Source: Roseobacter cerasinus (GTDB lineage: Bacteria > Pseudomonadota > Alphaproteobacteria > Rhodobacterales > Rhodobacteraceae). From it: a DNA stretch of 64,000 nucleotides. The position numbers were made by a program, and so were the translations under genes. Within the stretch, counting starts at the first letter, position 1; every line of letters begins with the position of its first letter. Positions 1 through 64,000 of this stretch are shown here, one piece after another. The notes under the pieces were generated by a model. The model worked only from the letters and a program-made list of their open reading frames with translations, was not told the DNA's origin and searched no databases. The DNA is taken from contig NZ_BLIV01000003.1 of the NCBI RefSeq assembly GCF_009811755.1, forward strand, positions 310,001 through 374,000, in the 5' to 3' direction.

Positions 1-490
1 TCCCGCGCGTCGCGACCGGAGATCTCGCACTGTTTGCCGGGGGGCTGTGAAGGACTTCGACGAAACCAAACCGATCATGACGACCTTGGGCTCGAACGAC
101 AGCTACATGGGGCCCAGCGGGGCAGGCCAGGTGACGAAGGCTGTCAATCAGGTGTTGGCGGGGATCGCCTTCAAGGCAATTGCCGAAGCGACGCAACTTG
201 CGCTCAGCCAGTGTGTCGACGCCCAGAAAACCCCGGCGGCGCTCAGCGGAGAGCGTGCAGACTCAGTCTTGATGCAGGAGTTCATGGGCAAGATGGCACG
301 TCGCGATTTCTCGCCAACGGGCCGGCTGGGCAACATGTTGAAAGACTTGAATGGCGCAATGGAACTTGCATGTACAAATGGCCTGACGATGCCTTGCCTG
401 AAAACGGCAACAAGTGTTTTGGAAAGCCTGACAGCGAGAGGCCCGGGGGCGGAGGACAAGGCTGCCTTGATGCGACAGTTTGAATCTTGA
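1..490 (+). pseudogene. C-terminal part of a 3-hydroxyisobutyrate/2-hydroxy-3-oxopropionate dehydrogenase-type gene, frameshifted
   Basis: The sequence from 47 to 490 encodes the all-helical C-terminal domain of the beta-hydroxyacid dehydrogenase family. It contains the GxxGxGQxxKxxNQ segment, whose Lys is the family's catalytic residue. The frame from position 3 to 50 reads GDLALFAGG and then a stop, which is the end of the Rossmann domain of the same protein. The two frames join if one G is added to the six-G run at 39-44, giving continuous AGGAVKDFDETKP. The gene is therefore either broken by a one-base deletion or carries a homopolymer sequencing error. The 5' part lies outside the window. 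Family members oxidise small hydroxy acids with NAD(P); the substrate here cannot be told. Confidence 0.8.
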
Positions 491-897
491 GCCCGGGCAA
501 AAAGGTCGTTCAATGATCCTGTGTTGCTTATGCCGTGCCAACGTCACGCGTCGTCACCAATTTCACCGCGTCCGCTTGGATTCGCGGTGAAACCTTCTTG
601 TTGCGACTTGGATTCCTCAGTTTCACAAACCCCTTGTCTCGGGACCCACAGAACCGACAGCATGCCATCTCTAGCTCTGCACTACGTCCTTTGAAAAAGT
701 CATTCTGGGCAGGTCAAGAGACGACCATTTTTTTGGTGTACCACGACGGTTCAAATGACAGTTTTGGCCCCGCCGTGGCTGGTCAAAGCAGACATTGGCA
801 CAGCCGCAGCGACAGCTAACTTTGGTCCGCCAAGCGGACATCTGCGGTTTGCTGAAAGGCACGCCCCGGAGGGCGCACCTGTCTTCTTTTTGCCGGA
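491..897. other. Gene-free interval with hairpins
   Basis: No convincing gene was seen in about 400 bases between the dehydrogenase fragment and the solute-binding protein gene. It holds a perfect 10-base inverted repeat (TTTCACCGCG at 561-570, CGCGGTGAAA at 583-592), a 6-base hairpin (GTCCGC 825-830, GCGGAC 834-839) and a 5-base hairpin at 862-875. The last is just past the stop of the minus-strand gene at 898 and could be its terminator, although only a short T run follows it. Confidence 0.6.
561..592 (+). terminator. Stem-loop downstream of the dehydrogenase fragment
   Basis: The arms TTTCACCGCG and CGCGGTGAAA pair perfectly over 10 bases around a 12-base loop, about 70 bases after the stop at 490. 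A pyrimidine-rich stretch follows but there is no clean T run, so termination is a guess. Confidence 0.35.
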
Positions 898-2526
898 CTA
901 AATTCCAAGCGACGCCTTGTAGAGCGCGATCTGATTTTCGCGGCCGATCTGGTCGGTGATCTTCTCCCAGGCTGCAGCGATGGCGTCTGCCGTTTCCTGT
1001 GCCGACCCATACTGCCCTGCATAACCCTTGGCGAGTTCGTCTTCGGCGACGGAGTAGTATTGGAAGATGCCCGGAATGCGCGGCTCAATCGCGGCATTCG
1101 GATGATTGTAGCTGTCCGCATTGGAGCCAAGGTAGTCCTCGACAAAGGCGCGGTCGTAACCGGCCTCTTCCCACTCCTCGAACTGAAAGTGTGACTGCCG
1201 GTAGGGCTGGAAGCCCGACGGGTAGGCCGAGGCCCAGAGCGACAGGTCCTTGCCGCCCAGATGCGCTGCTGCAGACCAGGCCGCTTTCTTCTTCTTCTCG
1301 TCGCCTTCGACGGTCGCCATGACGTAAACGCCCCAGCCGATGTAGGCCATGTTGGGCGCTTCATTGCGGGTCTCTTCCCAAGCACCGGCTTGCGCGTTGT
1401 AGACGCGGTCAGAGGCCGGGTTGATGCCAAAGCCGACTACATCGCCCACCACCGAGGTGTCTGAGGTGCGTGCGGACGAGCCCACGTCGCCCCACCACAT
1501 CAGCATGGAGCCGGTGCCTGCGAGGAACTGCTGGAAGGCGGTTGTGCCTGGGTCCGCGTTGATCTGATCGGCGGGATAGGCGCCTGCCTCGATCAGGTCC
1601 ATCACGTCCTGAATGGCCTGCACCCAGGCGGGGTTGTTGACCATCGGCGTCATGGTCTCCGGATCGAAGAGCCAGGCAGGGCTGTTCGGATGCTTGGCGT
1701 AAGCCGCTGCGCGGTTTTCCAGGAAGTAGAAGCCGAAGCCGCCCCAGCCTTTCAACGGGTCCAGATAGCCGTGCGCGGGCAGCCCGGTCAGCGGGTCTTC
1801 CTTGCCGACAAGTTCTTTGGTGACGGCGTTGATGTCCTGCCAGGTGGTTGGCACCTCTGCGCCACCGATGCCGTCGGGGCCGAAGTAGTCCTTACGATAC
1901 GCAAACGTATGGCAATCGCCATCAATGGACACGCGGTAGGTCTTGCCGTCCCAGGTGCCCACGGGATCCTTGAGGTAGTCGACATAGTCGTCCATGTCGA
2001 TCTGCTCTTTCACCCAATCGGGCATTTCCGAGGCCATGCCGCGCCCCAGCACATCGCCTTCAAAGGGTGCGCCCATCTCGATGATGTCGAAGTCTACGGT
2101 GCCCGTCGCAATCGACTGCTGCAGCCGCGCGTTGTAGTCGGCCTGCGCCAGGTCGATCCAGTTGATCTTGGCCCCGGTGTAGGCCTCCCAGGGCTTCAGG
2201 AAACCGCGGAACAGGAAGTTGTGCAGGTTCTGGTTGTTGAGCCCCATGAAGGTCAACTCAACGCCTGCGAATTCACCCTCAGCCACATTCTCCTTGGTGG
2301 CGCCAAGGCACATCTCGCCGACTTTCTGCCAATCACTGTCGGTCGGGGAGCCCGCGCCCACACCTGGGATCTTGAGGATCTCGGCGCGCACGCTGCCGTG
2401 GGCTGCGGCCTGCGCTGACGCTTTTGGTATCATCGCCACGGCGCCAAGGGCCGCGCTGCCTTTCAGCATCTGGCGGCGGTTCATTTTCTGGGCTGCTCTG
2501 ATGTAATTATAGAGCTCTACTTTCAT
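898..2526 (-). CDS. ABC transporter solute-binding protein (family 1, Tat-exported)
   Basis: A periplasmic binding protein of about 542 residues for a sugar, polyol or similar solute. The N-terminus carries a twin-arginine motif (NRRQMLKG), a hydrophobic stretch and an Ala-rich cleavage region ending near ASAQA, so export by Tat is expected. The rest matches large extracellular family 1 binding proteins. The start at 2526 is chosen because the GGGAGG Shine-Dalgarno is six bases upstream of it, whereas the in-frame ATG at 2532 abuts the SD. The gene is divergent from the ABC ATPase at 2743. Permease genes normally lie next to such a protein but none is present here, so the importer is incomplete in this window. 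The substrate is unknown; the sugar-kinase and mutarotase genes nearby favour a carbohydrate. Confidence 0.85.
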   Translation of the reverse strand: MKVELYNYIRAAQKMNRRQMLKGSAALGAVAMIPKASAQAAAHGSVRAEILKIPGVGAGSPTDSDWQKVGEMCLGATKENVAEGEFAGVELTFMGLNNQNLHNFLFRGFLKPWEAYTGAKINWIDLAQADYNARLQQSIATGTVDFDIIEMGAPFEGDVLGRGMASEMPDWVKEQIDMDDYVDYLKDPVGTWDGKTYRVSIDGDCHTFAYRKDYFGPDGIGGAEVPTTWQDINAVTKELVGKEDPLTGLPAHGYLDPLKGWGGFGFYFLENRAAAYAKHPNSPAWLFDPETMTPMVNNPAWVQAIQDVMDLIEAGAYPADQINADPGTTAFQQFLAGTGSMLMWWGDVGSSARTSDTSVVGDVVGFGINPASDRVYNAQAGAWEETRNEAPNMAYIGWGVYVMATVEGDEKKKKAAWSAAAHLGGKDLSLWASAYPSGFQPYRQSHFQFEEWEEAGYDRAFVEDYLGSNADSYNHPNAAIEPRIPGIFQYYSVAEDELAKGYAGQYGSAQETADAIAAAWEKITDQIGRENQIALYKASLGI

Positions 2527-2644
2527 ATCCATCCTCCCTGGATTTCCGTGACAAATCTTGTCGGTGGGCAGATGGCCGCGCGGTTTTGGCGTCCCGCGTT
2601 CTTGATCGCAATGCCAGATAAACCCACACGAGAAGCCACTATGG

Positions 2645-2660
2645 TTGAGATTTACCTCAA
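2645..2660. promoter_or_regulatory. Candidate operator in divergent promoter region
   Basis: The inverted repeat TTGAG-N6-CTCAA lies between the divergent solute-binding protein and ABC ATPase genes, where a shared regulator would bind. No regulator gene is adjacent, so this rests on symmetry and position only. Confidence 0.3.
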
Positions 2661-2742
2661 GTCAACAAATGCATGATGCCGGGCGTGGACAAGGCAAACC
2701 CCTTTCTCTAGCATCCAAATCCGAAGGCGGGGGAGGCAGCAC

Positions 2743-3792
2743 ATGGCCGGTGTCACAATTGCGGACATCACAAAATCCTATGGTGCGACACAGGTTATTC
2801 ATGGTGTTGATGTCGACATCGCGGATGGAGAATTCGTGGCTCTTGTGGGGCCGTCCGGCTGCGGGAAATCCACGCTGCTGCGCATGATTGCGGGGTTGGA
2901 GCCGATCAATGGCGGAACCATCTCTATTGGCGGTCGGGTGGTGAATAACCTGCCCCCGGCCAAGCGCGACATTGCGATGGTGTTCCAGACCTATGCGCTC
3001 TACCCGCACAAATCCGTGGCCGAGAACATGGGCTTTGCGCTCAAGGTCGCAAAGACCGACAAGGCGGAGATTGCGCGGCGCGTGAAAGAGGCAGCCGAGA
3101 TCCTGAGCCTGACCGAATATCTGGACCGCAAGCCGCGGCATCTATCGGGGGGCCAGCGGCAGCGGGTGGCGATGGGGCGTGCGATTGTGCGGGACCCTCA
3201 GGTGTTTCTGTTTGACGAGCCTCTGTCGAACCTCGACGCAAAGCTGCGCATTCAGATGCGCACCGAGATCAAGGAGCTGCATCAGCGGCTCAAGACCACG
3301 ACTGTCTTTGTGACCCATGATCAGATCGAGGCGATGACACTGGCGGACCGCATTGTGGTCATGCAGGCGGGCCGGATCGAGCAGATCGGCACACCGCTGG
3401 AGCTTTATGACAACCCGGCCAATGAGTTTGTGGCGACCTTTATCGGAGCGCCGTCGATGAACCTGCTCGACGGGCGGTTGAAGACCGGTGTGGTGGACCT
3501 CGGCAGGCATGAGTTGCCGGTTCCGGGCAATTCGGCTTCCGGGCCAGTGCGGCTGGGCGTACGACCGGAGCATCTTGCGCTTGTGGGGGAGGGTGAGGGG
3601 CTGCCCATGCAGGTCAAGGTGGTGGAACCCACAGGGTCCGAGACCATGGTGTTTTTGACATTTGCCGGGCAGGACATCACGGCGGTGTTCCGGGACCGGC
3701 ATGCCTTTGCCCCGGGGCAGACCATTCATTTGCGCACTGATCCGGCGCATCTGCATTGCTTCGATGCCACAACCGGCCAGCGGATCGGGTAG
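2743..3792 (+). CDS. ABC transporter ATP-binding protein, UgpC/MsmK type
   Basis: A 349-residue ATPase of the CUT1-type carbohydrate importers. It shows Walker A (GPSGCGKST, near residue 36), the signature LSGGQRQRVAMGRA, Walker B (VFLFDEPLSNLD), the switch His (FVTHDQIEAMTLADR) and a C-terminal TOBE/MOP-like regulatory region from about residue 240. ATPases of this type can energise more than one sugar importer. That may explain how it functions although no membrane permeases are encoded alongside. It leads a plus-strand run with the SGNH hydrolase, mutarotase and kinase genes, and a GGGGGAGG ribosome site lies just upstream. It probably pairs with the divergent solute-binding protein. Confidence 0.9.
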   Translation: MAGVTIADITKSYGATQVIHGVDVDIADGEFVALVGPSGCGKSTLLRMIAGLEPINGGTISIGGRVVNNLPPAKRDIAMVFQTYALYPHKSVAENMGFALKVAKTDKAEIARRVKEAAEILSLTEYLDRKPRHLSGGQRQRVAMGRAIVRDPQVFLFDEPLSNLDAKLRIQMRTEIKELHQRLKTTTVFVTHDQIEAMTLADRIVVMQAGRIEQIGTPLELYDNPANEFVATFIGAPSMNLLDGRLKTGVVDLGRHELPVPGNSASGPVRLGVRPEHLALVGEGEGLPMQVKVVEPTGSETMVFLTFAGQDITAVFRDRHAFAPGQTIHLRTDPAHLHCFDATTGQRIG

Positions 3793-3796
3793 GCCG

Positions 3797-4447
3797 ATGC
3801 AGGCCCGGACGATCCTGTGTTTTGGGGATAGCAACACCCATGGCACCTGTGCGATGCGCACAGCCGATGACCGGCGGCGGCATCCACGAGAGCATCGCTG
3901 GCCGAATGTCATGGCGGCGGCGCTTGGCCCCGGCTGGGAGGTGATCGCCGAGGGGCACCCGGGGCGCACAGCTGTTTTTGACGACCCCATCGAGGGGCCG
4001 CACAAAAACGGGCAGGCTGCGCTGCCGGCGCTGTTGGAGAGCCACCGGCCTCTCGATCTGGCTATCGTGCTGCTGGGGACGAATGACCTCAAGGCGCGGT
4101 TTAATCAGTCGGCGCATGATATCGCGCTGGGGCTACGGCGGCTGGTGCTGGATATTCTGCGCTGCGACAGCGGGCCGGGTGGTGCCGCGCCGCGTGTGCT
4201 TTTGGTGGCCCCTGTCTGCGCGCAGGAGCGCGGCGTTCTGGCGGAGACCTTTGCGGGGGCCGCGACAAAATCTGCGGCGCTGCCTGCGCTTTTGGCGGCG
4301 GTGGCAACGCGCGAGGCGGTGCATTTTGCGGATATGAATACGGTGGCCGAGGTCGACCCGGTGGATGGGATACATCTGTCGGCCGACGCTCATGCGGCGA
4401 TGGGCGCCGCGATGGCCCAAGCCGTGCGCGACATCTTTGAAGAGTGA
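3797..4447 (+). CDS. SGNH/GDSL hydrolase (arylesterase-like)
   Basis: A 216-residue esterase of the SGNH superfamily. Block I is CFGDSNTHG, with the nucleophile Ser near residue 12; block III is LLGTNDLK; and the catalytic Asp-His pair lies in DGIHLS near the C-terminus. There is no signal peptide, so it is probably cytoplasmic. It starts four bases after the ATPase stop and is followed by an RbsD/FucU gene, so the genes are likely one operon. In that setting it may deacylate or hydrolyse an ester of the imported sugar. That role is inference from position only. Confidence 0.85.
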   Translation: MQARTILCFGDSNTHGTCAMRTADDRRRHPREHRWPNVMAAALGPGWEVIAEGHPGRTAVFDDPIEGPHKNGQAALPALLESHRPLDLAIVLLGTNDLKARFNQSAHDIALGLRRLVLDILRCDSGPGGAAPRVLLVAPVCAQERGVLAETFAGAATKSAALPALLAAVATREAVHFADMNTVAEVDPVDGIHLSADAHAAMGAAMAQAVRDIFEE

Positions 4448-4466
4448 AAAAGCAAGGAGGCAAGAC

Positions 4467-4916
4467 ATGCTCAAGGGACTGGATCCGATCCTGAATGCGG
4501 ATGTGCTCTATGCGCTGCGCGCGATGGGCCATGGCGATGACCTGATCATTGCCGACACGAATTTCCCCTCCGACAGTGTTGCGCGGGAGACGGTTCTGGG
4601 CGAGGTGCTGCGCATTGATCGCCCGGCGGCGGAGGTCGTGCGCGCGGTGCTGTCGGTCTATCCGATTGACACCTTTGTTGAGGATGCCGCCGCGCGCATG
4701 GAGGTGGTGGGCGAGCCCGACACTGTTCTGCCGGTGATGCAGGAGGTGCAGGCGGAGGTTGACGCGGTTGAGGGCCCGAAGATGCTGGGGATCGAGCGCT
4801 TTGCTTTCTATGACCGGGCCAAGCAGGCCTATGCGGTGATCCAGACGGGGGAGCGGCGGTTCTACGGTTGTTTTGCGTTGCGCAAGGGCGTGGTGCCGCC
4901 GGATGAGGAGGGCTAA
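4467..4916 (+). CDS. RbsD/FucU-family sugar mutarotase
   Basis: A 149-residue protein of the RbsD/FucU family, which interconverts pyranose/furanose or alpha/beta forms of ribose, fucose and related sugars. Family features seen are the N-terminal LKGLDPILNADVL segment, the GHGDDLIIADTNFP block and the C-terminal GERRFYGCFALRKGV block. The start at 4467 is supported by a strong AGGAGG at 4455-4460. It sits three bases before the ribokinase-type gene, the classic mutarotase-kinase pairing. The choice between ribose and fucose cannot be made from sequence alone; the extended spacing and the C-terminal Tyr/Cys block look closer to FucU. Confidence 0.88.
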   Translation: MLKGLDPILNADVLYALRAMGHGDDLIIADTNFPSDSVARETVLGEVLRIDRPAAEVVRAVLSVYPIDTFVEDAAARMEVVGEPDTVLPVMQEVQAEVDAVEGPKMLGIERFAFYDRAKQAYAVIQTGERRFYGCFALRKGVVPPDEEG

Positions 4917-4919
4917 GCC

Positions 4920-5831
4920 ATGGGCAAGGTGGTGATCCTCGGCGTGTTTGTGGCGGACACAGCCTACCGGGCGGACCGGATGCCCCGCATGGGGGAGACG
5001 ATCCTCGGCAACAGTTTCGCGCTGGGGCCGGGGGGCAAGGGCTCCAACCAGGCGGTGGCTTGTGCGCGCATCGGGGCCGACACGCATATGATCTCGAAAC
5101 TGGGGCGCGATGACTTTGGCAAGCTGGCACTCGATACTTGGGCGGCGGCTGGGGTCACGCCGCATGTGGATCAGGTGGCTGACAGCTACACCGGCGCGGC
5201 CTATATCTTCATTGAGGAAAGCTCCGGCGACAATGCGATCATTATCGCTCCCGGAGCAGCGGCGCTGATCGGCGCGGCAGACATTGAAGCACAGGCGGAG
5301 CTGATTGGCAGCGCGGATGTCTTTGTCACGCAGCTGGAGCAACCGATGCCCGCCGCCCTGCGCGCCCTGCAGATCGCGCGGGAGGCCGGGGTGAGGACGA
5401 TCCTCAACCCCGCACCGGCTGCGGACCTGCCGGACGGGATGTTGGCGCTTTGCGACTATGTCACACCGAACGAGACCGAGTGCGAGGCCCTGACCGGCAT
5501 TGCGGTCGAGACGGAAGAGGAGGCCGCCCGGGCCACTTCCGCGCTGCGGGATCTGGGTGTGCGGACACCGATCATCACCATGGGCGAGCAGGGCGCGTAT
5601 CTCGACGGGCACGGGTTGGTGCCTGCGGTCAAGGCCGGTGAAGTGGTTGAGACCACGGGCGCAGGCGATGCGTTCAACGGCGGCTTTGCGGCCGCTCTGG
5701 CCGAAGGCAAGTCGGATCTGGAGGCGGTCAGGCTTGGCTGTGCCACTGCCGGGATTTCGGTGACCCGACCGGGCACAGCACCTGCGATGCCAACGCGCAA
5801 AGAGGTAGACGCACTGCTGGCCCAGTCATAG
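4920..5831 (+). CDS. rbsK: Ribokinase (PfkB family)
   Basis: A 303-residue carbohydrate kinase that would phosphorylate ribose or a similar sugar with ATP. The N-terminal PGGKGSNQAVACARIG motif (PfkB signature 1) and the C-terminal ETTGAGDAFNGGF motif (signature 2, catalytic Asp and anion hole) are intact, and LEQP and NPAP match the ribokinase core. It closes the operon that begins at 2743. Its stop overlaps the 3' end of the convergent modC by six bases. The exact substrate is inferred only from the mutarotase next to it. Confidence 0.88.
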   Translation: MGKVVILGVFVADTAYRADRMPRMGETILGNSFALGPGGKGSNQAVACARIGADTHMISKLGRDDFGKLALDTWAAAGVTPHVDQVADSYTGAAYIFIEESSGDNAIIIAPGAAALIGAADIEAQAELIGSADVFVTQLEQPMPAALRALQIAREAGVRTILNPAPAADLPDGMLALCDYVTPNETECEALTGIAVETEEEAARATSALRDLGVRTPIITMGEQGAYLDGHGLVPAVKAGEVVETTGAGDAFNGGFAAALAEGKSDLEAVRLGCATAGISVTRPGTAPAMPTRKEVDALLAQS

Positions 5832-6926
5832 CTCAGGACGGGGCTGGTCTCCCACCGCATCCCGCGCGACCGAGACAGCCTTGATCACTGCGAAGACCCG
5901 CAGGCCCGGTTGCAGCGACAGCGCATCGGCGGAGCGCCGGGTGATCCGGGACAAAAGCAGTGTGTCGCCAAAGCACAACTGCACCAGAACACCGGGACCC
6001 GCGCCAAAGCGCAGCGCGCGCACGGTTGTCTCCAGCACGTTGAGCGCTGAGATGCCCTGGGGCCGCTCCGTGGCGAGCATGACGTCCTGTGCTTCGATCC
6101 AGACGCGCACCCTTGTGCCGGGCGCCTGATCGACGCGGGGTAGCAGCAGCGACGCGCCGCCCGCGTCCAGCTGGCTCAGGCCATCGTCGTGATGCGCCTG
6201 CACCCGCGCCTCCAGCATGGCGCCGGCGGCGCGCACGCCCAGCGGCGTGACCGCCGGATCGCTCAGCACGTCCGATGCCGCCCCCTGACGGATCACGCGG
6301 CCTGCGTCGAGGGCCACCACCGTTGTGGCCAGCCGCGCCACCTCGCTGGCGGCATGGCTGACATAAAGGATGGGCGTCGATACTTCATCCCGCAGCCGCT
6401 CGAAGTAAGGCAGGATCTCCGCCTTACGCGGTTCATCAAGCGCGGCGAGCGGCTCATCCGCCAGAATGATGCGCGGATTGGCCAGCAGGGCGCGGCCAAT
6501 AGCCGTGCGCTGCTTCTCACCGCCAGAAAGACCATCGGGTCGGCGCCCGAGCAGTGGCCCAATGCCGAGCATATCGACAATCCGGTTAAACTCCGGTCCG
6601 GGGGTGGATTTCGGTGCAAACCAGCGACCGTAGAGCAGGTTTTGCCGCACGGTCAGGTGCGGAAAGAGCCGCGCGTCCTGAAAGATGTATCCGACGCGTC
6701 GCTGGTGCGGGGGCACGTGGCGCCCGGTGGCGCTGTCATAGAGGGGTGCGCCGTCGCAGGTGATCTGCCCAGCGTCCGGGCGCAGCAACCCGGCCACCGC
6801 ATTCACGATGGTCGATTTGCCCGCGCCGGAGCGGCCAAAGAGCACCGTGAGGCCTTCAGGTGCCTCAAAGCTGGCATCGAGCGTGAAGGCGCCCAGCTGG
6901 TGTTGCAGTGTGACCGACAGGCTCAT
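5826..6926 (-). CDS. modC: Molybdate ABC transporter ATP-binding protein
   Basis: A 366-residue ATPase of the molybdate importer. It has Walker A (GRSGAGKST), the signature LSGGEKQRTAIGRAL, Walker B (IILADEPLAALD), the switch His (YVSHAASEV), and a C-terminal MOP domain from about residue 290 that binds oxyanion for regulation. The ATG overlaps the modB stop by four bases, so translation is probably coupled. Order on the minus strand is modA-modB-modC, the standard arrangement. The product supplies molybdenum for molybdopterin enzymes. Confidence 0.95.
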   Translation of the reverse strand: MSLSVTLQHQLGAFTLDASFEAPEGLTVLFGRSGAGKSTIVNAVAGLLRPDAGQITCDGAPLYDSATGRHVPPHQRRVGYIFQDARLFPHLTVRQNLLYGRWFAPKSTPGPEFNRIVDMLGIGPLLGRRPDGLSGGEKQRTAIGRALLANPRIILADEPLAALDEPRKAEILPYFERLRDEVSTPILYVSHAASEVARLATTVVALDAGRVIRQGAASDVLSDPAVTPLGVRAAGAMLEARVQAHHDDGLSQLDAGGASLLLPRVDQAPGTRVRVWIEAQDVMLATERPQGISALNVLETTVRALRFGAGPGVLVQLCFGDTLLLSRITRRSADALSLQPGLRVFAVIKAVSVARDAVGDQPRPEL

Positions 6927-7618
6927 GTTGCGCGCACCCGGTTCGCCGCCCGGCGGGCCAGCCACTCGGACAGCAAAAGCGCGCTCATGGCGATCACGAT
7001 GGAGACGATCACGAGCCGCCAAGCGGAGGCCTCGCCACCGGGCACCTGCAGGAAAGCGTAGATGGCGGAGGGCACCGTCTGGGTCTGGCCGGGGATGTTG
7101 GAGACGAAAGTGATCGTGGCGCCAAATTCCCCCATCGCCTTGGCGAAGGCCAGAATGGCGCCGGCGGTCAGCCCCGGAAGGATCAGGGGCAGGGTGACGG
7201 TGGCGAACACCCAGATGCGCGAGGCACCCAGGGTCGCGGCGGCTTGCTCCAACCGCTGGTCCACCGCCTCGATGGAGAGGCGGATGGCGCGCACCATTAG
7301 CGGAAAGGCCATGACCCCGGCGGCCAGCGCGGCACCGGTCCAGCGGAAGGCGAAGACGATGCCAAAGCTTTCCAACAGGCGGCCAAAGCCGGTTTGCGGG
7401 CCGAAGCTGGCCAGCAGAAGGTACCCCGTGACCACGGGAGGCAGGATCAGCGGCAGATGCACCAGACCGTTCAGCAGCTGCTTGCCCGGGAATTCCTTGC
7501 GCGCCAAAAGATAGGCCACCCAGAGCCCAAGGGGCAGGCTGACCAGCGTCGCCCAAATTGACACTTTCAGGGACAGCGCAACCGCGCGCCATTCCTCGGG
7601 GCCGAGCCAGTCTGTCAT
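6923..7618 (-). CDS. modB: Molybdate ABC transporter permease
   Basis: A 231-residue inner-membrane permease with five to six hydrophobic segments. The EAA loop reads EAAATLGASRIWVFATVTLPLI, shown here as EQAAATLGAS followed by a VTLPLI turn, and is the site where ModC docks. The stretch LPLILPPVVTGYLLL near the N-terminus is characteristic of ModB. It overlaps modA and modC by four bases at each end, forming one transcription unit. Confidence 0.95.
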   Translation of the reverse strand: MTDWLGPEEWRAVALSLKVSIWATLVSLPLGLWVAYLLARKEFPGKQLLNGLVHLPLILPPVVTGYLLLASFGPQTGFGRLLESFGIVFAFRWTGAALAAGVMAFPLMVRAIRLSIEAVDQRLEQAAATLGASRIWVFATVTLPLILPGLTAGAILAFAKAMGEFGATITFVSNIPGQTQTVPSAIYAFLQVPGGEASAWRLVIVSIVIAMSALLLSEWLARRAANRVRAT

Positions 7619-8388
7619 GGTGCGCCCGGGGGGGCAGTGAAGCCCATGTCGCGCAGCTGCGCGCGAGCCTCAGGGGAGCGCAGATGCGCGAAGAAGCGCT
7701 GCGCTGCGGGGGTGTCGCGACTGTCGACGCGTGCGGCGGGGTAGGTGATGGCGGGGTGGCTCTCGCTTGGAAAGGTGGTCACAAGCGATACGCGCGGCTC
7801 TGCCCGTGCATCGCTGTCATAGACCACACCGAAGGCCGTGGCGCCCGTCGCCACAAGCGCCAGGGCTGCGCGCACGTTGTCGGTTTGTACGACCTGCGGG
7901 GACAGACGCTCCCACAGGCCCAGATGCAACAGCGCGGCCTTGCCGTAAATGCCTGCGGGCACAGCCTCTACCAGCGCCATGGCGACCCGGGCCTCGCCAA
8001 GCGCCTTGTCCAGGGCTGCGTGCTCAGGTGCAACGGCTGGATGACTGCTGTCATGTGCGATCAGCACAAGCCGGTTTCCGGCCAGATCAAAGCGGCTTTC
8101 AGGCGCGATGGCGCCCCGCGCCTCCAGCCAGTCCATCCACTCCGTGCTGGCGGTCACGACGATATCCGCCGGGGCGCCCAGGGAAATCTGCCGGGCCAGA
8201 ACCGGGGTTCCGGCATAGGAGATCACCACCTCATCCCCGCTTGTCAGAGCGTAGCTATCTGCGATCTGGTCGAGCGCGGTCTTCAGGCTCGCGGCGGCAA
8301 AGACTGTGATCCGCTCCGCCATCGCGGGGCCGGACAGACTGAGGACAAGGGCTGTAGCCCAGCCCCAGAACCGGACGCTCTTACCCAT
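7615..8388 (-). CDS. modA: Molybdate-binding periplasmic protein
   Basis: A 257-residue solute-binding protein with a typical Sec signal peptide (hydrophobic core about residues 8-22, cleavage near GPAMA). The mature start ITVFAAASLKTALDQIA and the segments APADIVVTAS and GIYGKAAL are ModA hallmarks, with Ser and Thr residues positioned for oxyanion hydrogen bonding. It is the first gene of modABC, and its promoter should lie in 8389-8598 opposite the Tag-like gene. No ModE-type palindrome was recognised there. Confidence 0.93.
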   Translation of the reverse strand: MGKSVRFWGWATALVLSLSGPAMAERITVFAAASLKTALDQIADSYALTSGDEVVISYAGTPVLARQISLGAPADIVVTASTEWMDWLEARGAIAPESRFDLAGNRLVLIAHDSSHPAVAPEHAALDKALGEARVAMALVEAVPAGIYGKAALLHLGLWERLSPQVVQTDNVRAALALVATGATAFGVVYDSDARAEPRVSLVTTFPSESHPAITYPAARVDSRDTPAAQRFFAHLRSPEARAQLRDMGFTAPPGAP

Positions 8389-8598
8389 GGTGGGCCTGTT
8401 GGACGGCGTGTCGCGTGTGGCGGCGGCGGTGAGAGCGGAGCGTCATGCCGACACATTCCGCCACCTGCGGGGGCGTTGCAAGAGGACCATCGGTGCATAG
8501 ACTTCAATTTTCGCACAGCCCGATGTGCCCGATTGATCCTATGTCCCGGAGGTATGACGGTATAGAACTGTATCAAATCAGCACCGGAGGGGAGAGAC

Positions 8599-9267
8599 AT
8601 GCGCAGCCTCGACGAGATCCTTGCCATAAGTGTGGAGCGGAAGGGCTCCGAAGCGGCGATCCTTCAGGACATTGACCCCCCGAAATCAGCGGAGGCTTTG
8701 GCCGCCATACCGGATGACCGCTGGCTCTCTGCGATGAGCAAGGCGATCTTTTGTGCGGGGTTCAACTGGAAAGTGGTCGACAATATGTGGCCGGGTTTCG
8801 AGACGGCGTTCAAAGGCTTTGACCCTGCGGCTTGCGCGATGATGGATGACGCGTGGTTTGATCGTCTGGTCACCGACACGTCCATCGTGCGCCATGGCCC
8901 CAAGATCCGCGCCGTGCAGGAAAACGCGGTCTATGTGCAGGAACAATCCGCGGAACATGGTAGCTTTGGGGCCTTCATGGCCAGTTGGCCCGCCGAAGGC
9001 TTTGTCGATCTACTGGCGCATTTGAAATCCGAAGGCACGCGTCTGGGCGGGACCACGGGGCAGTATGTCTTGCGCGTCATGGGCGTTGATGGGTTCCTGC
9101 TGTCGCGTGATGTGGTGGCCCGTTTGATTGCCGAAGGCGTCATCGACAAACAGCCGACCTCCAAAAGCGCCATGCGCGCGGTGCAGGCCGCGTTTCTGGA
9201 GTGGCATCAGAGCTCGGGCCGGTCGCTGACAGAGATCAGCCGGATTCTCGCCACCAGCATCGGCTAG
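8599..9267 (+). CDS. DNA-3-methyladenine glycosylase I family protein (Tag-like)
   Basis: A 222-residue helix-hairpin-helix-type protein resembling the Tag branch of base-excision glycosylases, which remove alkylated adenine. Recognisable blocks are WLSAMSKAIFCAGFNWKVVDNMWPGF and FDRLVTDTSIVRHGPKIRAVQENA, shown here in part, matching Tag substrate-pocket helices. It is longer than classical Tag (about 187 residues) and I do not see the N-terminal Cys/His zinc-snap motif of E. coli Tag, so it belongs to a divergent subgroup. A GGAGGGGAG ribosome site precedes the ATG. Its 3' end overlaps arsJ by four bases. Confidence 0.75.
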   Translation: MRSLDEILAISVERKGSEAAILQDIDPPKSAEALAAIPDDRWLSAMSKAIFCAGFNWKVVDNMWPGFETAFKGFDPAACAMMDDAWFDRLVTDTSIVRHGPKIRAVQENAVYVQEQSAEHGSFGAFMASWPAEGFVDLLAHLKSEGTRLGGTTGQYVLRVMGVDGFLLSRDVVARLIAEGVIDKQPTSKSAMRAVQAAFLEWHQSSGRSLTEISRILATSIG

Positions 9268-10529
9268 CTGGCGCGCTCTTCCGTTTGAGCGGAGGTGGAC
9301 CGTAGCTTGGCCGCCCCGATGGTGCTGAGCGCAAGCAGAACAGCGGCTGTTCCCAGACAAAGCGGCAGGCCACCGAGTTGGTAGCTCGCCCCGGACAGGA
9401 CAGTCCCAAGCAGGCGGCCAGCTGCATTGGCCATATAGTAAAAGCCCACGTCCATCGTAACCCGATCACCTGTGCTGAACGCCAGGATGAGATAGGAATG
9501 CAGCGCCGAGTTCACCGCGAAAAGCCCGCCAAAGATCAACAGCCCGACAATCAGGGTGACGGTCAGCCATGTGGTGGGCGCAGGTGTGACAAAGCTGAGC
9601 AAGGCCAGGCCAGCGGGGACGGCGATCAGCGAAACGACCCACAGGCGGGCTTCGCGGATGATGTCGGCTTCGGGCCGGTCCTTGGCGCTGAGCAGCTTGG
9701 GCGCCGCCGCCTGTACCGCGCCGTAAAGGATGATCCACAGCGCCATGAAGCTGCCGATGGTGAAGAAGGCCGCGCGGTTGCCCTCGGGCGTGCCGTCCGA
9801 GAGCACGGCGTAGAAGTAGATCGGGATGCCGACGACAAACCAGACGTCGCGGGCGGCAAAGAGGAAGACGCGGGCAAAGCTCAGCCAGTTCACATTGGCG
9901 TTCTTGGAAAAGACCTCGCGAAACTTCGCATCCTTGCGGCCCGTGGGCAGCCCTGCAGGCATCTTCCAGACGATGAGCACGAGGGTCAGCGCGAGCACCG
10001 CCGCCATACCCAGCACTGCAGCTTTCAGCCCGACCCAACCCAAAAGCACCGCGCCCAGCAGGAAGCCCAGCCCCTTCACCGCGTTCTTGGACCCGGTCAG
10101 CAGGGCGACCCAGCGAAAAAGTCCGCCCTGTTCGGAGGGCGCGAGCAGTTTCACGGCGGACTTCGCGCTCATCTTAGAGAGGTCCTTGGCCACGCCCGAC
10201 GCACCCTGAACGGCCATCACAAAGATCACCGAGGTCGCGACAGTCCACGCGGGGTCGAGTTGCGCGAGGGCAATCAGCGCTCCGATCTGCAGCGCCAGCC
10301 CGGCATAGAGCGTCGAGGTCAGACCGAACCGCGCCGCGATCCAGCCCGCGCTGAGGTTGGTGACCACCCCTGCGATCTCATAAAGCACGAAGAGGTAGGC
10401 CAGTTGCACCGGCGAAAACCCCAGCGTGTGAAAGTGCAGCAGCACCAGCATGCGCAGGGCGCCATCGGTCAGCATGAAGGCCCAATAGGCCGCCGTCACC
10501 GCCACATAAGCCGCGCCCGCGCGTTGCAT
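9264..10529 (-). CDS. arsJ: Organoarsenical efflux MFS transporter ArsJ
   Basis: A 421-residue MFS-type membrane protein with about twelve hydrophobic segments. Together with the dedicated GAPDH encoded just upstream it matches the known ArsJ system: GAPDH uses arsenate instead of phosphate to make 1-arseno-3-phosphoglycerate, and ArsJ exports it, whereupon the product falls apart outside. Support comes from the conserved N-terminal SegmENT YWAFMLTDGALRMLVLLHFH, the SGVAKDLSKMSAKSAVK loop, and the gene order arsRC-gapdh-arsJ. The start at 10529 lies two bases after the GAPDH stop, so the two are translationally linked. It is the last gene of the operon. Confidence 0.92.
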   Translation of the reverse strand: MQRAGAAYVAVTAAYWAFMLTDGALRMLVLLHFHTLGFSPVQLAYLFVLYEIAGVVTNLSAGWIAARFGLTSTLYAGLALQIGALIALAQLDPAWTVATSVIFVMAVQGASGVAKDLSKMSAKSAVKLLAPSEQGGLFRWVALLTGSKNAVKGLGFLLGAVLLGWVGLKAAVLGMAAVLALTLVLIVWKMPAGLPTGRKDAKFREVFSKNANVNWLSFARVFLFAARDVWFVVGIPIYFYAVLSDGTPEGNRAAFFTIGSFMALWIILYGAVQAAAPKLLSAKDRPEADIIREARLWVVSLIAVPAGLALLSFVTPAPTTWLTVTLIVGLLIFGGLFAVNSALHSYLILAFSTGDRVTMDVGFYYMANAAGRLLGTVLSGASYQLGGLPLCLGTAAVLLALSTIGAAKLRSTSAQTEERAS

Positions 10530-10531
10530 GC

Positions 10532-11530
10532 TCAGAGGCTCCCGCCGACCATGAGAGCCACGTCCACCAGCCGGTTGGCATAGCCCCATTCGTTGTCATA
10601 CCAGACGTAGACCTTCAGCTGCGTGCCGTTCACCACCATGGTCGAGGGCGCATCGACAATGCCGGAGCGTGGGTCATTGGTGTAATCGGTGCTGACCAGC
10701 GGGCGGGTCTCATAGCCCAGAATGCCCTTCAGTTCGCCATCTGCGGCGGCTTTGAAGAGGGCGTTGACCTCCTCCACGGTGGTCTCGCGCTCCAGCTCGA
10801 AGACACAATCGGTCAGCGACGCGTTCAGCAGCGGCACGCGCACGGCGTGGCCGTTGAGACGCCCGGTGAGTTCGGGGTAGATCAGCGTGATGGCCGTGGC
10901 GCTGCCCGTGGTGGTGGGGATCAGCGAATTCAGGGCCGAGCGCGCGCGGCGCAGATCCTTGGCGGGGCGGTCCACAATCGTCTGAGTGTTGGTCACGTCG
11001 TGGATCGTGGTGATGGAGCCGTGTTTGATCCCGAGGTTTTCATGCACGACCTTCACGACTGGCGCGATGCAGTTGGTGGTGCAACTGGCCGCTGTCACGA
11101 TCTGGTGCTGCGCCGGGTCGTAGATCTCGTGGTTCACGCCATAGACAATGTTGGCGGTTGGGCCGTCCTTGACAGGTGCCGAGACAACAACCTTTTTTAT
11201 GCCCGCCGCGAAGTAGGGCGCAAGCGCAGCTTCACTCTTGAAGGCGCCCGTGCAGTCGATCACCACATCCACACCCTCCAGCGGCAGGGTGCTGGGATCG
11301 CGGGCCCCGTGTACGGGCAGCCGCACACCGTCGATGGTAATACTGTCTGCATCCGCACTGAAGGCGGCAGGCCAACGCCCGTGCACGGTGTCGAACTCCA
11401 GCAGATGCGCGTGCATCGCCGCATCGCCCACCGCGTCGTTGATCCAGGCGATCCTGGCGCCACGCTCCAGCAGCGGGCGCAGAGCGAGCTTTCCGATCCG
11501 GCCCAAACCGTTCAGGGCGTAGGTGGTCAT
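10532..11530 (-). CDS. ArsJ-associated glyceraldehyde-3-phosphate dehydrogenase
   Basis: A 332-residue NAD-dependent GAPDH. The Rossmann start is [12 protein letters not shown], the catalytic Cys lies in SCTTNC near residue 150, and the C-terminal [17 protein letters not shown] block is intact. In ars operons this paralogue makes 1-arseno-3-phosphoglycerate from arsenate and glyceraldehyde-3-phosphate for ArsJ to export. The start at 11530 overlaps the arsR-arsC stop by four bases. A housekeeping glycolytic role is less likely given the tight coupling to arsenate genes. Confidence 0.92.
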
Positions 11531-12363
11531 GCAGGTGTTCCTTCCAGGTGGTCTTGGCCGATGCTGTCCACGGCGGCTTGCAAAGAGATTGCGTCGAGTG
11601 TGTCGATGGGCAGCGCGGCAAAGGCTTTCAGCCGGTTCCGCAAGGCCCCATAGGTCTGCTGAAAGGCGAGCCGCCGCTCGGCCAGGCTGCCGTCTGCTTT
11701 TACAGGGTCCGGCAGACCCCAATGCGCGCTGATCGGCTGGCCGTCCCAGGCTGGGCAGTCCTCATTTGCGGCCTGATCGCAGACGGTAAAGACAAAATCC
11801 ATTTGGGGGCTTTCGGGCTGTTGAAACTCCGAAATATGCTTGGAGCGTAACAGCGATGTGTCGTGTCCCTTACCTTTCAGCATCTCGACCGCCAGCGGGT
11901 TCAGTTTGGAACCCGGGTTTGTCCCGGCGGAAAAGACCTTGAATCGCCCGCCTTCCAGATCGCGCAGGATGGCCTCAGCAAAGATCGAGCGGGCGGAATT
12001 GCCAGTACAGATGAAAAGGACGTTGTAGGTCGTGTCAGTCATCGGTTGTGCTCCTTTGGTCAGAGGGGGGCAAAGGTCGGGTCGGCTGCGGCAGCAGTCA
12101 ATGAAGAGAAAGTCGATGAGTTCCGCCGCAGCACCCGTATTTGCGCTGTAGCGCAGGGAGGTGCCCTGACGTTCTTGCCGGATCAGCCCCGCATCGGTCA
12201 GCGCCGAGAGGTAGACGGAGGTTGTGGAGGCCTTCAGCGTCAGAACGCTGGCAATCTCGCCTGCGCGCACCTTGTCCGGATAGCGCCGCATCAACAGCCG
12301 GAAGACGGCCAACCGATGCGGGTGGCTGAGGGTGGACAGGCGCAGAATCGAATCTTTTTCCAT
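11527..12363 (-). CDS. ArsR-type repressor fused to thioredoxin-type arsenate reductase
   Basis: A 278-residue two-domain protein. Residues 1-105 form a winged-helix ArsR/SmtB domain whose C-terminal end carries a vicinal cysteine pair ([10 protein letters not shown]), a plausible As(III) sensor. Residues 109-278 form an LMW-phosphatase-like ArsC: CX5R loop ICTGNSARS, second redox Cys in [14 protein letters not shown], and the DP general-acid segment. It would both sense arsenite and reduce arsenate. An internal ATG at the ArsC boundary (12042 on this strand) is preceded by AAAGGAG at 12057-12051, eight bases upstream, so free ArsC might also be made. It heads the operon with gapdh and arsJ. 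Confidence 0.93.
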
Positions 12364-12365
12364 AT

Positions 12366-12381
12366 TTCATGAATATATGAA
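12366..12381. promoter_or_regulatory. Candidate ArsR operator
   Basis: TTCAT-N6-ATGAA lies two bases upstream of the arsR-arsC start, within an AT-rich stretch containing the self-complementary TTCATGAA. Winged-helix ArsR repressors bind such short palindromes over their own promoters, so autoregulation by arsenite is likely. A TATATT that could be the -10 element overlaps it on the minus strand. Confidence 0.55.
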
Positions 12382-12510
12382 TTAATGAGCGACACAAGAT
12401 TGAGTCAGCTCGAAATCGCAATATTCTTACACGTGCTGCCCTGTGCGACACGTGGGTGCTATAGTGATGGTCCATTGATGTTGAAGCGTGGCGCTATCCG
12501 GGCCTAACCC

Positions 12511-12540
12511 AAAAAAAAGCGCGCCCGTTGCCGGACGCGC
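12511..12540 (-). terminator. Rho-independent terminator of the TRAP/usp operon
   Basis: On the minus strand the GC-rich arms at 12540-12532 and 12527-12519 pair with one mismatch around a four-base loop. They are followed at once by eight T residues (12518-12511). It lies just past the universal stress protein stop at 12563. Confidence 0.9.
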
Positions 12541-12562
12541 CTGACCTAAGCGTCGCACCAGA

Positions 12563-12997
12563 CTAGGGGCGCACGACGTGCACGCTGCAATCGGAATGCC
12601 GGACAACCCGGGCCGCGTTTGGGCCAAGCAGATAGTCCTTGAAGTCCGGCTTATGCGCGCCGATCACGATCAGCCCGCAGCCGGTCTCCCGCGCCACATG
12701 CAGGATCTCCTCATAGGCCTTGCCGGTCGCCACCACATGACGGACCATCGCATCGACATCTGCTCCGATCGCCGCGGTGACCTCATCGCTGAGCAACTGG
12801 CGCGCCTCGGCCACTGCTTTCTCATGATGGTCCTTCTCGAAGAACCCACCCACGAGGCTTTCGCCGAAATCGGGCACCACCGTCATCACGTCGAGCGATG
12901 CGCCATCCAGATCGGCCAGCTTCTTGGCCACGCGCAGGACCTCCGCGTCCTGCCCCTTGTGGCTGACGTCAATGGCGCAGAGAACGGGGCGGCTCAT
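12563..12997 (-). CDS. Universal stress protein (UspA family), TRAP-linked
   Basis: A 144-residue single-domain UspA protein: N-terminal CAIDVSHKGQDAEVL strand-loop, central CGLIVIGAH strand and C-terminal SDCSVHVVRP strand. The usual ATP-binding signature G-2x-G-9x-G-S/T is only partly met in GAHKPDFKDYLLGPNAA, so nucleotide binding is uncertain. It overlaps the TRAP permease gene by four bases and ends in a strong terminator, so it is the last gene of the importer operon. In Halomonas the TRAP-linked UspA homologue TeaD modulates the importer TeaABC; a similar role here is inference. Confidence 0.88.
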   Translation of the reverse strand: MSRPVLCAIDVSHKGQDAEVLRVAKKLADLDGASLDVMTVVPDFGESLVGGFFEKDHHEKAVAEARQLLSDEVTAAIGADVDAMVRHVVATGKAYEEILHVARETGCGLIVIGAHKPDFKDYLLGPNAARVVRHSDCSVHVVRP

Positions 12998-15729
12998 GCT
13001 GTGGCTCCTTCCGGGGTGTCTTCTTTGCCCATACGACCGCGTTGTAGCAGCACCACGAGACCGAGCAGGAGCAGGGCGGGAATAAAGATCAGCTCTTTGG
13101 GCATCTGATCCGCAGGCGCTTTGACTTCCTTGATGGTGACGAAGTCATCGCCGTAGAAATCATAGTCCTGGAAGGTCTCGGCATAGGGCGTGCCGAAGAG
13201 TGGCTCTTCCAGCACGATCTGATCCCCTTCTTCCAGCGTCAGCAGACCGAAGGCGTCCATCCGGGTGCCTTGCTCTTCATCACCAATGGCCACGAGCAGC
13301 GTGGTCTCGGTGATCTCGCTAGTGTCGAAATCCGGCCCGCTCACCACGACGCGGAACTCGCGCCCCGCCTCTGCGGCTTCCACCGTTTCGGCAAACTGCG
13401 CCGGGGCGATGTCTTCGAACGGCGGTTGGATGCGGTTCATGAAGAAATCCGGACGGAAGAGCGCAAAGGCGATGAAGATCAGCGCGATGCTCTCATAAAT
13501 CCGGTTGCGGGTCAGGAAGTAGCCCATGGTGCCTGCTGTGAAGACCAGGATGGCAATGGTCGCCGTGACGAAGACAAGTATGCCTTGCGCCCAGGTCACA
13601 TCGATCAACAGCAAATCGGTATTGAAGATAAAGACGAAGGGCAGGGCGACCGTGCGCAAGGAGTAGAAGAACGCCACGAAGCCTGTGCGGATCGCATCGC
13701 CCCCTGAGACGGCGGCGGCGGCGAAACTCGCCAAACCCACGGGTGGCGTCACATCCGCCATGATCCCGAAGTAGAATACAAAGAGGTGCACAGCGATCAG
13801 CGGCACGATCAGCCCGGACTGCGCGCCCAGTTCCACAACCACACCTGCCATCAGCGAGGACACCACGATGTAGTTCGCCGTGGTGGGCAGGCCCATGCCG
13901 AGGATAAGGCTCAAGAGCCCCACGCACATGAGAACAAAAACAAGGATGGTTCCGGTCATATCAGATGCGCGGTCGGCGATGGTTGCAAAATCCGACGTCA
14001 TTCCAATGAAACCGGTTAGCGGATGGGCCATTTGCACCACGGCTGCCGAAAGATAGGTCAAACCGAAAGCCATGCTTTCGACAAGATTTGCCATCACCTG
14101 ACCGATACCTGTCAGCGTCACAGTACCCACAATCACGCCGGCAGTTGCTGTGGCGAGACCAATGCCGATCATATTGCGTGCACCGTCGATTAGGCCTGCG
14201 ATGAGGTCGCCAACTCCACCTGCGATGCTGGAAGCCAACGCGCTTCCTTCTCCGCGGAACATCGCCTTTAACGGTTTTTGAGTTACGAGGATCACGAAAA
14301 GTAGTGTCGTCGCCCAGAAGGCGGACAGCCCGGGTGATTTCTTTTCGATCATCAAGAAGTAGACCAGCACGATGATCGGTAGCAGGAAGTAGAGGCCTGC
14401 CTTGTAGATCTCGCCAATCACCGGCAAGTGCACTTCTTCGGCATTGGGATCATCTGGTTCCAGATCCGGCACAGAAGCGGCCATCCCAACGAGAACGACA
14501 TAGATTGCGAAAATGAGGAGCGACATGATCACGCCCGCAAGGCTCGGTTGCCATGCATTGACGGCCTGAACTGGAAATTGAGAACCGTAGCACAAACCCG
14601 CAAAGACCGCGAAGAACGAGAACATGCCTAGGATCGTTCGGGTTAGTACGACTTCTCGATCGCCAATCGTGGGCATGTTGTTCTTCACCGCTTCCAGATG
14701 CACGATGTAGACCAGCGCGATGTAGGAAATCGCCGCAGGTAGGAAGGCGTGGGTGATCACCTCGACGTAGGAGATGCCCACATATTCCACCATCAGGAAG
14801 GCGGCGGCCCCCATGACGGGCGGCATGATCTGACCGTTCACGGACGAGGCCACCTCAACCGCGCCGCCTTTCTCAGACGAAAAACCCACGCGCTTCATCA
14901 GCGGGATGGTGAAGGTGCCTGTGGTGACCACATTCGCGATGGAGGACCCTGAAATCAGACCCGTCGCGGCTGAGCCCACGACGGCAGCCTTCGCAGGGCC
15001 ACCGCGCAGGTGACCGAGCGCGCCAAAGGCCATCTTGATGAAGTAGTTGCCCGCGCCCGCCTTATCGAGCAGGGCGCCGAAGAGCACGAAGAGGAAGACG
15101 AATTTCGTGGAGACGCCCAAGGCGATCCCGAAGACCCCTTCAGAGGTGATCCACATATGGCTCATCGCTTTTTGCAGCGAGGCGCCTTTCCAGCGGATCA
15201 CGTCCGGTACGGCTTGCGAAGAGCCAAAGAACACATAGAGCAGGAAGATCGTGGCGATGATCGCCATCGCGGGGCCAAGCGCGCGGCGCGCGCCCTCGAA
15301 GAGGATCACCAGACCGATGAGCGCGAACCATTTGTCGGTGTCATCGGCGAGGCCGCCGGAATTCACGATCTTGTCGTAGAAGATATAGCCGTAAAGCGCG
15401 AGGAACGCGCCCCCGAGCGCCAGCAGCCAGTCGTGAATGGGGATGTAATGGCGTGGGCTCGACTTGAGCATCGGGTAGGCCATGAAGGCAAGGAAAATGG
15501 CAAAGGCCAGGTGGATCTGGCGCGAGTTGTTGATGACAGAGCCGGGCAGCAACTGGTTCGAGAGCGGCGAGGCCAGCATGACCTGAAACAGTGACCAGAC
15601 AATCGCGACGATGGCGAGGAAGGTGCCGACGGACCCGGCCGGGTTGCGCGCGCCCGCGTCAGAGGACGAGACGAGGTCTTGGAGTTCTTCTTCGGTGAGC
15701 GCACGGCCCCCGCTGGTATTCTCTGTCAT
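12994..15729 (-). CDS. TRAP transporter fused 4TM/12TM permease with DUF3394 tail
   Basis: A 911-residue membrane protein in which the small (DctQ-like) and large (DctM-like) TRAP subunits are fused, as in TAXI-type systems. DctM-like landmarks are GSSIANVVTTGTFTIPLMKR, with the preceding SAATGLISG, and the second-half MGLPTTANYIVVSSL. The last 170 or so residues, after the final membrane-spanning region, form a mostly soluble DUF3394-like domain flanked by a C-terminal membrane helix. Start at 15729 (MTENTS) is preferred over an upstream ATG because GGGAGA precedes it at good spacing. Uptake is sodium- or proton-driven, with solute delivered by the TAXI protein encoded upstream. Confidence 0.93.
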   Translation of the reverse strand: MTENTSGGRALTEEELQDLVSSSDAGARNPAGSVGTFLAIVAIVWSLFQVMLASPLSNQLLPGSVINNSRQIHLAFAIFLAFMAYPMLKSSPRHYIPIHDWLLALGGAFLALYGYIFYDKIVNSGGLADDTDKWFALIGLVILFEGARRALGPAMAIIATIFLLYVFFGSSQAVPDVIRWKGASLQKAMSHMWITSEGVFGIALGVSTKFVFLFVLFGALLDKAGAGNYFIKMAFGALGHLRGGPAKAAVVGSAATGLISGSSIANVVTTGTFTIPLMKRVGFSSEKGGAVEVASSVNGQIMPPVMGAAAFLMVEYVGISYVEVITHAFLPAAISYIALVYIVHLEAVKNNMPTIGDREVVLTRTILGMFSFFAVFAGLCYGSQFPVQAVNAWQPSLAGVIMSLLIFAIYVVLVGMAASVPDLEPDDPNAEEVHLPVIGEIYKAGLYFLLPIIVLVYFLMIEKKSPGLSAFWATTLLFVILVTQKPLKAMFRGEGSALASSIAGGVGDLIAGLIDGARNMIGIGLATATAGVIVGTVTLTGIGQVMANLVESMAFGLTYLSAAVVQMAHPLTGFIGMTSDFATIADRASDMTGTILVFVLMCVGLLSLILGMGLPTTANYIVVSSLMAGVVVELGAQSGLIVPLIAVHLFVFYFGIMADVTPPVGLASFAAAAVSGGDAIRTGFVAFFYSLRTVALPFVFIFNTDLLLIDVTWAQGILVFVTATIAILVFTAGTMGYFLTRNRIYESIALIFIAFALFRPDFFMNRIQPPFEDIAPAQFAETVEAAEAGREFRVVVSGPDFDTSEITETTLLVAIGDEEQGTRMDAFGLLTLEEGDQIVLEEPLFGTPYAETFQDYDFYGDDFVTIKEVKAPADQMPKELIFIPALLLLGLVVLLQRGRMGKEDTPEGATA

Positions 15730-15803
15730 GTAACTGTCTCCCTGACGTGCCACTGTTTTTTGAAGGTGTGGCTTATGTCGTGTGGTGCCCGTTGGTGGGC
15801 GTC

Positions 15804-15825
15804 AGAGGGCGGCGCACCGCCCTCT
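15804..15825 (-). promoter_or_regulatory. Perfect hairpin between TAXI and TRAP permease genes
   Basis: The arms AGAGGGCGG and CCGCCCTCT pair perfectly around a four-base loop in the gap between the binding-protein stop and the permease start. There is no T run. Such intercistronic hairpins usually protect the upstream transcript or attenuate, giving more binding protein than permease. Confidence 0.7.
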
Positions 15826-15844
15826 GGTTCGGCATCGGATCAGA

Positions 15845-16813
15845 TTATTCGATCCAGCCTTTTTCTTTGTAGTACTTCTCTGCACCGGGGTGCAGTGGGG
15901 CGGACAGACCGGCTGTCGCCATTTCTTCGGCGGTCAGGTTGGCAAAGGCCGGGTGCAGCTTCTTGAAGTCTTCGAAGTTGTCGAAGACAGCCGACACCAC
16001 CGCATAGACCGCATCTTCGGATACGGCAGCAGAGGTCACGAAGGTTGCGCCCACGCCGAAGGTTGCCACGTCACCATCGGTGCCGCGGTACATGCCGCCG
16101 GGGATCTTGGCCGAGCGGTAGTAGGAGTTGTCGCCGATCAGCGCGTCAATCTCGGCGCCGGAGACTTCAACCAGCACGGAATCGCAGGCTGTTGTGGCTT
16201 CCTGGATCGAACCGGAGGGGTGACCCACGGTGTAGATCATCGCGTCGATCTGGTTGTCGCAGAGGGCTGCGGACTGCTCCGCCGCCTTCAGCTCGGAAGC
16301 GAGTGCGAGATCGGAGGTCTCCCACCCCATCTTCTCCATCACCACTTCCATGGTGCCACGCTGGCCCGAACCGGGGTTGCCGATGTTGACCCGCTTGCCC
16401 TTGAGATCGGCAAAGGTGGAGATGCCCGCATCGGCCCGTGCCACAACAGTGAAGGGCTCGGGGTGCACCGAGAACACCGCGCGCAGGTCTTCAAACGCGC
16501 CTTGCTCTTCAAAGCGCGAGGTGCCGTTGTAGGCGTGGTACTGCCAGTCGGACTGCGCCACACCGAACTCCAGCTCGCCTGCGCGGATGGTGTTGATGTT
16601 GTAGACGGAGCCACCCGTGGATTCGACCGAGCAGCGAATGCCGTGCTCTTTGCGGCCCTTGTTCACCAGACGGCAGATCGCGCCGCCGGTGGGGTAGTAG
16701 ACACCGGTCACGCCACCGGTGCCGATGGTGATGAATTCCTCAGCCATGGCCACCGGCGCGGTCAGAACCGCAACCGCTGCACCAGCGACTGTCATCTTCA
16801 ATCCATTGAACAT
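15845..16813 (-). CDS. TAXI-family TRAP solute-binding protein
   Basis: A 322-residue periplasmic receptor. A Sec signal peptide ends near APVAMAEE, and the mature protein starts [20 protein letters not shown], the TAXI hallmark. Later blocks [25 protein letters not shown] and [21 protein letters not shown] line the ligand site in family structures. Characterised TAXI proteins bind glutamate or other organic anions; the ligand here is unknown. It is the promoter-proximal gene of the TRAP-usp operon and is divergent from an aminotransferase, which hints at an amino-containing substrate. Confidence 0.92.
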
Positions 16814-17228
16814 AGTTGTCTCCCTTATTTGGTTTATGGATTATTTATCAGCCGTCCAGACTCTCTTGTAAACGGCTGTTGCCTGCACCGGCGCGCAGAA
16901 GTCTGCGCCGGTGATCGGTTTTTCAGCGTAGGGTGGGCGCCACTTCTGTGACTTTTCCCGCAGGTCTTCCGGCGCAGCTTGCCGGGCGAAAAGGCCAGAG
17001 ATGATGCGCGCGGAGGCTGTGCCGCGACGCCTGTCTGTGCGCCAAGGCGACCGTTCCCGGCAGACCGAGGCGCGCCGAGACCCGCTGATGGTGTGCTGAC
17101 GAGTGGTTTGATCACTCATGCCCCCAAAATCGTTGTAAACCCCGTCGCCACGGATCACCAATTTCGATACATTCTCGACAAAGGCTCCATTTGTTTCACA
17201 ATTGGCAGCAAAACGGGGGAGAGTCCCA
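16814..17228. other. Long divergent intergenic region with strong inverted repeat
   Basis: About 415 bases separate the divergent TAXI and aminotransferase genes. No credible gene was seen. It must carry both promoters. The main structure is the inverted repeat at 16887-16912; the rest shows no clear palindrome or T run. Confidence 0.6.
16887..16912. promoter_or_regulatory. Inverted repeat upstream of TAXI gene
   Basis: ACCGGC at 16887-16892 and GCCGGT at 16907-16912 flank GCGCAGA-AG-TCTGCGC (16893-16908), giving overlapping pairing registers. It lies about 75 bases upstream of the TAXI start, either in its 5' leader as a hairpin or as a protein-binding palindrome. Confidence 0.45.
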
Positions 17229-18545
17229 ATGTCACACGTGTTTGCACGACACTCTAGAACCGATCTTCGACAGGCGTCTATAGGTAAAGGTGCGTATCTC
17301 TATGATGCTGATGGCAAAGAGTATTTCGACGGATCGGGCGGGGCGGCAGTGTCCTGTCTCGGGCATGGCGATCCGGATGTGATCGCGGCGGTGCAGGCGC
17401 AGGTGGCGCAATTGGCTTATGCGCACACCAGCTTCTTTACCTCCCAGCCCGCCGAGGAATTGGCCGACCGGTTGGTGGCTGCAGCCCCGGGCGATCTGGA
17501 CAAGGTCTATTTCGTCTCCGGCGGGTCGGAGGCGGTGGAGGCTGCGCTGAAACTCGCCCGGCAGTATTTTGTCGAGGTCGGCCAGCCGGAGCGGCGCCAT
17601 TTCATTGCCCGGCGACAGAGCTATCACGGCAATACGCTGGGCGCACTCGCCACGGGCGGCAACGTCTGGCGCAAACAGGCCTTCGCGCCGATCATGGTCG
17701 AGACCTCCCTGATTTCGCCCTGCTACGCCTATCGCGGTCAGCAGAATGGCGAGAGTTCCTTCGACTATGGCCAGCGCGTCGCCAACGAGTTGGAGGCGGA
17801 ACTGCAGCGGCTTGGGCCGGAGACGGTGATCGCCTTTGTGGCTGAGCCGGTTGTCGGTGCCACATTGGGCGCGGTGCCGCCTGTGGAGGGCTATTTCAAG
17901 CGCATCCGCGAGATTTGCGATCACTATGGCATCCTGCTGATCCTGGATGAGGTGATGTGCGGCATGGGGCGCACCGGCACGCTCTTTGCGCATGAGCAGG
18001 AGGGGATCACGGCTGATATTGTGACCATCGCGAAGGGGCTTGGCGCGGGCTATCAGCCCATCGGAGCGATGATGTGCACCGGCAGGGTCCATCAGGCGAT
18101 TGCCGATGGCTCGGGGTTTTTCCAGCATGGGCACACGTATATCGGTCACCCGACGGCTTGCGCGGCAGGCAATGCGGTGGTGAAAAAGCTTACCGGTGGG
18201 CTGGTGGAACGCTGCGCAGTCATGGGGGACAAGCTGCAAGCAGCCCTGGAGGCCGAGTTTGGTCAACACCCGCATATTGGCGACATTCGCGGGCGCGGGC
18301 TCTTTCGCGGGTTGGAGATTGTTGAGGATCGCACAACCAAAGCGCCCTTCGACCCCGCGAAGGGCCTCAACAAGCTCATCAAGAAGACGGCCATGTCCAA
18401 TGGTCTGGCCTGCTATCCCATGGGCGGTACGGTCGACGGACAGCACGGCGACCACGTGCTTCTAGCGCCCCCCTTCATCATGGAAGATGATCAGGTTGAT
18501 GAGGTTGTCAGCAAGCTTAAGAAGATCTTCGACGCGGTGCTTTAG
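17229..18545 (+). CDS. Class III pyridoxal-phosphate aminotransferase
   Basis: A 438-residue omega-amino-acid/aminotransferase-type enzyme. Visible features are FVSGGSEAVEAALKLARQY (cofactor phosphate site), SYHGNTLGAL, the LDEVMCGMGRTG block with Asp240 that contacts the pyridine nitrogen, and the Schiff-base lysine in IAKGLGAGYQPIGA (Lys269). The start at 17229 follows GGGGGAGAG. Class III enzymes transaminate omega-amino acids, taurine-like compounds, putrescine or pyruvate-linked amines; the substrate is undetermined. Divergent placement from the TAXI importer suggests it acts on the imported compound. Its 3' end overlaps the convergent nitroreductase by four bases. Confidence 0.9.
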   Translation: MSHVFARHSRTDLRQASIGKGAYLYDADGKEYFDGSGGAAVSCLGHGDPDVIAAVQAQVAQLAYAHTSFFTSQPAEELADRLVAAAPGDLDKVYFVSGGSEAVEAALKLARQYFVEVGQPERRHFIARRQSYHGNTLGALATGGNVWRKQAFAPIMVETSLISPCYAYRGQQNGESSFDYGQRVANELEAELQRLGPETVIAFVAEPVVGATLGAVPPVEGYFKRIREICDHYGILLILDEVMCGMGRTGTLFAHEQEGITADIVTIAKGLGAGYQPIGAMMCTGRVHQAIADGSGFFQHGHTYIGHPTACAAGNAVVKKLTGGLVERCAVMGDKLQAALEAEFGQHPHIGDIRGRGLFRGLEIVEDRTTKAPFDPAKGLNKLIKKTAMSNGLACYPMGGTVDGQHGDHVLLAPPFIMEDDQVDEVVSKLKKIFDAVL

Positions 18546-19330
18546 TCGAGGTTGAACCCGATCTTGCGCATGAATGCGCCAAAGTCGGTGCGCTGCGGTT
18601 CGGCATACATCTTCGCCTTGGCTTCGGACCATGCGGGCGCATCGGTTCCGGCGCGCCTGCGGTCGTCATAGGCGCGCACCTCCGCTTCGCTGATGTCGGA
18701 AAAGCGGTTCAGATGCACCGTATTCTCCAGCGGCAGGCGGGCGCTGGTCTGAGGTGGCGCTTCAGGATGCCCCACCGCCATGCCCGCCACCGGGAAAACG
18801 TGATCCGGCAGCTGTAGCAGCTCCTGCACCTGCGGCAGATGGTTGCGGATCGTACTGATCGGGCAGCAGCCCAGCCCCGCCGCCTCAGCCGCGATCATGA
18901 AGGTCGCCAAGGCAATCCCGGCGTCGACACTGGCGTTAAAGAAGGCGTCCAGATGATCGTTGGCAAAGGGCTGGCTGTTCCAATGCTGGATCTGCCTTTG
19001 CCGCCGATTATTGGCCAGAAACACCACCATCGAGGGGAGATCGGCGATCCACGCCTGCGCCCCCAGCAGGGTCTTGAGCGCCTTGAGCAAACCCGGGTCG
19101 GTCACTATGAGGATGTCGCGCTGCTGCAGGTCGCTTTTCGACGGTGCGCACAGCGCGGTGGCGCAGAGCGTCTGCAGGGTCGGCAGATCAACCGGGTCGG
19201 ACCTGAACGACCGGCAGGAGCCGCGCGCCGCCAATTGCGTCAGCGCTGGTATGGTCGCGAGCTCTTCAGGCATCTGAGGGCTGCTGCCAAAGCGATCCGA
19301 CAGACGCGAGTCCAGCGTCTTTTCAGACAT
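18542..19330 (-). CDS. Nitroreductase-family oxidoreductase
   Basis: A 262-residue FMN-dependent flavoprotein. RGSCRSFRSDPVD at the N-terminus supplies the Arg/Ser residues that hold FMN phosphate. CAPSKSDLQQRDILIV and the AGLGCCPISTIRNH segment are typical of the family, as is the MAVGHPEAPP turn. Natural substrates of such enzymes (quinones, nitroaromatics, dehalogenation substrates) are diverse and cannot be assigned. It is transcribed away from the SDH-like operon, sharing a short divergent region with a clear palindrome at 19355. Confidence 0.85.
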   Translation of the reverse strand: MSEKTLDSRLSDRFGSSPQMPEELATIPALTQLAARGSCRSFRSDPVDLPTLQTLCATALCAPSKSDLQQRDILIVTDPGLLKALKTLLGAQAWIADLPSMVVFLANNRRQRQIQHWNSQPFANDHLDAFFNASVDAGIALATFMIAAEAAGLGCCPISTIRNHLPQVQELLQLPDHVFPVAGMAVGHPEAPPQTSARLPLENTVHLNRFSDISEAEVRAYDDRRRAGTDAPAWSEAKAKMYAEPQRTDFGAFMRKIGFNLD

Positions 19331-19354
19331 CGAAGGTCACCACCAAAACGTAAA

Positions 19355-19371
19355 GATTTCTTACAGAAATC
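19355..19371. promoter_or_regulatory. Candidate operator between nitroreductase and SDH-like operon
   Basis: GATTTCT-TAC-AGAAATC is a perfect seven-base inverted repeat in the 94-base divergent region. Position and symmetry suggest a dimeric regulator controlling one or both genes. The regulator is not encoded next to it. Confidence 0.45.
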
Positions 19372-19424
19372 ATTAGGACATATTCCTTTTCGTTAGAACA
19401 TCTCGCAGCTATACCATACGGCCA

Positions 19425-20183
19425 ATGGGAACAGCCACAAGTCAGGATACGGGTGTGAACGGGTCGGACGCGATGCTGGAGGTTTCGGTTTGGCGCGGTA
19501 CGACGTCAGGCGGCGCCTATCAGGACTTCGAGGTGCCAGCCTATGAAAACCAGACCATCCTCGATGTGGTGTCCTGGATCCAGCACTACGCGGACGCCTC
19601 GTTGACCTACCGCTTTGCCTGCCGTGTTGGCATGTGCGGTTCCTGTGCGATGATGGTCAATGACCAGCCCCGCTGGACCTGCCGCACGCATGTGAAGAAG
19701 GTACTGAAAGGTCGCAAGCTGAAGGTCGCACCGCTGAGAAATTTGCCGGTTATCAAGGACTTGGCGGCAGATATGGACCCGTTTTTCGACAAATGGGTGG
19801 CAGCAGGCGGCGCGCATCAGCCCAGTGCATCGCGCACCGAGCCGATCCCGCCGGTTGACCCGCAGGACCCGATCCGCGTTGAGGCCAGCGCGGGGATTGA
19901 ATGCATCAATTGCTCGATCTGCTATGCGGCCTGCGACACGGTGGCGGGTAACTCGGACTATCTGGGGCCTGCAGCGCTGCAGCGTGCGTGGACCCTGTTG
20001 AACGACGCCAAGCACGACGCCAAAGACAAGATCCTTGATGCGGTCTCTGGCAGCGGTGGCTGCCACAATTGCCATTCGATGGGTAGCTGTACGGCGTTCT
20101 GCCCGAACGATCTTGACCCGATGTCAGCTATCGCGGGGCTGAAGCGCGCCACCACGCGGCGCTTCCTGCGGGGCGGGCGCTAA
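19425..20183 (+). CDS. Succinate dehydrogenase/fumarate reductase-like iron-sulfur subunit
   Basis: A 252-residue SdhB/FrdB-type electron-transfer subunit. Cys66, Cys71, Cys74 and Cys86 form the ferredoxin-like [2Fe-2S] site. CINCSICYAAC (Cys160, 163, 166, 170) and CHNCHSMGSCTAFCP (Cys216, 222, 226) supply the [4Fe-4S] and [3Fe-4S] ligands. It would pass electrons from the flavoprotein to quinone in the membrane anchors that follow. The gene starts a run of six overlapping genes (anchors, flavoprotein, two fumarase-type subunits). An in-frame ATG at 19473 is an alternative start, since no strong ribosome site precedes 19425. Confidence 0.92.
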   Translation: MGTATSQDTGVNGSDAMLEVSVWRGTTSGGAYQDFEVPAYENQTILDVVSWIQHYADASLTYRFACRVGMCGSCAMMVNDQPRWTCRTHVKKVLKGRKLKVAPLRNLPVIKDLAADMDPFFDKWVAAGGAHQPSASRTEPIPPVDPQDPIRVEASAGIECINCSICYAACDTVAGNSDYLGPAALQRAWTLLNDAKHDAKDKILDAVSGSGGCHNCHSMGSCTAFCPNDLDPMSAIAGLKRATTRRFLRGGR

Positions 20184-20524
20184 TGCTCGATCTGCGTCTC
20201 TACATGCTGCAGCGGATCACCGCGCTGGTGATGGCGCCGCTGGTGCTGGGACACATTGCGGTGATGATCTATGCGGTACAGGGCGGGCTGACTGCTGAAG
20301 AGATTCTGGGCCGCACGCAGGGCTCCGTCTTTTGGTTTCTGTTTTACGGAAGCTTTGTGGTCGCGGTGTCGATCCATGCCGCCATCGGGCTGCGGGTGAT
20401 CCTGCACGAGACATTCGGGCTGACGGGCCTCGCGCTGCGCGGGGTCACATGGGGCATCGCGGCGCTGCTGCTCGCCATGGGCGGACAGGCGGTCATCGCC
20501 GTCACCTGGAGCGGGGCCGCATGA
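20183..20524 (+). CDS. SDH-like membrane anchor subunit 1
   Basis: A 113-residue hydrophobic protein with three predicted membrane helices (about 10-32, 48-70, 85-107). The start overlaps the preceding stop as TAATG. An N-terminal LQRITALVMAPLVLGHI segment resembles the quinone- and haem-side helix of small SDH anchors, and His residues at about 24 and 65 are possible haem ligands. It would anchor the SdhAB-like dimer and take part in quinone reduction. Identity rests on size, topology and operon place, since anchors diverge strongly. Confidence 0.8.
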   Translation: MLDLRLYMLQRITALVMAPLVLGHIAVMIYAVQGGLTAEEILGRTQGSVFWFLFYGSFVVAVSIHAAIGLRVILHETFGLTGLALRGVTWGIAALLLAMGGQAVIAVTWSGAA

Positions 20525-20859
20525 GGCCGGCCCGCGCCCATCCGCTCTGGCTGGCCTTTGTGCTGCATCGTGTGTCTGGCATTGCACTGGCGTTGTTCCT
20601 GCCGCTGCACTTTTGGGTGCTGTCTTTGGCGCTGACGCGGCCTGAAACGCTCAATCAGTTTCTCAGCTTTGCCGAGCAACCTGTTGTAAAATTGGCAGAG
20701 TTTGGATTGGTGTTCCTGCTCGCTGTACACGCGTTTGGTGGGCTGCGCCTGATGGCTCTGGAGTGGCTGCCCTGGTCGGTGCCGCAAAAAACCCTCGCCG
20801 CCGGTGCGGTCGGGGTCGCGGTCTTGATCTCAGGCACATTCTTTTTGCAGGTGGTGTGA
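20521..20859 (+). CDS. SDH-like membrane anchor subunit 2 (cytochrome b556 type)
   Basis: A 112-residue protein with three membrane helices. It carries the HRVSGIALALFLPLHFW stretch, the SdhC-family HR-x-SG signature with a second His suited to haem b binding, and LLAVHAFGGLRLM in the second helix. The ATG overlaps the previous stop (ATGA). With the preceding gene it forms the quinone-reducing membrane part of the complex. Confidence 0.85.
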   Translation: MRPARAHPLWLAFVLHRVSGIALALFLPLHFWVLSLALTRPETLNQFLSFAEQPVVKLAEFGLVFLLAVHAFGGLRLMALEWLPWSVPQKTLAAGAVGVAVLISGTFFLQVV

Positions 20860-20861
20860 CA

Positions 20862-22613
20862 GTGCAGATTGACCGGCATGACACCGACATTCTGATCCTG
20901 GGCACCGGGGGTGCAGGCCTCTTTGCGGCGCTGCACGCGCAGCAGTCTGCGCCCGAGGGCACCAGGATCACCATCGCCGTGAAAGGGCTGATCGGCAAAT
21001 GCGGCTGCACGCGCATGGTGCAGGGCGGCTACAACGTCGCTTTGGGCGGCGGCGACACGGTCGAGCGACACTTCATGGACACGATCGAGGGCGGCAAGTG
21101 GCTGCCCAATCAGGACATGGCCTGGCGGCTATGCGAGCAGGCGGTCGTGCGCATTCGCGAGCTTGAGAATGAGATCGGCTGTTTCTTTGACCGCAACCCG
21201 GACGGGACGCTGCACCAGAAGGCCTTCGCCGGGCAGACGGCTGACCGCACGGTGCACAAGGGTGATCTGACCGGCATCGAGATCATCAACCGCCTGATGG
21301 AGCAGGTCCTGAGTCGCCCGGTCGAGAAGTTGCAGGAGCATCGTGCGATTGGGCTGATCCCGACGCAGGACGGTCACGCGCTTGCGGGGGTGCTGATGAT
21401 CGACATGCTCACGGGGCGCTTTCGGTTTGTGCGCGCCAAGACGGTGCTGATGGCCACGGGCGGCGGGCCGACGATGTACCGCTATCACACGCCATCGGGC
21501 GACAAGACGATGGATGGCCTCGCCATGGCGCTGCGCGCAGGCCTGCCGCTGCGCGATATGGAGATGGTACAATTCCACCCCACCGGGCTGCTTGCCGGTC
21601 CGCACAGCCGGATGACGGGCACGGTGCTCGAAGAAGGTTTGCGCGGGGCCGGGGGGCAGTTGCTGAACGCCGCCGGGCAGCGCTTCATGTTCGACTATGA
21701 TGCCAAGGGCGAGCGCGCGACCCGCGATGTGGTCAGCCGTGGGATCTATGCCGAGATGCGCAAGAGCAATGACCCGGATCAGGTCGGCATGTTCATCTCC
21801 ATGGGGCATCTGGGGCCGGAGAACGTGCGCGCAAAGTTCAAGGGCATGGTCAAGCGCTGCGAAGACTGTGGGTTCGATTTGGCGGGCGGGCTGGTCGAGG
21901 TGGTGCCGACCGCGCATTACTTCATGGGCGGCGTGGTCGTTGATGTGGATACGCGCACGGCGCTCGAAGGGCTCTATGTGGCGGGCGAGGATGCGGGCGG
22001 GGCACACGGCTCCAACCGGCTGGGCGGCAATGGTGTCGCAAATTCAACGGTCTACGGTGGGATCGCAGGTGATGTGATGGGCGTGGATATCCGGGCAATG
22101 CCCAGCCTGCGCGAACCGGACGAGGATGTGCTGGCGGCGGAAGTTGCCCGGGCGATGCATCCGCTGTCTCGCAAACCGGGGTTGGTGCAGCCGCTGCGCA
22201 CGCAGCTGCAGGACGCCATGTGGGAAGATGTAGGTGTGATGCGCACGGCGACGGGCATGCGCCGTGGGGTGGAGCGGGTTGCCGCCATTCGGGAGGAGTT
22301 GATGCAGGTGGGTGTGGCGCCGGACACTCTGGCGTTCAATCTGACCTGGCACGACTGGCTGAACATGGCGAGCCTTTGCGACATCTCTGAGGTGATCGCA
22401 AAGGCGGCGCTGGCGCGGGAGAATTCGCGCGGCGCGCATTACCGCGAGGATTTTCCAGAGGCGGGTGCGATGGAAGCCTCCTATTTCACGGTCGCCAAGA
22501 CAGATGGAGATAACATCAATGTCACCCGAGAAGATGTTGATTTCTCAATTGTTCTCCCCGGGGGGACGATCCTTCCCGAGGGTGAGCCTGAGACACTGGT
22601 GGCAGCCCAATGA
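20862..22613 (+). CDS. SDH/fumarate reductase-like flavoprotein subunit
   Basis: A 583-residue FAD protein starting at GTG two bases after the preceding stop. The Rossmann motif is ILGTGGAGLFAA. The succinate/fumarate chemistry residues are all present: His239 (FHPTG), Arg288 (TRDVVSRG), His352 (AHYFMGG) and Arg386 (HGSNRLGGN). The His to which FAD is covalently bound in SdhA/FrdA (RSHT motif) is replaced by Cys49 in CGCTRMVQGG, so FAD is probably not covalent. It should oxidise succinate or a substituted succinate, or reduce the alkene. It is not the main TCA enzyme by gene context, because its partners are a class I hydratase rather than TCA genes. Confidence 0.92.
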   Translation: MQIDRHDTDILILGTGGAGLFAALHAQQSAPEGTRITIAVKGLIGKCGCTRMVQGGYNVALGGGDTVERHFMDTIEGGKWLPNQDMAWRLCEQAVVRIRELENEIGCFFDRNPDGTLHQKAFAGQTADRTVHKGDLTGIEIINRLMEQVLSRPVEKLQEHRAIGLIPTQDGHALAGVLMIDMLTGRFRFVRAKTVLMATGGGPTMYRYHTPSGDKTMDGLAMALRAGLPLRDMEMVQFHPTGLLAGPHSRMTGTVLEEGLRGAGGQLLNAAGQRFMFDYDAKGERATRDVVSRGIYAEMRKSNDPDQVGMFISMGHLGPENVRAKFKGMVKRCEDCGFDLAGGLVEVVPTAHYFMGGVVVDVDTRTALEGLYVAGEDAGGAHGSNRLGGNGVANSTVYGGIAGDVMGVDIRAMPSLREPDEDVLAAEVARAMHPLSRKPGLVQPLRTQLQDAMWEDVGVMRTATGMRRGVERVAAIREELMQVGVAPDTLAFNLTWHDWLNMASLCDISEVIAKAALARENSRGAHYREDFPEAGAMEASYFTVAKTDGDNINVTREDVDFSIVLPGGTILPEGEPETLVAAQ

Positions 22614-23566
22614 TCCCGATTGATCTGATAGAGACCACGGCGGAAACACTGATGGACAAAGCCGCCATTGAGATCCCGCAGGATTATCTCGACGGGCTGA
22701 AGGCAGCGGCCAGGACCGAAGATGGCGATCTGTCATCCTTTGTGCTCAAGGCCATGCTGGAAAACTACGAGGCCGCCAAGGAAGACCGTCGTGCGATGTG
22801 CGGCGACACCGGCGTGCCGCGCTGGTTCGTGAAGCTGGGCAATGAGGCCCGCATCGAGGGTGGGTTTGTAGCACTTGAGGCGGCGTTGCGCCGTGCCACG
22901 GCCACGGCGACGACCGGCGTACCCTTGCGCCCGAACCGCGTGCACCCGCTCTGGCGGACCGACCACAACAACAATGTCGGCATCGGCGCGCCTGAGATCG
23001 AATACGGATTCGAGCCGGAGGGTGCGTGGATTGACCTCATCACCGTGCACAAGGGTGGGCTTTTTGGCACGGATTACCGGATGCTCTTTCCGTCGGACGG
23101 GATTGAAGGGATCAAGCGCTTCTATCTGGACAGTCTTGTGGCCTTCGGCAAGCGGGGGCTGGCCTGCCAGCCCGCAATCATCGGGATTGGGCTGGGGGGC
23201 TCCAAGGACACCTGCATGGTGCTGGGCAAACGCGCCTCGGTGCTGCGCACCGTGGGCAGTCGCAACTCTGATCCGAAGATCGCGGCTATGGAGGATGAGT
23301 TCAAGGAACTGGGCAATTCCATTGGCATGGGTGCTATGGGATTTGTTGGCAAAAACATGGTGATAGACTGCAATATTGAAGTGGGATATTGCCACACAGG
23401 CGGCATGCAGATGTCGGTGCATGCGTTTTGTCTGTCGTCGCGTAGGGCAGTGGCACGGCTCTTCCCCGATGGGCGTGTTGAACACCGGACAGACCCGGAC
23501 TGGTTCACGCCCTATCAGCGCCGCGAGACCATTGAGTGGAATCCCCAGCGGGAGGCGGCGGAATGA
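22610..23566 (+). CDS. Class I fumarase / tartrate dehydratase alpha subunit
   Basis: A 318-residue iron-sulfur hydro-lyase subunit. The three cluster ligands lie in MCGDTGVP, GGSKDTCMV and GYCHTGGM, and the RPNRVHPLWRTDHNNNVG block is typical of the alpha chain. The family hydrates fumarate, L-tartrate or mesaconate (or runs in reverse) using a labile [4Fe-4S] cluster. The start overlaps the flavoprotein stop by four bases and the beta gene overlaps its end. Coupling to an SDH-like enzyme suggests hydration of whatever unsaturated acid that enzyme makes. Choosing among fumarase, tartrate dehydratase and mesaconase is not possible from sequence alone. Confidence 0.9.
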   Translation: MIPIDLIETTAETLMDKAAIEIPQDYLDGLKAAARTEDGDLSSFVLKAMLENYEAAKEDRRAMCGDTGVPRWFVKLGNEARIEGGFVALEAALRRATATATTGVPLRPNRVHPLWRTDHNNNVGIGAPEIEYGFEPEGAWIDLITVHKGGLFGTDYRMLFPSDGIEGIKRFYLDSLVAFGKRGLACQPAIIGIGLGGSKDTCMVLGKRASVLRTVGSRNSDPKIAAMEDEFKELGNSIGMGAMGFVGKNMVIDCNIEVGYCHTGGMQMSVHAFCLSSRRAVARLFPDGRVEHRTDPDWFTPYQRRETIEWNPQREAAE

Positions 23567-24231
23567 AGATCCGCGAGGTCACCTTGTCGACCACACCCAC
23601 GGCGGAGGCTGTGGCGGACCTGCGGCTCGGTGATATCGTCTACCTTGACGGGTTAATCTACACCGCGCGCGAAGGGGTTTACATGCGTGCGCTGGAGGAC
23701 AAGGCCAACATCCCGATGGAACTGCCCTCTGAGAGCGCGGCCAACTTCCACTGTTCCCCTGCGGCGGTGATCCGCGAGGACGGCTCCTTCGATCTGGGCG
23801 CAGTCACGGCCACGGCCAGCTTTCGCTTTGCCAAGTGGCTGCCGGAGTGGATGGCAAAGACAGGCGCGCGGTTGATCATCGGCAAGGGCGGCATGTCGTC
23901 GAAGGACTATAAGGAGTATTTCGTGCCGAATGGTGCGGTGTACCTTTCGACCGTGGGCTATGGCACCGGCGCGCTGCTGGGCCGCGGGGTCGAGACGGTC
24001 GAGGCGGTGCATTGGCATGAGGAGCTGGGCATCGCGCAAGCCATGTGGGTGATGCGCGCCCGGCGCATGGGGCCATTCATTGTGGCCTCGAACCTTGAGG
24101 GCGAGTGCCTCTTCGAGCGCGAAAACGTCAAGATCGCCGAGAACCTGGAGCGGGTCTATGAAGGCACCAAACCCGCCGTGCTCAAGCGTTATGGCGAGAC
24201 GGATGACCGTTCGGATGAGGTGATCGGCTAG
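23563..24231 (+). CDS. Class I fumarase / tartrate dehydratase beta subunit
   Basis: A 222-residue swivelling domain that completes the hydro-lyase active site. Seen are the N-terminal LRLGDIVYLDGLIYTAREG block (substrate loop), the conserved IIGKGGMSSKDYKEYF block and FHCSPAAV. The start overlaps the alpha stop (ATGA). The stop TAG uses the last three bases of a CTAG at 24228-24231, and the IS5 element begins on the next base. Confidence 0.9.
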   Translation: MKIREVTLSTTPTAEAVADLRLGDIVYLDGLIYTAREGVYMRALEDKANIPMELPSESAANFHCSPAAVIREDGSFDLGAVTATASFRFAKWLPEWMAKTGARLIIGKGGMSSKDYKEYFVPNGAVYLSTVGYGTGALLGRGVETVEAVHWHEELGIAQAMWVMRARRMGPFIVASNLEGECLFERENVKIAENLERVYEGTKPAVLKRYGETDDRSDEVIG

Positions 24232-25060
24232 GCTCAGGACCCATTGATTTTCGACTGGCTGCGTGCTTCACGGTCCGAAAACGAGCGGTGAACATGTCTG
24301 ATCTCTTCTGGCTGAGCGACGAGCAAATGGCGCGTCTGGAACCCTTCTTCCCAAAGTCTCACGGCAAGCCACGTGTGGATGACAGGCGGGTGTTGAGTGG
24401 TATTATCTTTATCAATCGCAATGGCTTACGATGGCGTGATGCGCCCACAGAATACGGTCCGCACAAGACGTTGTACAACCGTTGGAAGCGATGGAGTGAG
24501 AAGGGTATTTTCGCTCAGATGCTGGTCGGATTGGCCGCAGATCATGGCGAGACTAAAACCGTAATGATCGATGCCACCTACCTCAAAGCTCACCGCACGG
24601 CGTCCAGTTTAGGCGTCAAAAAAGGGGGCGTGGCCGCCTAATCGGCCGAACAAAGGGCGGTATGAACACCAAGCTGCATGCCATCTGCGACAGCCAGGGC
24701 CGACCTCTGAACCTGTTTGTCACCGCCGGGCAAGTCAGCGACTATATCGGCGCGCGGGCATTGCTAGGCAGTTTGCCGAAGGTCGATTGGTTGCTTGGAG
24801 ACCGTGGCTACGACGCCGACTGGTTCAGAGAAGCGTTGAAAGACAAAGGGATACGTCCCTGCATCCCTGGTCGGAAACAGCGGAAGGCACCAATCCGATA
24901 TGACAAGCGCCGCTACAAACGTCGCAACCGGATCGAGATCATGTTCGGAAGGCTGAAGGACTGGCGGCGTGTGGCAACCCGTTACGACAGATGCCCAAAA
25001 GTATTCCTGTCGGCAATCGCCCTCGCAGCTCTCGTCATTTACTGGGTATGAGTCCTGAGC
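24232..25060 (+). mobile_element. IS5-family insertion sequence (829 bp)
   Basis: The element is bounded by imperfect terminal inverted repeats beginning GCTCAGGAC-C/T-CAT at both ends and by a CTAG direct repeat (24228-24231 and 25061-25064), the target duplication. It carries a two-frame DDE transposase. The two ends are nearly intact and both frames are open, so the copy may still move. It lies exactly between the hydratase beta stop and the TauE stop. Confidence 0.92.
24294..25051 (+). CDS. IS5-family transposase, two frames joined by -1 frameshift
   Basis: The first frame (24294-24641) encodes the N-terminal domain and first catalytic Asp (MIDATYLKAHR). The second, in the -1 frame and open through 25051, encodes RGRLIGRTKGGMNTKLHA, the second Asp (LLGDRGYDADW) and the Glu (RRNRIEIMFGRLKDWRR). 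The run of six A and five G at 24618-24628 just before the first stop is a plausible slippage site. Translating through it one base back gives the expected KK-R-GRGRLIG junction. Split frames of this kind are usual in the IS427 group, so this is probably functional and not decayed. Confidence 0.9.
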
Positions 25061-25804
25061 CTAGAGCAGCTCGCGGACCAGCAGCACGGCGCCCGAGAGA
25101 AAACACACGGCAATCAACAGCCTGCGGAAGACCGCATCCTCAAGCCGTTTGAAGACCGCGATGCCGAGCTGCGCCGCCACCAGCGCTGTGGGCAAGGCAA
25201 TGGCCGCGTAGAGCATGGTTTGTGCGTGATAGGCCCCATTCCAGGCAAGCATCAGCGCCGAGAGGCCCAAGACCACCACATTGAAAGGCTGCAGCACCGC
25301 ACGGGTCTCATAGCGCGGCCAGGCGCGCATGGAGCACCACATGGTCGGTAACGCGCCGGAGAGCGAGGCGCCCCCCCCCAGGATGCCCGCGAAAAACCCC
25401 ACCACGCAGTCGATCACCGGGGTGGGGCGGTCGATTTGCGGCAAGGTCCGGCGCAGCGTGAAAAACCCGCCGTAGAGGATCAGGAAGGCGGCAATCAGCA
25501 GCTTCAGGGTCGAGACATCCACTTGTTTCAGCGAGGCGACCCCCAGCGGGATGCCAATAAGCGCGGGCAGAAGGAAGCGCGCGAGCCGCCGGGGGTTATC
25601 GGCAATGGCGCGGCGGACAATCCAGAGCCCTTGCAGCCCGCTGAGGACTGAGATCAGCAGCGTGATGGCCACGGCCTCCAGCGCGGGCATGACGCTGAGA
25701 AAAAATCCCAGCGCAAAAAGCGCGGTGCCAAAGCCTGCCAGCCCGTTGATGAAGCCGCCCGCCAAGGCACCGATGACCAGATAGAGGATGTCACTGTTGG
25801 TCAT
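25061..25804 (-). CDS. TauE/SafE-family membrane permease
   Basis: A 247-residue protein with about eight hydrophobic helices and the family's inverted-repeat architecture. GALAGGFINGLAGFGTALFALGF appears in the first half and GFFAGILGGGASLSGALPTMW in the second, shown here as the two Gly-rich loops. Members export or import sulfonates, sulfite or small organic anions. Its stop TAG on the minus strand falls in the second CTAG copy at 25061-25064, so it still ends precisely despite the IS next to it. It overlaps the LysR gene by four bases, forming a unit transcribed away from the TTT operon. Confidence 0.85.
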   Translation of the reverse strand: MTNSDILYLVIGALAGGFINGLAGFGTALFALGFFLSVMPALEAVAITLLISVLSGLQGLWIVRRAIADNPRRLARFLLPALIGIPLGVASLKQVDVSTLKLLIAAFLILYGGFFTLRRTLPQIDRPTPVIDCVVGFFAGILGGGASLSGALPTMWCSMRAWPRYETRAVLQPFNVVVLGLSALMLAWNGAYHAQTMLYAAIALPTALVAAQLGIAVFKRLEDAVFRRLLIAVCFLSGAVLLVRELL

Positions 25805-26697
25805 TCGTGCGCGGGGCCAAAGGCGCCGATCTCGACGGCGCGCAGACAGACGCGGTGCAATTCGGTCAGCACCGGGCGGCGGGCGCTTTCCTGCGGGAAG
25901 GCAAGGCCTAGGCGGCGGATCGGCGCGTCCTCTCCCAGCGAGATGCGCTTGAGCGGCAGGGGGCTGCCGTTTTGCACCGAGCGTCGGGGCGCGATGGCCA
26001 CGCCCAGCTTGGCATAGACCATGCTGGAAATGGCTTCGAGCCCGTCCAGCTCCATCGCCTCATGCACGCGGATGCCTTTCTTTTGCAGCCAGCTTTCGAT
26101 CATATGGCCGACCACGGCATCGCGGTTGAAGCGAATGAAAGGGTATTTGGCCAACAGCTCAAACGGGTCGTCGCAGGCGATGTCGGGTGAGGCAAGCAGC
26201 TGCAGCGGCTCTTCCGCAATGTCGAGAAAGGCCAGCCGGGCTGAGAGCAGGTCAGGCCGCGTGATGATCGCCGCATCCAGCGCGCCGCGTTCCAGTTGCG
26301 AGACCAGCTGATTGCTGAGGCCGGGAAAGAGCCGCACACGCACCTGCGGAGAGGCGGCAACCAGCATCGAGATCGCGGAGGGCACCAGCGTGGTCAGCGT
26401 CGTGGGCAGCGCGCCGAGGCTGACCTCGCCGCTGACCCCGCTGTCGCCCAGCACCGAGGGCAGCATCTGGTCATAGGCCTGCACCACATCGCGCGCCTTG
26501 GCCACCAGCGCCCGGCCCAGCGGTGTCAGCTCCGGCGTGCGGCGCGAGCGATCAAAGAGCTGAACGCCCCAGCTGTCCTCCAGCGTGCGCATCTGCTGAC
26601 TGACTGCGGCATGGGTTACATGCACGGCCCCTGCGGCCGCGCTGAAGGTCTTGTGATCATGTACGGCGATCAGGGTCCGCAGGGTGCGGATGGACAT
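25801..26697 (-). CDS. LysR-type transcriptional regulator
   Basis: A 298-residue regulator. Residues 1-60 form the winged helix (TLRTLIAVHDHKTFSAAAGAVHVT with AVSQQMRTLE), and residues 90-290 the periplasmic-binding-protein-like effector domain. It is divergent from tctC and shares the 147-base promoter region with it, the usual arrangement for a LysR activator of an uptake operon. The co-inducer is probably the organic acid taken up by the TctCBA system. It may also affect the SDH/hydratase operon, but that is inference. Confidence 0.9.
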   Translation of the reverse strand: MSIRTLRTLIAVHDHKTFSAAAGAVHVTHAAVSQQMRTLEDSWGVQLFDRSRRTPELTPLGRALVAKARDVVQAYDQMLPSVLGDSGVSGEVSLGALPTTLTTLVPSAISMLVAASPQVRVRLFPGLSNQLVSQLERGALDAAIITRPDLLSARLAFLDIAEEPLQLLASPDIACDDPFELLAKYPFIRFNRDAVVGHMIESWLQKKGIRVHEAMELDGLEAISSMVYAKLGVAIAPRRSVQNGSPLPLKRISLGEDAPIRRLGLAFPQESARRPVLTELHRVCLRAVEIGAFGPAHE

Positions 26698-26733
26698 GTG
26701 GCGACCGTCCTTTTCGTCACTTGGCCTTACTAG

Positions 26734-26758
26734 AGGTGTAATTTATTATTACTTCTAT
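26734..26758. promoter_or_regulatory. Candidate LysR binding site
   Basis: GTAAT-N5-ATTAC (26738-26752), extended outward by imperfectly matching AGA/TCT, lies in the AT-rich divergent region between the LysR gene and tctC. It fits the T-N11-A form of LysR boxes. Confidence 0.5.
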
Positions 26759-26844
26759 AAAGCATGTCTTAACGTTACCAATTGTCAAGGGCGCGGTCGG
26801 CTTGGCCCGGAACGCTCCGAAACAAGACGACTGGGAGGACAACG

Positions 26845-27831
26845 ATGACTTTCAAGACATTTGGCAAGACATTTGGCGCGGCCTGCGCGCTGAGCCTTGG
26901 TTTGGCCGGGTTGGCGCTGGCTGAATACCCCGAACGGCCCATCAATATGGTGATCCCCTATGGCGCGGGTGGCGCCACGGACATCTCGGCCCGCACGATT
27001 GCCGAACCGTTGGGGGCGGCGGTGGGCAAGCCGCTGGTCATGGCGAATGTCACAGGCGCCGGAGGGGCGACCGGGTCGGTTGCGGTGCAGAACGCCAAGG
27101 AAGACGGCTATACGATGCTCTTTGCGCGCGTCGGCTCGCATTCCGTGAACCCGGCGATGAAGGCGACGCTGCCCTATACGCTGGAAGATTTCCGCTTTGT
27201 CACGGTCTACGAGATCAACCCGGTGGCCTGCGCAGTCAGCTCGTCCTCGGGCATCACCTCGATGGAGGAACTGATCGCCAAGGTGGACCAGGGCGGCGTG
27301 ACGTATTCCTCCTCGGGCGTCGGATCGCTGCTGCATCTGGCTGCTGTCATGGTGTTGTCGGAGTTCGGGGTCGAGGAACCGCTGACCCAGACGACGCATA
27401 TTCCGCAGAAGGGCGGTGGCGCCGCAGCCACAGCGGTGCTGAACGGCACCGCGACGTTTCTCTGCACCAACTCCTCCTCTATCGCGAGCTTTGTGGCCAA
27501 CAAGCAGCTCGTGCCGCTGATGGTCACCACGGCAGAGCCGGTCCCAGGGTTCGACGTGCCGACAGCAGCGGATCTGGGCAAGCCCGCGCTGCACCAGCTG
27601 GTCGGCTGGACCGGGATTGCGGGCCCGGACGGGTTGCCGGACGAGGTGGCTGACAAATGGGGCACCTGGATGGCCAGCGCCACAGAGGATGCCGATTTCC
27701 TGGAAAAGATGACCGCGCGCGGCTCTGTCATCGAATTGATGTCTCCTGAAGACGCGAACGCTTTCATTCAGGGCCAATACGACACCTTCCGGAAACTTGT
27801 TGACGATCTGGGCATGCGGATTGAAGGCTAG
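26845..27831 (+). CDS. tctC: TTT transporter solute-binding protein (TctC/Bug family)
   Basis: A 328-residue periplasmic receptor of the tripartite tricarboxylate transporter family. The signal peptide ends near GLALAEYP. The mature region opens with YPERPINMVIPYGAGGATDISART, the Bug-family ligand loop, and later has SSGVGSLLHLAA. A GGGAGG lies eight bases before the ATG. Known ligands include citrate, tricarballylate and other carboxylates. It is the first gene of tctCBA and is separated from tctB by a hairpin. Confidence 0.92.
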   Translation: MTFKTFGKTFGAACALSLGLAGLALAEYPERPINMVIPYGAGGATDISARTIAEPLGAAVGKPLVMANVTGAGGATGSVAVQNAKEDGYTMLFARVGSHSVNPAMKATLPYTLEDFRFVTVYEINPVACAVSSSSGITSMEELIAKVDQGGVTYSSSGVGSLLHLAAVMVLSEFGVEEPLTQTTHIPQKGGGAAATAVLNGTATFLCTNSSSIASFVANKQLVPLMVTTAEPVPGFDVPTAADLGKPALHQLVGWTGIAGPDGLPDEVADKWGTWMASATEDADFLEKMTARGSVIELMSPEDANAFIQGQYDTFRKLVDDLGMRIEG

Positions 27832-27856
27832 GCGGACCGCCCGTCGATAGAGACAC

Positions 27857-27883
27857 GCGCCGGGCGTTCAGATCGCCCGGCGC
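27857..27883 (+). promoter_or_regulatory. Perfect hairpin between tctC and tctB
   Basis: Ten-base arms GCGCCGGGCG and CGCCCGGCGC surround a seven-base loop in the tctC-tctB gap. Only three T follow closely. Like the TRAP hairpin at 15804, it probably stabilises or partly terminates the binding-protein message. Confidence 0.7.
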
Positions 27884-27915
27884 TTTGCGTCAGGCGTGAC
27901 CGGGGAAGGGGGCCG

Positions 27916-28407
27916 ATGACACAGCGACAGGTGCAAATGCGGCTGGGGGTGGGCGCGGTGCTGGCCGCGCTCTTTCTGGCGGTTTATGCCATTCCGGCCT
28001 GGGTGTCCTCGCCCAGCAATGTGGGCAACATCATCCTGTCGCCGCTGTTTTGGCCCTACGCCCTGGCGGGGTTCACCGGGCTGACGGGCTTTGGGCTGAT
28101 CTATTCGGGCCTGCGGCTGGACCAGAGTGGCGCGCCGCTGGAAGAGCCGAGCGACGAGGCCGGTGCCGCCTGGGTGCGGCTGGCCCTGATGGCGGTGATC
28201 ATGGTGCTGACCATGCTTTTGCTGCCGGGTCTGGGCATGGTGCTGACCTCAATGCTGATATTCGCGGCCACCGCCTTTCTGGTGCGCACGCGTCATCCGA
28301 TGACCGCGCTGGTCTGCGCCGTCCTGGTGCCGCTGGTGCTTTACGCCTTCTTTGCCCATGTGGCGGGCGTTGCGATCCCGCAGGGTGAGGTTTTGAGGCT
28401 GCCATGA
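27916..28407 (+). CDS. tctB: TTT transporter small membrane subunit
   Basis: A 163-residue membrane protein with four hydrophobic helices (about 12-32, 45-65, 90-110, 118-145), the size and topology of TctB. It is poorly conserved in sequence, so the call rests on place: it lies between tctC and tctA and overlaps tctA by four bases (ATGA). Confidence 0.88.
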   Translation: MTQRQVQMRLGVGAVLAALFLAVYAIPAWVSSPSNVGNIILSPLFWPYALAGFTGLTGFGLIYSGLRLDQSGAPLEEPSDEAGAAWVRLALMAVIMVLTMLLLPGLGMVLTSMLIFAATAFLVRTRHPMTALVCAVLVPLVLYAFFAHVAGVAIPQGEVLRLP

Positions 28408-29918
28408 GCTTTGTCGACAGCCTCGCCGCTGGCCTCAGCCTGGTCGGCAATATCGAAGCCTTTCTGGCGCTGTTTCTCGGTGTGGCCATTGGCGTGATTG
28501 GTGGGGCGATCCCCGGCATGTCGGCCACCATGGCCGTCGCACTGACCCTGCCTTTCACCTTTGCGATGCAGCCGATCACGGGCATCCTTTTGCTGCTGGG
28601 CGTCTACAAAGGCGGCATCTTCGGCGGGTCGATTCCGGCGATCCTGATCAAGACGCCGGGCACCCCTGCGTCCTCCGCCACCATCCTCGATGGCTACCCG
28701 ATGGCTGAGAAGGGTGAGGCGGGGCGCGCGCTTGGCATGGCGCTCTGGGCGTCCTGCACGGCGGATGTGATCTCGAACCTCTCGCTGATCCTCTTTGCCG
28801 GGTGGCTTGCGTCTTTCGCGCTCAGCTTCGGCCCGCCGGAGTTCTTCACGCTGATCCTGTTTTCGCTGACCATCATCGCCGGTGTCTCAGGCGAGAGCCT
28901 GCTGCGCGGCGCGCTTTCGGCGTTGCTGGGCCTGCTGCTGGCAACCATCGGGCTGGATCTGGTCTATGGCACCAACCGCTTCACCTTTGGTGACCCGAAT
29001 ATGATGGGGGGCTTGAACTTCATCGCGGTGCTGATCGGGCTCTTCGCCATCCCCGAAATCCTCGCCATGGTCCGGCACCCGACCGCGCATGTGGGCAAGG
29101 CGCGCTCTTTGGGTAAGAACTGGGTCACCTTCGGGGAGTACCGCCGCAGTTTCAAATCCATTGTGCGGGGCAGCTTTATCGGGGTTTTCCTCGGCTCCAT
29201 CCCCGGCATTGGCGCAGCCCCATCGGCCTTCCTCAGCTATTCCGAAGCGCGCCGGACCTCAAAGAACCGCGAGAATTTCGGCAAGGGTGAGATCGAAGGC
29301 GTCGCGGCCTCAGAGGCCGGCAACAACGGGGTGGCCGGTGCGACGCTGATCCCGCTTCTGGCCCTTGGCGTGCCGGGAGACGTGATCACCGCCATCATCA
29401 TCGGTGCCTTCATGATCCACGGGCTGCAACCCGGCCCGATGATGTTCATCCTCAACGTCGACATCATCTATGGGCTGTTCATCGGGCTGATCGTCAGCTC
29501 GGTCTTTCTGTTCCTCATCGGGTCCATCGCCATTCGCGGCTTCAAATACGTGGCGGATGTGCCCAAGCGCATCCTGATCCCCGCCGTGCTGGTGCTCTGC
29601 ATCTACGGGGTCTTTGCGGTGAACAACAATATCTTCGACGTGGGCGTGATGTTCGTGATGGGCTGGATCGGCTTTGCCATGATGCGCTACCGGGTGCCTG
29701 CCGCGCCCTTCCTCATTGCCTTCATCCTTGGGCCGCTGCTGGAAGATAATTTCCGCCAGTCCATGCTGATGTCCGGCAGCGATCCGGCCATCCTCGTGCG
29801 TGGGCCGATCACATGGTTCTTCTGGGCAATGACCCTGCTGACAATCATCGCCATTGCGCGCGCGGGCATCCGCGCGGTGAAAGCGGGCCCGCTGTTGGGC
29901 CAGCCGCCGCAGGGGTGA
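28404..29918 (+). CDS. tctA: TTT transporter large permease subunit
   Basis: A 504-residue protein with about twelve membrane helices. Family blocks include GAIPGMSATMAVALTLPFTF, YKGGIFGGSIPAILIKTPGTPAS (split here by the Gly-rich turn), LGSIPGIGAAPSAFLSYSEARR and LALGVPGDVITAIIIGAFMIHG. It forms the transport channel with TctB and works with the TctC receptor. It is the last gene of the importer operon; the membrane redox cluster begins 130 bases on. Confidence 0.92.
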   Translation: MSFVDSLAAGLSLVGNIEAFLALFLGVAIGVIGGAIPGMSATMAVALTLPFTFAMQPITGILLLLGVYKGGIFGGSIPAILIKTPGTPASSATILDGYPMAEKGEAGRALGMALWASCTADVISNLSLILFAGWLASFALSFGPPEFFTLILFSLTIIAGVSGESLLRGALSALLGLLLATIGLDLVYGTNRFTFGDPNMMGGLNFIAVLIGLFAIPEILAMVRHPTAHVGKARSLGKNWVTFGEYRRSFKSIVRGSFIGVFLGSIPGIGAAPSAFLSYSEARRTSKNRENFGKGEIEGVAASEAGNNGVAGATLIPLLALGVPGDVITAIIIGAFMIHGLQPGPMMFILNVDIIYGLFIGLIVSSVFLFLIGSIAIRGFKYVADVPKRILIPAVLVLCIYGVFAVNNNIFDVGVMFVMGWIGFAMMRYRVPAAPFLIAFILGPLLEDNFRQSMLMSGSDPAILVRGPITWFFWAMTLLTIIAIARAGIRAVKAGPLLGQPPQG

Positions 29919-30048
29919 CATGCAAAGGCCACACGGGCAGACATTTCAGCGGTAACTGAAAAATAACCAAAAATGTGATTTGGTCGAAAGGGTGAGCCGC
30001 GTGCACCTTGGAGCGCAAGACTGTGTCGAGGATCGGAGCGCCAGAAAC

Positions 30049-30426
30049 ATGACCCAAGCCGAAGCCATCCTCATGGGGTTGCGCATCTGGGGGAGCATCG
30101 GCGCTGTGGTTGCGGCGATCTTCCTGACCATCGGCATGGACCGCATCGATGAGGATGCGCGTGAGGCCTACATCTTTCGGCCACTTCTGATCCCGGGCGT
30201 TCTTGTGATCTGGCCGCTCGTGCTGTGGCGTTGGTATCTCTTCGAGAGCGGGCGCGAACGCTGGCCCGGCCGCTATGACCCGCCGCGCCGGGCGCATTTT
30301 GTGGTGGGCTGGTTGCTGCCCATTGGCATCTGCGCAATCATCGTCATTGGCCTTAGCCAGCGGCAAACCTGGCCCACCGACATCGCACCGCTGCAGCTCT
30401 CCGGCCAAGTGGAGGCTGCCCAATGA
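30049..30426 (+). CDS. Small membrane protein, first gene of the redox cluster
   Basis: I do not recognise this 125-residue protein. It has three hydrophobic stretches (about 10-28, 46-62 and 85-105), with a charged loop IDEDAREAYIF after the first helix and an RPPRRAHF-type basic loop before the third. The ATG at 30049 is preferred over an in-frame upstream start because it is followed by a hydrophobic helix at the expected place. The last four bases overlap the ferric-reductase/Rieske gene, so the two are co-translated. A structural or assembly subunit of a membrane redox complex is likely. Confidence 0.75.
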   Translation: MTQAEAILMGLRIWGSIGAVVAAIFLTIGMDRIDEDAREAYIFRPLLIPGVLVIWPLVLWRWYLFESGRERWPGRYDPPRRAHFVVGWLLPIGICAIIVIGLSQRQTWPTDIAPLQLSGQVEAAQ

Positions 30427-31481
30427 GTGTGAAGTACATCCCCGTCCAGTGGAATACGAATAAATACATCTACGATGCGGTAATGCTGCTGGGCGTGGGT
30501 CTGTTCCTTTATGTGTTCCTCTATGTCGCCCCCGGCATTCTGAGCCACGAGCGACCGATCAACCCGCAAATCCACAACGCGCGCGCCTTTGGCGCCTGCG
30601 CCTTTGTGATGTTGACGGTGATCTTGTGCATCGGCCCGCTGGCGCGGCTCGACCCGCGGGTTTTGCCGCTGCTTTACAACCGGCGGCACTTTGGCGTGAT
30701 GACGGCCTTTGTGGCGACCACCCATGCGGGCTATATCGTGGATTGGTACTTCGCCTTTTCCGCATCGAACAAATACGAGGCGCTGCTCTTTGCCAACACG
30801 AGCTACGGGCAACTGGCGGGCTTTCCCTTTGAGGTCTTTGGCCTCTTTGCGCTCGTCACGCTGATCCTGCTGGCGGCGACAAGCCATGACTTCTGGATGA
30901 AGTTCCTCAGCCCGCCGGTGTGGAAGCGCATCCATTATCTGATCTATCCCGCCTATCTGTCTGTCGTGGCGCATGTGTCCTTCGGCATTCTGCAGGACCA
31001 GCAAAACCACGCGGTCACGGTGATCTTCATCGGAGGGGCGGCGGCAGTGGGCCTCCTGCATTTGCTTGCCGCCCTGCAGGAGCGCAGCACGGATGCCAAG
31101 CTGTTGGCAGCGGCTGCCGACTGGGTGCCCGTCTGCGACATCGCCGAGATGAAGGACGGTTTTGCCAAGATCAAGCTTCTGGCGAGTGGTGAACGTGTTG
31201 CGGTCTATCTCAACGCCGGCAAGCTCAGCGCGATCTCGAATGCCTGCGCGCATCAGAACGGGCCGCTGGGGGAGGGGCGTATCATCGACTGCCTGGTGAC
31301 CTGCCCTTGGCATGGTTTCCAATACGATGTGACCAATGGGCGTTCACCCGCACCCTTCACCGAGAAGGTCCCGACCTACAATCTGAAACTGGAGGGCACC
31401 GCCGTGCTGGTTGACCCGCGGGCCAATGTGCCGGGGACCTATGTGGAGCCGGTGCCCGTCCCGCAAGGAGCCACCGGATGA
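30423..31481 (+). CDS. Ferric-reductase-like membrane domain fused to a Rieske [2Fe-2S] domain
   Basis: A 352-residue fusion. Residues 15-220 form about six membrane helices of the ferric-reductase/YedZ type, with His101, His171 and His184 placed as possible haem b ligands. Residues 235-335 form a Rieske ferredoxin domain with Cys275-x-His277 and Cys294-x2-His297, the exact cluster motif. Electrons could pass between the [2Fe-2S] centre and membrane haem. No NAD or FAD domain follows, unlike NADPH oxidases, so partner proteins must supply the electron donor or acceptor. It overlaps both neighbours by four bases. Biological role unknown. Confidence 0.85.
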   Translation: MSVKYIPVQWNTNKYIYDAVMLLGVGLFLYVFLYVAPGILSHERPINPQIHNARAFGACAFVMLTVILCIGPLARLDPRVLPLLYNRRHFGVMTAFVATTHAGYIVDWYFAFSASNKYEALLFANTSYGQLAGFPFEVFGLFALVTLILLAATSHDFWMKFLSPPVWKRIHYLIYPAYLSVVAHVSFGILQDQQNHAVTVIFIGGAAAVGLLHLLAALQERSTDAKLLAAAADWVPVCDIAEMKDGFAKIKLLASGERVAVYLNAGKLSAISNACAHQNGPLGEGRIIDCLVTCPWHGFQYDVTNGRSPAPFTEKVPTYNLKLEGTAVLVDPRANVPGTYVEPVPVPQGATG

Positions 31482-32236
31482 GCGACAAGGACAGTTTCTT
31501 CGTTGGCTACCTGCCCGCGCCCAAGGCGCTGCGGGGGCTGTTGCTGGCGGTTTGTGTGCTCTTTGTCTCGGGCCTTGCGGGCTTCGGACTGGCGCTTGGT
31601 GTGGCACAGGACGATCCGGGCGAGGGGGCCTTTCGCTTCGACTATGGGCGCCAGACCGTGACCGGGGTGGTGGAGCTGACACCCTATCCGCTGTTGCGCG
31701 TAACCGAAGGGAATGAGCGGATCCCGGCGGGGCATACGTTGATGCTGGCCGGGGGCGGCAAGACCAATGTGGAGGATCGGGCGATCCCGCTTGAGGGGCA
31801 GCTGGCGCAGGCGTCGGGTGTGATGCTGGAGCGCGGAACGCTGGACATGTTGCAACTGCGCGGCGGGCGCAATGGCCTTCAGGCGGTCGAGGGTGCTGTG
31901 CCGGAGATGGGGACCGTGCCGCTGGGCCGCTGGAAACTGGCGGGCGAGATTTGCGACGGCAAATGCCTCGCAGGCGCCATGCGCCCTGGGCGCGGGCTGG
32001 CGCATAAGGCCTGCGCCAATCTCTGTCTGCTGGGTAAGGTGCCACCCGTCTTTGTCTCCTCCCAGCCGGTGGACGGGTCGGAGTTCCTGCTGATCACCGG
32101 CCCCAATGGGGAGCATCTGCCCGAGAAGGCCTATCACTACGTGGCGCAATTCATCTCACTGGAAGGTGAGGTGGAGCGGCGGGGTGATCTGCTGGTGTTG
32201 CGCTTGGATCCGGACACGCTGGAGGTGCTGCGGTGA
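31478..32236 (+). CDS. Membrane-anchored protein with Cys/His motif, function unknown
   Basis: A 252-residue protein with one N-terminal membrane helix (about 18-44) and a large, probably periplasmic, domain. Its key feature is a compact motif at Cys159-x3-Cys163, His176, Cys179-x3-Cys183, set in ICDGKCLAGAM and HKACANLC with Pro-Gly residues between. This pattern looks made to bind a metal or haem-like cofactor or to do thiol chemistry. It is co-translated with the Rieske fusion. I recognise no named family. Confidence 0.8.
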   Translation: MSDKDSFFVGYLPAPKALRGLLLAVCVLFVSGLAGFGLALGVAQDDPGEGAFRFDYGRQTVTGVVELTPYPLLRVTEGNERIPAGHTLMLAGGGKTNVEDRAIPLEGQLAQASGVMLERGTLDMLQLRGGRNGLQAVEGAVPEMGTVPLGRWKLAGEICDGKCLAGAMRPGRGLAHKACANLCLLGKVPPVFVSSQPVDGSEFLLITGPNGEHLPEKAYHYVAQFISLEGEVERRGDLLVLRLDPDTLEVLR

Positions 32237-32502
32237 TGCGCCGCGTGCCAATGCTGTTGCTGGTCGCGGGGATTGCGGCTGTCTTCTTCTATTTCTCGCG
32301 GTTTTGGTATCTCTCGCTTTGGGACAGGCCCGGACTATTTGGATGGGACGCGCTGCGCCCGCAGGGCGGTCTGGTCGGCCAATGGCTGCGTGGCACTGAT
32401 GCCGCACCCTTTGAGCTTCTGGTCTGGGCGTTAGGATGTTTTGCGGTGCTGAGCCTTGCTCAGAAAGTCGTCGATCTGCTGAGCAAACCTTCCGACAAGT
32501 GA
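32236..32502 (+). CDS. Small two-helix membrane protein, last gene of the redox cluster
   Basis: An 88-residue protein with hydrophobic segments at about 5-25 and 60-80. The ATG overlaps the previous stop as TGATG; a GTG three bases upstream is the other option. The middle holds an aromatic run (FSRFWYLSLWD). No family is recognised. Four co-translated genes of this kind suggest a stable membrane complex. Confidence 0.7.
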   Translation: MRRVPMLLLVAGIAAVFFYFSRFWYLSLWDRPGLFGWDALRPQGGLVGQWLRGTDAAPFELLVWALGCFAVLSLAQKVVDLLSKPSDK

Positions 32503-32627
32503 GGGACCGCACCCTCGACAATTGCAGCGGTTGCAGGCTGCCCCCCATTTGATTGCAGAGCATGCGGCCATGCCGTAGGACAGTGCAACTGAGCACAAAA
32601 TGCGTAGCACATGACCCGACCTGACCC

Positions 32628-33332
32628 ATGAACGACATATATGACGGGCTGCTGTCCGCGTTCTGGCTGGTGGTGACGCTTGACGCTGACCTTCTGGAGA
32701 TTTCGCTGCGCTCGCTGCAAGTCAGCCTGACAGCGCTGGTGATCGCCTCAGCCATTGCGCTGCCCTTGGGCACGTTACTCGCGATCCGCCGGTTTCGGTA
32801 TCGGCGGTTGACGATATCGTTGCTGAATGCGCTGATGGGGCTGCCGCCGGTGGTCGTCGGCCTCCTCGTCTATATCCTGCTGTCGCGTTCGGGGCCGCTT
32901 GGCGTGCTGGGGCTGCTCTTTACCCCCACGGCCATGATCATTGCACAGGTCATCATTATCACGCCACTCATCGCCTCGATCACCCATCAGGCCATGCGCG
33001 AGCTGTGGGCCGAATACCACGATCTGTTGATTTCCCTGAACACCAGCGGCTGGCAGCGCATCCGCACGCTGATCTGGGACGGGCGACGCAACCTGCTGAC
33101 CGCCTCGCTGGCCGGCTTTGGCCGGGCTATTGGCGAGGTCGGTGCGATTATGATCGTGGGCGGCAACATCGACAATGCAACCCGCGTGCTGACCACGGCG
33201 ATTGCGTTGGAGACAGGCAAAGGCGACTTTGCTCTCGCTCTGGCCTTGGGCTTTGTACTGATCGCGCTCGCCATCGGGATCAATGTGGCCATTCACTGGC
33301 TCTCGCGCACAGAACGGGAGGGGCGGTGGTGA
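32628..33332 (+). CDS. tupB: Tungstate ABC transporter permease
   Basis: A 234-residue permease with five to six helices. SGWQRIRTLIWDGRRNLLTA is the cytoplasmic loop that contacts the ATPase, and GFGRAIGEVGAIMIVGGNI is a strong TupB/WtpB-type block. It is first in tupBCA, an order in which the binding protein comes last. A 125-base gap without an obvious terminator separates it from the redox cluster. Confidence 0.88.
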   Translation: MNDIYDGLLSAFWLVVTLDADLLEISLRSLQVSLTALVIASAIALPLGTLLAIRRFRYRRLTISLLNALMGLPPVVVGLLVYILLSRSGPLGVLGLLFTPTAMIIAQVIIITPLIASITHQAMRELWAEYHDLLISLNTSGWQRIRTLIWDGRRNLLTASLAGFGRAIGEVGAIMIVGGNIDNATRVLTTAIALETGKGDFALALALGFVLIALAIGINVAIHWLSRTEREGRW

Positions 33333-34042
33333 GCAGCATCCTGCCTTTGACCCTGACGGATGTCGCCGTGCGCAGACGCGGCAAAACGCTGCTTGGGCCG
33401 GTTGATCTCAGCCTGGAGGCCACGGGCCTGACGATCATCATCGGCCCCAACGGCAGCGGCAAGACCACGCTGCTGCGTGCCATGCATGGGGTGGAACGGC
33501 TGAGCACGGGCGCCGTGCGCTGGTCGGTTCCAGATGAGCAGGCGCAGCACCGGCAGGCCTATGTGTTCCAGACCCCGATCATGCTGCGCCGCTCCGTGGC
33601 GGACAATCTGCGCTACCCCTTGCAGCTTTTGCGCCTGCCGCGCGCCGAGATTGGCGCGCGTGTGGCCGACTGGCTGGCCCGGATTGGGCTGGAGGAGCGT
33701 GCGAGCCTGCAGGCCACGCGCCTGTCTGGCGGTGAAAAACAGCGGCTGGCGATCGCCCGGGCGCTGATCCGCAGGCCGGATGTGCTGTTTCTCGATGAAC
33801 CCTGCGCCAATCTCGATGGCGCCTCGACCCGGGCCATTGAGGCGCTGTTACAGGCCGCCCTTGATGAAAAAACCCGCATTATCATGACCACACATGATCT
33901 GGGTCAAGCCAGACGATTGGCCAGCGATGCTATCTTCATGCTGCACGGCGTGGTGCATGAAGCAGGCTCTGCCGCGCGTTTCTTCGGCGCGCCATGCACG
34001 GAGGAGCTAGAGGCATTTTTCAGAGGAGATATCATCGCATGA
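33329..34042 (+). CDS. tupC: Tungstate ABC transporter ATP-binding protein
   Basis: A 237-residue ATPase: Walker A GPNGSGKTT, signature RLSGGEKQRLAIARAL, Walker B VLFLDEPCANLD and switch His MTTHDLGQARRLA. The likely start is GTG at 33329, overlapping the tupB stop; a second GTG is three bases upstream. It has no C-terminal MOP domain, unlike modC in this window, which fits the tungstate branch. Confidence 0.88.
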   Translation: MSSILPLTLTDVAVRRRGKTLLGPVDLSLEATGLTIIIGPNGSGKTTLLRAMHGVERLSTGAVRWSVPDEQAQHRQAYVFQTPIMLRRSVADNLRYPLQLLRLPRAEIGARVADWLARIGLEERASLQATRLSGGEKQRLAIARALIRRPDVLFLDEPCANLDGASTRAIEALLQAALDEKTRIIMTTHDLGQARRLASDAIFMLHGVVHEAGSAARFFGAPCTEELEAFFRGDIIA

Positions 34043-34845
34043 TCCACCGCATTCTCGCCTTGGCGACGGCAGTGACGCTTGGAACCGCAGTTTTGGCCGA
34101 AGAGATGAAACTGGCCGTCACCACGTCATTTGAAAACTCAGGTCTGGCAGATGTGTTGCTGCCCGCGATCAAGGAGGATCTGGGGCTTGATGTGCAACTG
34201 CTGGTCGTTGGAACCGGGCAGGCACTGCGGCTGGGGCAGGCGGGGGATGTGGATGCCATCCTCGTGCACTCCCGCACGGCAGAAGAGGCCTTTGTGGCTG
34301 AGGGCTATGGCACCCATCGCCGCGAGATCATGTACAACGACTTTGTCTTCATCGGGCCAGCGGGGGATCCGGCGGGGATCGCTGTGGCGGGCTCTGCCGC
34401 CGAGGCGCTGCAGCGGATCAGTGCGGCGGAGCCCGCCTTCGTCAGCCGTGGTGATGAAAGCGGCACGCATAAGAAAGAGCGCGCGCTGTGGGCGGAGGCC
34501 GGGCTGTCACCTGAGACGTTTGGCGCGTGGTACCGAGAAGTGGGGGCAGGCATGGGCGCCAGCCTCAACACCGCCGCTGGGCTTGACGCCTATATCCTCG
34601 CGGATCGCGCGAGCTGGCTGAACTTCGGCAATCCGGCGGGGTTGGCTTTGCTCTATTCAGGAGCCCCCGCGCTTTTCAACCAATACGCCTTTCTCGCGGT
34701 GAACCCCGAACGGCACAGCCACGTGCGTCATGATCTGGCCGTGCAGTTGGAAGGCTGGCTCACCAGCCGACGCGCAGCGGATCTCATCAACGGCTACACG
34801 ATCAATGGCGAGACGCTGTTTATCTTTAACGCTGGTCCCGAGTAA
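34039..34845 (+). CDS. tupA: Tungstate-binding periplasmic protein
   Basis: A 268-residue receptor with a signal peptide ending near TAVLAEE. The TTSFENSGLADVLLPAIKE start, VDAILVHSR, YNDFVFIGPAGDP and FVSRGDESGTHKKE blocks match TupA, with Thr/Ser/Arg residues for the oxyanion. TupA-type proteins are highly selective for tungstate over molybdate. Together with modABC at 5.8-8.4 kb this gives the cell separate routes for both metals. Confidence 0.9.
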   Translation: MIHRILALATAVTLGTAVLAEEMKLAVTTSFENSGLADVLLPAIKEDLGLDVQLLVVGTGQALRLGQAGDVDAILVHSRTAEEAFVAEGYGTHRREIMYNDFVFIGPAGDPAGIAVAGSAAEALQRISAAEPAFVSRGDESGTHKKERALWAEAGLSPETFGAWYREVGAGMGASLNTAAGLDAYILADRASWLNFGNPAGLALLYSGAPALFNQYAFLAVNPERHSHVRHDLAVQLEGWLTSRRAADLINGYTINGETLFIFNAGPE

Positions 34846-35402
34846 CTCAGTCCGGCGCGTTGTCTTTATTGGTGTGACATGACACCCCGACTGAAGCTCT
34901 CGCGGTCAGTGTGATTTGTACCGCGCGGGCCAATCGCGCTCAACTTACTCCAAGTTAGATAAACCGCGCCTGGTTTGTCCGAGGCTCCGCCTGCTAACGA
35001 ACAACTATTCACCAGACGTGCGCGCACGTGCTGTGCGGATGGTCTTGGATGGTGAGCCATGGGAACGCCATTGGTTGGAGCAGCAATGGCGCCCCAATCT
35101 GCCGTGTTTTGCCGATTGCCCCAGCCACGTTCCATGATCATTTGGCAAGGCGCGCTGACCCTTTACGCCTTTCGGATCGCGCCAAGCGTGACGAAGACCG
35201 AAAGCCACATTGGAAGGGGTCGATTGGTTCAACAAACGCCGACTGCTGGAACTCACCGCGAACATCCCGCCAGCGGAAGCCGCCGCGAACTTCCATGCCA
35301 CTCTGGAAAGATCAGCCTCCGGAACACCAGGCCAGGTTCAGTTGGGACGCGCGCACACAACAAGGCTTTGACGTTGCCGGCATCTGTGGCACATCCCAGC
35401 TT
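34846..35402. mobile_element. Decayed IS3-family element upstream of glnE
   Basis: Three transposase fragments lie in order but with pieces missing. One is an OrfA N-terminal piece (NNYSPDVRARAVRMVLDGEP, 35000-35058). Two are OrfB pieces: CRVLPIAPATFHDHLARRADP with its extension (35100-35207) and DWFNKRRLLELTANIPPAEA with its extension (35210-35311). The catalytic core is gone, so it is dead. The last frame runs open into glnE. No flanking inverted repeats were found. Confidence 0.8.
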
Positions 35403-38192
35403 ATGAGTTTGGCCAGTCTCCTGACCCGTTGCCCACGCCCGTTCGACCCTGACCGGGGCCGTGAGGTTGCCGCCGCTGTCCCGGAGCTTGGGCCGGAGCT
35501 GCGGGCGCTGGTTGAGGGGGCTGCAGGCTCCAGCCCCTATCTCGCCGGGCTGGTGGAGAAAGAAACGCTGTGGTTGGCCGAAGCGCTGACACAACCGGAT
35601 CACACATTGACCCAATTGTTGAAAAGCTCTGCCGAGGCGGGAGCCGATGGGTTGGCGCCGACCCTCAGGCAAGCAAAGCGGCGTGTCGCGCTTCTGACGG
35701 CGCTGGCTGATCTTGGGGGCGCCTGGTCGCTGGAGAAGGTGACCGGTGCGCTGACCGATTTCGCCGATGCCGCATGTCAGGCTGCCTTGCGTGCGGGCCT
35801 GGCGGTGCAGATCCGGCGCGGAAAGCTGCCCGGAAAGACGGACTCCGATCTCAAGGATGCGGCTGGCATGTGTGTGCTGGCCATGGGGAAGATGGGCGCG
35901 CGTGAGCTGAATTACTCCTCCGATATCGACCTGATCTGCCTCTTTGACGAGCGCCGCTTTGACCCCGATGAGTTTTACGATGCGCGGTCGAGCTTTGTGC
36001 GCGCCACGCGGGCCATGACCGCGACACTCAGCGAGATCACGCCCGATGGCTATGTGTTTCGCACGGACCTGCGCTTGCGGCCGGACCCGGCCGTCACCCC
36101 GGTCTGCATCGCGATGGAGGCCGCGGAGCGGTACTATGAAAGCCTTGGCCGAACTTGGGAGCGTGCGGCCTACATCAAGGCGCGCGTCGCGGCAGGGGAT
36201 CAGCGCGCCGGAGCCCGGTTTCTGGAGGATCTGTCGCCTTTTGTCTGGCGCCGCCATCTTGATTTTGCGGCGATCCAGGATGCGCATGACATGCGGCTTG
36301 CGATCCGCCAGCACAAAGGCCTTGGCGGCCCGATCACCTTGCCGGGGCACAATATGAAACTGGGTCGCGGTGGCATTCGCGAGATCGAGTTCTTCACCCA
36401 GACGCGGCAGCTGATTGCAGGCGGGCGCGACGTCGATCTGCGCAGGCCCGGCACGGTGGCAGGTCTGCATGCGTTGGCCGCCAAAGGCTGGGTTCCGCAG
36501 GAGACGGTTGAGATGCTCTCCGATCACTATGTCGCTCACCGGACCGTCGAACACCGTTTGCAAATGGTACATGACGCCCAGACCCATAGCCTGCCGCGCA
36601 ATGGTGAGGGGTTTGACCGCCTGGCCTGCCTGATGGACCGGGAACGCAACGCCCTTGAGGAAGAACTGCTGGCGCGTCTGCAACAGGTGCATGACACGAT
36701 GGAGCAGTTCTTTGCCCCCTCGAAACCAGATCCGGCCCCCGTGGAGCAAGCGATGCAGAGCGATGTGCATGCCCGCTGGAACAGCTATCCTGCCCTGCGG
36801 AGCGAACGTAGCCGCGCCATCTTTGAGCGTCTGCGCCCCGACCTTCTGGCGCGTCTGTCCGGTTCGGCCCGTCCGGAGGAGGCGCTGCTTGCTTTTGATG
36901 GATTCCTCGCCGGATTGCCCGCGGGAGTGCAGCTGTTTTCGCTGCTGGAGGCCAACCCACATCTGACCGATCTGCTCATCGATATTACCACCACCTCGCC
37001 TGAGCTTGCACAGTATCTGTCGCGGAATGCCGGGGTGTTTGATGCGGTCATCGGTGGCGATTTCTTTACGGATTGGCCAGGACAGGCTGGTTTGGAGCCT
37101 CTGCTGCGCCAACGCGTGAAGGCAGAGGCTGACTACGAAGCGCAGCTGGACGCGGTGCGCCGCTGGTCAAAGGAGTGGCATTTCCGGATTGGTGTGCATC
37201 TTTTGCGCGGCCTGATCGCGCCGGAGGTTGCGTCCCGCCAATATGCTGATCTCGCGCGGGCGGTGCTGACGGTGCTTTGGCCCGCTGTGGTGGCGCAGTT
37301 CGCCATTCGGCACGGGCCGCCACCCGGGCGGGGCGCTGTGGTGTTGGGCATGGGGTCGTTGGGGGCAGGTCATCTGAACGCCGGGTCTGATCTTGATCTG
37401 ATTATGATTTATGACCCATTGGATTTTGAGGCTTCAACCGGGGATAAGCCGCTGGCGACGCGACCTTATTATGCACGCCTCACGCAGGCGCTGATCACGG
37501 CGCTGACCGCGCCGATGGCGCAAGGGCGGCTTTATGCGGCGGACATGCGCCTGCGCCCCTCCGGCAATCAGGGGCCCGTGGCGACAAGCTGGCCGGCGTT
37601 TCAGAGCTATCAGCGCGAGCAGGCCTGGGTCTGGGAGCATCTGGCCCTGACGCGGGCGCGGGTGGTGGCTGGACCGGCAGATCTGGCCGCTGATATCGAA
37701 GCCTTTCGCCAGGAGCTGATTGCGCTGCCACGCGACAAAGCGGCGGTGTTGTCCGAAGTGGTCGATATGCGAGACCGGCTTCGCGCAGCCAAGGCGCCGC
37801 AAGGATTGTGGGATGTGAAGAACGGGGCCGGACGTCTGCAAGAGATCGAACTTCTGGCTCAGGCGGGGGGTCTCCTGCAGGGGGATGCAAGCGGCAGCAT
37901 CGCCTCAGGCCTTGCTGCTGCTGTCGCTGCAGGCGTGCTGGATGACGCATCGGGGCAGGCGCTGACCGCGCATTATGCCTTTTACTTCCGGGTGCATCAG
38001 CTTGCGCGGCTGCTGTCGGATCAGCCACTGTCGGCAGAGACCGTCGGCCCGGCAGGCCGCGTGCTGTTGACCCGGATTTTTGAGGCAGAGAGCATGGACG
38101 CATTGGAAACCCGCCTATCGGACAGCTATGCTGCCTCGGCAGCGCTGTTGGATACCGCTTTGACGACGGGAGGACCTGATGAAGGGGGATGA
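35403..38192 (+). CDS. glnE: Bifunctional glutamine synthetase adenylyltransferase/deadenylyltransferase
   Basis: A 929-residue enzyme with two nucleotidyltransferase domains that adenylylate or deadenylylate glutamine synthetase in response to PII and glutamine. The N-terminal domain has MGKMGARELNYSSDIDLICLFD, here seen as GARELNYSSDIDL. The C-terminal one has GMGSLGAGHLNAGSDLDLIMIYD, here GHLNAGSDLDLIM. The reading frame is open upstream into the IS3 relic. ATG 35403 (MSLASLLTR) is preferred because homologues begin here and the upstream translation is transposase debris. There is no strong ribosome site, so the relic may have altered expression. Confidence 0.92.
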   Translation: MSLASLLTRCPRPFDPDRGREVAAAVPELGPELRALVEGAAGSSPYLAGLVEKETLWLAEALTQPDHTLTQLLKSSAEAGADGLAPTLRQAKRRVALLTALADLGGAWSLEKVTGALTDFADAACQAALRAGLAVQIRRGKLPGKTDSDLKDAAGMCVLAMGKMGARELNYSSDIDLICLFDERRFDPDEFYDARSSFVRATRAMTATLSEITPDGYVFRTDLRLRPDPAVTPVCIAMEAAERYYESLGRTWERAAYIKARVAAGDQRAGARFLEDLSPFVWRRHLDFAAIQDAHDMRLAIRQHKGLGGPITLPGHNMKLGRGGIREIEFFTQTRQLIAGGRDVDLRRPGTVAGLHALAAKGWVPQETVEMLSDHYVAHRTVEHRLQMVHDAQTHSLPRNGEGFDRLACLMDRERNALEEELLARLQQVHDTMEQFFAPSKPDPAPVEQAMQSDVHARWNSYPALRSERSRAIFERLRPDLLARLSGSARPEEALLAFDGFLAGLPAGVQLFSLLEANPHLTDLLIDITTTSPELAQYLSRNAGVFDAVIGGDFFTDWPGQAGLEPLLRQRVKAEADYEAQLDAVRRWSKEWHFRIGVHLLRGLIAPEVASRQYADLARAVLTVLWPAVVAQFAIRHGPPPGRGAVVLGMGSLGAGHLNAGSDLDLIMIYDPLDFEASTGDKPLATRPYYARLTQALITALTAPMAQGRLYAADMRLRPSGNQGPVATSWPAFQSYQREQAWVWEHLALTRARVVAGPADLAADIEAFRQELIALPRDKAAVLSEVVDMRDRLRAAKAPQGLWDVKNGAGRLQEIELLAQAGGLLQGDASGSIASGLAAAVAAGVLDDASGQALTAHYAFYFRVHQLARLLSDQPLSAETVGPAGRVLLTRIFEAESMDALETRLSDSYAASAALLDTALTTGGPDEGG

Positions 38193-38448
38193 GCACGATC
38201 CCAAGGGCCTGATCCTGGAGTCCTACCGCATCGCGGGGATCACCAAAGCTGAATGCCGGTCGATCTTTCTCGATTGGGCGCTCAGCCTGCCGCTGGAAGC
38301 CAAGACCGGCCCAGTGCTCAAAGCGCTTCTCGACCGCTACAAGGAGGCGCATCCCGATCATCCGATGACCGAGGTGATGACCGAAGGGTTGCAAGGCATG
38401 GCCGCCCCCCGGCGGCGTGGCGGATGGCGCGCGCGCCCGCGCAACTGA
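38179..38448 (+). CDS. Conserved small protein downstream of glnE
   Basis: An 89-residue protein of unknown function that starts inside the 3' end of glnE (14-base overlap) with GGAGG upstream, so translation is probably coupled. It is mostly helical and mildly acidic, with a LILESYRIAGITKAECRSIF N-terminal half (shown in part) and a basic RRRGGWRARPR tail that may bind nucleic acid or a partner. Placement with glnE suggests a nitrogen-control accessory, but this is inference. Confidence 0.75.
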   Translation: MKGDEHDPKGLILESYRIAGITKAECRSIFLDWALSLPLEAKTGPVLKALLDRYKEAHPDHPMTEVMTEGLQGMAAPRRRGGWRARPRN

Positions 38449-38534
38449 GGCCACGACAAGATGCTGATGCAGGGACGGGGCAGGGTGCGCGCGGCCCTTG
38501 ATCCTATGGCGAGCAGCTGGCACGCCCGGTTGGG

Positions 38535-38565
38535 GGAAAGAAGATCGCACACGCGATCATCTTCC
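38535..38565 (+). terminator. Hairpin after the glnE operon
   Basis: GATCGC-ACAC-GCGATC (38543-38558), extended by imperfect AAG/CTT and GGAA/TTCC pairing. No T run follows, so if it terminates it needs Rho or acts as a 3' stabiliser. Confidence 0.4.
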
Positions 38566-38633
38566 GGCTTTGTGGTCCGGCAACTGCCCACTCCGTACTT
38601 TCACATAAGCCCTGAACCGACTAGAGGGTCACC

Positions 38634-39851
38634 ATGACTGTAGTTTGCTCTTCCTCCGCCGCTGAGGCTTTGCCGATTGTCCGGCTGAAACCAAAGGCAA
38701 ATGCCCGTGCGCTCAGGCGCGGCTTCCCTTGGGTTTATGCCAATGAACTGGTGACCGATCGGCGCACCAAGGCGCTTGCGCCCGGCACCCCGGCCGTCCT
38801 GCAGGATGATGCGCGCCGCCCGCTGGGGTTGGTGGGGGTCAACCCCAGGTCAAAGATCATCGCGCGGATGCTGGACACGCGCCCCACCGCTGTGTTGGAT
38901 CAGATATGGTTCGAGGTGCGGCTGGCCCGCGCACTGGCCCTGCGGGCGCAGCTGTTTGACAAACCCTACTACCGTCTGGTGCATGCCGAAGCTGATGGTC
39001 TGCCGGGTGTGATCATCGACCGGTTTGGAGACCTCTGTGTGATCCAGCCGAACGCGGCCTGGGCCGAGCGGCTGCTGGACCCGTTGACTGCAGCACTGCA
39101 ATCGGTGACCGGTGTGCAAACGGTGCTGAAAAATGCCTCAGGGCGCACCCGTGGTCTGGAAGGGTTGGATGATCAGTCCGGTGGTCTTGCGGGGGAGATG
39201 CCGGATGGCCCTCTGCCGGTGCCGATGAACGGCGCGACCTATATGGCTGATGTGACCGGTGGTCAGAAGACGGGGCTTTTCTTTGATCAGCGCCCCAACC
39301 ACGCCTTTGCGGGCGGGTTGGCGCGGGGTGCGCGGGTGCTGGATGTGTTCAGCCATGTGGGCGGGTTCTCGCTCGCCGCGCTGGCGGCCGGGGCCGAACG
39401 GGCGCTGGCTGTGGATGCCTCGCAGACAGCCCTTGATCTGGCGCAGGCAGGGGCCGCTGCGATGCAGGCGGAGGGCCGATTTGCGACTCGGCAGGGAGAT
39501 GCCTTTGACGTGCTCACAGCGCTCGGCGCCGAGGGCGCGCAGTTCGACCTGGTGATCTGTGATCCTCCGGCTTTTGCGCCGTCGCGCCCGGCGCTGGATG
39601 CCGGGTTGCGCGCCTATGAGCGGATTGCACGTCTCGCAGCCCCGTTGGTTGCGGAAAACGGTATTTTGGGCCTCTGCTCCTGCTCGCACGCGGCGGATCT
39701 GACGGCGTTTCGCGGCGCTTGCGTCCGGGGAATCGGCCGGGTCGGGCGCCGCGCCACGCTGATCCATACAGGCTTTGCCGGGCCCGATCATCCGCAGCTG
39801 CCGCAGCTTGCGGAAAGCGGCTATCTGAAATCACTTTTTTTCCGGGTGTGA
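38634..39851 (+). CDS. RlmI-like class I SAM-dependent RNA methyltransferase
   Basis: A 405-residue protein. Residues 15-95 form a PUA-like RNA-binding domain (KPKANARALRRGFPWVYANEL). Residues 100-230 are the central EEHEE-like region with the DQRPNH entry. Residues 240-405 form the Rossmann methyltransferase, with SAM-binding VLDVFSHVGGFSLAALAAGA and the catalytic-loop CDPPAFA followed by the LCSCSH cysteine segment of m5C RNA enzymes. RlmI methylates C1962 of 23S rRNA in E. coli; the same or a nearby site is likely. A PIN-domain gene follows after three bases, a pairing known in Rhodobacteraceae. Confidence 0.85.
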   Translation: MTVVCSSSAAEALPIVRLKPKANARALRRGFPWVYANELVTDRRTKALAPGTPAVLQDDARRPLGLVGVNPRSKIIARMLDTRPTAVLDQIWFEVRLARALALRAQLFDKPYYRLVHAEADGLPGVIIDRFGDLCVIQPNAAWAERLLDPLTAALQSVTGVQTVLKNASGRTRGLEGLDDQSGGLAGEMPDGPLPVPMNGATYMADVTGGQKTGLFFDQRPNHAFAGGLARGARVLDVFSHVGGFSLAALAAGAERALAVDASQTALDLAQAGAAAMQAEGRFATRQGDAFDVLTALGAEGAQFDLVICDPPAFAPSRPALDAGLRAYERIARLAAPLVAENGILGLCSCSHAADLTAFRGACVRGIGRVGRRATLIHTGFAGPDHPQLPQLAESGYLKSLFFRV

Positions 39852-39854
39852 GCC

Positions 39855-40403
39855 GTGAAAATCACGCTTGACGCCTGCGTACTCTACCCGACGGTGATGC
39901 GGGAGATCCTATTGGGTGTGGCGGCCACCGGCGCGTTTCAACCGGTCTGGTCGGCGCGTATTCTTGAAGAATGGGCGCGCGCGGCACGTAAGCTCGGGCC
40001 GGACGGTGAGGCCCAGGCGCGGGGCGAGATCGCCATGCTCGGCGCGACCTGGCCCGGCGCAAAAGCGCCTGCGGCAGAGCATCTTGAAGCCCGCCTGTGG
40101 TTACCGGATCCAAATGACACGCACGTGCTGGCCACCGCTGTATCGACATCAAGTAGCGCGATTATGACATTGAATATAAAAGATTTTCCAAAGAATATCC
40201 TGGCTGAAGAAAGCGTGTTGCGTCTTACGCCCGACGAGCACTTGCATACGCTCTTTCAGAGCCATTCTGCGGAGGTTGAAGCGGCGGCAGCGCAGGTTCT
40301 GGCTGCTGCGCGACGATTGTCCGGCAAGCCTTGGGAGATGCGCGCCCTGTTGAAAAAGGCGCGCTTGCCGCGCCTTGCAAAGGCGTTGTCAAAATCGTCC
40401 TAG
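39855..40403 (+). CDS. PIN-domain protein (putative ribonuclease)
   Basis: A 182-residue PIN protein, GTG start three bases after the methyltransferase stop. Acidic metal-site residues are visible in ITLDACVLYP, LEEWARA and DPNDTHVLATA, with the late TLNIKDFP block. PIN domains cleave RNA with Mg or Mn. There is no antitoxin gene next to it, and it is co-transcribed with an rRNA methyltransferase, so a role in RNA processing is more likely than a toxin-antitoxin role. The last 70 residues are helical and basic. Confidence 0.8.
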   Translation: MKITLDACVLYPTVMREILLGVAATGAFQPVWSARILEEWARAARKLGPDGEAQARGEIAMLGATWPGAKAPAAEHLEARLWLPDPNDTHVLATAVSTSSSAIMTLNIKDFPKNILAEESVLRLTPDEHLHTLFQSHSAEVEAAAAQVLAAARRLSGKPWEMRALLKKARLPRLAKALSKSS

Positions 40404-40570
40404 AGTATCCGTTGTGCGTCAAGCGTCTTTTCGGGCAAAACGGTGACATCAAGACAGCAGCCGTTCGTACCGCGTGCAGCGGATTCTACGAAAGAGCCCA
40501 TTTTACCTAATGCTGCAAAGCGAACCAATGGCCGCTGCCAATCATTCATGCTCAATTGAGTATTTGTTCT

Positions 40571-41314
40571 TCAAAGCGAATCTGCGAGCAAAGTGACCGA
40601 TGAGAGTGTCGCTAACCCAAGCGCCCACGGACGTATGGTGCCTCTCTCAAATCGGGCAACCAACGGTCGTGCCGCAAAGAGAGTTAGAGGCACGAGCGGT
40701 GCTAGAGATGCCGCTAGCGCGAGTTGCGGAGCACGGATCAAGCCTGCAACAGCCAGCGCGCCGATTGAGAGAAACATGCCAAAACCGAAAAAGGCGTTTT
40801 GGGTCGCGGCAGATCTTCGCGCCTCGACGGTGGAGTAGAGAATAGCCATCGGTGGCGCACCAATTCCTGTCAGCGTGCCCATAACACCGCCTGTCAGGCC
40901 CGCTCCGAACAGGGTTGCTGGCGTGATCGCGATGGACAGGCCGGCCAAACTGAGCGCGACAGCAAACAGGACGATGACGCCGACCACAATTGGAAGCAAA
41001 GCTGTCCCAACGACCAGGCTGGCGATCAGGGCGGCAAGGATCGCGCCGACAAGACGACCGGCGAGACCGGGCGGTAAATCAGATCGGACAACCGCATCGC
41101 GCGCACCCAGCAAGGAGCCAATTCCGATCAGGCAACCAAGCAGCAGGATCGTCCCCGGCACCCATTCGGGGGCCACGATTGTCATGGTTGGTGCCGCAAT
41201 CATTCCGAACCCTGCACCGGAGAGCTTCTGGATCACTGTTCCGCAGACCACGGCAGCGGCGCAGATAAGCCAAAGAATAAGAGGTGGAAGAAGTTCCGTC
41301 AGCATTGGTGACAT
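40571..41314 (-). CDS. TauE/SafE-family membrane permease
   Basis: A 247-residue protein with eight hydrophobic segments. GTVIQKLSGAGFGMIAAPTMTI appears in repeat one and GAGLTGGVMGTLTGIGAPPMAI in repeat two (Gly-rich loops shown in part). It probably moves a small organic anion or sulfonate. It is 18 bases downstream of an MFS gene and transcribed with it, away from the MocR regulator. It is not closely similar to the TauE protein at 25061, so this is a separate acquisition. Confidence 0.82.
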   Translation of the reverse strand: MSPMLTELLPPLILWLICAAAVVCGTVIQKLSGAGFGMIAAPTMTIVAPEWVPGTILLLGCLIGIGSLLGARDAVVRSDLPPGLAGRLVGAILAALIASLVVGTALLPIVVGVIVLFAVALSLAGLSIAITPATLFGAGLTGGVMGTLTGIGAPPMAILYSTVEARRSAATQNAFFGFGMFLSIGALAVAGLIRAPQLALAASLAPLVPLTLFAARPLVARFERGTIRPWALGLATLSSVTLLADSL

Positions 41315-41332
41315 AGCGGAGGATCTGATTGA

Positions 41333-42502
41333 TTAGGAAGCATGAATTGAATCACGGAAGGGCGGAGCGGAGCGTTTTTTCCAAAAAATAACGATGATCG
41401 CCGTGATTGCCATCTGGACAGACGCGAAAACGATCATGGCCGACAGAAGACCGAGTATGTCCGCCAGTGCGCCGCTTGCGATCACGGGAAGCGAGAACCC
41501 GAAGTAGGCATAGACGAACAGGCCCGCCGTCGCCCGCGCACGGTCGTCCGGCGCACCCAACGAGACTTCCGCTAGGGAGGCGAGATACGTGAAGCCGTAG
41601 CTTGCCGCGCTGGTGATGCACGTGCCGATGAGAACAAATGCCAAGACCTTCAACCAGACTCCGGCCAGAAGGACGAGAAATCCGAAAGGGACCAGAACAA
41701 ACCCGAGTCCAAGCGCCCGTTCGTTGGTCATGCGGCGGGAAATCGGCTGGCAGAGAAAGCCGACGAAGATCGCAAGAAAAATGACGAAGCCCGTCCATCC
41801 GCCGAGGTTGTTCGCTGCTAGTTCTAGGGGAACAACAGCGATGGTCATCCCCGTCGTGGACCAAGCCAGCGCCATCGCCACACCGAATACCCAAGTGCCA
41901 GTAGGGAAAACCGGGAGACGTAGAAGCGATACTGGCTTAGGCCTATCGATGCGCGGCAGTCCGAGGGCGATCACGGCAAGGATCGGAGCCGCCACGAACA
42001 GGGCGATGTAGCTTGCGGGCAGAAACGTCGGTCCTTGCACAGCGAGACTGATACCGGTCGCCAGAGCGCCACCGCCGAAGCCGAGCGATGTAGCAGAAGT
42101 GACGATGAGGGCAGCATTCTTCGCGCGATCCGATCCAAGAATTTCCGTCATGTAGGCCGTCCCGGCAGTCGTCGCCAGACCGGTTCCGATCCCGAGCAGG
42201 AAGCGTGCAATCACAAGACTGGTCCAGCTCGGCACCTGCACAAGGAGCGCGGTCGCTACGGCTCCAAGGATAAGCGCAAGTGCAATTGGCTCCCGTCGCC
42301 CGATCCTATCCGATAGCCCGCCGAGCAGAAGCAGCGTTGGCATGAGACCTCCGACATAGGCCGCGAAGGCAACCGTCACCGCCGTCGCGCCGACATCACT
42401 TTCGGCTGCATAGGCATCGTAGAGCGGAGCCTGAAGGTTCACGGCGAATGTCACTGTGAACAGACCAAGGGCGAGGAGCGAAATTGGGATGATTCTGGAC
42501 AT
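41333..42502 (-). CDS. MFS transporter
   Basis: A 389-residue transporter with about twelve helices. The A-motif between helices 2 and 3 reads GGLSDRIGRREPIAL, and RFLLGIGTGLATTAGTAYM in helix 4-5 is drug/sugar-porter-like. The gene is divergent from a MocR-type regulator with an 89-base gap, so the regulator probably controls it. Export of an amine, drug or pyridoxal-related compound is possible. Codon use appears less GC-biased than in flanking core genes. Confidence 0.85.
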   Translation of the reverse strand: MSRIIPISLLALGLFTVTFAVNLQAPLYDAYAAESDVGATAVTVAFAAYVGGLMPTLLLLGGLSDRIGRREPIALALILGAVATALLVQVPSWTSLVIARFLLGIGTGLATTAGTAYMTEILGSDRAKNAALIVTSATSLGFGGGALATGISLAVQGPTFLPASYIALFVAAPILAVIALGLPRIDRPKPVSLLRLPVFPTGTWVFGVAMALAWSTTGMTIAVVPLELAANNLGGWTGFVIFLAIFVGFLCQPISRRMTNERALGLGFVLVPFGFLVLLAGVWLKVLAFVLIGTCITSAASYGFTYLASLAEVSLGAPDDRARATAGLFVYAYFGFSLPVIASGALADILGLLSAMIVFASVQMAITAIIVIFWKKRSAPPFRDSIHAS

Positions 42503-42557
42503 GGGGCGAGCCTCGAAGATTGACTTGAGACCGGAATGCCATGAGGTAATCAGTATG

Positions 42558-42573
42558 ACAATTTTTCTATTGT
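42558..42573. promoter_or_regulatory. Candidate MocR-site palindrome
   Basis: ACAAT-N6-ATTGT lies in the MFS/MocR divergent region, followed by a second imperfect pair TCTA/TAGA at 42566-42579. MocR proteins generally bind paired sites in such gaps. Confidence 0.4.
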
Positions 42574-42591
42574 ACTAGATACAGCGAGAAT

Positions 42592-43926
42592 ATGAGGAAA
42601 GCCCGATACATACGCTTGGCCGACATGCTCTCAACAGCGATCCAGGACGGCAAGCTGGCTCCGGGTACGAGACTACCGACGCATCGGGCACTTGCGGAAC
42701 AATTCAAGGTCGCCCTTGCCACGGCAACGCGCGCCTATGGGGAGCTTGAACGCAGGGGCTTGATTATCGGCGAGGCCGGTCGCGGCACGTATGTGCGCGA
42801 CCTCGGCTTGCCAACGACACTCGGTGTCCGGCAGGCCGCCAGTGACGGCCTCATCGACCTGGTATTCAACATGCCGGGTGACGCGGCCGATGCAGATATG
42901 TTGCGAGTTGGCCTCCGGCGACTTGCGACGGCGGGCGATCTAGAGGCGATGCTGCGCTACCAGCCTCACGGCGGACGGACGCACGAACGCCGGATCATCG
43001 CCGAAAGCCTCAAATCAACGCTTGGTCCCATTGACCCCGAATGCCTGCTGGTCACGTCCGGCGGCCAGCATGGACTGGCGATCATCGCCTTCGGGCTTTT
43101 CCGACGCGGTGACGCAATAGCGACCGACACCCTGACTTATCCGGGCTTCAAATCGGTCGCGGCATTGCAGGGTCTCGAACTCGTTCCGGTGGAGGGACGG
43201 GGCGGCGTGATGAACCCGGAAGATCTGGAAAGACAGTGCCGCGAACGAACGGTCCGAGCGATTTACCTGATGCCTACAGTCCATAATCCTTTGGGCTCAG
43301 TCATGGACGAAACGACGCGCCAGCGGCTGATCGAGGTTGCGCGCAAGCATGACCTTCTGGTCATCGAAGACGCTGTATATGCCTTTCTGGAGGTGGACCC
43401 GCCGCCAAGCCTCATCTCCCTCGCGCCGGAACGCACTGTTCATGTGGGAGGCTTTTCCAAAAGTCTCGCAACGGGGTTTCGCATGGGATACGTGATTGCC
43501 CCCGCGGCCCATACCGATGGACTGCTTGAGGCGATCCGGGCAACAACATGGAACGCCCCGGCGCTGATTTCCGGTCTGGTCACGGGCTGGGTGGAAGATG
43601 GAACGCTGGTCAGTTCGGAAGAAAACAGAAGACGGGACGGCGCGGAGCGCCAGCAGCTCTGCCGGACCGTTCTGGGTGGACAGTCTATCCTCTCGCACCG
43701 CTATGCAGGATTTGCTTGGTTGCCGCTCGAAAAGGGCGTGCGGGCCGAGCCTATTGTCACACGTTTGAAGGAACATGGCATTTCGGCATCCGGCGCGGAA
43801 CCTTTTGCAACGACTATCGCAGTCCCGCAGGCGCTTCGGCTTGCTTTTGGTGGGGTGCCAAACAATGAGCTGAAGGGGGTTTTTCAGGCAGTTCGAGAAG
43901 CCGTCGAGCGCGCTGCGGTGGGGTAG
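42592..43926 (+). CDS. MocR-type regulator (GntR helix-turn-helix plus aminotransferase domain)
   Basis: A 444-residue chimera. Residues 1-75 form a GntR winged helix (LPTHRALAEQFKVALATATR). Residues 95-440 form a fold type I aminotransferase domain with the cofactor lysine in HVGGFSKSLATGFRMGYVIAP and the MPTVHNPLG block. MocR proteins sense PLP or an amino compound and activate adjacent genes. Likely targets are the MFS and TauE genes on the opposite strand. An insertion sequence follows just downstream. Confidence 0.9.
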   Translation: MRKARYIRLADMLSTAIQDGKLAPGTRLPTHRALAEQFKVALATATRAYGELERRGLIIGEAGRGTYVRDLGLPTTLGVRQAASDGLIDLVFNMPGDAADADMLRVGLRRLATAGDLEAMLRYQPHGGRTHERRIIAESLKSTLGPIDPECLLVTSGGQHGLAIIAFGLFRRGDAIATDTLTYPGFKSVAALQGLELVPVEGRGGVMNPEDLERQCRERTVRAIYLMPTVHNPLGSVMDETTRQRLIEVARKHDLLVIEDAVYAFLEVDPPPSLISLAPERTVHVGGFSKSLATGFRMGYVIAPAAHTDGLLEAIRATTWNAPALISGLVTGWVEDGTLVSSEENRRRDGAERQQLCRTVLGGQSILSHRYAGFAWLPLEKGVRAEPIVTRLKEHGISASGAEPFATTIAVPQALRLAFGGVPNNELKGVFQAVREAVERAAVG

Positions 43927-44023
43927 CATATTCCGATAGCTGACGTTCGTGCATCTGCAGCGAAATAGCGTTTTGTCCCGCATCTTTCGAGTTGATGGCC
44001 GATGCGGCGAAAGAACGGTTTGC

Positions 44024-44965
44024 CTAATGTGACGGTCGCGGCTGCCACGTTCTGTCGGCCTTCACCAAGGCGTTCGCCAGGATCATCAACTTACGCTTGA
44101 CGGCTGTGATGGCGACTTTGGCAGGCTTTCCTGCGGCTATGAGCCTTTCCTAGACGACACGCATATCCGGATTGAAGCGTGTAGCGACCAGCGCGGGCAT
44201 GTACATCGACTGTCGCAGAATGGCGCGCCCGCCCTGGATGAACGACTTGCCTTTCCATTTGCCGCTTTCCCGGCTCATCGGCGCAAGACCTGCCAGGCTG
44301 GCGGTCTGCGGCGAGGAAAGCGTCCCGAGTTCTGGCATTTCAACCATCAGCGTGAAGGCGGTCACATCCGAGATGCCGGGAATACTGGTCAGGATCCTCG
44401 CGCGACGGTGCAGGTGTTCGTCAGCGCGAATGACCTCGGCGATCTCCGCATCCAGCTGCTTCACTTGGCGTTCGATCTGCCGCAGGCGCGCGGCGCACTG
44501 CCGCTTGAGCAAAGGATGGTTCAGCACCTTCTGGCGGTTCAGTGTCGCCGTACGTTCTTTCATCAGCCCGCGTCGTGACATCGCCAGTTCTCGCAAAAGA
44601 ATAATGGTCTCAGATTGAGGTTGCTGAGGTTGCAAATCCAGAGCGACGCCCATCCGAGCCAGTAGCGCTGCATCCACTCGATCCGTTTTTGCAAGAACAC
44701 CAATCGCCTGAGCAAAACGGCGGGCATAGAGCGGATTGACACCGTGGATCGCAAACCCCGCCGCGTGCATCGCCTGGGCAAAGGCGCGATGGTAGGAGCC
44801 GGTGGGCTCGAAAACTATGATGGCCGGATCAAGCTCGCGAAACCGACGCGCGATTTTCCGAAATCCGTGCCCCGAGTTCTTGACCGTCATCGCTTCGCCA
44901 CTTGGCAGCACGTGGATGTCTAGATGGTCCTTTGAAATGTCCACCCCAATGGTATGCTTCGTCAT
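44024..44965 (-). pseudogene. IS110-family transposase with internal amber stop
   Basis: A DEDD-type transposase/recombinase of about 313 codons. Its N-terminal RuvC-like part has GVDISKDHLD, VFEPTGSYHR and KTDRVDAALLARMG, and its C-terminal Tnp_20 part has ILTSIPGISDVTAF and LAGLAPMSRESGKWKG. At 44150-44152 a TAG interrupts the frame where family members have an aromatic residue (here between VV and ERLIAAGKPAKVAITAV). The remaining 41 codons to 44024 are intact and in frame. A single nonsense change therefore truncated an otherwise full-length gene. The element's exact ends could not be fixed, since IS110 elements lack inverted repeats. Confidence 0.88.
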
Positions 44966-45060
44966 CTTTTCCTGCCCTATGCTTGTCATTCGGGGCAAAT
45001 ATCGGCCCCCTTGTATCCGTTCAGGCCTCTTGGAAAAGACGGGGACGATCACACTCTAGG

Positions 45061-45879
45061 ACGGTTCCCAAAATCGGCGCGGTTCCGATCCATCCCCGCC
45101 ATCGCCCGGCATTAATGCCGGGCCGGGCGATGGCTCCGTTCTAACAACGAAGCCAACATATTCATAAGACAAGCGCGCGCTTCCTGACCTGATTTCTGGG
45201 ATTCCGTAAGCCAGTCTGTGTGATAAGACCTGTCCGGCGTCCATTGCCGGGCAGGCGATTGCAAGGCCATCGGCCAAGAGGGGGCGTGTGAGCTGGCTGA
45301 TCTTCACCGGTCCGTCTTTCAGTACAAGAAGCAAGAGCAGGGCGATAGAACTCTGCGCAAGCGGCTGCGTGCGTTGGCGCATGAACGACGCCGGTTCGCG
45401 TATCGCCGTTTTGGCGTTCTGCGCGCCGGAGAGGGGTTTGAATTGCGCTCTCATCTGGCAGTCGGGTATCGACCCAATGAAATCTTGCCTAGGCTACAAG
45501 GAGGAAAACGTAGTGATGAGCGGATCATTGTAAGACGGGATCGGCCGATGGATGGCGAAGCGCAAATCAGCGCGCGTGATTGACATCATTCAAGGTAAAA
45601 CGACGGTGACCGAAGCCAGTCAATCCCATGATTTGTGACCTGCTTCCCTGAAAAATCCTCGATTTGAGGCCAGCCTGTTCCCCAACCGAGGAGAGGCCCG
45701 GGAGATCATTGAAATCTGGAGGATCGACTACACAACACCCAGAGGCCACACCCATCTCCCGGCAGGCTGGCCGCAGCGTTTTAAGCCAGTCTTGACCATG
45801 TCCTCCCGCCTGCCTCGCTTGAGATACGCAAGGGCTCCGCTCATTCCTGCTTTGCGCCCCCGGGGGTGCAAATTAATGA
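45061..45879. mobile_element. Gene-free interval of IS3 transposase debris
   Basis: Fragments of IS3 transposases on the plus strand are: an OrfB piece at about 45293-45443 (TLRKRLRALAHERRRFAYRRF region), an OrfA N-terminal piece at 45553-45639 (VIDIIQGKTTVTEASQSHDL then a stop) and an OrfB tail at about 45664-45755 (REIIEIWRIDYTTPRGH). They differ in type and order, so at least two elements decayed here. A long palindrome lies at 45105-45122 beside the IS110 gene. No intact gene is present. Confidence 0.72.
45099..45133. repeat. Palindrome beside the IS110 transposase
   Basis: CCCGGCATTAATGCCGGG (45105-45122) is fully self-complementary, and an alternative pairing joins CCATCGCCCGG (45099-45109) with CCGGGCGATGG (45123-45133). 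It sits about 135 bases upstream of the transposase start. That is where IS110-group elements encode their guide (bridge) RNA, so it may be part of it or mark the element edge. Confidence 0.5.
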
Positions 45880-47940
45880 TCAGAAGTCTTCCCATCCATT
45901 TGCGGCCAGTTTTGTTGTTGCACTGTCGCGAGCCGCCTCAGGGTGTGCTGCGGCCTTTGGCGCGGAAGCGGCTGGTGATCCGGCATCCGCCTTGCGGGGC
46001 GTCGTGACCGCGGCTTTGTCCTGACCCAGCTTAAAGTTGTCGACAGCAGAGACCAGCGCGTCGGTTTCCTGGGTCAGCGCATGGCTGGCCGCTGTGGTTT
46101 CCTCGAACATGGCCGCGTTCTGCTGAGTGACCGTGTCCAACTCGTTCACCGCAGTGTTGATTTCCTGAATGCCTTGCGCTTGTTCCTTTGCGGAAGTTGC
46201 GATGCTGTTGATCCGTTCTGTGATCTCGGAAACAGAGTCAAGAATCTGGTCCAGAGCGGTGCCTGTCTCGTCCACAAGCTCAAAACCCTGCTGGACCTTG
46301 GTACTCGATTCCGAGATCAGCAGATTGATCTCGCGGGCCGCTTCGGAGGAGCGCTGCGCCAGAGCGCGGACCTCGGTGGCCACAACGGCAAAGCCGCGCC
46401 CGGCCTCACCTGCACGCGCCGCCTCAACACCGGCATTGAGTGCAAGAAGGTTGGTCTGAAAGGCGATCTCTTCGATCACATTGGTGATCTTTGATATCTC
46501 GTCGGAGGAGGCGCGGATTCCTTCCATCGCATCTACCGCCTTGCGCGCCACCTGACCGCCCTTGTCGGCGCTGCCTTTGGCATCGACCGATACTTTGGAC
46601 GCTTCATCCGCGCTGGCAGCGGCGGATTGGACGGAGCTGGTCAACTCATCAAGCGCCGCCGCGGTTTCCTCCAGCGTGCCTGCCTGTTTCTCGGTGCGAC
46701 GTGACAGATCATCCGCCGCAGAGGTGATGTCGCTGGCCTCGTTTCGGATCGATTCAGCATTTTGCATCACTGCGCCAACCGCCCCGCGCAAGGAATTCAG
46801 AGCTGAGTTGAAATCCGCCCGAAGCTGCTCGTACTGGCCCGGGAAAGGCTCTGAGATCTGACCGGTCAAGTCACCATCGGCAAGGCGTTGCAGACCACGA
46901 CCCAAGGCTTCTACAACCCTGTTTTGCGCCTGTGTCTGAGCCTCGCGCTCCTGCATTTCCGCGTCCTGCCGCGCCTCGCGGTCGGCACGGGCCTGCTCCT
47001 CTTCGCGGCGCTTGCGCTCTAGCGCGGCCTGTTCGGCGGCGTGCTGCTCGGCTTCCCGTTTGCGCTCATCCTCCGCCGCCTGCAACTCGCGCTGGCGCGT
47101 TTCTTTTTCGCGCTGCTGCTCACGCTCGTGCATTTCGGCCCGCTCGATCAAACCGGTGCGGAACACCTCCAAGGCGCGCGAAATCTCACCAAAAGCCGTG
47201 CGGTCCTTGCTGTAGGGCACGTCGGATGTTGTATCACCTTCGGACAGGCTGGACATGCGGCTTGTCAGCCGGCTCAGCGGACGTGTCACGCTATAGGCAA
47301 TCAGTGCCGCACCTGCCAGCAAGGCCACCGCAAGAACGCCCAACATCATGTAGAGGTCTTGCTTTACTGCCGCTTGTTCGGCCTCGATCCGCAACAGATA
47401 GGCGCCTGTGCCAATCACCCACTCCCAAGGCTCGAACGGTAGCACTACGGCGACCTTCTCGATGGGGGGATCGCCTTCCTCTGCATTTGGGGCCGCCCAG
47501 AGGTAGTCAACCGTGCCAGCGGTCCCGTCGCGCACGCTGTCGACGATTTCGCGGAAAAGATAGGTGCCATTGGGGTCTGTTGTGTCTACAAAATTCCGTC
47601 CGTTCAGGGCGGGGTTCACCCCATGCGCCACCATATTGTGATCCATATCGATGACGAAGAAGTAGTTGTCGCCTTCGTAGCGCAGCGCCGAAATGGCATC
47701 CAAAGCGCTTTTCTGGGCTTGCTCCCGGGTCATCTCACCCGACGTCTCACGCGCGTGGGCGACCCGCGCGATGGATGTGGCGACCTCTGACAGATGTGTC
47801 AGTTCAACCTCTTTCAGATCAAGCGAGGCATTCTCGAACGTCAGAACAGCTGTCCGCTGCATCGCGAACAAGCCAGCAATCGACAGTAAAACCAATGCAC
47901 ACAGACGTGCAGCGACGCCAACGCGACCCATAAGACCCAT
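45880..47940 (-). CDS. Methyl-accepting chemotaxis protein with sCache sensor
   Basis: A 686-residue chemoreceptor. Helix 1 is about 8-28; a periplasmic sCache-type sensor (about 35-190, with [14 protein letters not shown] and WVIGTGAYL) follows; helix 2 is about 195-217; then come HAMP and a long Glu/Arg-rich coiled coil (about 265-345). A second HAMP-like stretch is at about 345-400 and the signalling hairpin is near 500-545 ([36 protein letters not shown], shown for its tip [18 protein letters not shown]). The last five residues GWEDF resemble the NWETF-type tether for CheR/CheB. Small carboxylates are usual sCache ligands; the ligand here is unknown. Confidence 0.9.
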
Positions 47941-48048
47941 CGGAACTTCCCCTTAAAGCAACTCTCGCCGAGATGTAGTGAGAAGACTTTAAGAACATCC
48001 TAAGCGGGACGCAGTTTGTCAGGGACGTGCGCTGCGCGACGGCATCCG

Positions 48049-49431
48049 TCAGCTTCGGGAGCGTTTCCGGGCGGGCTGGGGTCTCACGCGGGCTTCGATC
48101 TCATCATAGAGCTTGCCGACGATGTCTTTGCCCGTCGCCGTTTCGATGCCCTCGAAACCGGGTGAGGAGTTCACTTCCAGCACCTTGGGGCCGCTTTCGG
48201 ACCGCAGAAGGTCCACGCCCGCCTTGCCGAGCGCAAAGGCGCGGGCGGCGCGCACGGCGGTGTCGCGCTCCTCCTTGGTGATCCGCACCACCTTGGCCGA
48301 GCCGCCCCGGTGCAGGTTGGAGCGGAAATCCCCCTCCGCTCCGGTGCGTTTCATGGCGGCCACGACCTTGCCCGCGATCACCAGGCATCGGATGTCCTCG
48401 CCCGCGGCCTCCTTGACGAAATCCTGCACGAGAAAGTTGGCTTTCAACCCGCGAAAGGCGTCTATGACCGATTCAGCGGCCTTCTTGGTCTCGGCCAATA
48501 CGACACCCTTGCCTTGGGTCGATTCCAGGAGTTTCACGATGAGTGGCGCTGTGCCCACAAGCCCCATGAGGTTCGAGGTGTCCTTCGGCGAGGCGGCGAA
48601 GGCGGTGGTGGGCATGCCAATTTTCTTGGATGCGAGGATCTGATGCGCATGCAGCTTGTCGCGGCTGGCGGTGATGCCAGCGGAGCCGTTCACGCAGTAG
48701 GTGCCGATGGTTTCGAACTGGCGGATGATTGCGGTGCCGTAGGAGGTGATCGACGCGCCGATGCGCGGGATTACCGCGTCATAGCGGGGCAGGCGTTTGC
48801 CGTCGTAGTGCACCTCCGGCGCCATGGCGTTGATCGCCATGTAGCAGCGGGTGGTGTTGATCACTTCGACGGTGTGGCCGCGTGCCTCGCCGACTTCGAC
48901 CAGACGGCGGGTGGAGTAATTGTCCTCCCGGCTGAGCACAGCGATGCGCAGGGCGCGTTTGGGCGCGCGGCGTTTCAGCGTGGAGCTGTGGTAGTCGTCA
49001 TAGCTCAGCTCGGGCTGCAGGTGCTTTTCCGTGGGTGAGATCGAGATGTGATCGGAGAGCGCTTGGCGCCCCAGCAGCATGCGCGAGGACATCGACGCGC
49101 GGTTGGTGAGCGTGATCTCGATGGGCCAGCTCTGCTCGCCGACGGTGAGCGTGGAGGAGATCACAAAGCGCTGTTCGGTTTCGCCATTGGAGGAGGTGAC
49201 TTCCCGGCGATCCACCAGCGGTGCGGAGCAGGTGATGGCCATGTCTTCGCGCCCGGCAATCGGGTGCACGTTGAAGCGGACCTTGGGCTGCTTGGCGGAA
49301 CCAAAGACCTCGATGTCATGGGCGTGCAGTGCCGAGGTGCGCGCGCCCGTGTCGACTTTAGCCTTGATCGCGGGCAGGCCGAGATCCGGCAGCGATACCC
49401 ACTCCTCCCAGCCAAAGGTCAGCTTTTCCAT
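48049..49431 (-). CDS. RimB-like protease domain fused to RimK-type glutamate ligase
   Basis: A 460-residue fusion. Residues 5-145 form a retropepsin-like aspartic domain of the 'ATP-dependent zinc protease' family (RimB-like), with the active-site [15 protein letters not shown]. Residues 160-450 form an ATP-grasp RimK-type ligase with [33 protein letters not shown] and the metal-binding GPKVLEVN. Such enzymes add and trim glutamates on ribosomal protein S6 or other acceptors. In E. coli the two activities are separate proteins; here one chain may do both. A single-gene unit. Confidence 0.88.
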
Positions 49432-49512
49432 GATATCCGCCTTCTGCCTCTGGTCCGGGGGTAACAGGTGCCCGGCGTGATCTCAACCTGATGCCGCGCG
49501 ACAGAGTTTCAT

Positions 49513-49597
49513 GCCTCCGGCGGGGATATTTATGGCCAAGAGAAACGACAGCGGTTTCTTCTGGCCAGAAATATCCCGGGGTATGGGGCAGAGCCCC
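49513..49597. repeat. Roseobacter-type palindromic repeat, copy 1
   Basis: The left half (49513-49544, GCCTCCGGCGGGGATATTTA then TGGCCAAGAGAA) is matched by an inverted half ending at 49581 (TTCTGGCCAGAAATATCCCG), making a long imperfect hairpin. A second hairpin, GGGGC-AGA-GCCCC (49585-49597), adjoins it. It lies right after the stop of the minus-strand nfeD gene, so it probably ends or protects that transcript. A second copy of the left half is at 57600. Confidence 0.75.
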
Positions 49598-49606
49598 ATT
49601 CTTGAC

Positions 49607-49882
49607 CTAGCCATCGTTGATGTCGTTGTGCACGATCCTGGCGCCGGAAGACTGCTTGCGAAAAGCCAGGCGCAACCCGATCCAGGCGATCAGAGAGAGG
49701 CCTGCGAAGACAGCGAGCAGGGCGGGTGCGGTCAGGCCGGGGGCGATGAGGATCACCGCCAGCATGGCAAGCGCACCCAGGGCGAAGCCGAGGAAGATGA
49801 AACCGGGCACCAGCACTTCGATGACCGCCAGCGCGAGGGCGGCGGCTGTCCAGACCCACCAGAGGTTCAGAAGCTCACTCAT
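49607..49882 (-). CDS. NfeD-family membrane protein, short form
   Basis: A 91-residue protein with three close-packed hydrophobic stretches (about 5-20, 25-48, 50-70) and a short polar tail. It matches the membrane part of NfeD but lacks the soluble OB-fold domain and the ClpP-like protease domain of long NfeD. It overlaps the SPFH gene by four bases. NfeD-stomatin pairs are conserved and are thought to organise membrane microdomains. Confidence 0.85.
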   Translation of the reverse strand: MSELLNLWWVWTAAALALAVIEVLVPGFIFLGFALGALAMLAVILIAPGLTAPALLAVFAGLSLIAWIGLRLAFRKQSSGARIVHNDINDG

Positions 49883-50775
49883 GTGCCGCGGCCCTTCAGC
49901 ATCTTGAAGGCGTCGCCAAAGGCCTCGATGGTCTGGCTGGGCACCACGATGGTTTGCTTGCCTTCACCGGCGCCGAGCGCGTTCAGCGATTCCACCTGTT
50001 TCAGGGCGATCTGGTATTGCGCCGCTTCCAGTCCGTTTTCATTGATCGCCTGTGCCACGACCTGCGTCGCGTAGGCTTCGGCATCCGCCAGGATGCGACG
50101 CGCCTTGGCGGTTTGCTCGGAGGCGTAGAGTTCGGCGTCGGCGGCCAGCTCCACCGCGCGTTTGGCACCCTCGGCCTTTGTGACCTCAGCCCGGCGGGCG
50201 CGTTCGGCGTTGAGCTGTTGCAGCATCGCGTCGCGGGTGGCCTGATCAAGGTTCACGTCGAGGATTTCGGCGCGGGTCACCTCGATGCCCCAGTCGTCCA
50301 CGGCGTCTTCGACCAGAGCCTTGATGGTGGTGATCAGATGCGCGCGGTTGGCTTGCACGTCGTCGAGGTCCATCTTGCCGATCTCGGCCCGCACGATGCC
50401 CGCCACGGTGGTGGCGATGGCGGCATCCACATCGCGGATGCGGTAGACTGTGCGCTCAGGCTCGGTGATGCGATAGAAGACAGAGGTTTCCACCTGCACC
50501 AGCACGTTGTCCTTGGTGATCGCATCCTGGCTGGCATTGGGCAATTGCCGCTCCAGGATCGAGATTTCATGGGCCACGCGGTCGATAAAGGGCACGATGA
50601 GGTTGATCCCGGGCCCGAGCACCGAGCGCAGACGGCCAAAGCGCTCGATCACGTATTTTTCGGATTGCGGCACGATCTTGACCGCTTTCACGATCACAAC
50701 GATGAAGAGGGCGGCCAGCAGTAGGAAGACCAGCGAGCCTTCGATCAGGGAGATGATCAGAGTTTCAATATCCAC
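49879..50775 (-). CDS. SPFH/band-7 (stomatin-like) membrane protein
   Basis: A 298-residue protein with one N-terminal helix (about 5-28) followed by the SPFH domain (VPQSEKYVIERFGRLRSVLGPGINLIVPFID, shown for KYVIERFGRLRSVLGPG) and a long Ala/Glu coiled coil (about 175-245). GTG start at 50775 with AAGGAGG ten bases upstream. Such proteins form large rings that scaffold membrane proteases. Pairing with NfeD supports a QmcA-like role. Confidence 0.92.
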   Translation of the reverse strand: MDIETLIISLIEGSLVFLLLAALFIVVIVKAVKIVPQSEKYVIERFGRLRSVLGPGINLIVPFIDRVAHEISILERQLPNASQDAITKDNVLVQVETSVFYRITEPERTVYRIRDVDAAIATTVAGIVRAEIGKMDLDDVQANRAHLITTIKALVEDAVDDWGIEVTRAEILDVNLDQATRDAMLQQLNAERARRAEVTKAEGAKRAVELAADAELYASEQTAKARRILADAEAYATQVVAQAINENGLEAAQYQIALKQVESLNALGAGEGKQTIVVPSQTIEAFGDAFKMLKGRGT

Positions 50776-50886
50776 CGTAGGGTCCTCCTTTGGGCGCTTG
50801 CGGCTCCTAGGTGACCTGTCCGCTGCCGGATTGCAAGTTTTGCGCAGGGCGGGTATCGCGCGATGCGAATGGGACAGAGGCTCGGA

Positions 50887-52014
50887 ATGCAGGCATTTGG
50901 CTTTGAGGTGCGCGCACAGGACGGTAAGGCGCGCCGTGGCATAATCCGCACGGCGCGGGGCGAGATCCGCACGCCGGCGTTCATGCCCGTGGGCACGGCG
51001 GCGACGGTCAAGGCGATGATGCCGGACAGCGTGCGCGAGACGGGTGCGGACATTTTGCTGGGCAACACCTATCACCTGATGTTGCGCCCGACGGCGGAGC
51101 GCATCGATCGTCTGGGCGGGCTGCACAAGTTCATGAATTGGGAACGTCCGATCCTGACCGATTCGGGTGGCTTTCAGGTGATGAGCCTGGCCGCTCTGCG
51201 CAAGCTCACCGAGCGCGGTGTGACCTTCAAGAGCCATATCGACGGCTCGAAACATGAGATCACGCCAGAGCGGTCGATGGAGATCCAGCGGTTGTTGGGC
51301 TCGGACATTGTCATGTGTTTTGACGAATGCCCGGCGCTGCCGGCGGACCGTGCGGTGATTGCCGAGAGCATGCGTCTGTCGATGCGGTGGGCGCAACGCT
51401 CGCGTGATGCGTTTGGCGACCGGCCTGGGCATGCGCTGTTCGGCATCCAGCAAGGCGGGTTGGAGGAGGATTTTCGAGCGGAAAGTGCCGCAGCGCTGAC
51501 CGACATTGGCTTTGACGGCTATGCGGTGGGTGGTCTGGCTGTGGGCGAAGGGCAGGCCGCGATGTTTGGTTGTCTGGATTTCGCGGCGGACCAGCTGCCA
51601 GAGGACAAGCCACGATACTTGATGGGGGTGGGCAAGCCCGATGACATTGTGGGGGCAGTAAAACGCGGCATTGATATGATGGATTGCGTGTTGCCGTCCC
51701 GCTCCGGGCGCACCGGGCAGGTCTTCACCCGGCGCGGGGTGCTCAACATCAAGAACGCGCGGCATATGGATGACCCGCGCGCCCTCGACGAAGACTGTCG
51801 TTGCCCGGCCTGTCGGCAGTATTCACGGGCCTATCTGCATCATGTGTTTCGCAGTCAGGAGATTATCTCCTCCATGCTGCTGACCTGGCACAATATGACG
51901 TATTATCAAGACCTTATGCAGGAGATGCGTGACGCCATCGCAGAGCAGCGCTTTGCTGCTTGGGAGGCTGCATTTCACGCGGGCCGCGCCGAAGGCGATA
52001 TTCCTCCGCTCTGA
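50887..52014 (+). CDS. tgt: Queuine/preQ1 tRNA-ribosyltransferase
   Basis: A 375-residue TIM-barrel enzyme that replaces guanine-34 of GUN tRNAs with preQ1. DSGGFQVMS holds the general-acid/base Asp, [17 protein letters not shown] the nucleophile Asp and the tRNA recognition segment, and [16 protein letters not shown] the C-terminal zinc site. The start at 50887 ([18 protein letters not shown]) aligns with known family starts; in-frame ATGs at 50863 and 50869 are alternatives. It is divergent from the SPFH gene. Confidence 0.93.
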
Positions 52015-52117
52015 GAGCAGTTTTGACGATAATTTTTTGCACCTGTGGCGCCCGGCTTAAGGCATGCTTAACCCATCCCCCTCTAGACCAAATCCGAACA
52101 GAGTAGGAGGTGCCCCC

Positions 52118-52804
52118 ATGTCGTCAAAACCTGATCCGCGAACCGCAGATGGTGAGATGTCACGGGATCACGCCCTCAACCTCGTGTTGTCGCGAATCTC
52201 GCGGGTGCCGGTGGCAGCGATGCAGGTGCTTGTCTATCATATGGAGACGGCGGCCGAGCAAGAGGGCAATGTCACGCCCAAGGAGTTCGCCCGTGCCGCG
52301 AAGATGATCACCGAAGGCCGGAAGGCGCTGCATCGCCTTGTGGAGGATTATCTGGAACCGCATGACGTGGCGCTCAGCGAGCAACTGACGGAGAAGCTGG
52401 CCGTGCTCACGCGGTCCGTTGATGAGCTGCACCGGCTTGTGAGCGGCGCGACTGTGACAAATGACGAGATACGCGGCTTCAAACCCGCGGGGGACATGTA
52501 TGATCTGTGTTGTGCCCGGGTCACGCAGGAAGTCGGCGCCTTTTCGGATTTGCTGGGCGATTTTTTCCTCAAGCTCAGCGACAAGGATCGTTCCAATGTG
52601 GACGATCACACCAGTGCCATCGCGATGGAGATCGGCAAGATCGGGCGGGTGATCAATATGGTCGCCACCAATGCCTCGATCGAGGCGGCCCGGGTGGGCG
52701 ACGCGGGCAAGGGCTTCACCGTGATCGCTGACGAGGTGAAAACACTCTCATCGCGGGTGTCATCCCTGTCGGTGTCGTTGACGGACAATCAGAACCCGAA
52801 CTAA
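52118..52804 (+). CDS. Soluble protein with a chemoreceptor-tip-like segment
   Basis: A 228-residue protein with no membrane helix or sensor domain. Residues 175-220 resemble the MCP hairpin tip (INMVATNASIEAARVGDAGKGFTVIADEVKTL, shown for its core NASIEAARVGDAGKGF), while residues 1-170 are helical and unrecognised. TAGGAGG at 52104-52110 fixes the start. It is far shorter than a normal receptor, so it may be a modulator of chemotaxis arrays or a protein that dimerises by the same hairpin. No che genes adjoin it. Confidence 0.7.
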   Translation: MSSKPDPRTADGEMSRDHALNLVLSRISRVPVAAMQVLVYHMETAAEQEGNVTPKEFARAAKMITEGRKALHRLVEDYLEPHDVALSEQLTEKLAVLTRSVDELHRLVSGATVTNDEIRGFKPAGDMYDLCCARVTQEVGAFSDLLGDFFLKLSDKDRSNVDDHTSAIAMEIGKIGRVINMVATNASIEAARVGDAGKGFTVIADEVKTLSSRVSSLSVSLTDNQNPN

Positions 52805-53000
52805 GCGTGTTTCGACAGGTCAAAAGGGGCGATTGAAGGCTTGTGCTTCAGGCGTTCTCTGGCCATGCTGCTGCCAGCCGAAACTGCGGTGCGGTTGATT
52901 TGTGAGGCAAAGGCCCCACCTTAATCATCCGATCCGGAGATGGTCGAGTGTTGCTGCTGATGCGGGACCAGAACCATCTTGCCAAAAATAAGGATAGAGC

Positions 53001-55412
53001 ATGCAAGAGCCTCTGAACGCCTCCTACCCGGTATTGCCGCTGCGCGATATCGTTGTGTTCCCACACATGATTGTCCCCCTCTTTGTCGGCCGCGAAAAAT
53101 CCGTTCGCGCGCTGGAGGAGGTTATGGCGGATGACAAGCAGATCCTGTTGTCGAGCCAGATCGATCCGGGCGTCGATGACCCGGACAGTGATGGCATCTA
53201 CAAGGCCGGGGTGCTGGCCAATGTGCTGCAACTGCTGAAACTGCCTGACGGCACGGTGAAAGTGCTGGTGGAAGGGCAGGCGCGGGTGCGCATTGCCGAA
53301 TACCTCGACAATGACAGCTTCTTCGAAGCGCGGGCTGAGTATCTGACCGAGATGCCGGGCGATCTGGCCACCACCGAGGCGTTGTTGCGCACCGTGTCGG
53401 ACGAGTTCGAGCGCTATGCCAAGGTCAAGAAAAACGTGCCCGAAGAGGCGCTTGCGGCGGTCGGTGAAAGCGCTGAACCGGCAAAGCTGGCCGATCTTGT
53501 GGCGGGTCATCTGGGCATCGAAGTGCATCAGAAGCAGGACTTGCTGGAGACGCTGAGCGTCAGCGAGCGGCTGGAGAAGGTCTATGGCCTGATGCAGGGC
53601 GAGATGTCGGTGCTGCAGGTTGAAAAGAAGATCAAGACGCGCGTGAAGTCCCAGATGGAGCGCACGCAACGCGAGTACTATCTCAACGAACAGATGAAGG
53701 CGATCCAGCAGGAACTGGGCGACGGCGAAGACGGCAAGAACGAGGTCGCCGAGCTCGAAGAAAAGATCGCCGAGACGAAGCTGAGCAAAGAGGCCAAGGA
53801 AAAGGCTGAAGCCGAGATCAAAAAGCTCAAGAATATGAGCCCCATGTCGGCCGAGGCCACCGTGGTGCGCAACTATCTCGACTGGATGCTGTCGATCCCC
53901 TGGGGTGTGAAATCCCGGGTGAAGAAGGATCTTGGTCGCGCGCAGAAGGTCCTGGACGACGACCACTATGGCCTTGAGAAGGTTAAGGAACGCATTGTTG
54001 AATATCTTGCGGTGCAGCAGCGTTCGACCAAGCTGAAAGGCCCGATCATGTGCCTTGTCGGCCCGCCCGGCGTGGGCAAGACGAGCCTGGGCAAATCGGT
54101 GGCGAAGGCCACGGGACGCGAGTTCATTCGCATCAGCTTGGGCGGTGTGCGCGACGAATCCGAGATCCGGGGGCACCGGCGCACCTACATCGGCTCCATG
54201 CCCGGCAAGATCATCCAGGCGTTGAAAAAAGCCAAGACAACCAACCCGCTGATCCTGCTCGACGAGATCGACAAGATGGGGCAGGACTTCCGGGGCGACC
54301 CTGCGTCGGCCATGCTCGAAGTGCTTGACCCGGAACAGAATGGCACCTTCGTGGATCACTATCTGGAGGTCGAATATGACCTTTCGAACGTGATGTTCCT
54401 GACCACGTCTAACAGCTACAACATGCCCGGGCCGCTGCTCGACCGGATGGAGATCATTCCCCTGGCGGGTTATACCGAGGATGAAAAGCGCGAGATCGCG
54501 CGGCAGCATCTGGTGCCGAAGCAGGTGAAGAACCACGGGCTCAAGGCCAAGGAGTTCGCGCTGGAGGAGTCCGCCATCACCGAGATGATCCGCACCTATA
54601 CCCGCGAGGCGGGCGTGCGGAATCTGGAACGTGAGATCGCCAAGGTGGCACGGAAATCGCTGACCAAGATCATCAAGAAAGAGGCTGAGGCGGTCACCGT
54701 CACAGATGAAAACCTTGATGAGTTCCTTGGCGTGAAAAAGTACCGCTATGGTCTGGCCGAAAAAGAGGATCAGATCGGGGTTGTGACCGGATTGGCCTAT
54801 ACTTCGGTCGGCGGTGAATTGCTGAGCATCGAGGCGCTGCGCCTGCCGGGCAAGGGCCGGATGAAAACCACCGGCAAGCTCGGCGACGTGATGAAGGAAT
54901 CGATTGACGCGGCTTCTTCCTATGTGCGGTCGATTAGTCCGCAGATCGGGGTCAAACCGCCGCAGTTCGACAAGATCGACATCCACGTGCACGTGCCGGA
55001 TGGGGCCACGCCTAAAGATGGGCCAAGCGCCGGTCTGGCGATGGTCACATCGATTGTTTCGGTGCTGACCAAGATCCCGGTGCGCAAGGATATTGCGATG
55101 ACCGGGGAGGTTTCCTTGCGCGGCAACGCGATGCCCATCGGTGGCTTGAAGGAGAAGCTGCTTGCTGCGCTTCGTGGCGGGATCACAACGGTTCTGATCC
55201 CCGAAGAGAACGCGAAGGATCTGCCCGAAATTCCAGACAATGTGAAAGAGGGGCTTGAGATCATCCCCGTGACCCATGTGTCCGAGGTGCTCAAACACGC
55301 GCTGACAGAGACACCGGAAGCCATCGATTGGGATCAGGAAGCTGAGGAAGCAGCTGCGGCTGCCGCACTGGCAGGCGCCTCTGACACCGGGGATACAGCC
55401 ACAGCCCATTGA
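53001..55412 (+). CDS. lon: ATP-dependent protease La
   Basis: An 803-residue Lon protease. Residues 8-205 form the substrate-recognition N-domain ([20 protein letters not shown]), and a charged coiled coil follows (about 205-290). The AAA+ module has Walker A (GPPGVGKTS near residue 353) and [10 protein letters not shown], and the serine protease domain has the [11 protein letters not shown]er near 675 and the catalytic Lys in GLKEKLLAA near 718. It degrades misfolded and regulatory proteins in the cytoplasm. Single gene followed by a strong terminator; no clear heat-shock promoter was recognised in the 196 bases before it. Confidence 0.96.
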
Positions 55413-55434
55413 GGCCCTGAAAAATGCGATCCGA

Positions 55435-55463
55435 CGCGGCCCTCCGGGGCCGCGTTTGATTTT
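55435..55463 (+). terminator. Terminator of lon
   Basis: Stem CGCGGCC (55435-55441) with GGCCGCG (55448-55454), a further C-G pair inside, then TTTGATTTT. It lies 22 bases after the lon stop. Confidence 0.8.
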
Positions 55464-55622
55464 GTAGTCGTGATTTTTACAAATGCGGAGGGGGAAGGGC
55501 GCGGACGGGGTACCAGCCCGGCCCCATTGCGAGGTGATCGCAGCCAACTGCGGTGATGCAGCATCGAAATCTACTCGGCGCCTCTTGCATGGCCAGACGG
55601 TTTTGAGTAGGTAACCGGCCAC

Positions 55623-55697
55623 GGGTGATTAGCTCAGTGGTAGAGCGCTTCGTTCACATCGAAGATGTCAGGAGTTCAAATCTCTTATCACCCACCA
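55623..55697 (+). tRNA. tRNA-Val (anticodon CAC)
   Basis: 75 bases including an encoded CCA. Acceptor arms GGGTGAT/ATCACCC; D-arm with AGCTCAGTGGTAGAGC; anticodon stem CTTCG/CGAAG around loop TTCACAT, giving anticodon CAC (Val, GUG); T-arm GGAGTTCAAATCTC. The structure is complete. Confidence 0.95.
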
Positions 55698-55768
55698 TTT
55701 TCCCCGCGTTTTCGCTCTTTTTCAGGTGAGATCATCTTTGATCGCGGGTGATCGAGGGCCCGATCGCA

Positions 55769-56371
55769 ATGAACAAAGGACACTTCATCCGCGTGTATCC
55801 CCCCGTCTATATTCTGCGTCACGGTCAGACCGAATGGAATGCACAGCACCGGATCCAGGGGGGGCTGGATTCGCCGCTGACCAAGCTGGGGCGGACACAG
55901 GCGCAGATGCAGCGGACGCTGTTGCAGGACTGCGACCTGGACGGCTACCACGCTATCTGCAGCCCGCAGGGACGTGCATTGCAGACCGCTGCGATTGCTC
56001 TGGAGGGGCTGGTCCCGCGCATCGAGACGGATGTGCGGCTGGCTGAGATTGGGGTTGGCGTTTGGGAGGGTCTGTCGCGCACTGACCTGACGAGAGATCG
56101 CGTGGTGGACGAAAGCGAAGAGAGCGCGCTTGACCTCTACGATAGAGCCCCCGGTGGCGAGGGGTTTGTGGCCCTGCGCGCGCGCTGTCTGTCGTTTATG
56201 GACAGCCTTCCGGGTCCTGCGGTGCTGGTCACCCATGGCATCACCTCCCGCATGCTGCGCCTGATTGCACTTGATATGGATATCAGCGAAATCGGCACGT
56301 TGCCCGGTGGTCAAGGGGTGATCTATCACCTGCAAGACGGCACAATGCAGAAGCTGTCGATAGGGGCTTGA
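55769..56371 (+). CDS. Histidine phosphatase family protein (phosphoglycerate mutase-like)
   Basis: A 200-residue phosphatase. The catalytic loop is LRHGQTEWNAQHRIQGG (phospho-His), followed by SPQGRALQTAAIA. The acid/base segment is EIGVGVWEGL and the second His is in VTHGITSRML. Start ATG 55769 is preferred to an in-frame GTG at 55748. It may dephosphorylate sugar phosphates, nucleotides or cobalamin precursors; context (between two tRNA genes) gives no hint of substrate. Confidence 0.85.
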   Translation: MNKGHFIRVYPPVYILRHGQTEWNAQHRIQGGLDSPLTKLGRTQAQMQRTLLQDCDLDGYHAICSPQGRALQTAAIALEGLVPRIETDVRLAEIGVGVWEGLSRTDLTRDRVVDESEESALDLYDRAPGGEGFVALRARCLSFMDSLPGPAVLVTHGITSRMLRLIALDMDISEIGTLPGGQGVIYHLQDGTMQKLSIGA

Positions 56372-56405
56372 AGCGCACGGGCAGTTTGGGTAAACCGCGC
56401 GGGCC

Positions 56406-56481
<76 letters not shown>

Positions 56482-56866
56482 CCGCCCCCGCGTCACTATC
56501 ATTGGATTGAGTGGTCTTTTGCCGACTCATCAGCCCGTTTGTGTCCTGTTACAGCATGGACACATGGGGCGCCCCGTGCGTGACGGGAAACGACAGGATA
56601 TGGATGCTCTCGGTGCATTGGTCTGACACTGGTTATCGGCAGTCGATGACGGTGTAGCGGAAGATGGCTCTCAGAGCCGCGGGCCTCGAATTTGTGAGCT
56701 TCTTTGCCGAATGTGCCGCTTCGTCGGTCGTGTTTACCAACGCCGACCAAAGAGTGGCCGAGCAGGCGCGCTGCAGGCGAAAGATCAGATCATCTATAGC
56801 TGCACGAGATGAGATAGCTCAACGTATTGAGTGACATCGAAACCCGCCGGCGCGTCGCCAAAGGCT
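56482..56866. other. Gene-free interval
   Basis: No gene, tRNA-end repeat or transposase fragment was recognised in these 385 bases between the tRNA and the M48 protease gene. Open frames here are short and show no family motif. Confidence 0.55.
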
Positions 56867-57556
56867 TCACTGTGCAGGCGCCCATTTGGTTTCGAGTGCG
56901 CGCAAGGCGGCGATCCGCTCTTCGGTTTTTGGGTGGCTGAGCAGCCAGGCCGGGGCTGTTCCGCCGTTGCTCTGGGTCAATGCGTCCAGTTTTTGGAACA
57001 GGCTGATTTGGGGGGCGACGCCGATCCCGGCCTTGGTCAGCAGGGCGGCGGCGTAGGCGTCCGCCTCATACTCGTCTGATCGCGACAGGCGTGCGGCCAG
57101 CAGGCTGGTGAGCAGGCCCGCGATCCAAGGACCCACACCGGGGATGAAACGGCCGAGCACCATGGCCAGTGCGGTGCGCAGCGCGTTCTGGCCCGAGAAG
57201 TCGATCATCCGCCTGCGGGAGTGGCCCAGGGCCACGTGGCCCATTTCATGCGCGATGACGCTGGCCAGTTCGTCTCCGGTCACCTCGCCTGCGCGGAACT
57301 TGTTGTAGAACCCGCGCGTGATGAAAATGCGCCCGTCAGGCGCGGCCAGCCCGTTCACCGGGTCGATCTCGTAGATGTGCACACGGAGGCGCGGCAGATC
57401 GAGAGCGGCGGCCATCCGGTCCATCAGCACCCTGAGCATCGGGTCCGCCAGTTCCGTTGATTGCGCATCCAACTGTTTTGCCGTGCGCCATGCGGAAAAC
57501 CGGTAGATGACTACCCCGTAGAGGATGGCCAACAGGATGGGCATAAGTTTGATCAT
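56867..57556 (-). CDS. M48-family zinc metalloprotease
   Basis: A 229-residue membrane-linked peptidase. An N-terminal helix (about 4-20) is followed by the Zn site VIAHEMGHVALGH (HExxH) near residue 105, and the third ligand Glu is in SRSDEYEADAYAAALL near 160. It resembles the HtpX/Oma1 branch and would degrade damaged membrane or periplasm-facing proteins. It stands alone between a tRNA and the VWA gene and is transcribed leftward. Confidence 0.88.
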   Translation of the reverse strand: MIKLMPILLAILYGVVIYRFSAWRTAKQLDAQSTELADPMLRVLMDRMAAALDLPRLRVHIYEIDPVNGLAAPDGRIFITRGFYNKFRAGEVTGDELASVIAHEMGHVALGHSRRRMIDFSGQNALRTALAMVLGRFIPGVGPWIAGLLTSLLAARLSRSDEYEADAYAAALLTKAGIGVAPQISLFQKLDALTQSNGGTAPAWLLSHPKTEERIAALRALETKWAPAQ

Positions 57557-57599
57557 GGGGTGAATATGGGACCGGGGGGCGCTTGCGGCAAGTTCAGGT

Positions 57600-57631
57600 G
57601 CCTCCGGCGGGGATATTTTTGGCCAAGAGAA
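57600..57631. repeat. Roseobacter-type repeat, copy 2 (left half only)
   Basis: GCCTCCGGCGGGGATATTTT followed by TGGCCAAGAGAA differs by one base from copy 1 at 49513-49544. It begins five bases after the VWA-gene stop and lacks the right-hand inverted half. Confidence 0.75.
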
Positions 57632-57636
57632 GGACG

Positions 57637-58824
57637 CTAGCGGCTGAGTACTTTCATGCCCGCCTCGATCCCCGAAAGTGTCATGGGCACCATGGCCGCG
57701 GGGCCGATCAGCTCCTGGATCATCGAGATGGATTGCGTGTAGGGCCAGTATTTTTCCGGCACCGGGTTGATCCAGAGGGTCGCGGGCCAGTGATCGCGCA
57801 GGCGTGTGAGCCAGACAGCACCGCTTTCCTCGTTCCAGTGCTCATTGGCGCCGCCGGCGTAGGCGATCTCGTAAGGGGACATGGAGGCGTCGCCCACAAA
57901 GATGCATTTGTAGTCGGGACCATATGTGCGCAGCACCTCATGGGTCGGGATCTGTGCGTCCCAGCGGCGGCGGTTGTCGCGCCAGAGCCCTTCGTAGATG
58001 CAGTTGTGGAAGTAGTAGTAGTCCATATGTTTGAATTCGGCACGGGCGGCGGAGAAGAGCTCCTCGACGACTTTGATATGCGAGTCCATGGAGCCGCCGA
58101 CGTCGAGAAACAGCAGCACCTTGACCGCGTTGCGCCGCTCGGGCCGGGTTTTCACGTCAAGATAGCCGTGCTCGGCCGTGGCGCGGATGGTGCCGCCCAG
58201 GTCCAGCTCTTCCTCTGCGCCGTCGCGGGCCCAGCGGCGCAGGCGTTTCAGCGCCACCTTGATGTTACGGGTGCCGAGTTCGACCGTGTCGTCGAGGTTG
58301 CGAAATTCTCGTTTGTCCCAGACCTTGGTGGCGCGCTGGTGGCGTGAGCGGTCCTGCCCAATGCGCACGCCTTCGGGGTTGTAGCCATAGGCACCGAAGG
58401 GGGAGGTGCCGGCGGTGCCGATCCATTTGTTACCGCCCTGATGGCGGCTTTTCTGTTCCTCCATCCGCTTCTTCAGCGTTTCCATCAGCTTGTCAAAGCC
58501 GCCCATGGCTTCAATCTCGGCCTTCTCTTCCGGGCTGAGGTGCTTTTCGGCCATCTTTTCGAGCCAGTCGCGGGGGATGTCGACCGCCTCCAGCACGGCG
58601 TCGGTTGGGATGTCCTCCAGCCCCGAAAAAGCGGTGGCAAAGGCGCGGTCGAATTTGTCGATGTGGCGCTCGTCTTTCACGAGGGTGAGGCGGGCGAGGT
58701 AATAGAAGGCCTCGACGTCATAGGTGGCCAGCCCCGCCTGCAGCCCTTCGAGAAACGACAGAAACTCCCGCAGCGACACGGGCACAGCGGCCTTTCGCAG
58801 AGCATCGAAGAAGGGCAGGAACAT
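57637..58824 (-). CDS. VWA-domain protein (CoxE-like), partner of MoxR ATPase
   Basis: A 395-residue cytoplasmic protein. The C-terminal half is a von Willebrand A domain with a modified metal site (LLFLDVGGSMDSHIKVVEEL, MIDAS DxGxS) and GDASMSPYEIAYAGG. The N-terminal half is helical. CoxE/YehP-like VWA proteins act with a MoxR AAA+ ATPase to insert metals or remodel enzymes. Here the MoxR gene is two kilobases upstream on the same strand, with four genes in the same run. Its 3' end is followed by a copy of the palindromic repeat. Confidence 0.85.
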   Translation of the reverse strand: MFLPFFDALRKAAVPVSLREFLSFLEGLQAGLATYDVEAFYYLARLTLVKDERHIDKFDRAFATAFSGLEDIPTDAVLEAVDIPRDWLEKMAEKHLSPEEKAEIEAMGGFDKLMETLKKRMEEQKSRHQGGNKWIGTAGTSPFGAYGYNPEGVRIGQDRSRHQRATKVWDKREFRNLDDTVELGTRNIKVALKRLRRWARDGAEEELDLGGTIRATAEHGYLDVKTRPERRNAVKVLLFLDVGGSMDSHIKVVEELFSAARAEFKHMDYYYFHNCIYEGLWRDNRRRWDAQIPTHEVLRTYGPDYKCIFVGDASMSPYEIAYAGGANEHWNEESGAVWLTRLRDHWPATLWINPVPEKYWPYTQSISMIQELIGPAAMVPMTLSGIEAGMKVLSR

Positions 58825-58831
58825 CAGGCGG

Positions 58832-58999
58832 CTACCCCATCATGCGCAGAAAGACGATGGAGCCCAACATGTACAGCAACGTGAAGATCAGCGCATAAAC
58901 GGCGGCATATTGCGCGATGTCCTTGCGGTTGCCCTTGCGGCGTGCGGCGGTCACCCCGCCGATGAGTGCGCCCAGAATGGTGACGCCAATCCCGATCAT
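58832..58999 (-). CDS. Small membrane protein in the MoxR-VWA run
   Basis: A 55-residue protein starting MIGIGVTILGALIGG and ending in a second hydrophobic stretch (LIFTLLYMLGSIVFL). A basic loop, RRKGNRK, sits between the two helices. It ends seven bases before the VWA start and begins 16 bases after the DUF2927 stop, so it is co-transcribed. Function unknown. Confidence 0.75.
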   Translation of the reverse strand: MIGIGVTILGALIGGVTAARRKGNRKDIAQYAAVYALIFTLLYMLGSIVFLRMMG

Positions 59000-59015
59000 A
59001 GCTTTCCCCGTTCGC

Positions 59016-60380
59016 TTATGTGGGCGTGTTCAACGGGTTTAGGTTTGCGATCTCGCGTTGCCTGGCCCGCACGGCCCAATCTGGTCCGAACCCGTAGCGC
59101 GCCCACCCCAGACTGTCCAGCCGCACACGTGCGGCTTGCGCGTCGCGGCCCGTGAGGCTGAGCGCTTCGGAGCGCATCAGTTGCAGCGTGGCCAGCAAAG
59201 ATGCGTTCTGTGCGGCGCGGGCCGGCTCAAGGTGGGGAGCAATGCGGCGCAGGGCACGGGCGCCGTTGCCTTCGGTCAGGTCATAGGCTGCGAGTTGTGT
59301 GGCGACATAAGCGCGGTGCAGGTGGGTGTCAGGGGACCTTGCATAGAGCGTGTCAGCGGCCTGAAAATGACGGAGGGCGATCGCGGCGTCTGTCGCCTGC
59401 AGCGTGCGGCCAAGGGCGTAATGCGCAAAGGCGAGGCGCAGATCGGTCCAGCCTTCCTGCTGCGCGATGGCAACCGCGCGCTGCGCTGCGGCCCGCCGGG
59501 TGGACGGTCCGGCTCCTGGGCCAAGAGCTGTCTGGATGGCCTCCTGCCAGGCGCGGGGCGTTGGGGTCGTGGGCGCGCGCCGTGCTGTGCGGCCCGCCGG
59601 ATTGATCCGCGCGAAGATCGCAGGCAGACGACGGGCCACCTCGGCCTGCGACATACCGGAGCGGAGCTCCGGCGCGTAGGTGGCGCGCAGGATCAGCATG
59701 TCGAAAGGGGTCAGCACCGCGTGCACATTGTCATCATTGAAGACGGAGTTGGGCAGGCGGTAGAGATCGTTCAGCGGGCCAAGCGCCTGTGCCAGCTCTT
59801 CGTGCAGGCAGTCGCGCGCCTCTTGCGGGCTGGCGTCGCTGGGCAGGAAAATCGCAAGCCGCTCGCGTGTTTGCAAGGCGGCCCAGTTGGTCTCGGGACT
59901 GCGGCGCGCGCCCCTGTACTCCTGCAAAGACCCGACGTTGGGCACGACAAAACAGGCGGCCTGAGGCAGCAGCCGCCGGATGTCCTTGCCGGGAACGGCT
60001 TGGATGGTGATGTTGGCTTGCGCACTTTCAGTTGTGCGAATGGGGATGCTGGCCTCATCGCGTAGCCGCGCCAGTAGGGCGCTCAGATCAGCGGCGAGGG
60101 TCGGCGGCGGGGTCCCGGTGACGCGCAGTGTGATCGGCCCTTCAAAGCGGGTCAGGATGGGCAGAACGCGGCCACTCTCCATCCGAAACGACAGGTCGAG
60201 GAAATCCTGCGCCAGGTCGGCGTTGGCGATGGGGGCTCCCGTGACGCGGGCGCGGCCAAAGCTCTTCATCGGTGGCAGAGTGCTGTCTGCGATCACCGCG
60301 CGCGAGGGCGGGGCGGTCTGGCTCGCAGGCGCGCAGGCGCTGAGCAGCATCATCAGGCCCAGGATGGCCCGGCGCTTCAT
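59016..60380 (-). CDS. DUF2927-domain lipoprotein
   Basis: A 454-residue secreted lipoprotein: lipobox MMLLSAC with the lipidated Cys near 16. Residues 45-245 form a DUF2927 domain, common in Rhodobacteraceae, with PNVGSLQEYRGARR and the acidic-His segment LHEELAQALG that may bind metal. Residues 270-440 are Ala/Arg-rich helical repeats of TPR-like appearance. It overlaps the GNAT gene by four bases. Function is unknown; a cell-envelope peptidase-like role is possible but unproved. Confidence 0.8.
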   Translation of the reverse strand: MKRRAILGLMMLLSACAPASQTAPPSRAVIADSTLPPMKSFGRARVTGAPIANADLAQDFLDLSFRMESGRVLPILTRFEGPITLRVTGTPPPTLAADLSALLARLRDEASIPIRTTESAQANITIQAVPGKDIRRLLPQAACFVVPNVGSLQEYRGARRSPETNWAALQTRERLAIFLPSDASPQEARDCLHEELAQALGPLNDLYRLPNSVFNDDNVHAVLTPFDMLILRATYAPELRSGMSQAEVARRLPAIFARINPAGRTARRAPTTPTPRAWQEAIQTALGPGAGPSTRRAAAQRAVAIAQQEGWTDLRLAFAHYALGRTLQATDAAIALRHFQAADTLYARSPDTHLHRAYVATQLAAYDLTEGNGARALRRIAPHLEPARAAQNASLLATLQLMRSEALSLTGRDAQAARVRLDSLGWARYGFGPDWAVRARQREIANLNPLNTPT

Positions 60381-60832
60381 GTCCGGTTGTACTTGATGAA
60401 GGGCGTCTTCACGCCGATGCGGTCATAAAGCTGCCGCGCGGTGGTGTTGAACTCCTGTGTCAACCAGTAGACGCCCGGTGCGCTGGTCGCATCCGCGGCC
60501 TCATACACCGCCTCGATCAGAGCGCGGCCGACGCCTTTGCCCCGCACAGCGGGGTCTGCATAGAGGTCCTGCAGATAGCAGACGTTTTCTTCTGACCAGC
60601 CGTGCCTGTGGAAGAGATAATGGGTCAGCCCCACAAGCCGCCCGTCCAGCTCGGCCACGAGGCCGCTGTAATCCTGCTGGTCATCGCCGAGAAGGCGGTC
60701 GAAGTAGAGATCGAAGATCGCTTGGGGACGTGTCGTCTCGTAGTACGCGAGATACGCCGTCCAGAGTGCGGCCCACTCTGCCTTGTCCTCAATGCGCAAG
60801 GGGCGCACGGTGACACCTGTAAGGTCTGCCAT
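60377..60832 (-). CDS. GNAT-family N-acetyltransferase
   Basis: A 151-residue acetyltransferase. Motif A reads LQDLYADPAVRGKGVGRALIE, shown for VRGKGVGRALIE, the acetyl-CoA pyrophosphate loop. TTARQLYDRIG is the C-terminal motif B. Start at 60832 (MADLTGVTVRPL) is chosen because it opens the first beta strand. It lies between MoxR and DUF2927 in the same operon. Acceptor unknown. Confidence 0.87.
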   Translation of the reverse strand: MADLTGVTVRPLRIEDKAEWAALWTAYLAYYETTRPQAIFDLYFDRLLGDDQQDYSGLVAELDGRLVGLTHYLFHRHGWSEENVCYLQDLYADPAVRGKGVGRALIEAVYEAADATSAPGVYWLTQEFNTTARQLYDRIGVKTPFIKYNRT

Positions 60833-60926
60833 GGTTTTTGCCTGCCAATATGCCTCCTGTCCGCAGTCTTGACGCCGCAGATCATGGCCAAAGCTTAGAC
60901 GGCAGCCCGGCTCATGGCAAGCTGGC

Positions 60927-61766
60927 TCAGCGCCCGCTGCGCGCCATGAAGGCGAGACGCTCAAACAGATGCACGTCCTGCTCGTTCTTCAAAAGCGCCC
61001 CGTGCAGCCTGGGCAGCGAATTGGCGCCGGAGGTCTTGAGGTCTTCGGCGGTCAGATCTTCGGCCAGCAGCAGCTTGAGCCAGTCCAGCACTTCGGAGGT
61101 GGAGGGTTTTTTCTTCAGCCCCGCCTGCTCGCGGATCTCGTAGAACTGCGTCAGCGCGGTGGTCAGCAGCGCGTCCTTGATGCCGGGGAAGTGGACTTCG
61201 ACAATCGCGCGCAGGGTCTCCATCTCGGGAAAGCGGATGTAGTGAAAGAAGCAGCGGCGCAGGAAGGCGTCGGGCAGCTCTTTTTCGTTGTTCGAGGTGA
61301 TGATCACGATGGGGCGGTGGCGCGCCTTGATGGTTTCGCCGGTCTCGTAGACGAAGAATTCCATCTTATCGAGTTCCTGCAACAGGTCGTTGGGGAACTC
61401 GATATCCGCCTTGTCGATCTCGTCGATCAGCAGCACCACCTTTTGGCCGGCCTCGAAGGCCTCCCAGAGCTTGCCTTTGCGGATGTAGTTGGCCACATCC
61501 TGCACCCGCTCATCGCCCAGCTGGCTGTCGCGCAGGCGGCTGACGGCGTCATATTCGTACAGGCCTTGCTGGGCGCGGGTTGTGGATTTGATGTTCCACT
61601 CAATCATAGGCAGATCAAGCGCCGCGCTGACCTGGCGCGCCAGTTCGGTCTTGCCGGTGCCGGGCTCGCCTTTGACGAGAAGAGGCCGCTCCAGCGTGAC
61701 AGCCGCGTTAACCGCGATTGTCAGATCATCTGTCGCAATGTAGTCGGCGGTGCCCTCGAATTTCAT
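60927..61766 (-). CDS. MoxR-family AAA+ ATPase
   Basis: A 279-residue ATPase: Walker A VKGEPGTGKTELARQ, Walker B VVLLIDEIDKADIEFPNDLL, sensor 1 ITSNNEKELPDAFLRRC and a C-terminal lid. It is the CoxD-like ATPase that pairs with CoxE-like VWA proteins such as the one at 57637. The pair is used to mature metalloenzymes or remodel complexes. It heads the leftward run moxR-GNAT-DUF2927-small-VWA. Confidence 0.9.
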   Translation of the reverse strand: MKFEGTADYIATDDLTIAVNAAVTLERPLLVKGEPGTGKTELARQVSAALDLPMIEWNIKSTTRAQQGLYEYDAVSRLRDSQLGDERVQDVANYIRKGKLWEAFEAGQKVVLLIDEIDKADIEFPNDLLQELDKMEFFVYETGETIKARHRPIVIITSNNEKELPDAFLRRCFFHYIRFPEMETLRAIVEVHFPGIKDALLTTALTQFYEIREQAGLKKKPSTSEVLDWLKLLLAEDLTAEDLKTSGANSLPRLHGALLKNEQDVHLFERLAFMARSGR

Positions 61767-61932
61767 GTGTTGTCAACCCCTTGTGACGCGCTGAATTGTG
61801 ATGCTTTTAGCCCCATTTCTGCCGCATTGTGTAGTGACAATCGGCAGGACGTAAGGTAGATCGTCCGCAGGGGGCGCTTGGCCTAGGGACAAGTAGCGAA
61901 TGACAAATGTTAGCCATGTTGAGGGGACGTCA

Positions 61933-62355
61933 ATGAAACAGGAGCTGTTTCTGCCGGATGACTATCGTCCGGCTGAAGACGAGCCGTTCATGAACGAACG
62001 ACAAGTCGAATATTTCCGTCGCAAACTGCTGAACTGGCGCGCCGAGCTTCTGGCGGGCAGCCGGGATACCATCGAAGGCCTGCAGGACGGCACACGCAAC
62101 ATTCCGGATGTGGCGGATCGCGCGTCCGAAGAGACCGACCGCGCGCTGGAGCTGCGCACCCGGGACCGTCAGCGCAAGCTGGTGAGCAAGATCGACGGTG
62201 CGCTGCGCCGCATCGAAGAGGGGGAGTTCGGATATTGCTCGGTGACGGGTGAGCCCATTTCACTGAAACGTCTGGATGCGCGGCCCATCGCCACTATGAG
62301 CCTTGAGGCGCAAGAGCGTCATGAGCGGCGCGAAAAGGTGCACCGCGACGATTGA
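61933..62355 (+). CDS. dksA: DksA-type RNA polymerase-binding factor
   Basis: A 140-residue stringent-response regulator that binds the RNA polymerase secondary channel with ppGpp. The coiled coil is residues 18-95, with a tip segment DVADRASEETDRALELRTRDR, shown for ASEETDRALE. The globular part has EEGEFGYCSVTGEPISLKRL. Only one of the usual four zinc-finger Cys is present, a variant seen in other Rhodobacterales. It starts at 61933 after GGGG and is followed by a strong terminator. Confidence 0.92.
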   Translation: MKQELFLPDDYRPAEDEPFMNERQVEYFRRKLLNWRAELLAGSRDTIEGLQDGTRNIPDVADRASEETDRALELRTRDRQRKLVSKIDGALRRIEEGEFGYCSVTGEPISLKRLDARPIATMSLEAQERHERREKVHRDD

Positions 62356-62386
62356 TCCGCTGTGATCTGACATTGAAGAATGCGAA

Positions 62387-62416
62387 AACGCCGGAGCTGA
62401 GACTTCGGCGTTTTTT
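62387..62416 (+). terminator. Terminator of dksA
   Basis: AACGCCG (62387-62393) pairs with CGGCGTT (62406-62412), followed by a T-rich run to 62416. The ribosome site of the next gene begins right after it. Confidence 0.85.
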
Positions 62417-62431
62417 GTTGCAGGAGAGGTG

Positions 62432-63577
62432 ATGGTCGAGAGCGCAGTCATTGTCGGCGCCGGGATCGGTGGCCTGGCTTGTGCCACGGCATTGGCCCGC
62501 CGCGGCGTGGCCGTTACGGTGTTCGAACGGGCCCCGGCCATCCGGGACGTGGGGGCCGGGCTGCAGATCAGCCCAAATGGTCTCGCGGTTTTGCGTGCGC
62601 TGGGGCTGGAGGCCGTGCTTGATGCGCAAGGTGCGGTTCAGGCGACATCGGTGGTGCTCTCGGACTACAAAGCCGGGCGTGAGGTCGCGCGTCTCGACCT
62701 CACCCGTTTGGGCGATCAGCGGTATCTCTTTGTGCACCGGCACGATCTTGTTACCGTGCTGGCGCAGGCGGCGAAAGCGGCGGGTGTGACGCTGCGGCTG
62801 GGGCAAGCGGTGGCCTCAGTTGTTCCCGGTGATGCGCCGCATATTCTTTTGGGGGATGGGGCGCAGGCGCAGGCGGACGTTGCAATCTGCGCGGATGGCC
62901 TGCATTCGGTTGGACGACAAGTGGTCTCGCCCGGCGCAGAGGCGCGGTTTACCGGCCAGGTGGCCTGGCGCGCGACGGTGCCCGCGCAAGGCGCGCTGGC
63001 GCAGGCCCGTGTGTCGATGGGCCCGGGGCGGCATGTGGTCAGCTATCCGTTGCGCGGCGGCAGTATGATGAACCTGGTGGCGGTGCAGGAGCGCGACAGC
63101 TGGGCTGAAGAGGGCTGGCATCATGAGGATGATCCGGCGCATCTGCGCGCGGCTTTTGCGGATTTTGGCGGGCCGGTGGCTGAGCTGTTGTCGGAATTGA
63201 AGCAAGTGAGCCTTTGGGGATTGTTTCGGCATCCGGTGGCGGAGTGCTGGATGCGAGACAATGTGGCGCTGTTAGGGGATGCGGCGCATCCGACGCTGCC
63301 GTTTCTGGCGCAGGGGGCCAACCTCGCGTTGGAAGACGCCTGGGTCTTGGCGGAGTGTTTGGTGGCTGGGGAACCGGAGCGGTATCAGGCGCTGCGGCGG
63401 GACCGTGCGGGTAAGGTGATCGACGCGGCCAGCGGGAATGCATGGAAGTATCATTTGCGGCCAGGTGTGGTGCGGACGTTTGCGCATCTGGGCCTGTCAT
63501 TGGGCAGCCGGGTCGCGCCGGGTATGATGATGCGTCAGTTTGACTGGATTTACCGCCATGATGTGACGGCCAGATGA
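62432..63577 (+). CDS. FAD-dependent monooxygenase (salicylate hydroxylase-like)
   Basis: A 381-residue class A flavoprotein hydroxylase. It has GxGxxG in VGAGIGGLACATALARRG, then the DG motif ICADGLHSVGR near 155, and the GDAAHP motif LLGDAAHPTLPFLAQGANLALEDA near 280. It would hydroxylate an aromatic or similar acid using NAD(P)H and oxygen. The AGGAGAGG site precedes ATG 62432. It may function with the neighbouring ornithine-cyclodeaminase-type gene only by chance; no aromatic-degradation cluster is present. Confidence 0.87.
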   Translation: MVESAVIVGAGIGGLACATALARRGVAVTVFERAPAIRDVGAGLQISPNGLAVLRALGLEAVLDAQGAVQATSVVLSDYKAGREVARLDLTRLGDQRYLFVHRHDLVTVLAQAAKAAGVTLRLGQAVASVVPGDAPHILLGDGAQAQADVAICADGLHSVGRQVVSPGAEARFTGQVAWRATVPAQGALAQARVSMGPGRHVVSYPLRGGSMMNLVAVQERDSWAEEGWHHEDDPAHLRAAFADFGGPVAELLSELKQVSLWGLFRHPVAECWMRDNVALLGDAAHPTLPFLAQGANLALEDAWVLAECLVAGEPERYQALRRDRAGKVIDAASGNAWKYHLRPGVVRTFAHLGLSLGSRVAPGMMMRQFDWIYRHDVTAR

Positions 63578-63624
63578 TCTCTTGATCCGGCGGCGCGCGC
63601 CTACGGCGCGCAGTCCATTCTTTG

Positions 63625-63644
63625 GTTTTGGGCACGCCCAAAAC
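63625..63644. terminator. Bidirectional hairpin between convergent genes
   Basis: GTTTTGGGC and GCCCAAAAC pair perfectly around AC between the FAD monooxygenase and the convergent gene at 63648. A three-T run follows on the plus side, so it may stop transcription from both directions. Confidence 0.5.
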
Positions 63645-63647
63645 GGT

Positions 63648-64000
63648 TTAATCCGACCGGGCGCGCTGCAGCATGCCGAAGAGGTCGCGTGGATCGTCCG
63701 GATCGGCCAGCATGTCGAGCGCGGTGTAGAGACCTGTGGCCTGCAGTTGATCGCGGACGTAGCGCAGGGCGGAGAAATCCTCGATCGCGAAGCCGACGGA
63801 ATCGAAGAGGGTGATTTGTTCGTCGGAGCACCGCCCTTCTGCCGCACCGGTCAGCACCTGCCAGATTTCGGTGACCGGGTGATCCTCGGCCAGTTGCTGG
63901 ATCTCGCCTTCAACGCGGGTTTGTTCGGGGTATTCGACGAAAATCTCGGAGCGCTGCAGGATCGCTGGGGCCAGTTCGGTCTTGCCCGGACAGTCGCCGC
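63648..64000 (-). CDS. Ornithine cyclodeaminase/mu-crystallin family protein, C-terminal part
   Basis: Only the last 117 codons are in the window. The sequence (PGKTELAPAIL, then EIFVEYPEQTRVEGEIQQL, and GRCSDEQITLFDSVGFAIEDFSALRYV, shown for ITLFDSVGFAIEDF) is typical of the NAD-binding end of this family. Members convert ornithine to proline or reduce imino acids. The stop TAA is at 63650-63648; the 5' end lies beyond position 64000. Confidence 0.85.
   Translation of the reverse strand, partial: GDCPGKTELAPAILQRSEIFVEYPEQTRVEGEIQQLAEDHPVTEIWQVLTGAAEGRCSDEQITLFDSVGFAIEDFSALRYVRDQLQATGLYTALDMLADPDDPRDLFGMLQRARSD

Follow-up and report, generated by a model that had tools for sequence, protein, structure and literature searches.

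A Rieske-plugged member of the FRD superfamily as a possible outward electron conduit in the operon of Roseobacter cerasinus and its relatives

We argue that four overlapping genes of Roseobacter cerasinus, here called g1 to g4, may well encode an inner-membrane conduit of the ferric reductase domain (FRD) superfamily that is plugged with a Rieske domain and sends electrons outward to g3. We give this reading an even chance. The operon is shared by marine Roseobacter-group bacteria and their relatives. It would act like a wire across the cell membrane, plugged by an iron-sulfur domain on the inside and facing a cysteine-histidine protein on the outside. Of the four genes, g1 to g3 are passed on together as one unit.

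The operon and its surroundings

The window is the whole stretch of 64,000 nt that was analysed, from a genome of 4.47 Mb. ORF calling finds four ORFs on the + strand that span 30049-32502. They are given here with the transporters on either side.

26782-29918: TctCBA-type transporter upstream of the module (TctB Pfam domain)
30049..30426, + strand: g1, 125-aa membrane protein with about three hydrophobic segments (ORF with ATG start; hydropathy)
30423..31481, + strand: g2, 352-aa protein with a ferric-reductase-type membrane domain and a C-terminal Rieske [2Fe-2S] domain (ORF with ATG start)
31478..32236, + strand: g3, 252-aa membrane-anchored protein with two OB-like domains and a D/C/M/H/C/C site (ORF with ATG start)
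32233..32502, + strand: g4, 89-aa membrane protein with two hydrophobic segments (ORF with GTG start; hydropathy)
32628-34845: tungstate-type ABC transporter directly downstream of the module (BPD_transp_1 and PBP_like_2 domains)

The first-pass annotation held that the genes overlap or abut, and every junction is indeed a 4-bp overlap (ATGA for g1/g2, ATGA for g2/g3 and GTGA for g3/g4). It also called the first and fourth products small membrane proteins, and hydropathy agrees that g1 and g4 are small and hydrophobic. The best Pfam match of g1, Ni_hydr_CYTB, scores 14.9 bits against a cut-off of 30.1, so it falls in no family, and g4 matches no Pfam or NCBIfam family. Both are presumed to be subunits in the membrane or to help in assembly.

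Two ABC transporters of the oxyanion type are encoded in the window. The one at 32628-34845 is tungstate-like and comes directly after the module, and the one at 5826-8388 we take to be molybdate-like. A cluster at 9264-12363 resembles those for arsenate resistance. It has an MFS transporter, a GAPDH-like gene and a gene that seems to join an ArsR-type regulator to a phosphatase like arsenate reductase. The ORF at 44150-45052 on the minus strand is presumably an IS110-type transposase.

Conservation of the gene order

Loci were fetched with g3 alone as the query. The best 80 of 565 confirmed loci, 20 further ones and the window, minus five duplicates, give a set of 96. The best 80 are those nearest to the query and several come from sister species, which leaves distant relatives under-represented. 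The first-pass annotation had proposed a check of co-occurrence, and the outcome is that g1, g2 and g3 keep together. g2 immediately precedes g3 in all 92 loci with enough sequence, and g1 adjoins g2 upstream in 90 of these (the misses are L047 and L091). g4 was detected downstream of g3 in 67 of 95 loci, a count that may be too low since L041 has a divergent two-segment ORF in its place. One can imagine four genes with no relation to each other that overlap by accident, and the 28 loci of 95 without a detected g4 would fit this. The adjacency of g2 to g3 and of g1 to g2, together with the three overlaps, makes it very improbable, and we reject chance overlap on the g2-g3 synteny.

A survey of 289 genomes from the class finds g3 in 14, and full-length g3 occurs in 7 of 398 genomes sampled from the phylum, all seven in the same class. 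A plasmid of Rhizobium leguminosarum WSM1689 (NZ_CP007050.1, 33668-36118) carries homologues of g2 and g3 with small genes flanking them. Its annotation names the g2 homologue 'Rieske 2Fe-2S domain-containing protein' and calls g3 and the small flanking genes 'hypothetical'.

The ferric-reductase/Rieske fusion

The membrane part of g2 places it in the FRD superfamily (Ferric_reduct, PF01794, E 3.4e-11, 43.7 bits against a cut-off of 28). The other part is a Rieske domain (PF00355, E 4.9e-15). Only PF01794 and Rieske-type domains match g2 at E <= 1, and there is no FAD/NAD(P)H domain among them. This is the architecture that the first-pass annotation described, in which a Rieske centre is attached to a haem-type domain in the membrane and an NAD or FAD module is lacking. 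g2 thus lacks the C-terminal FAD- and NAD(P)H-binding domains of an NADPH oxidase or a full-length ferric reductase. The Rieske domain occupies the place that this module has in NOX and ferric reductases.

The membrane part is a six-helix domain of the ferric-reductase/NOX/STEAP type whose fold matches STEAP1, STEAP2 and NOX5. The FRD superfamily has two pairs of haem-ligand histidines, one pair on helix 3 and the other on helix 5, with a spacing of about 12-14 residues. g2 has two histidines on helix 3 (H89 and H101, helix 87-109) and two on or beside helix 5 (H184, and H171 three residues ahead of the helix at 174-191). These presumed ligands, H89/H101 and H171/H184, are kept in 95 of 95 sequences, duplicates included. 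We predict two b haems.

The Rieske domain is a soluble, dioxygenase-type ferredoxin. It has C-x-H ... C-x2-H ligands and the ferredoxin fold, and the presumed ligands are invariant across the 95 sequences. A canonical cytochrome bc1 Rieske subunit is ruled out (TIGR01416, 12.3 bits against a cut-off of 97.4), and so is the MsrQ equivalog (NCBIfam NF003831, 34.8 bits against 130). The sole other match to the g2 profile in the window's genome is a Rieske domain beside nitrite- and nitrate-reductase-like genes. Judged by its neighbours, this is probably NirD.

The Cys/His/Met protein

g3 matches no Pfam or NCBIfam family at E <= 1. It has at least 1939 homologues at E <= 0.001, and the names given among them are only 'hypothetical' or 'uncharacterized protein'. 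Its structure model (pLDDT 92) has a single membrane helix near the N-terminus (16-43) together with two OB-like domains, and finds no strong match in the PDB. Kinship with OB-fold metal chaperones such as CusF/SilF, which was judged by a structural match with a shared metal site, is no more than a possibility. The conserved residues sit in a helical insert (161-185) of the second OB-like domain. The first-pass annotation gave a motif of Cys-x3-Cys, His and Cys-x3-Cys. All 67 homologues keep C163, H176, C179 and C183, but C159 is Cys in only 60 of 67, so we reject the idea that all five define the site. D160 and M168 are absent from that motif and are invariant in the same stretch. The conserved pattern is D-x2-C...M...H-x2-C-x3-C, and the Cys/His site most likely faces the periplasm. 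g3 is not recognisable as SCO1/SenC, since PF02630 is absent and no other Pfam family matches at that threshold.

A search with the g3 profile also finds a protein or ORF that matches the second domain only, in at least 19 of 149 Rhodobacteraceae genomes, the window's included, with up to 18 candidates scored per genome. An alignment of 22 sequences (12 short proteins and 10 g3) has invariant G156, D160, C163, G173, H176, C179, C183, G186 and P189. The short proteins were chosen by a pattern that already required D, C, H, C, C and the following G, so the independent evidence is the lining-up with g3, the other two glycines and the proline. M168 is not invariant across the two kinds together. 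In the window's genome (locus L160, G000:C6:2363-3923, - strand) the gene for the short protein lies two genes from SCO1/SenC (Pfam), with a gene for another small, Cys-rich protein in between. This proximity is the sole functional hint for g3, and it hints at copper or thiol chemistry. Six clusters look like L160 when judged by eye (L161, L162, L163, L164, L167 and L168).

Rieske-fused enzymes beside the module

The usual gene order in relatives is Rieske-FMN enzyme, g1, g2, g3, g4, Rieske-ThDP enzyme. The first enzyme is about 536 aa, with Rieske and Glu_synthase domains and a conserved C451-x5-C457-x4-C462 that we take to be a 3Fe-4S site. The second is about 659 aa, with Rieske and ThDP-enzyme domains. 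In the PDB it matches PoxB best (pyruvate dehydrogenase [cytochrome], E 3e-63), with acetolactate synthase next (6e-59). Its top NCBIfam model is pyruvate oxidase, at 372 bits against a cut-off of 742, and all the models listed are below cut-off. The module adjoins one or two of these soluble enzymes in 48 of the 85 loci with both flanks (both in 26, FMN only in 14, ThDP only in 8, neither in 37).

Two loci have other genes instead of the Rieske-fused enzymes. L042 (5146-10240) and L045 (6975-12058) have a SPASM-domain (radical-SAM-like) gene before the module and DUF2147 and alanine dehydrogenase genes after it. The gene after g3 in four distant relatives (L038, L040, L131 and L140) is presumably malic-enzyme-like.

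The association was also surveyed in 149 Rhodobacteraceae genomes, one per genus, with full-length g3 set at E < 1e-60. Full-length g3 is found in 15, the FMN enzyme in 14 (one incomplete) and the ThDP enzyme in 8; 13 further matches in the FMN-enzyme search have no Rieske part and are excluded. The pairs are g3 with ThDP in 7, g3 with FMN in 9 and ThDP with FMN in 8. The FMN enzyme occurs without g3 in 5 genomes, the ThDP enzyme without g3 in 1, and g3 without the FMN enzyme in 6.

Within the genus, 17 of 19 genomes (the window's included) have a full g2. Beside it, 5 of the 17 carry both enzymes, 4 the ThDP enzyme alone, 3 the FMN enzyme alone, and 5, including the window, carry neither. G297, which is among those with the FMN enzyme alone, also has a 693-aa open frame elsewhere with a match to Rieske. 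G306 has the enzyme pair (L176) and lacks the module, and a full g2 is not matched in G291. Both Rieske-fused enzymes are missing from the window's genome. A search for them elsewhere in it finds just core relatives without Rieske and separate Rieske domains. Remnants in the gaps of the window are rejected too, as tblastn matches there are at chance level (E >= 0.8), and the single significant match in the wider region is g2's own Rieske domain. The module and the enzyme pair tend to occur together but can be separated, and an obligate complex of the two is rejected because congeners hold either half alone.

Possible routes of the electrons

We argue that the simplest reading is a conduit from Rieske-linked donors to g3, since a Rieske domain replaces the flavin/NAD module and g3 is a constant partner outside. 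The Rieske domain of g2 would lie in the cytoplasm and take electrons from soluble donors. These would cross the membrane via the two b haems and reach g3 in the periplasm, where its Cys/His/Met site would receive them. That site may be a copper-like metal centre or a dithiol with redox activity. The first-pass annotation suggested electron movement across the membrane to a metal, thiol or periplasmic acceptor. The crossing fits the STEAP/NOX fold, while the acceptor and the direction are still conjecture. The flanking PoxB-like ThDP and glutamate-synthase-like FMN enzymes are the probable donors in many relatives, because they are associated with the module and carry the same type of domain. 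Both are absent in the window's organism, so another donor must serve there.

A more tentative reading, which we think possible but would not bet on, is modular electron export with Rieske domains as swappable plugs. Unrelated cytoplasmic dehydrogenases, the PoxB-like ThDP and glutamate-synthase-like FMN/3Fe-4S enzymes, would each use their Rieske domain to feed that of the NOX/STEAP-type haem channel g2, and this would feed a novel type of periplasmic redox or metal protein with a Cys/His/Met site, g3. If true, such a channel would be driven by iron-sulfur ferredoxin domains and not by NADPH and FAD, and central-carbon or nitrogen enzymes would be tied directly to periplasmic chemistry. The two Rieske-fused enzymes are donor candidates that can be purified and tested, and there is now a testable reading for the large, uninformatively named g3 family.

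Electrons could instead enter respiration. g2 would take them from Rieske-linked dehydrogenases of 2-oxoacid or amino-acid oxidation and reduce ubiquinone, with g1, g3 and g4 as assembly or stability factors. PoxB reduces ubiquinone, and it is the nearest match of the ThDP partner, for which pyruvate oxidase is also the top, sub-cut-off NCBIfam model. Pyruvate-related genes lie nearby in some relatives (a presumed malic-enzyme-like gene in 4 loci and alanine dehydrogenase in 2). MsrQ is a quinone-binding relative according to passages of PMC8238504. We consider this route somewhat unlikely, since the module is kept without the ThDP enzyme beside it and the constant neighbour of g2, with its conserved site on the periplasmic side, is left unexplained. 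Another scenario is that the conduit reduces cysteines, copper or iron for the maturation of some other metalloenzyme of the periplasm or the membrane, much as SCO1 or CcdA systems do. The H-x2-C-x3-C spacing is reminiscent of SCO1 and CuA sites, and g3 shares its C-terminal domain with the small protein encoded near SCO1/SenC. Against this, no oxidase or periplasmic metalloenzyme was recognised by eye among the gene families found in at least 5 of 91 clustered loci, and we judge it unlikely.

Comparison with known systems

Among the matches listed from the open-access literature (subscription papers lay outside the scope), nothing was found on the g1-g4 module or g3, nor on the Rieske-fused ThDP and glutamate-synthase enzymes. 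The nearest solved relative of the ThDP enzyme's core is PoxB pyruvate:quinone oxidoreductase. That match excludes the N-terminal Rieske domain, and the gene is absent from the window's genome.

g2 is like the FRD superfamily (NOX, FRE, STEAP and YedZ/MsrQ) in its six-helix domain and in its four presumed haem histidines on helices 3 and 5. NOX and FRE have an FAD/NAD(P)H module, whereas g2 has a Rieske ferredoxin instead and no NAD/FAD domain is found across the operon. Similarity to MsrQ is weak in sequence (E 1.2e-8). MsrPQ is comparable as a haem conduit for a periplasmic partner, which for g2 would be g3; no MsrP was read among the ORFs neighbouring the module. The ApbE-flavinylated MsrQ-like systems, in the passages of PMC8238504, also have a PF01794 protein with an extracytosolic partner. 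They differ in that g2 carries a Rieske domain instead of an NAD domain, and no FMN-binding domain matches g1-g4 at E <= 1.

The first-pass annotation knew of no standard electron-transfer complex with this architecture. That needs qualifying, as the membrane part clearly belongs to the FRD superfamily and a Rieske partner was listed in 2013. The abstract, passages and section 10 of PMC3591440 make no mention of g1, g3, g4 or Rieske-fused enzymes. Passages of PMC3591440 and PMC8238504 describe characterised members of the superfamily as moving electrons out of the cytoplasm to metal or oxygen outside the cell. What is already in print is the superfamily itself and an architecture with Rieske as an electron-transfer partner, M4, whose legend names FMN too (Zhang et al. 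2013, PMC3591440, Figure 3 legend). Compared by that legend, M4 shares the Rieske partner with g2 and may or may not be the same protein.
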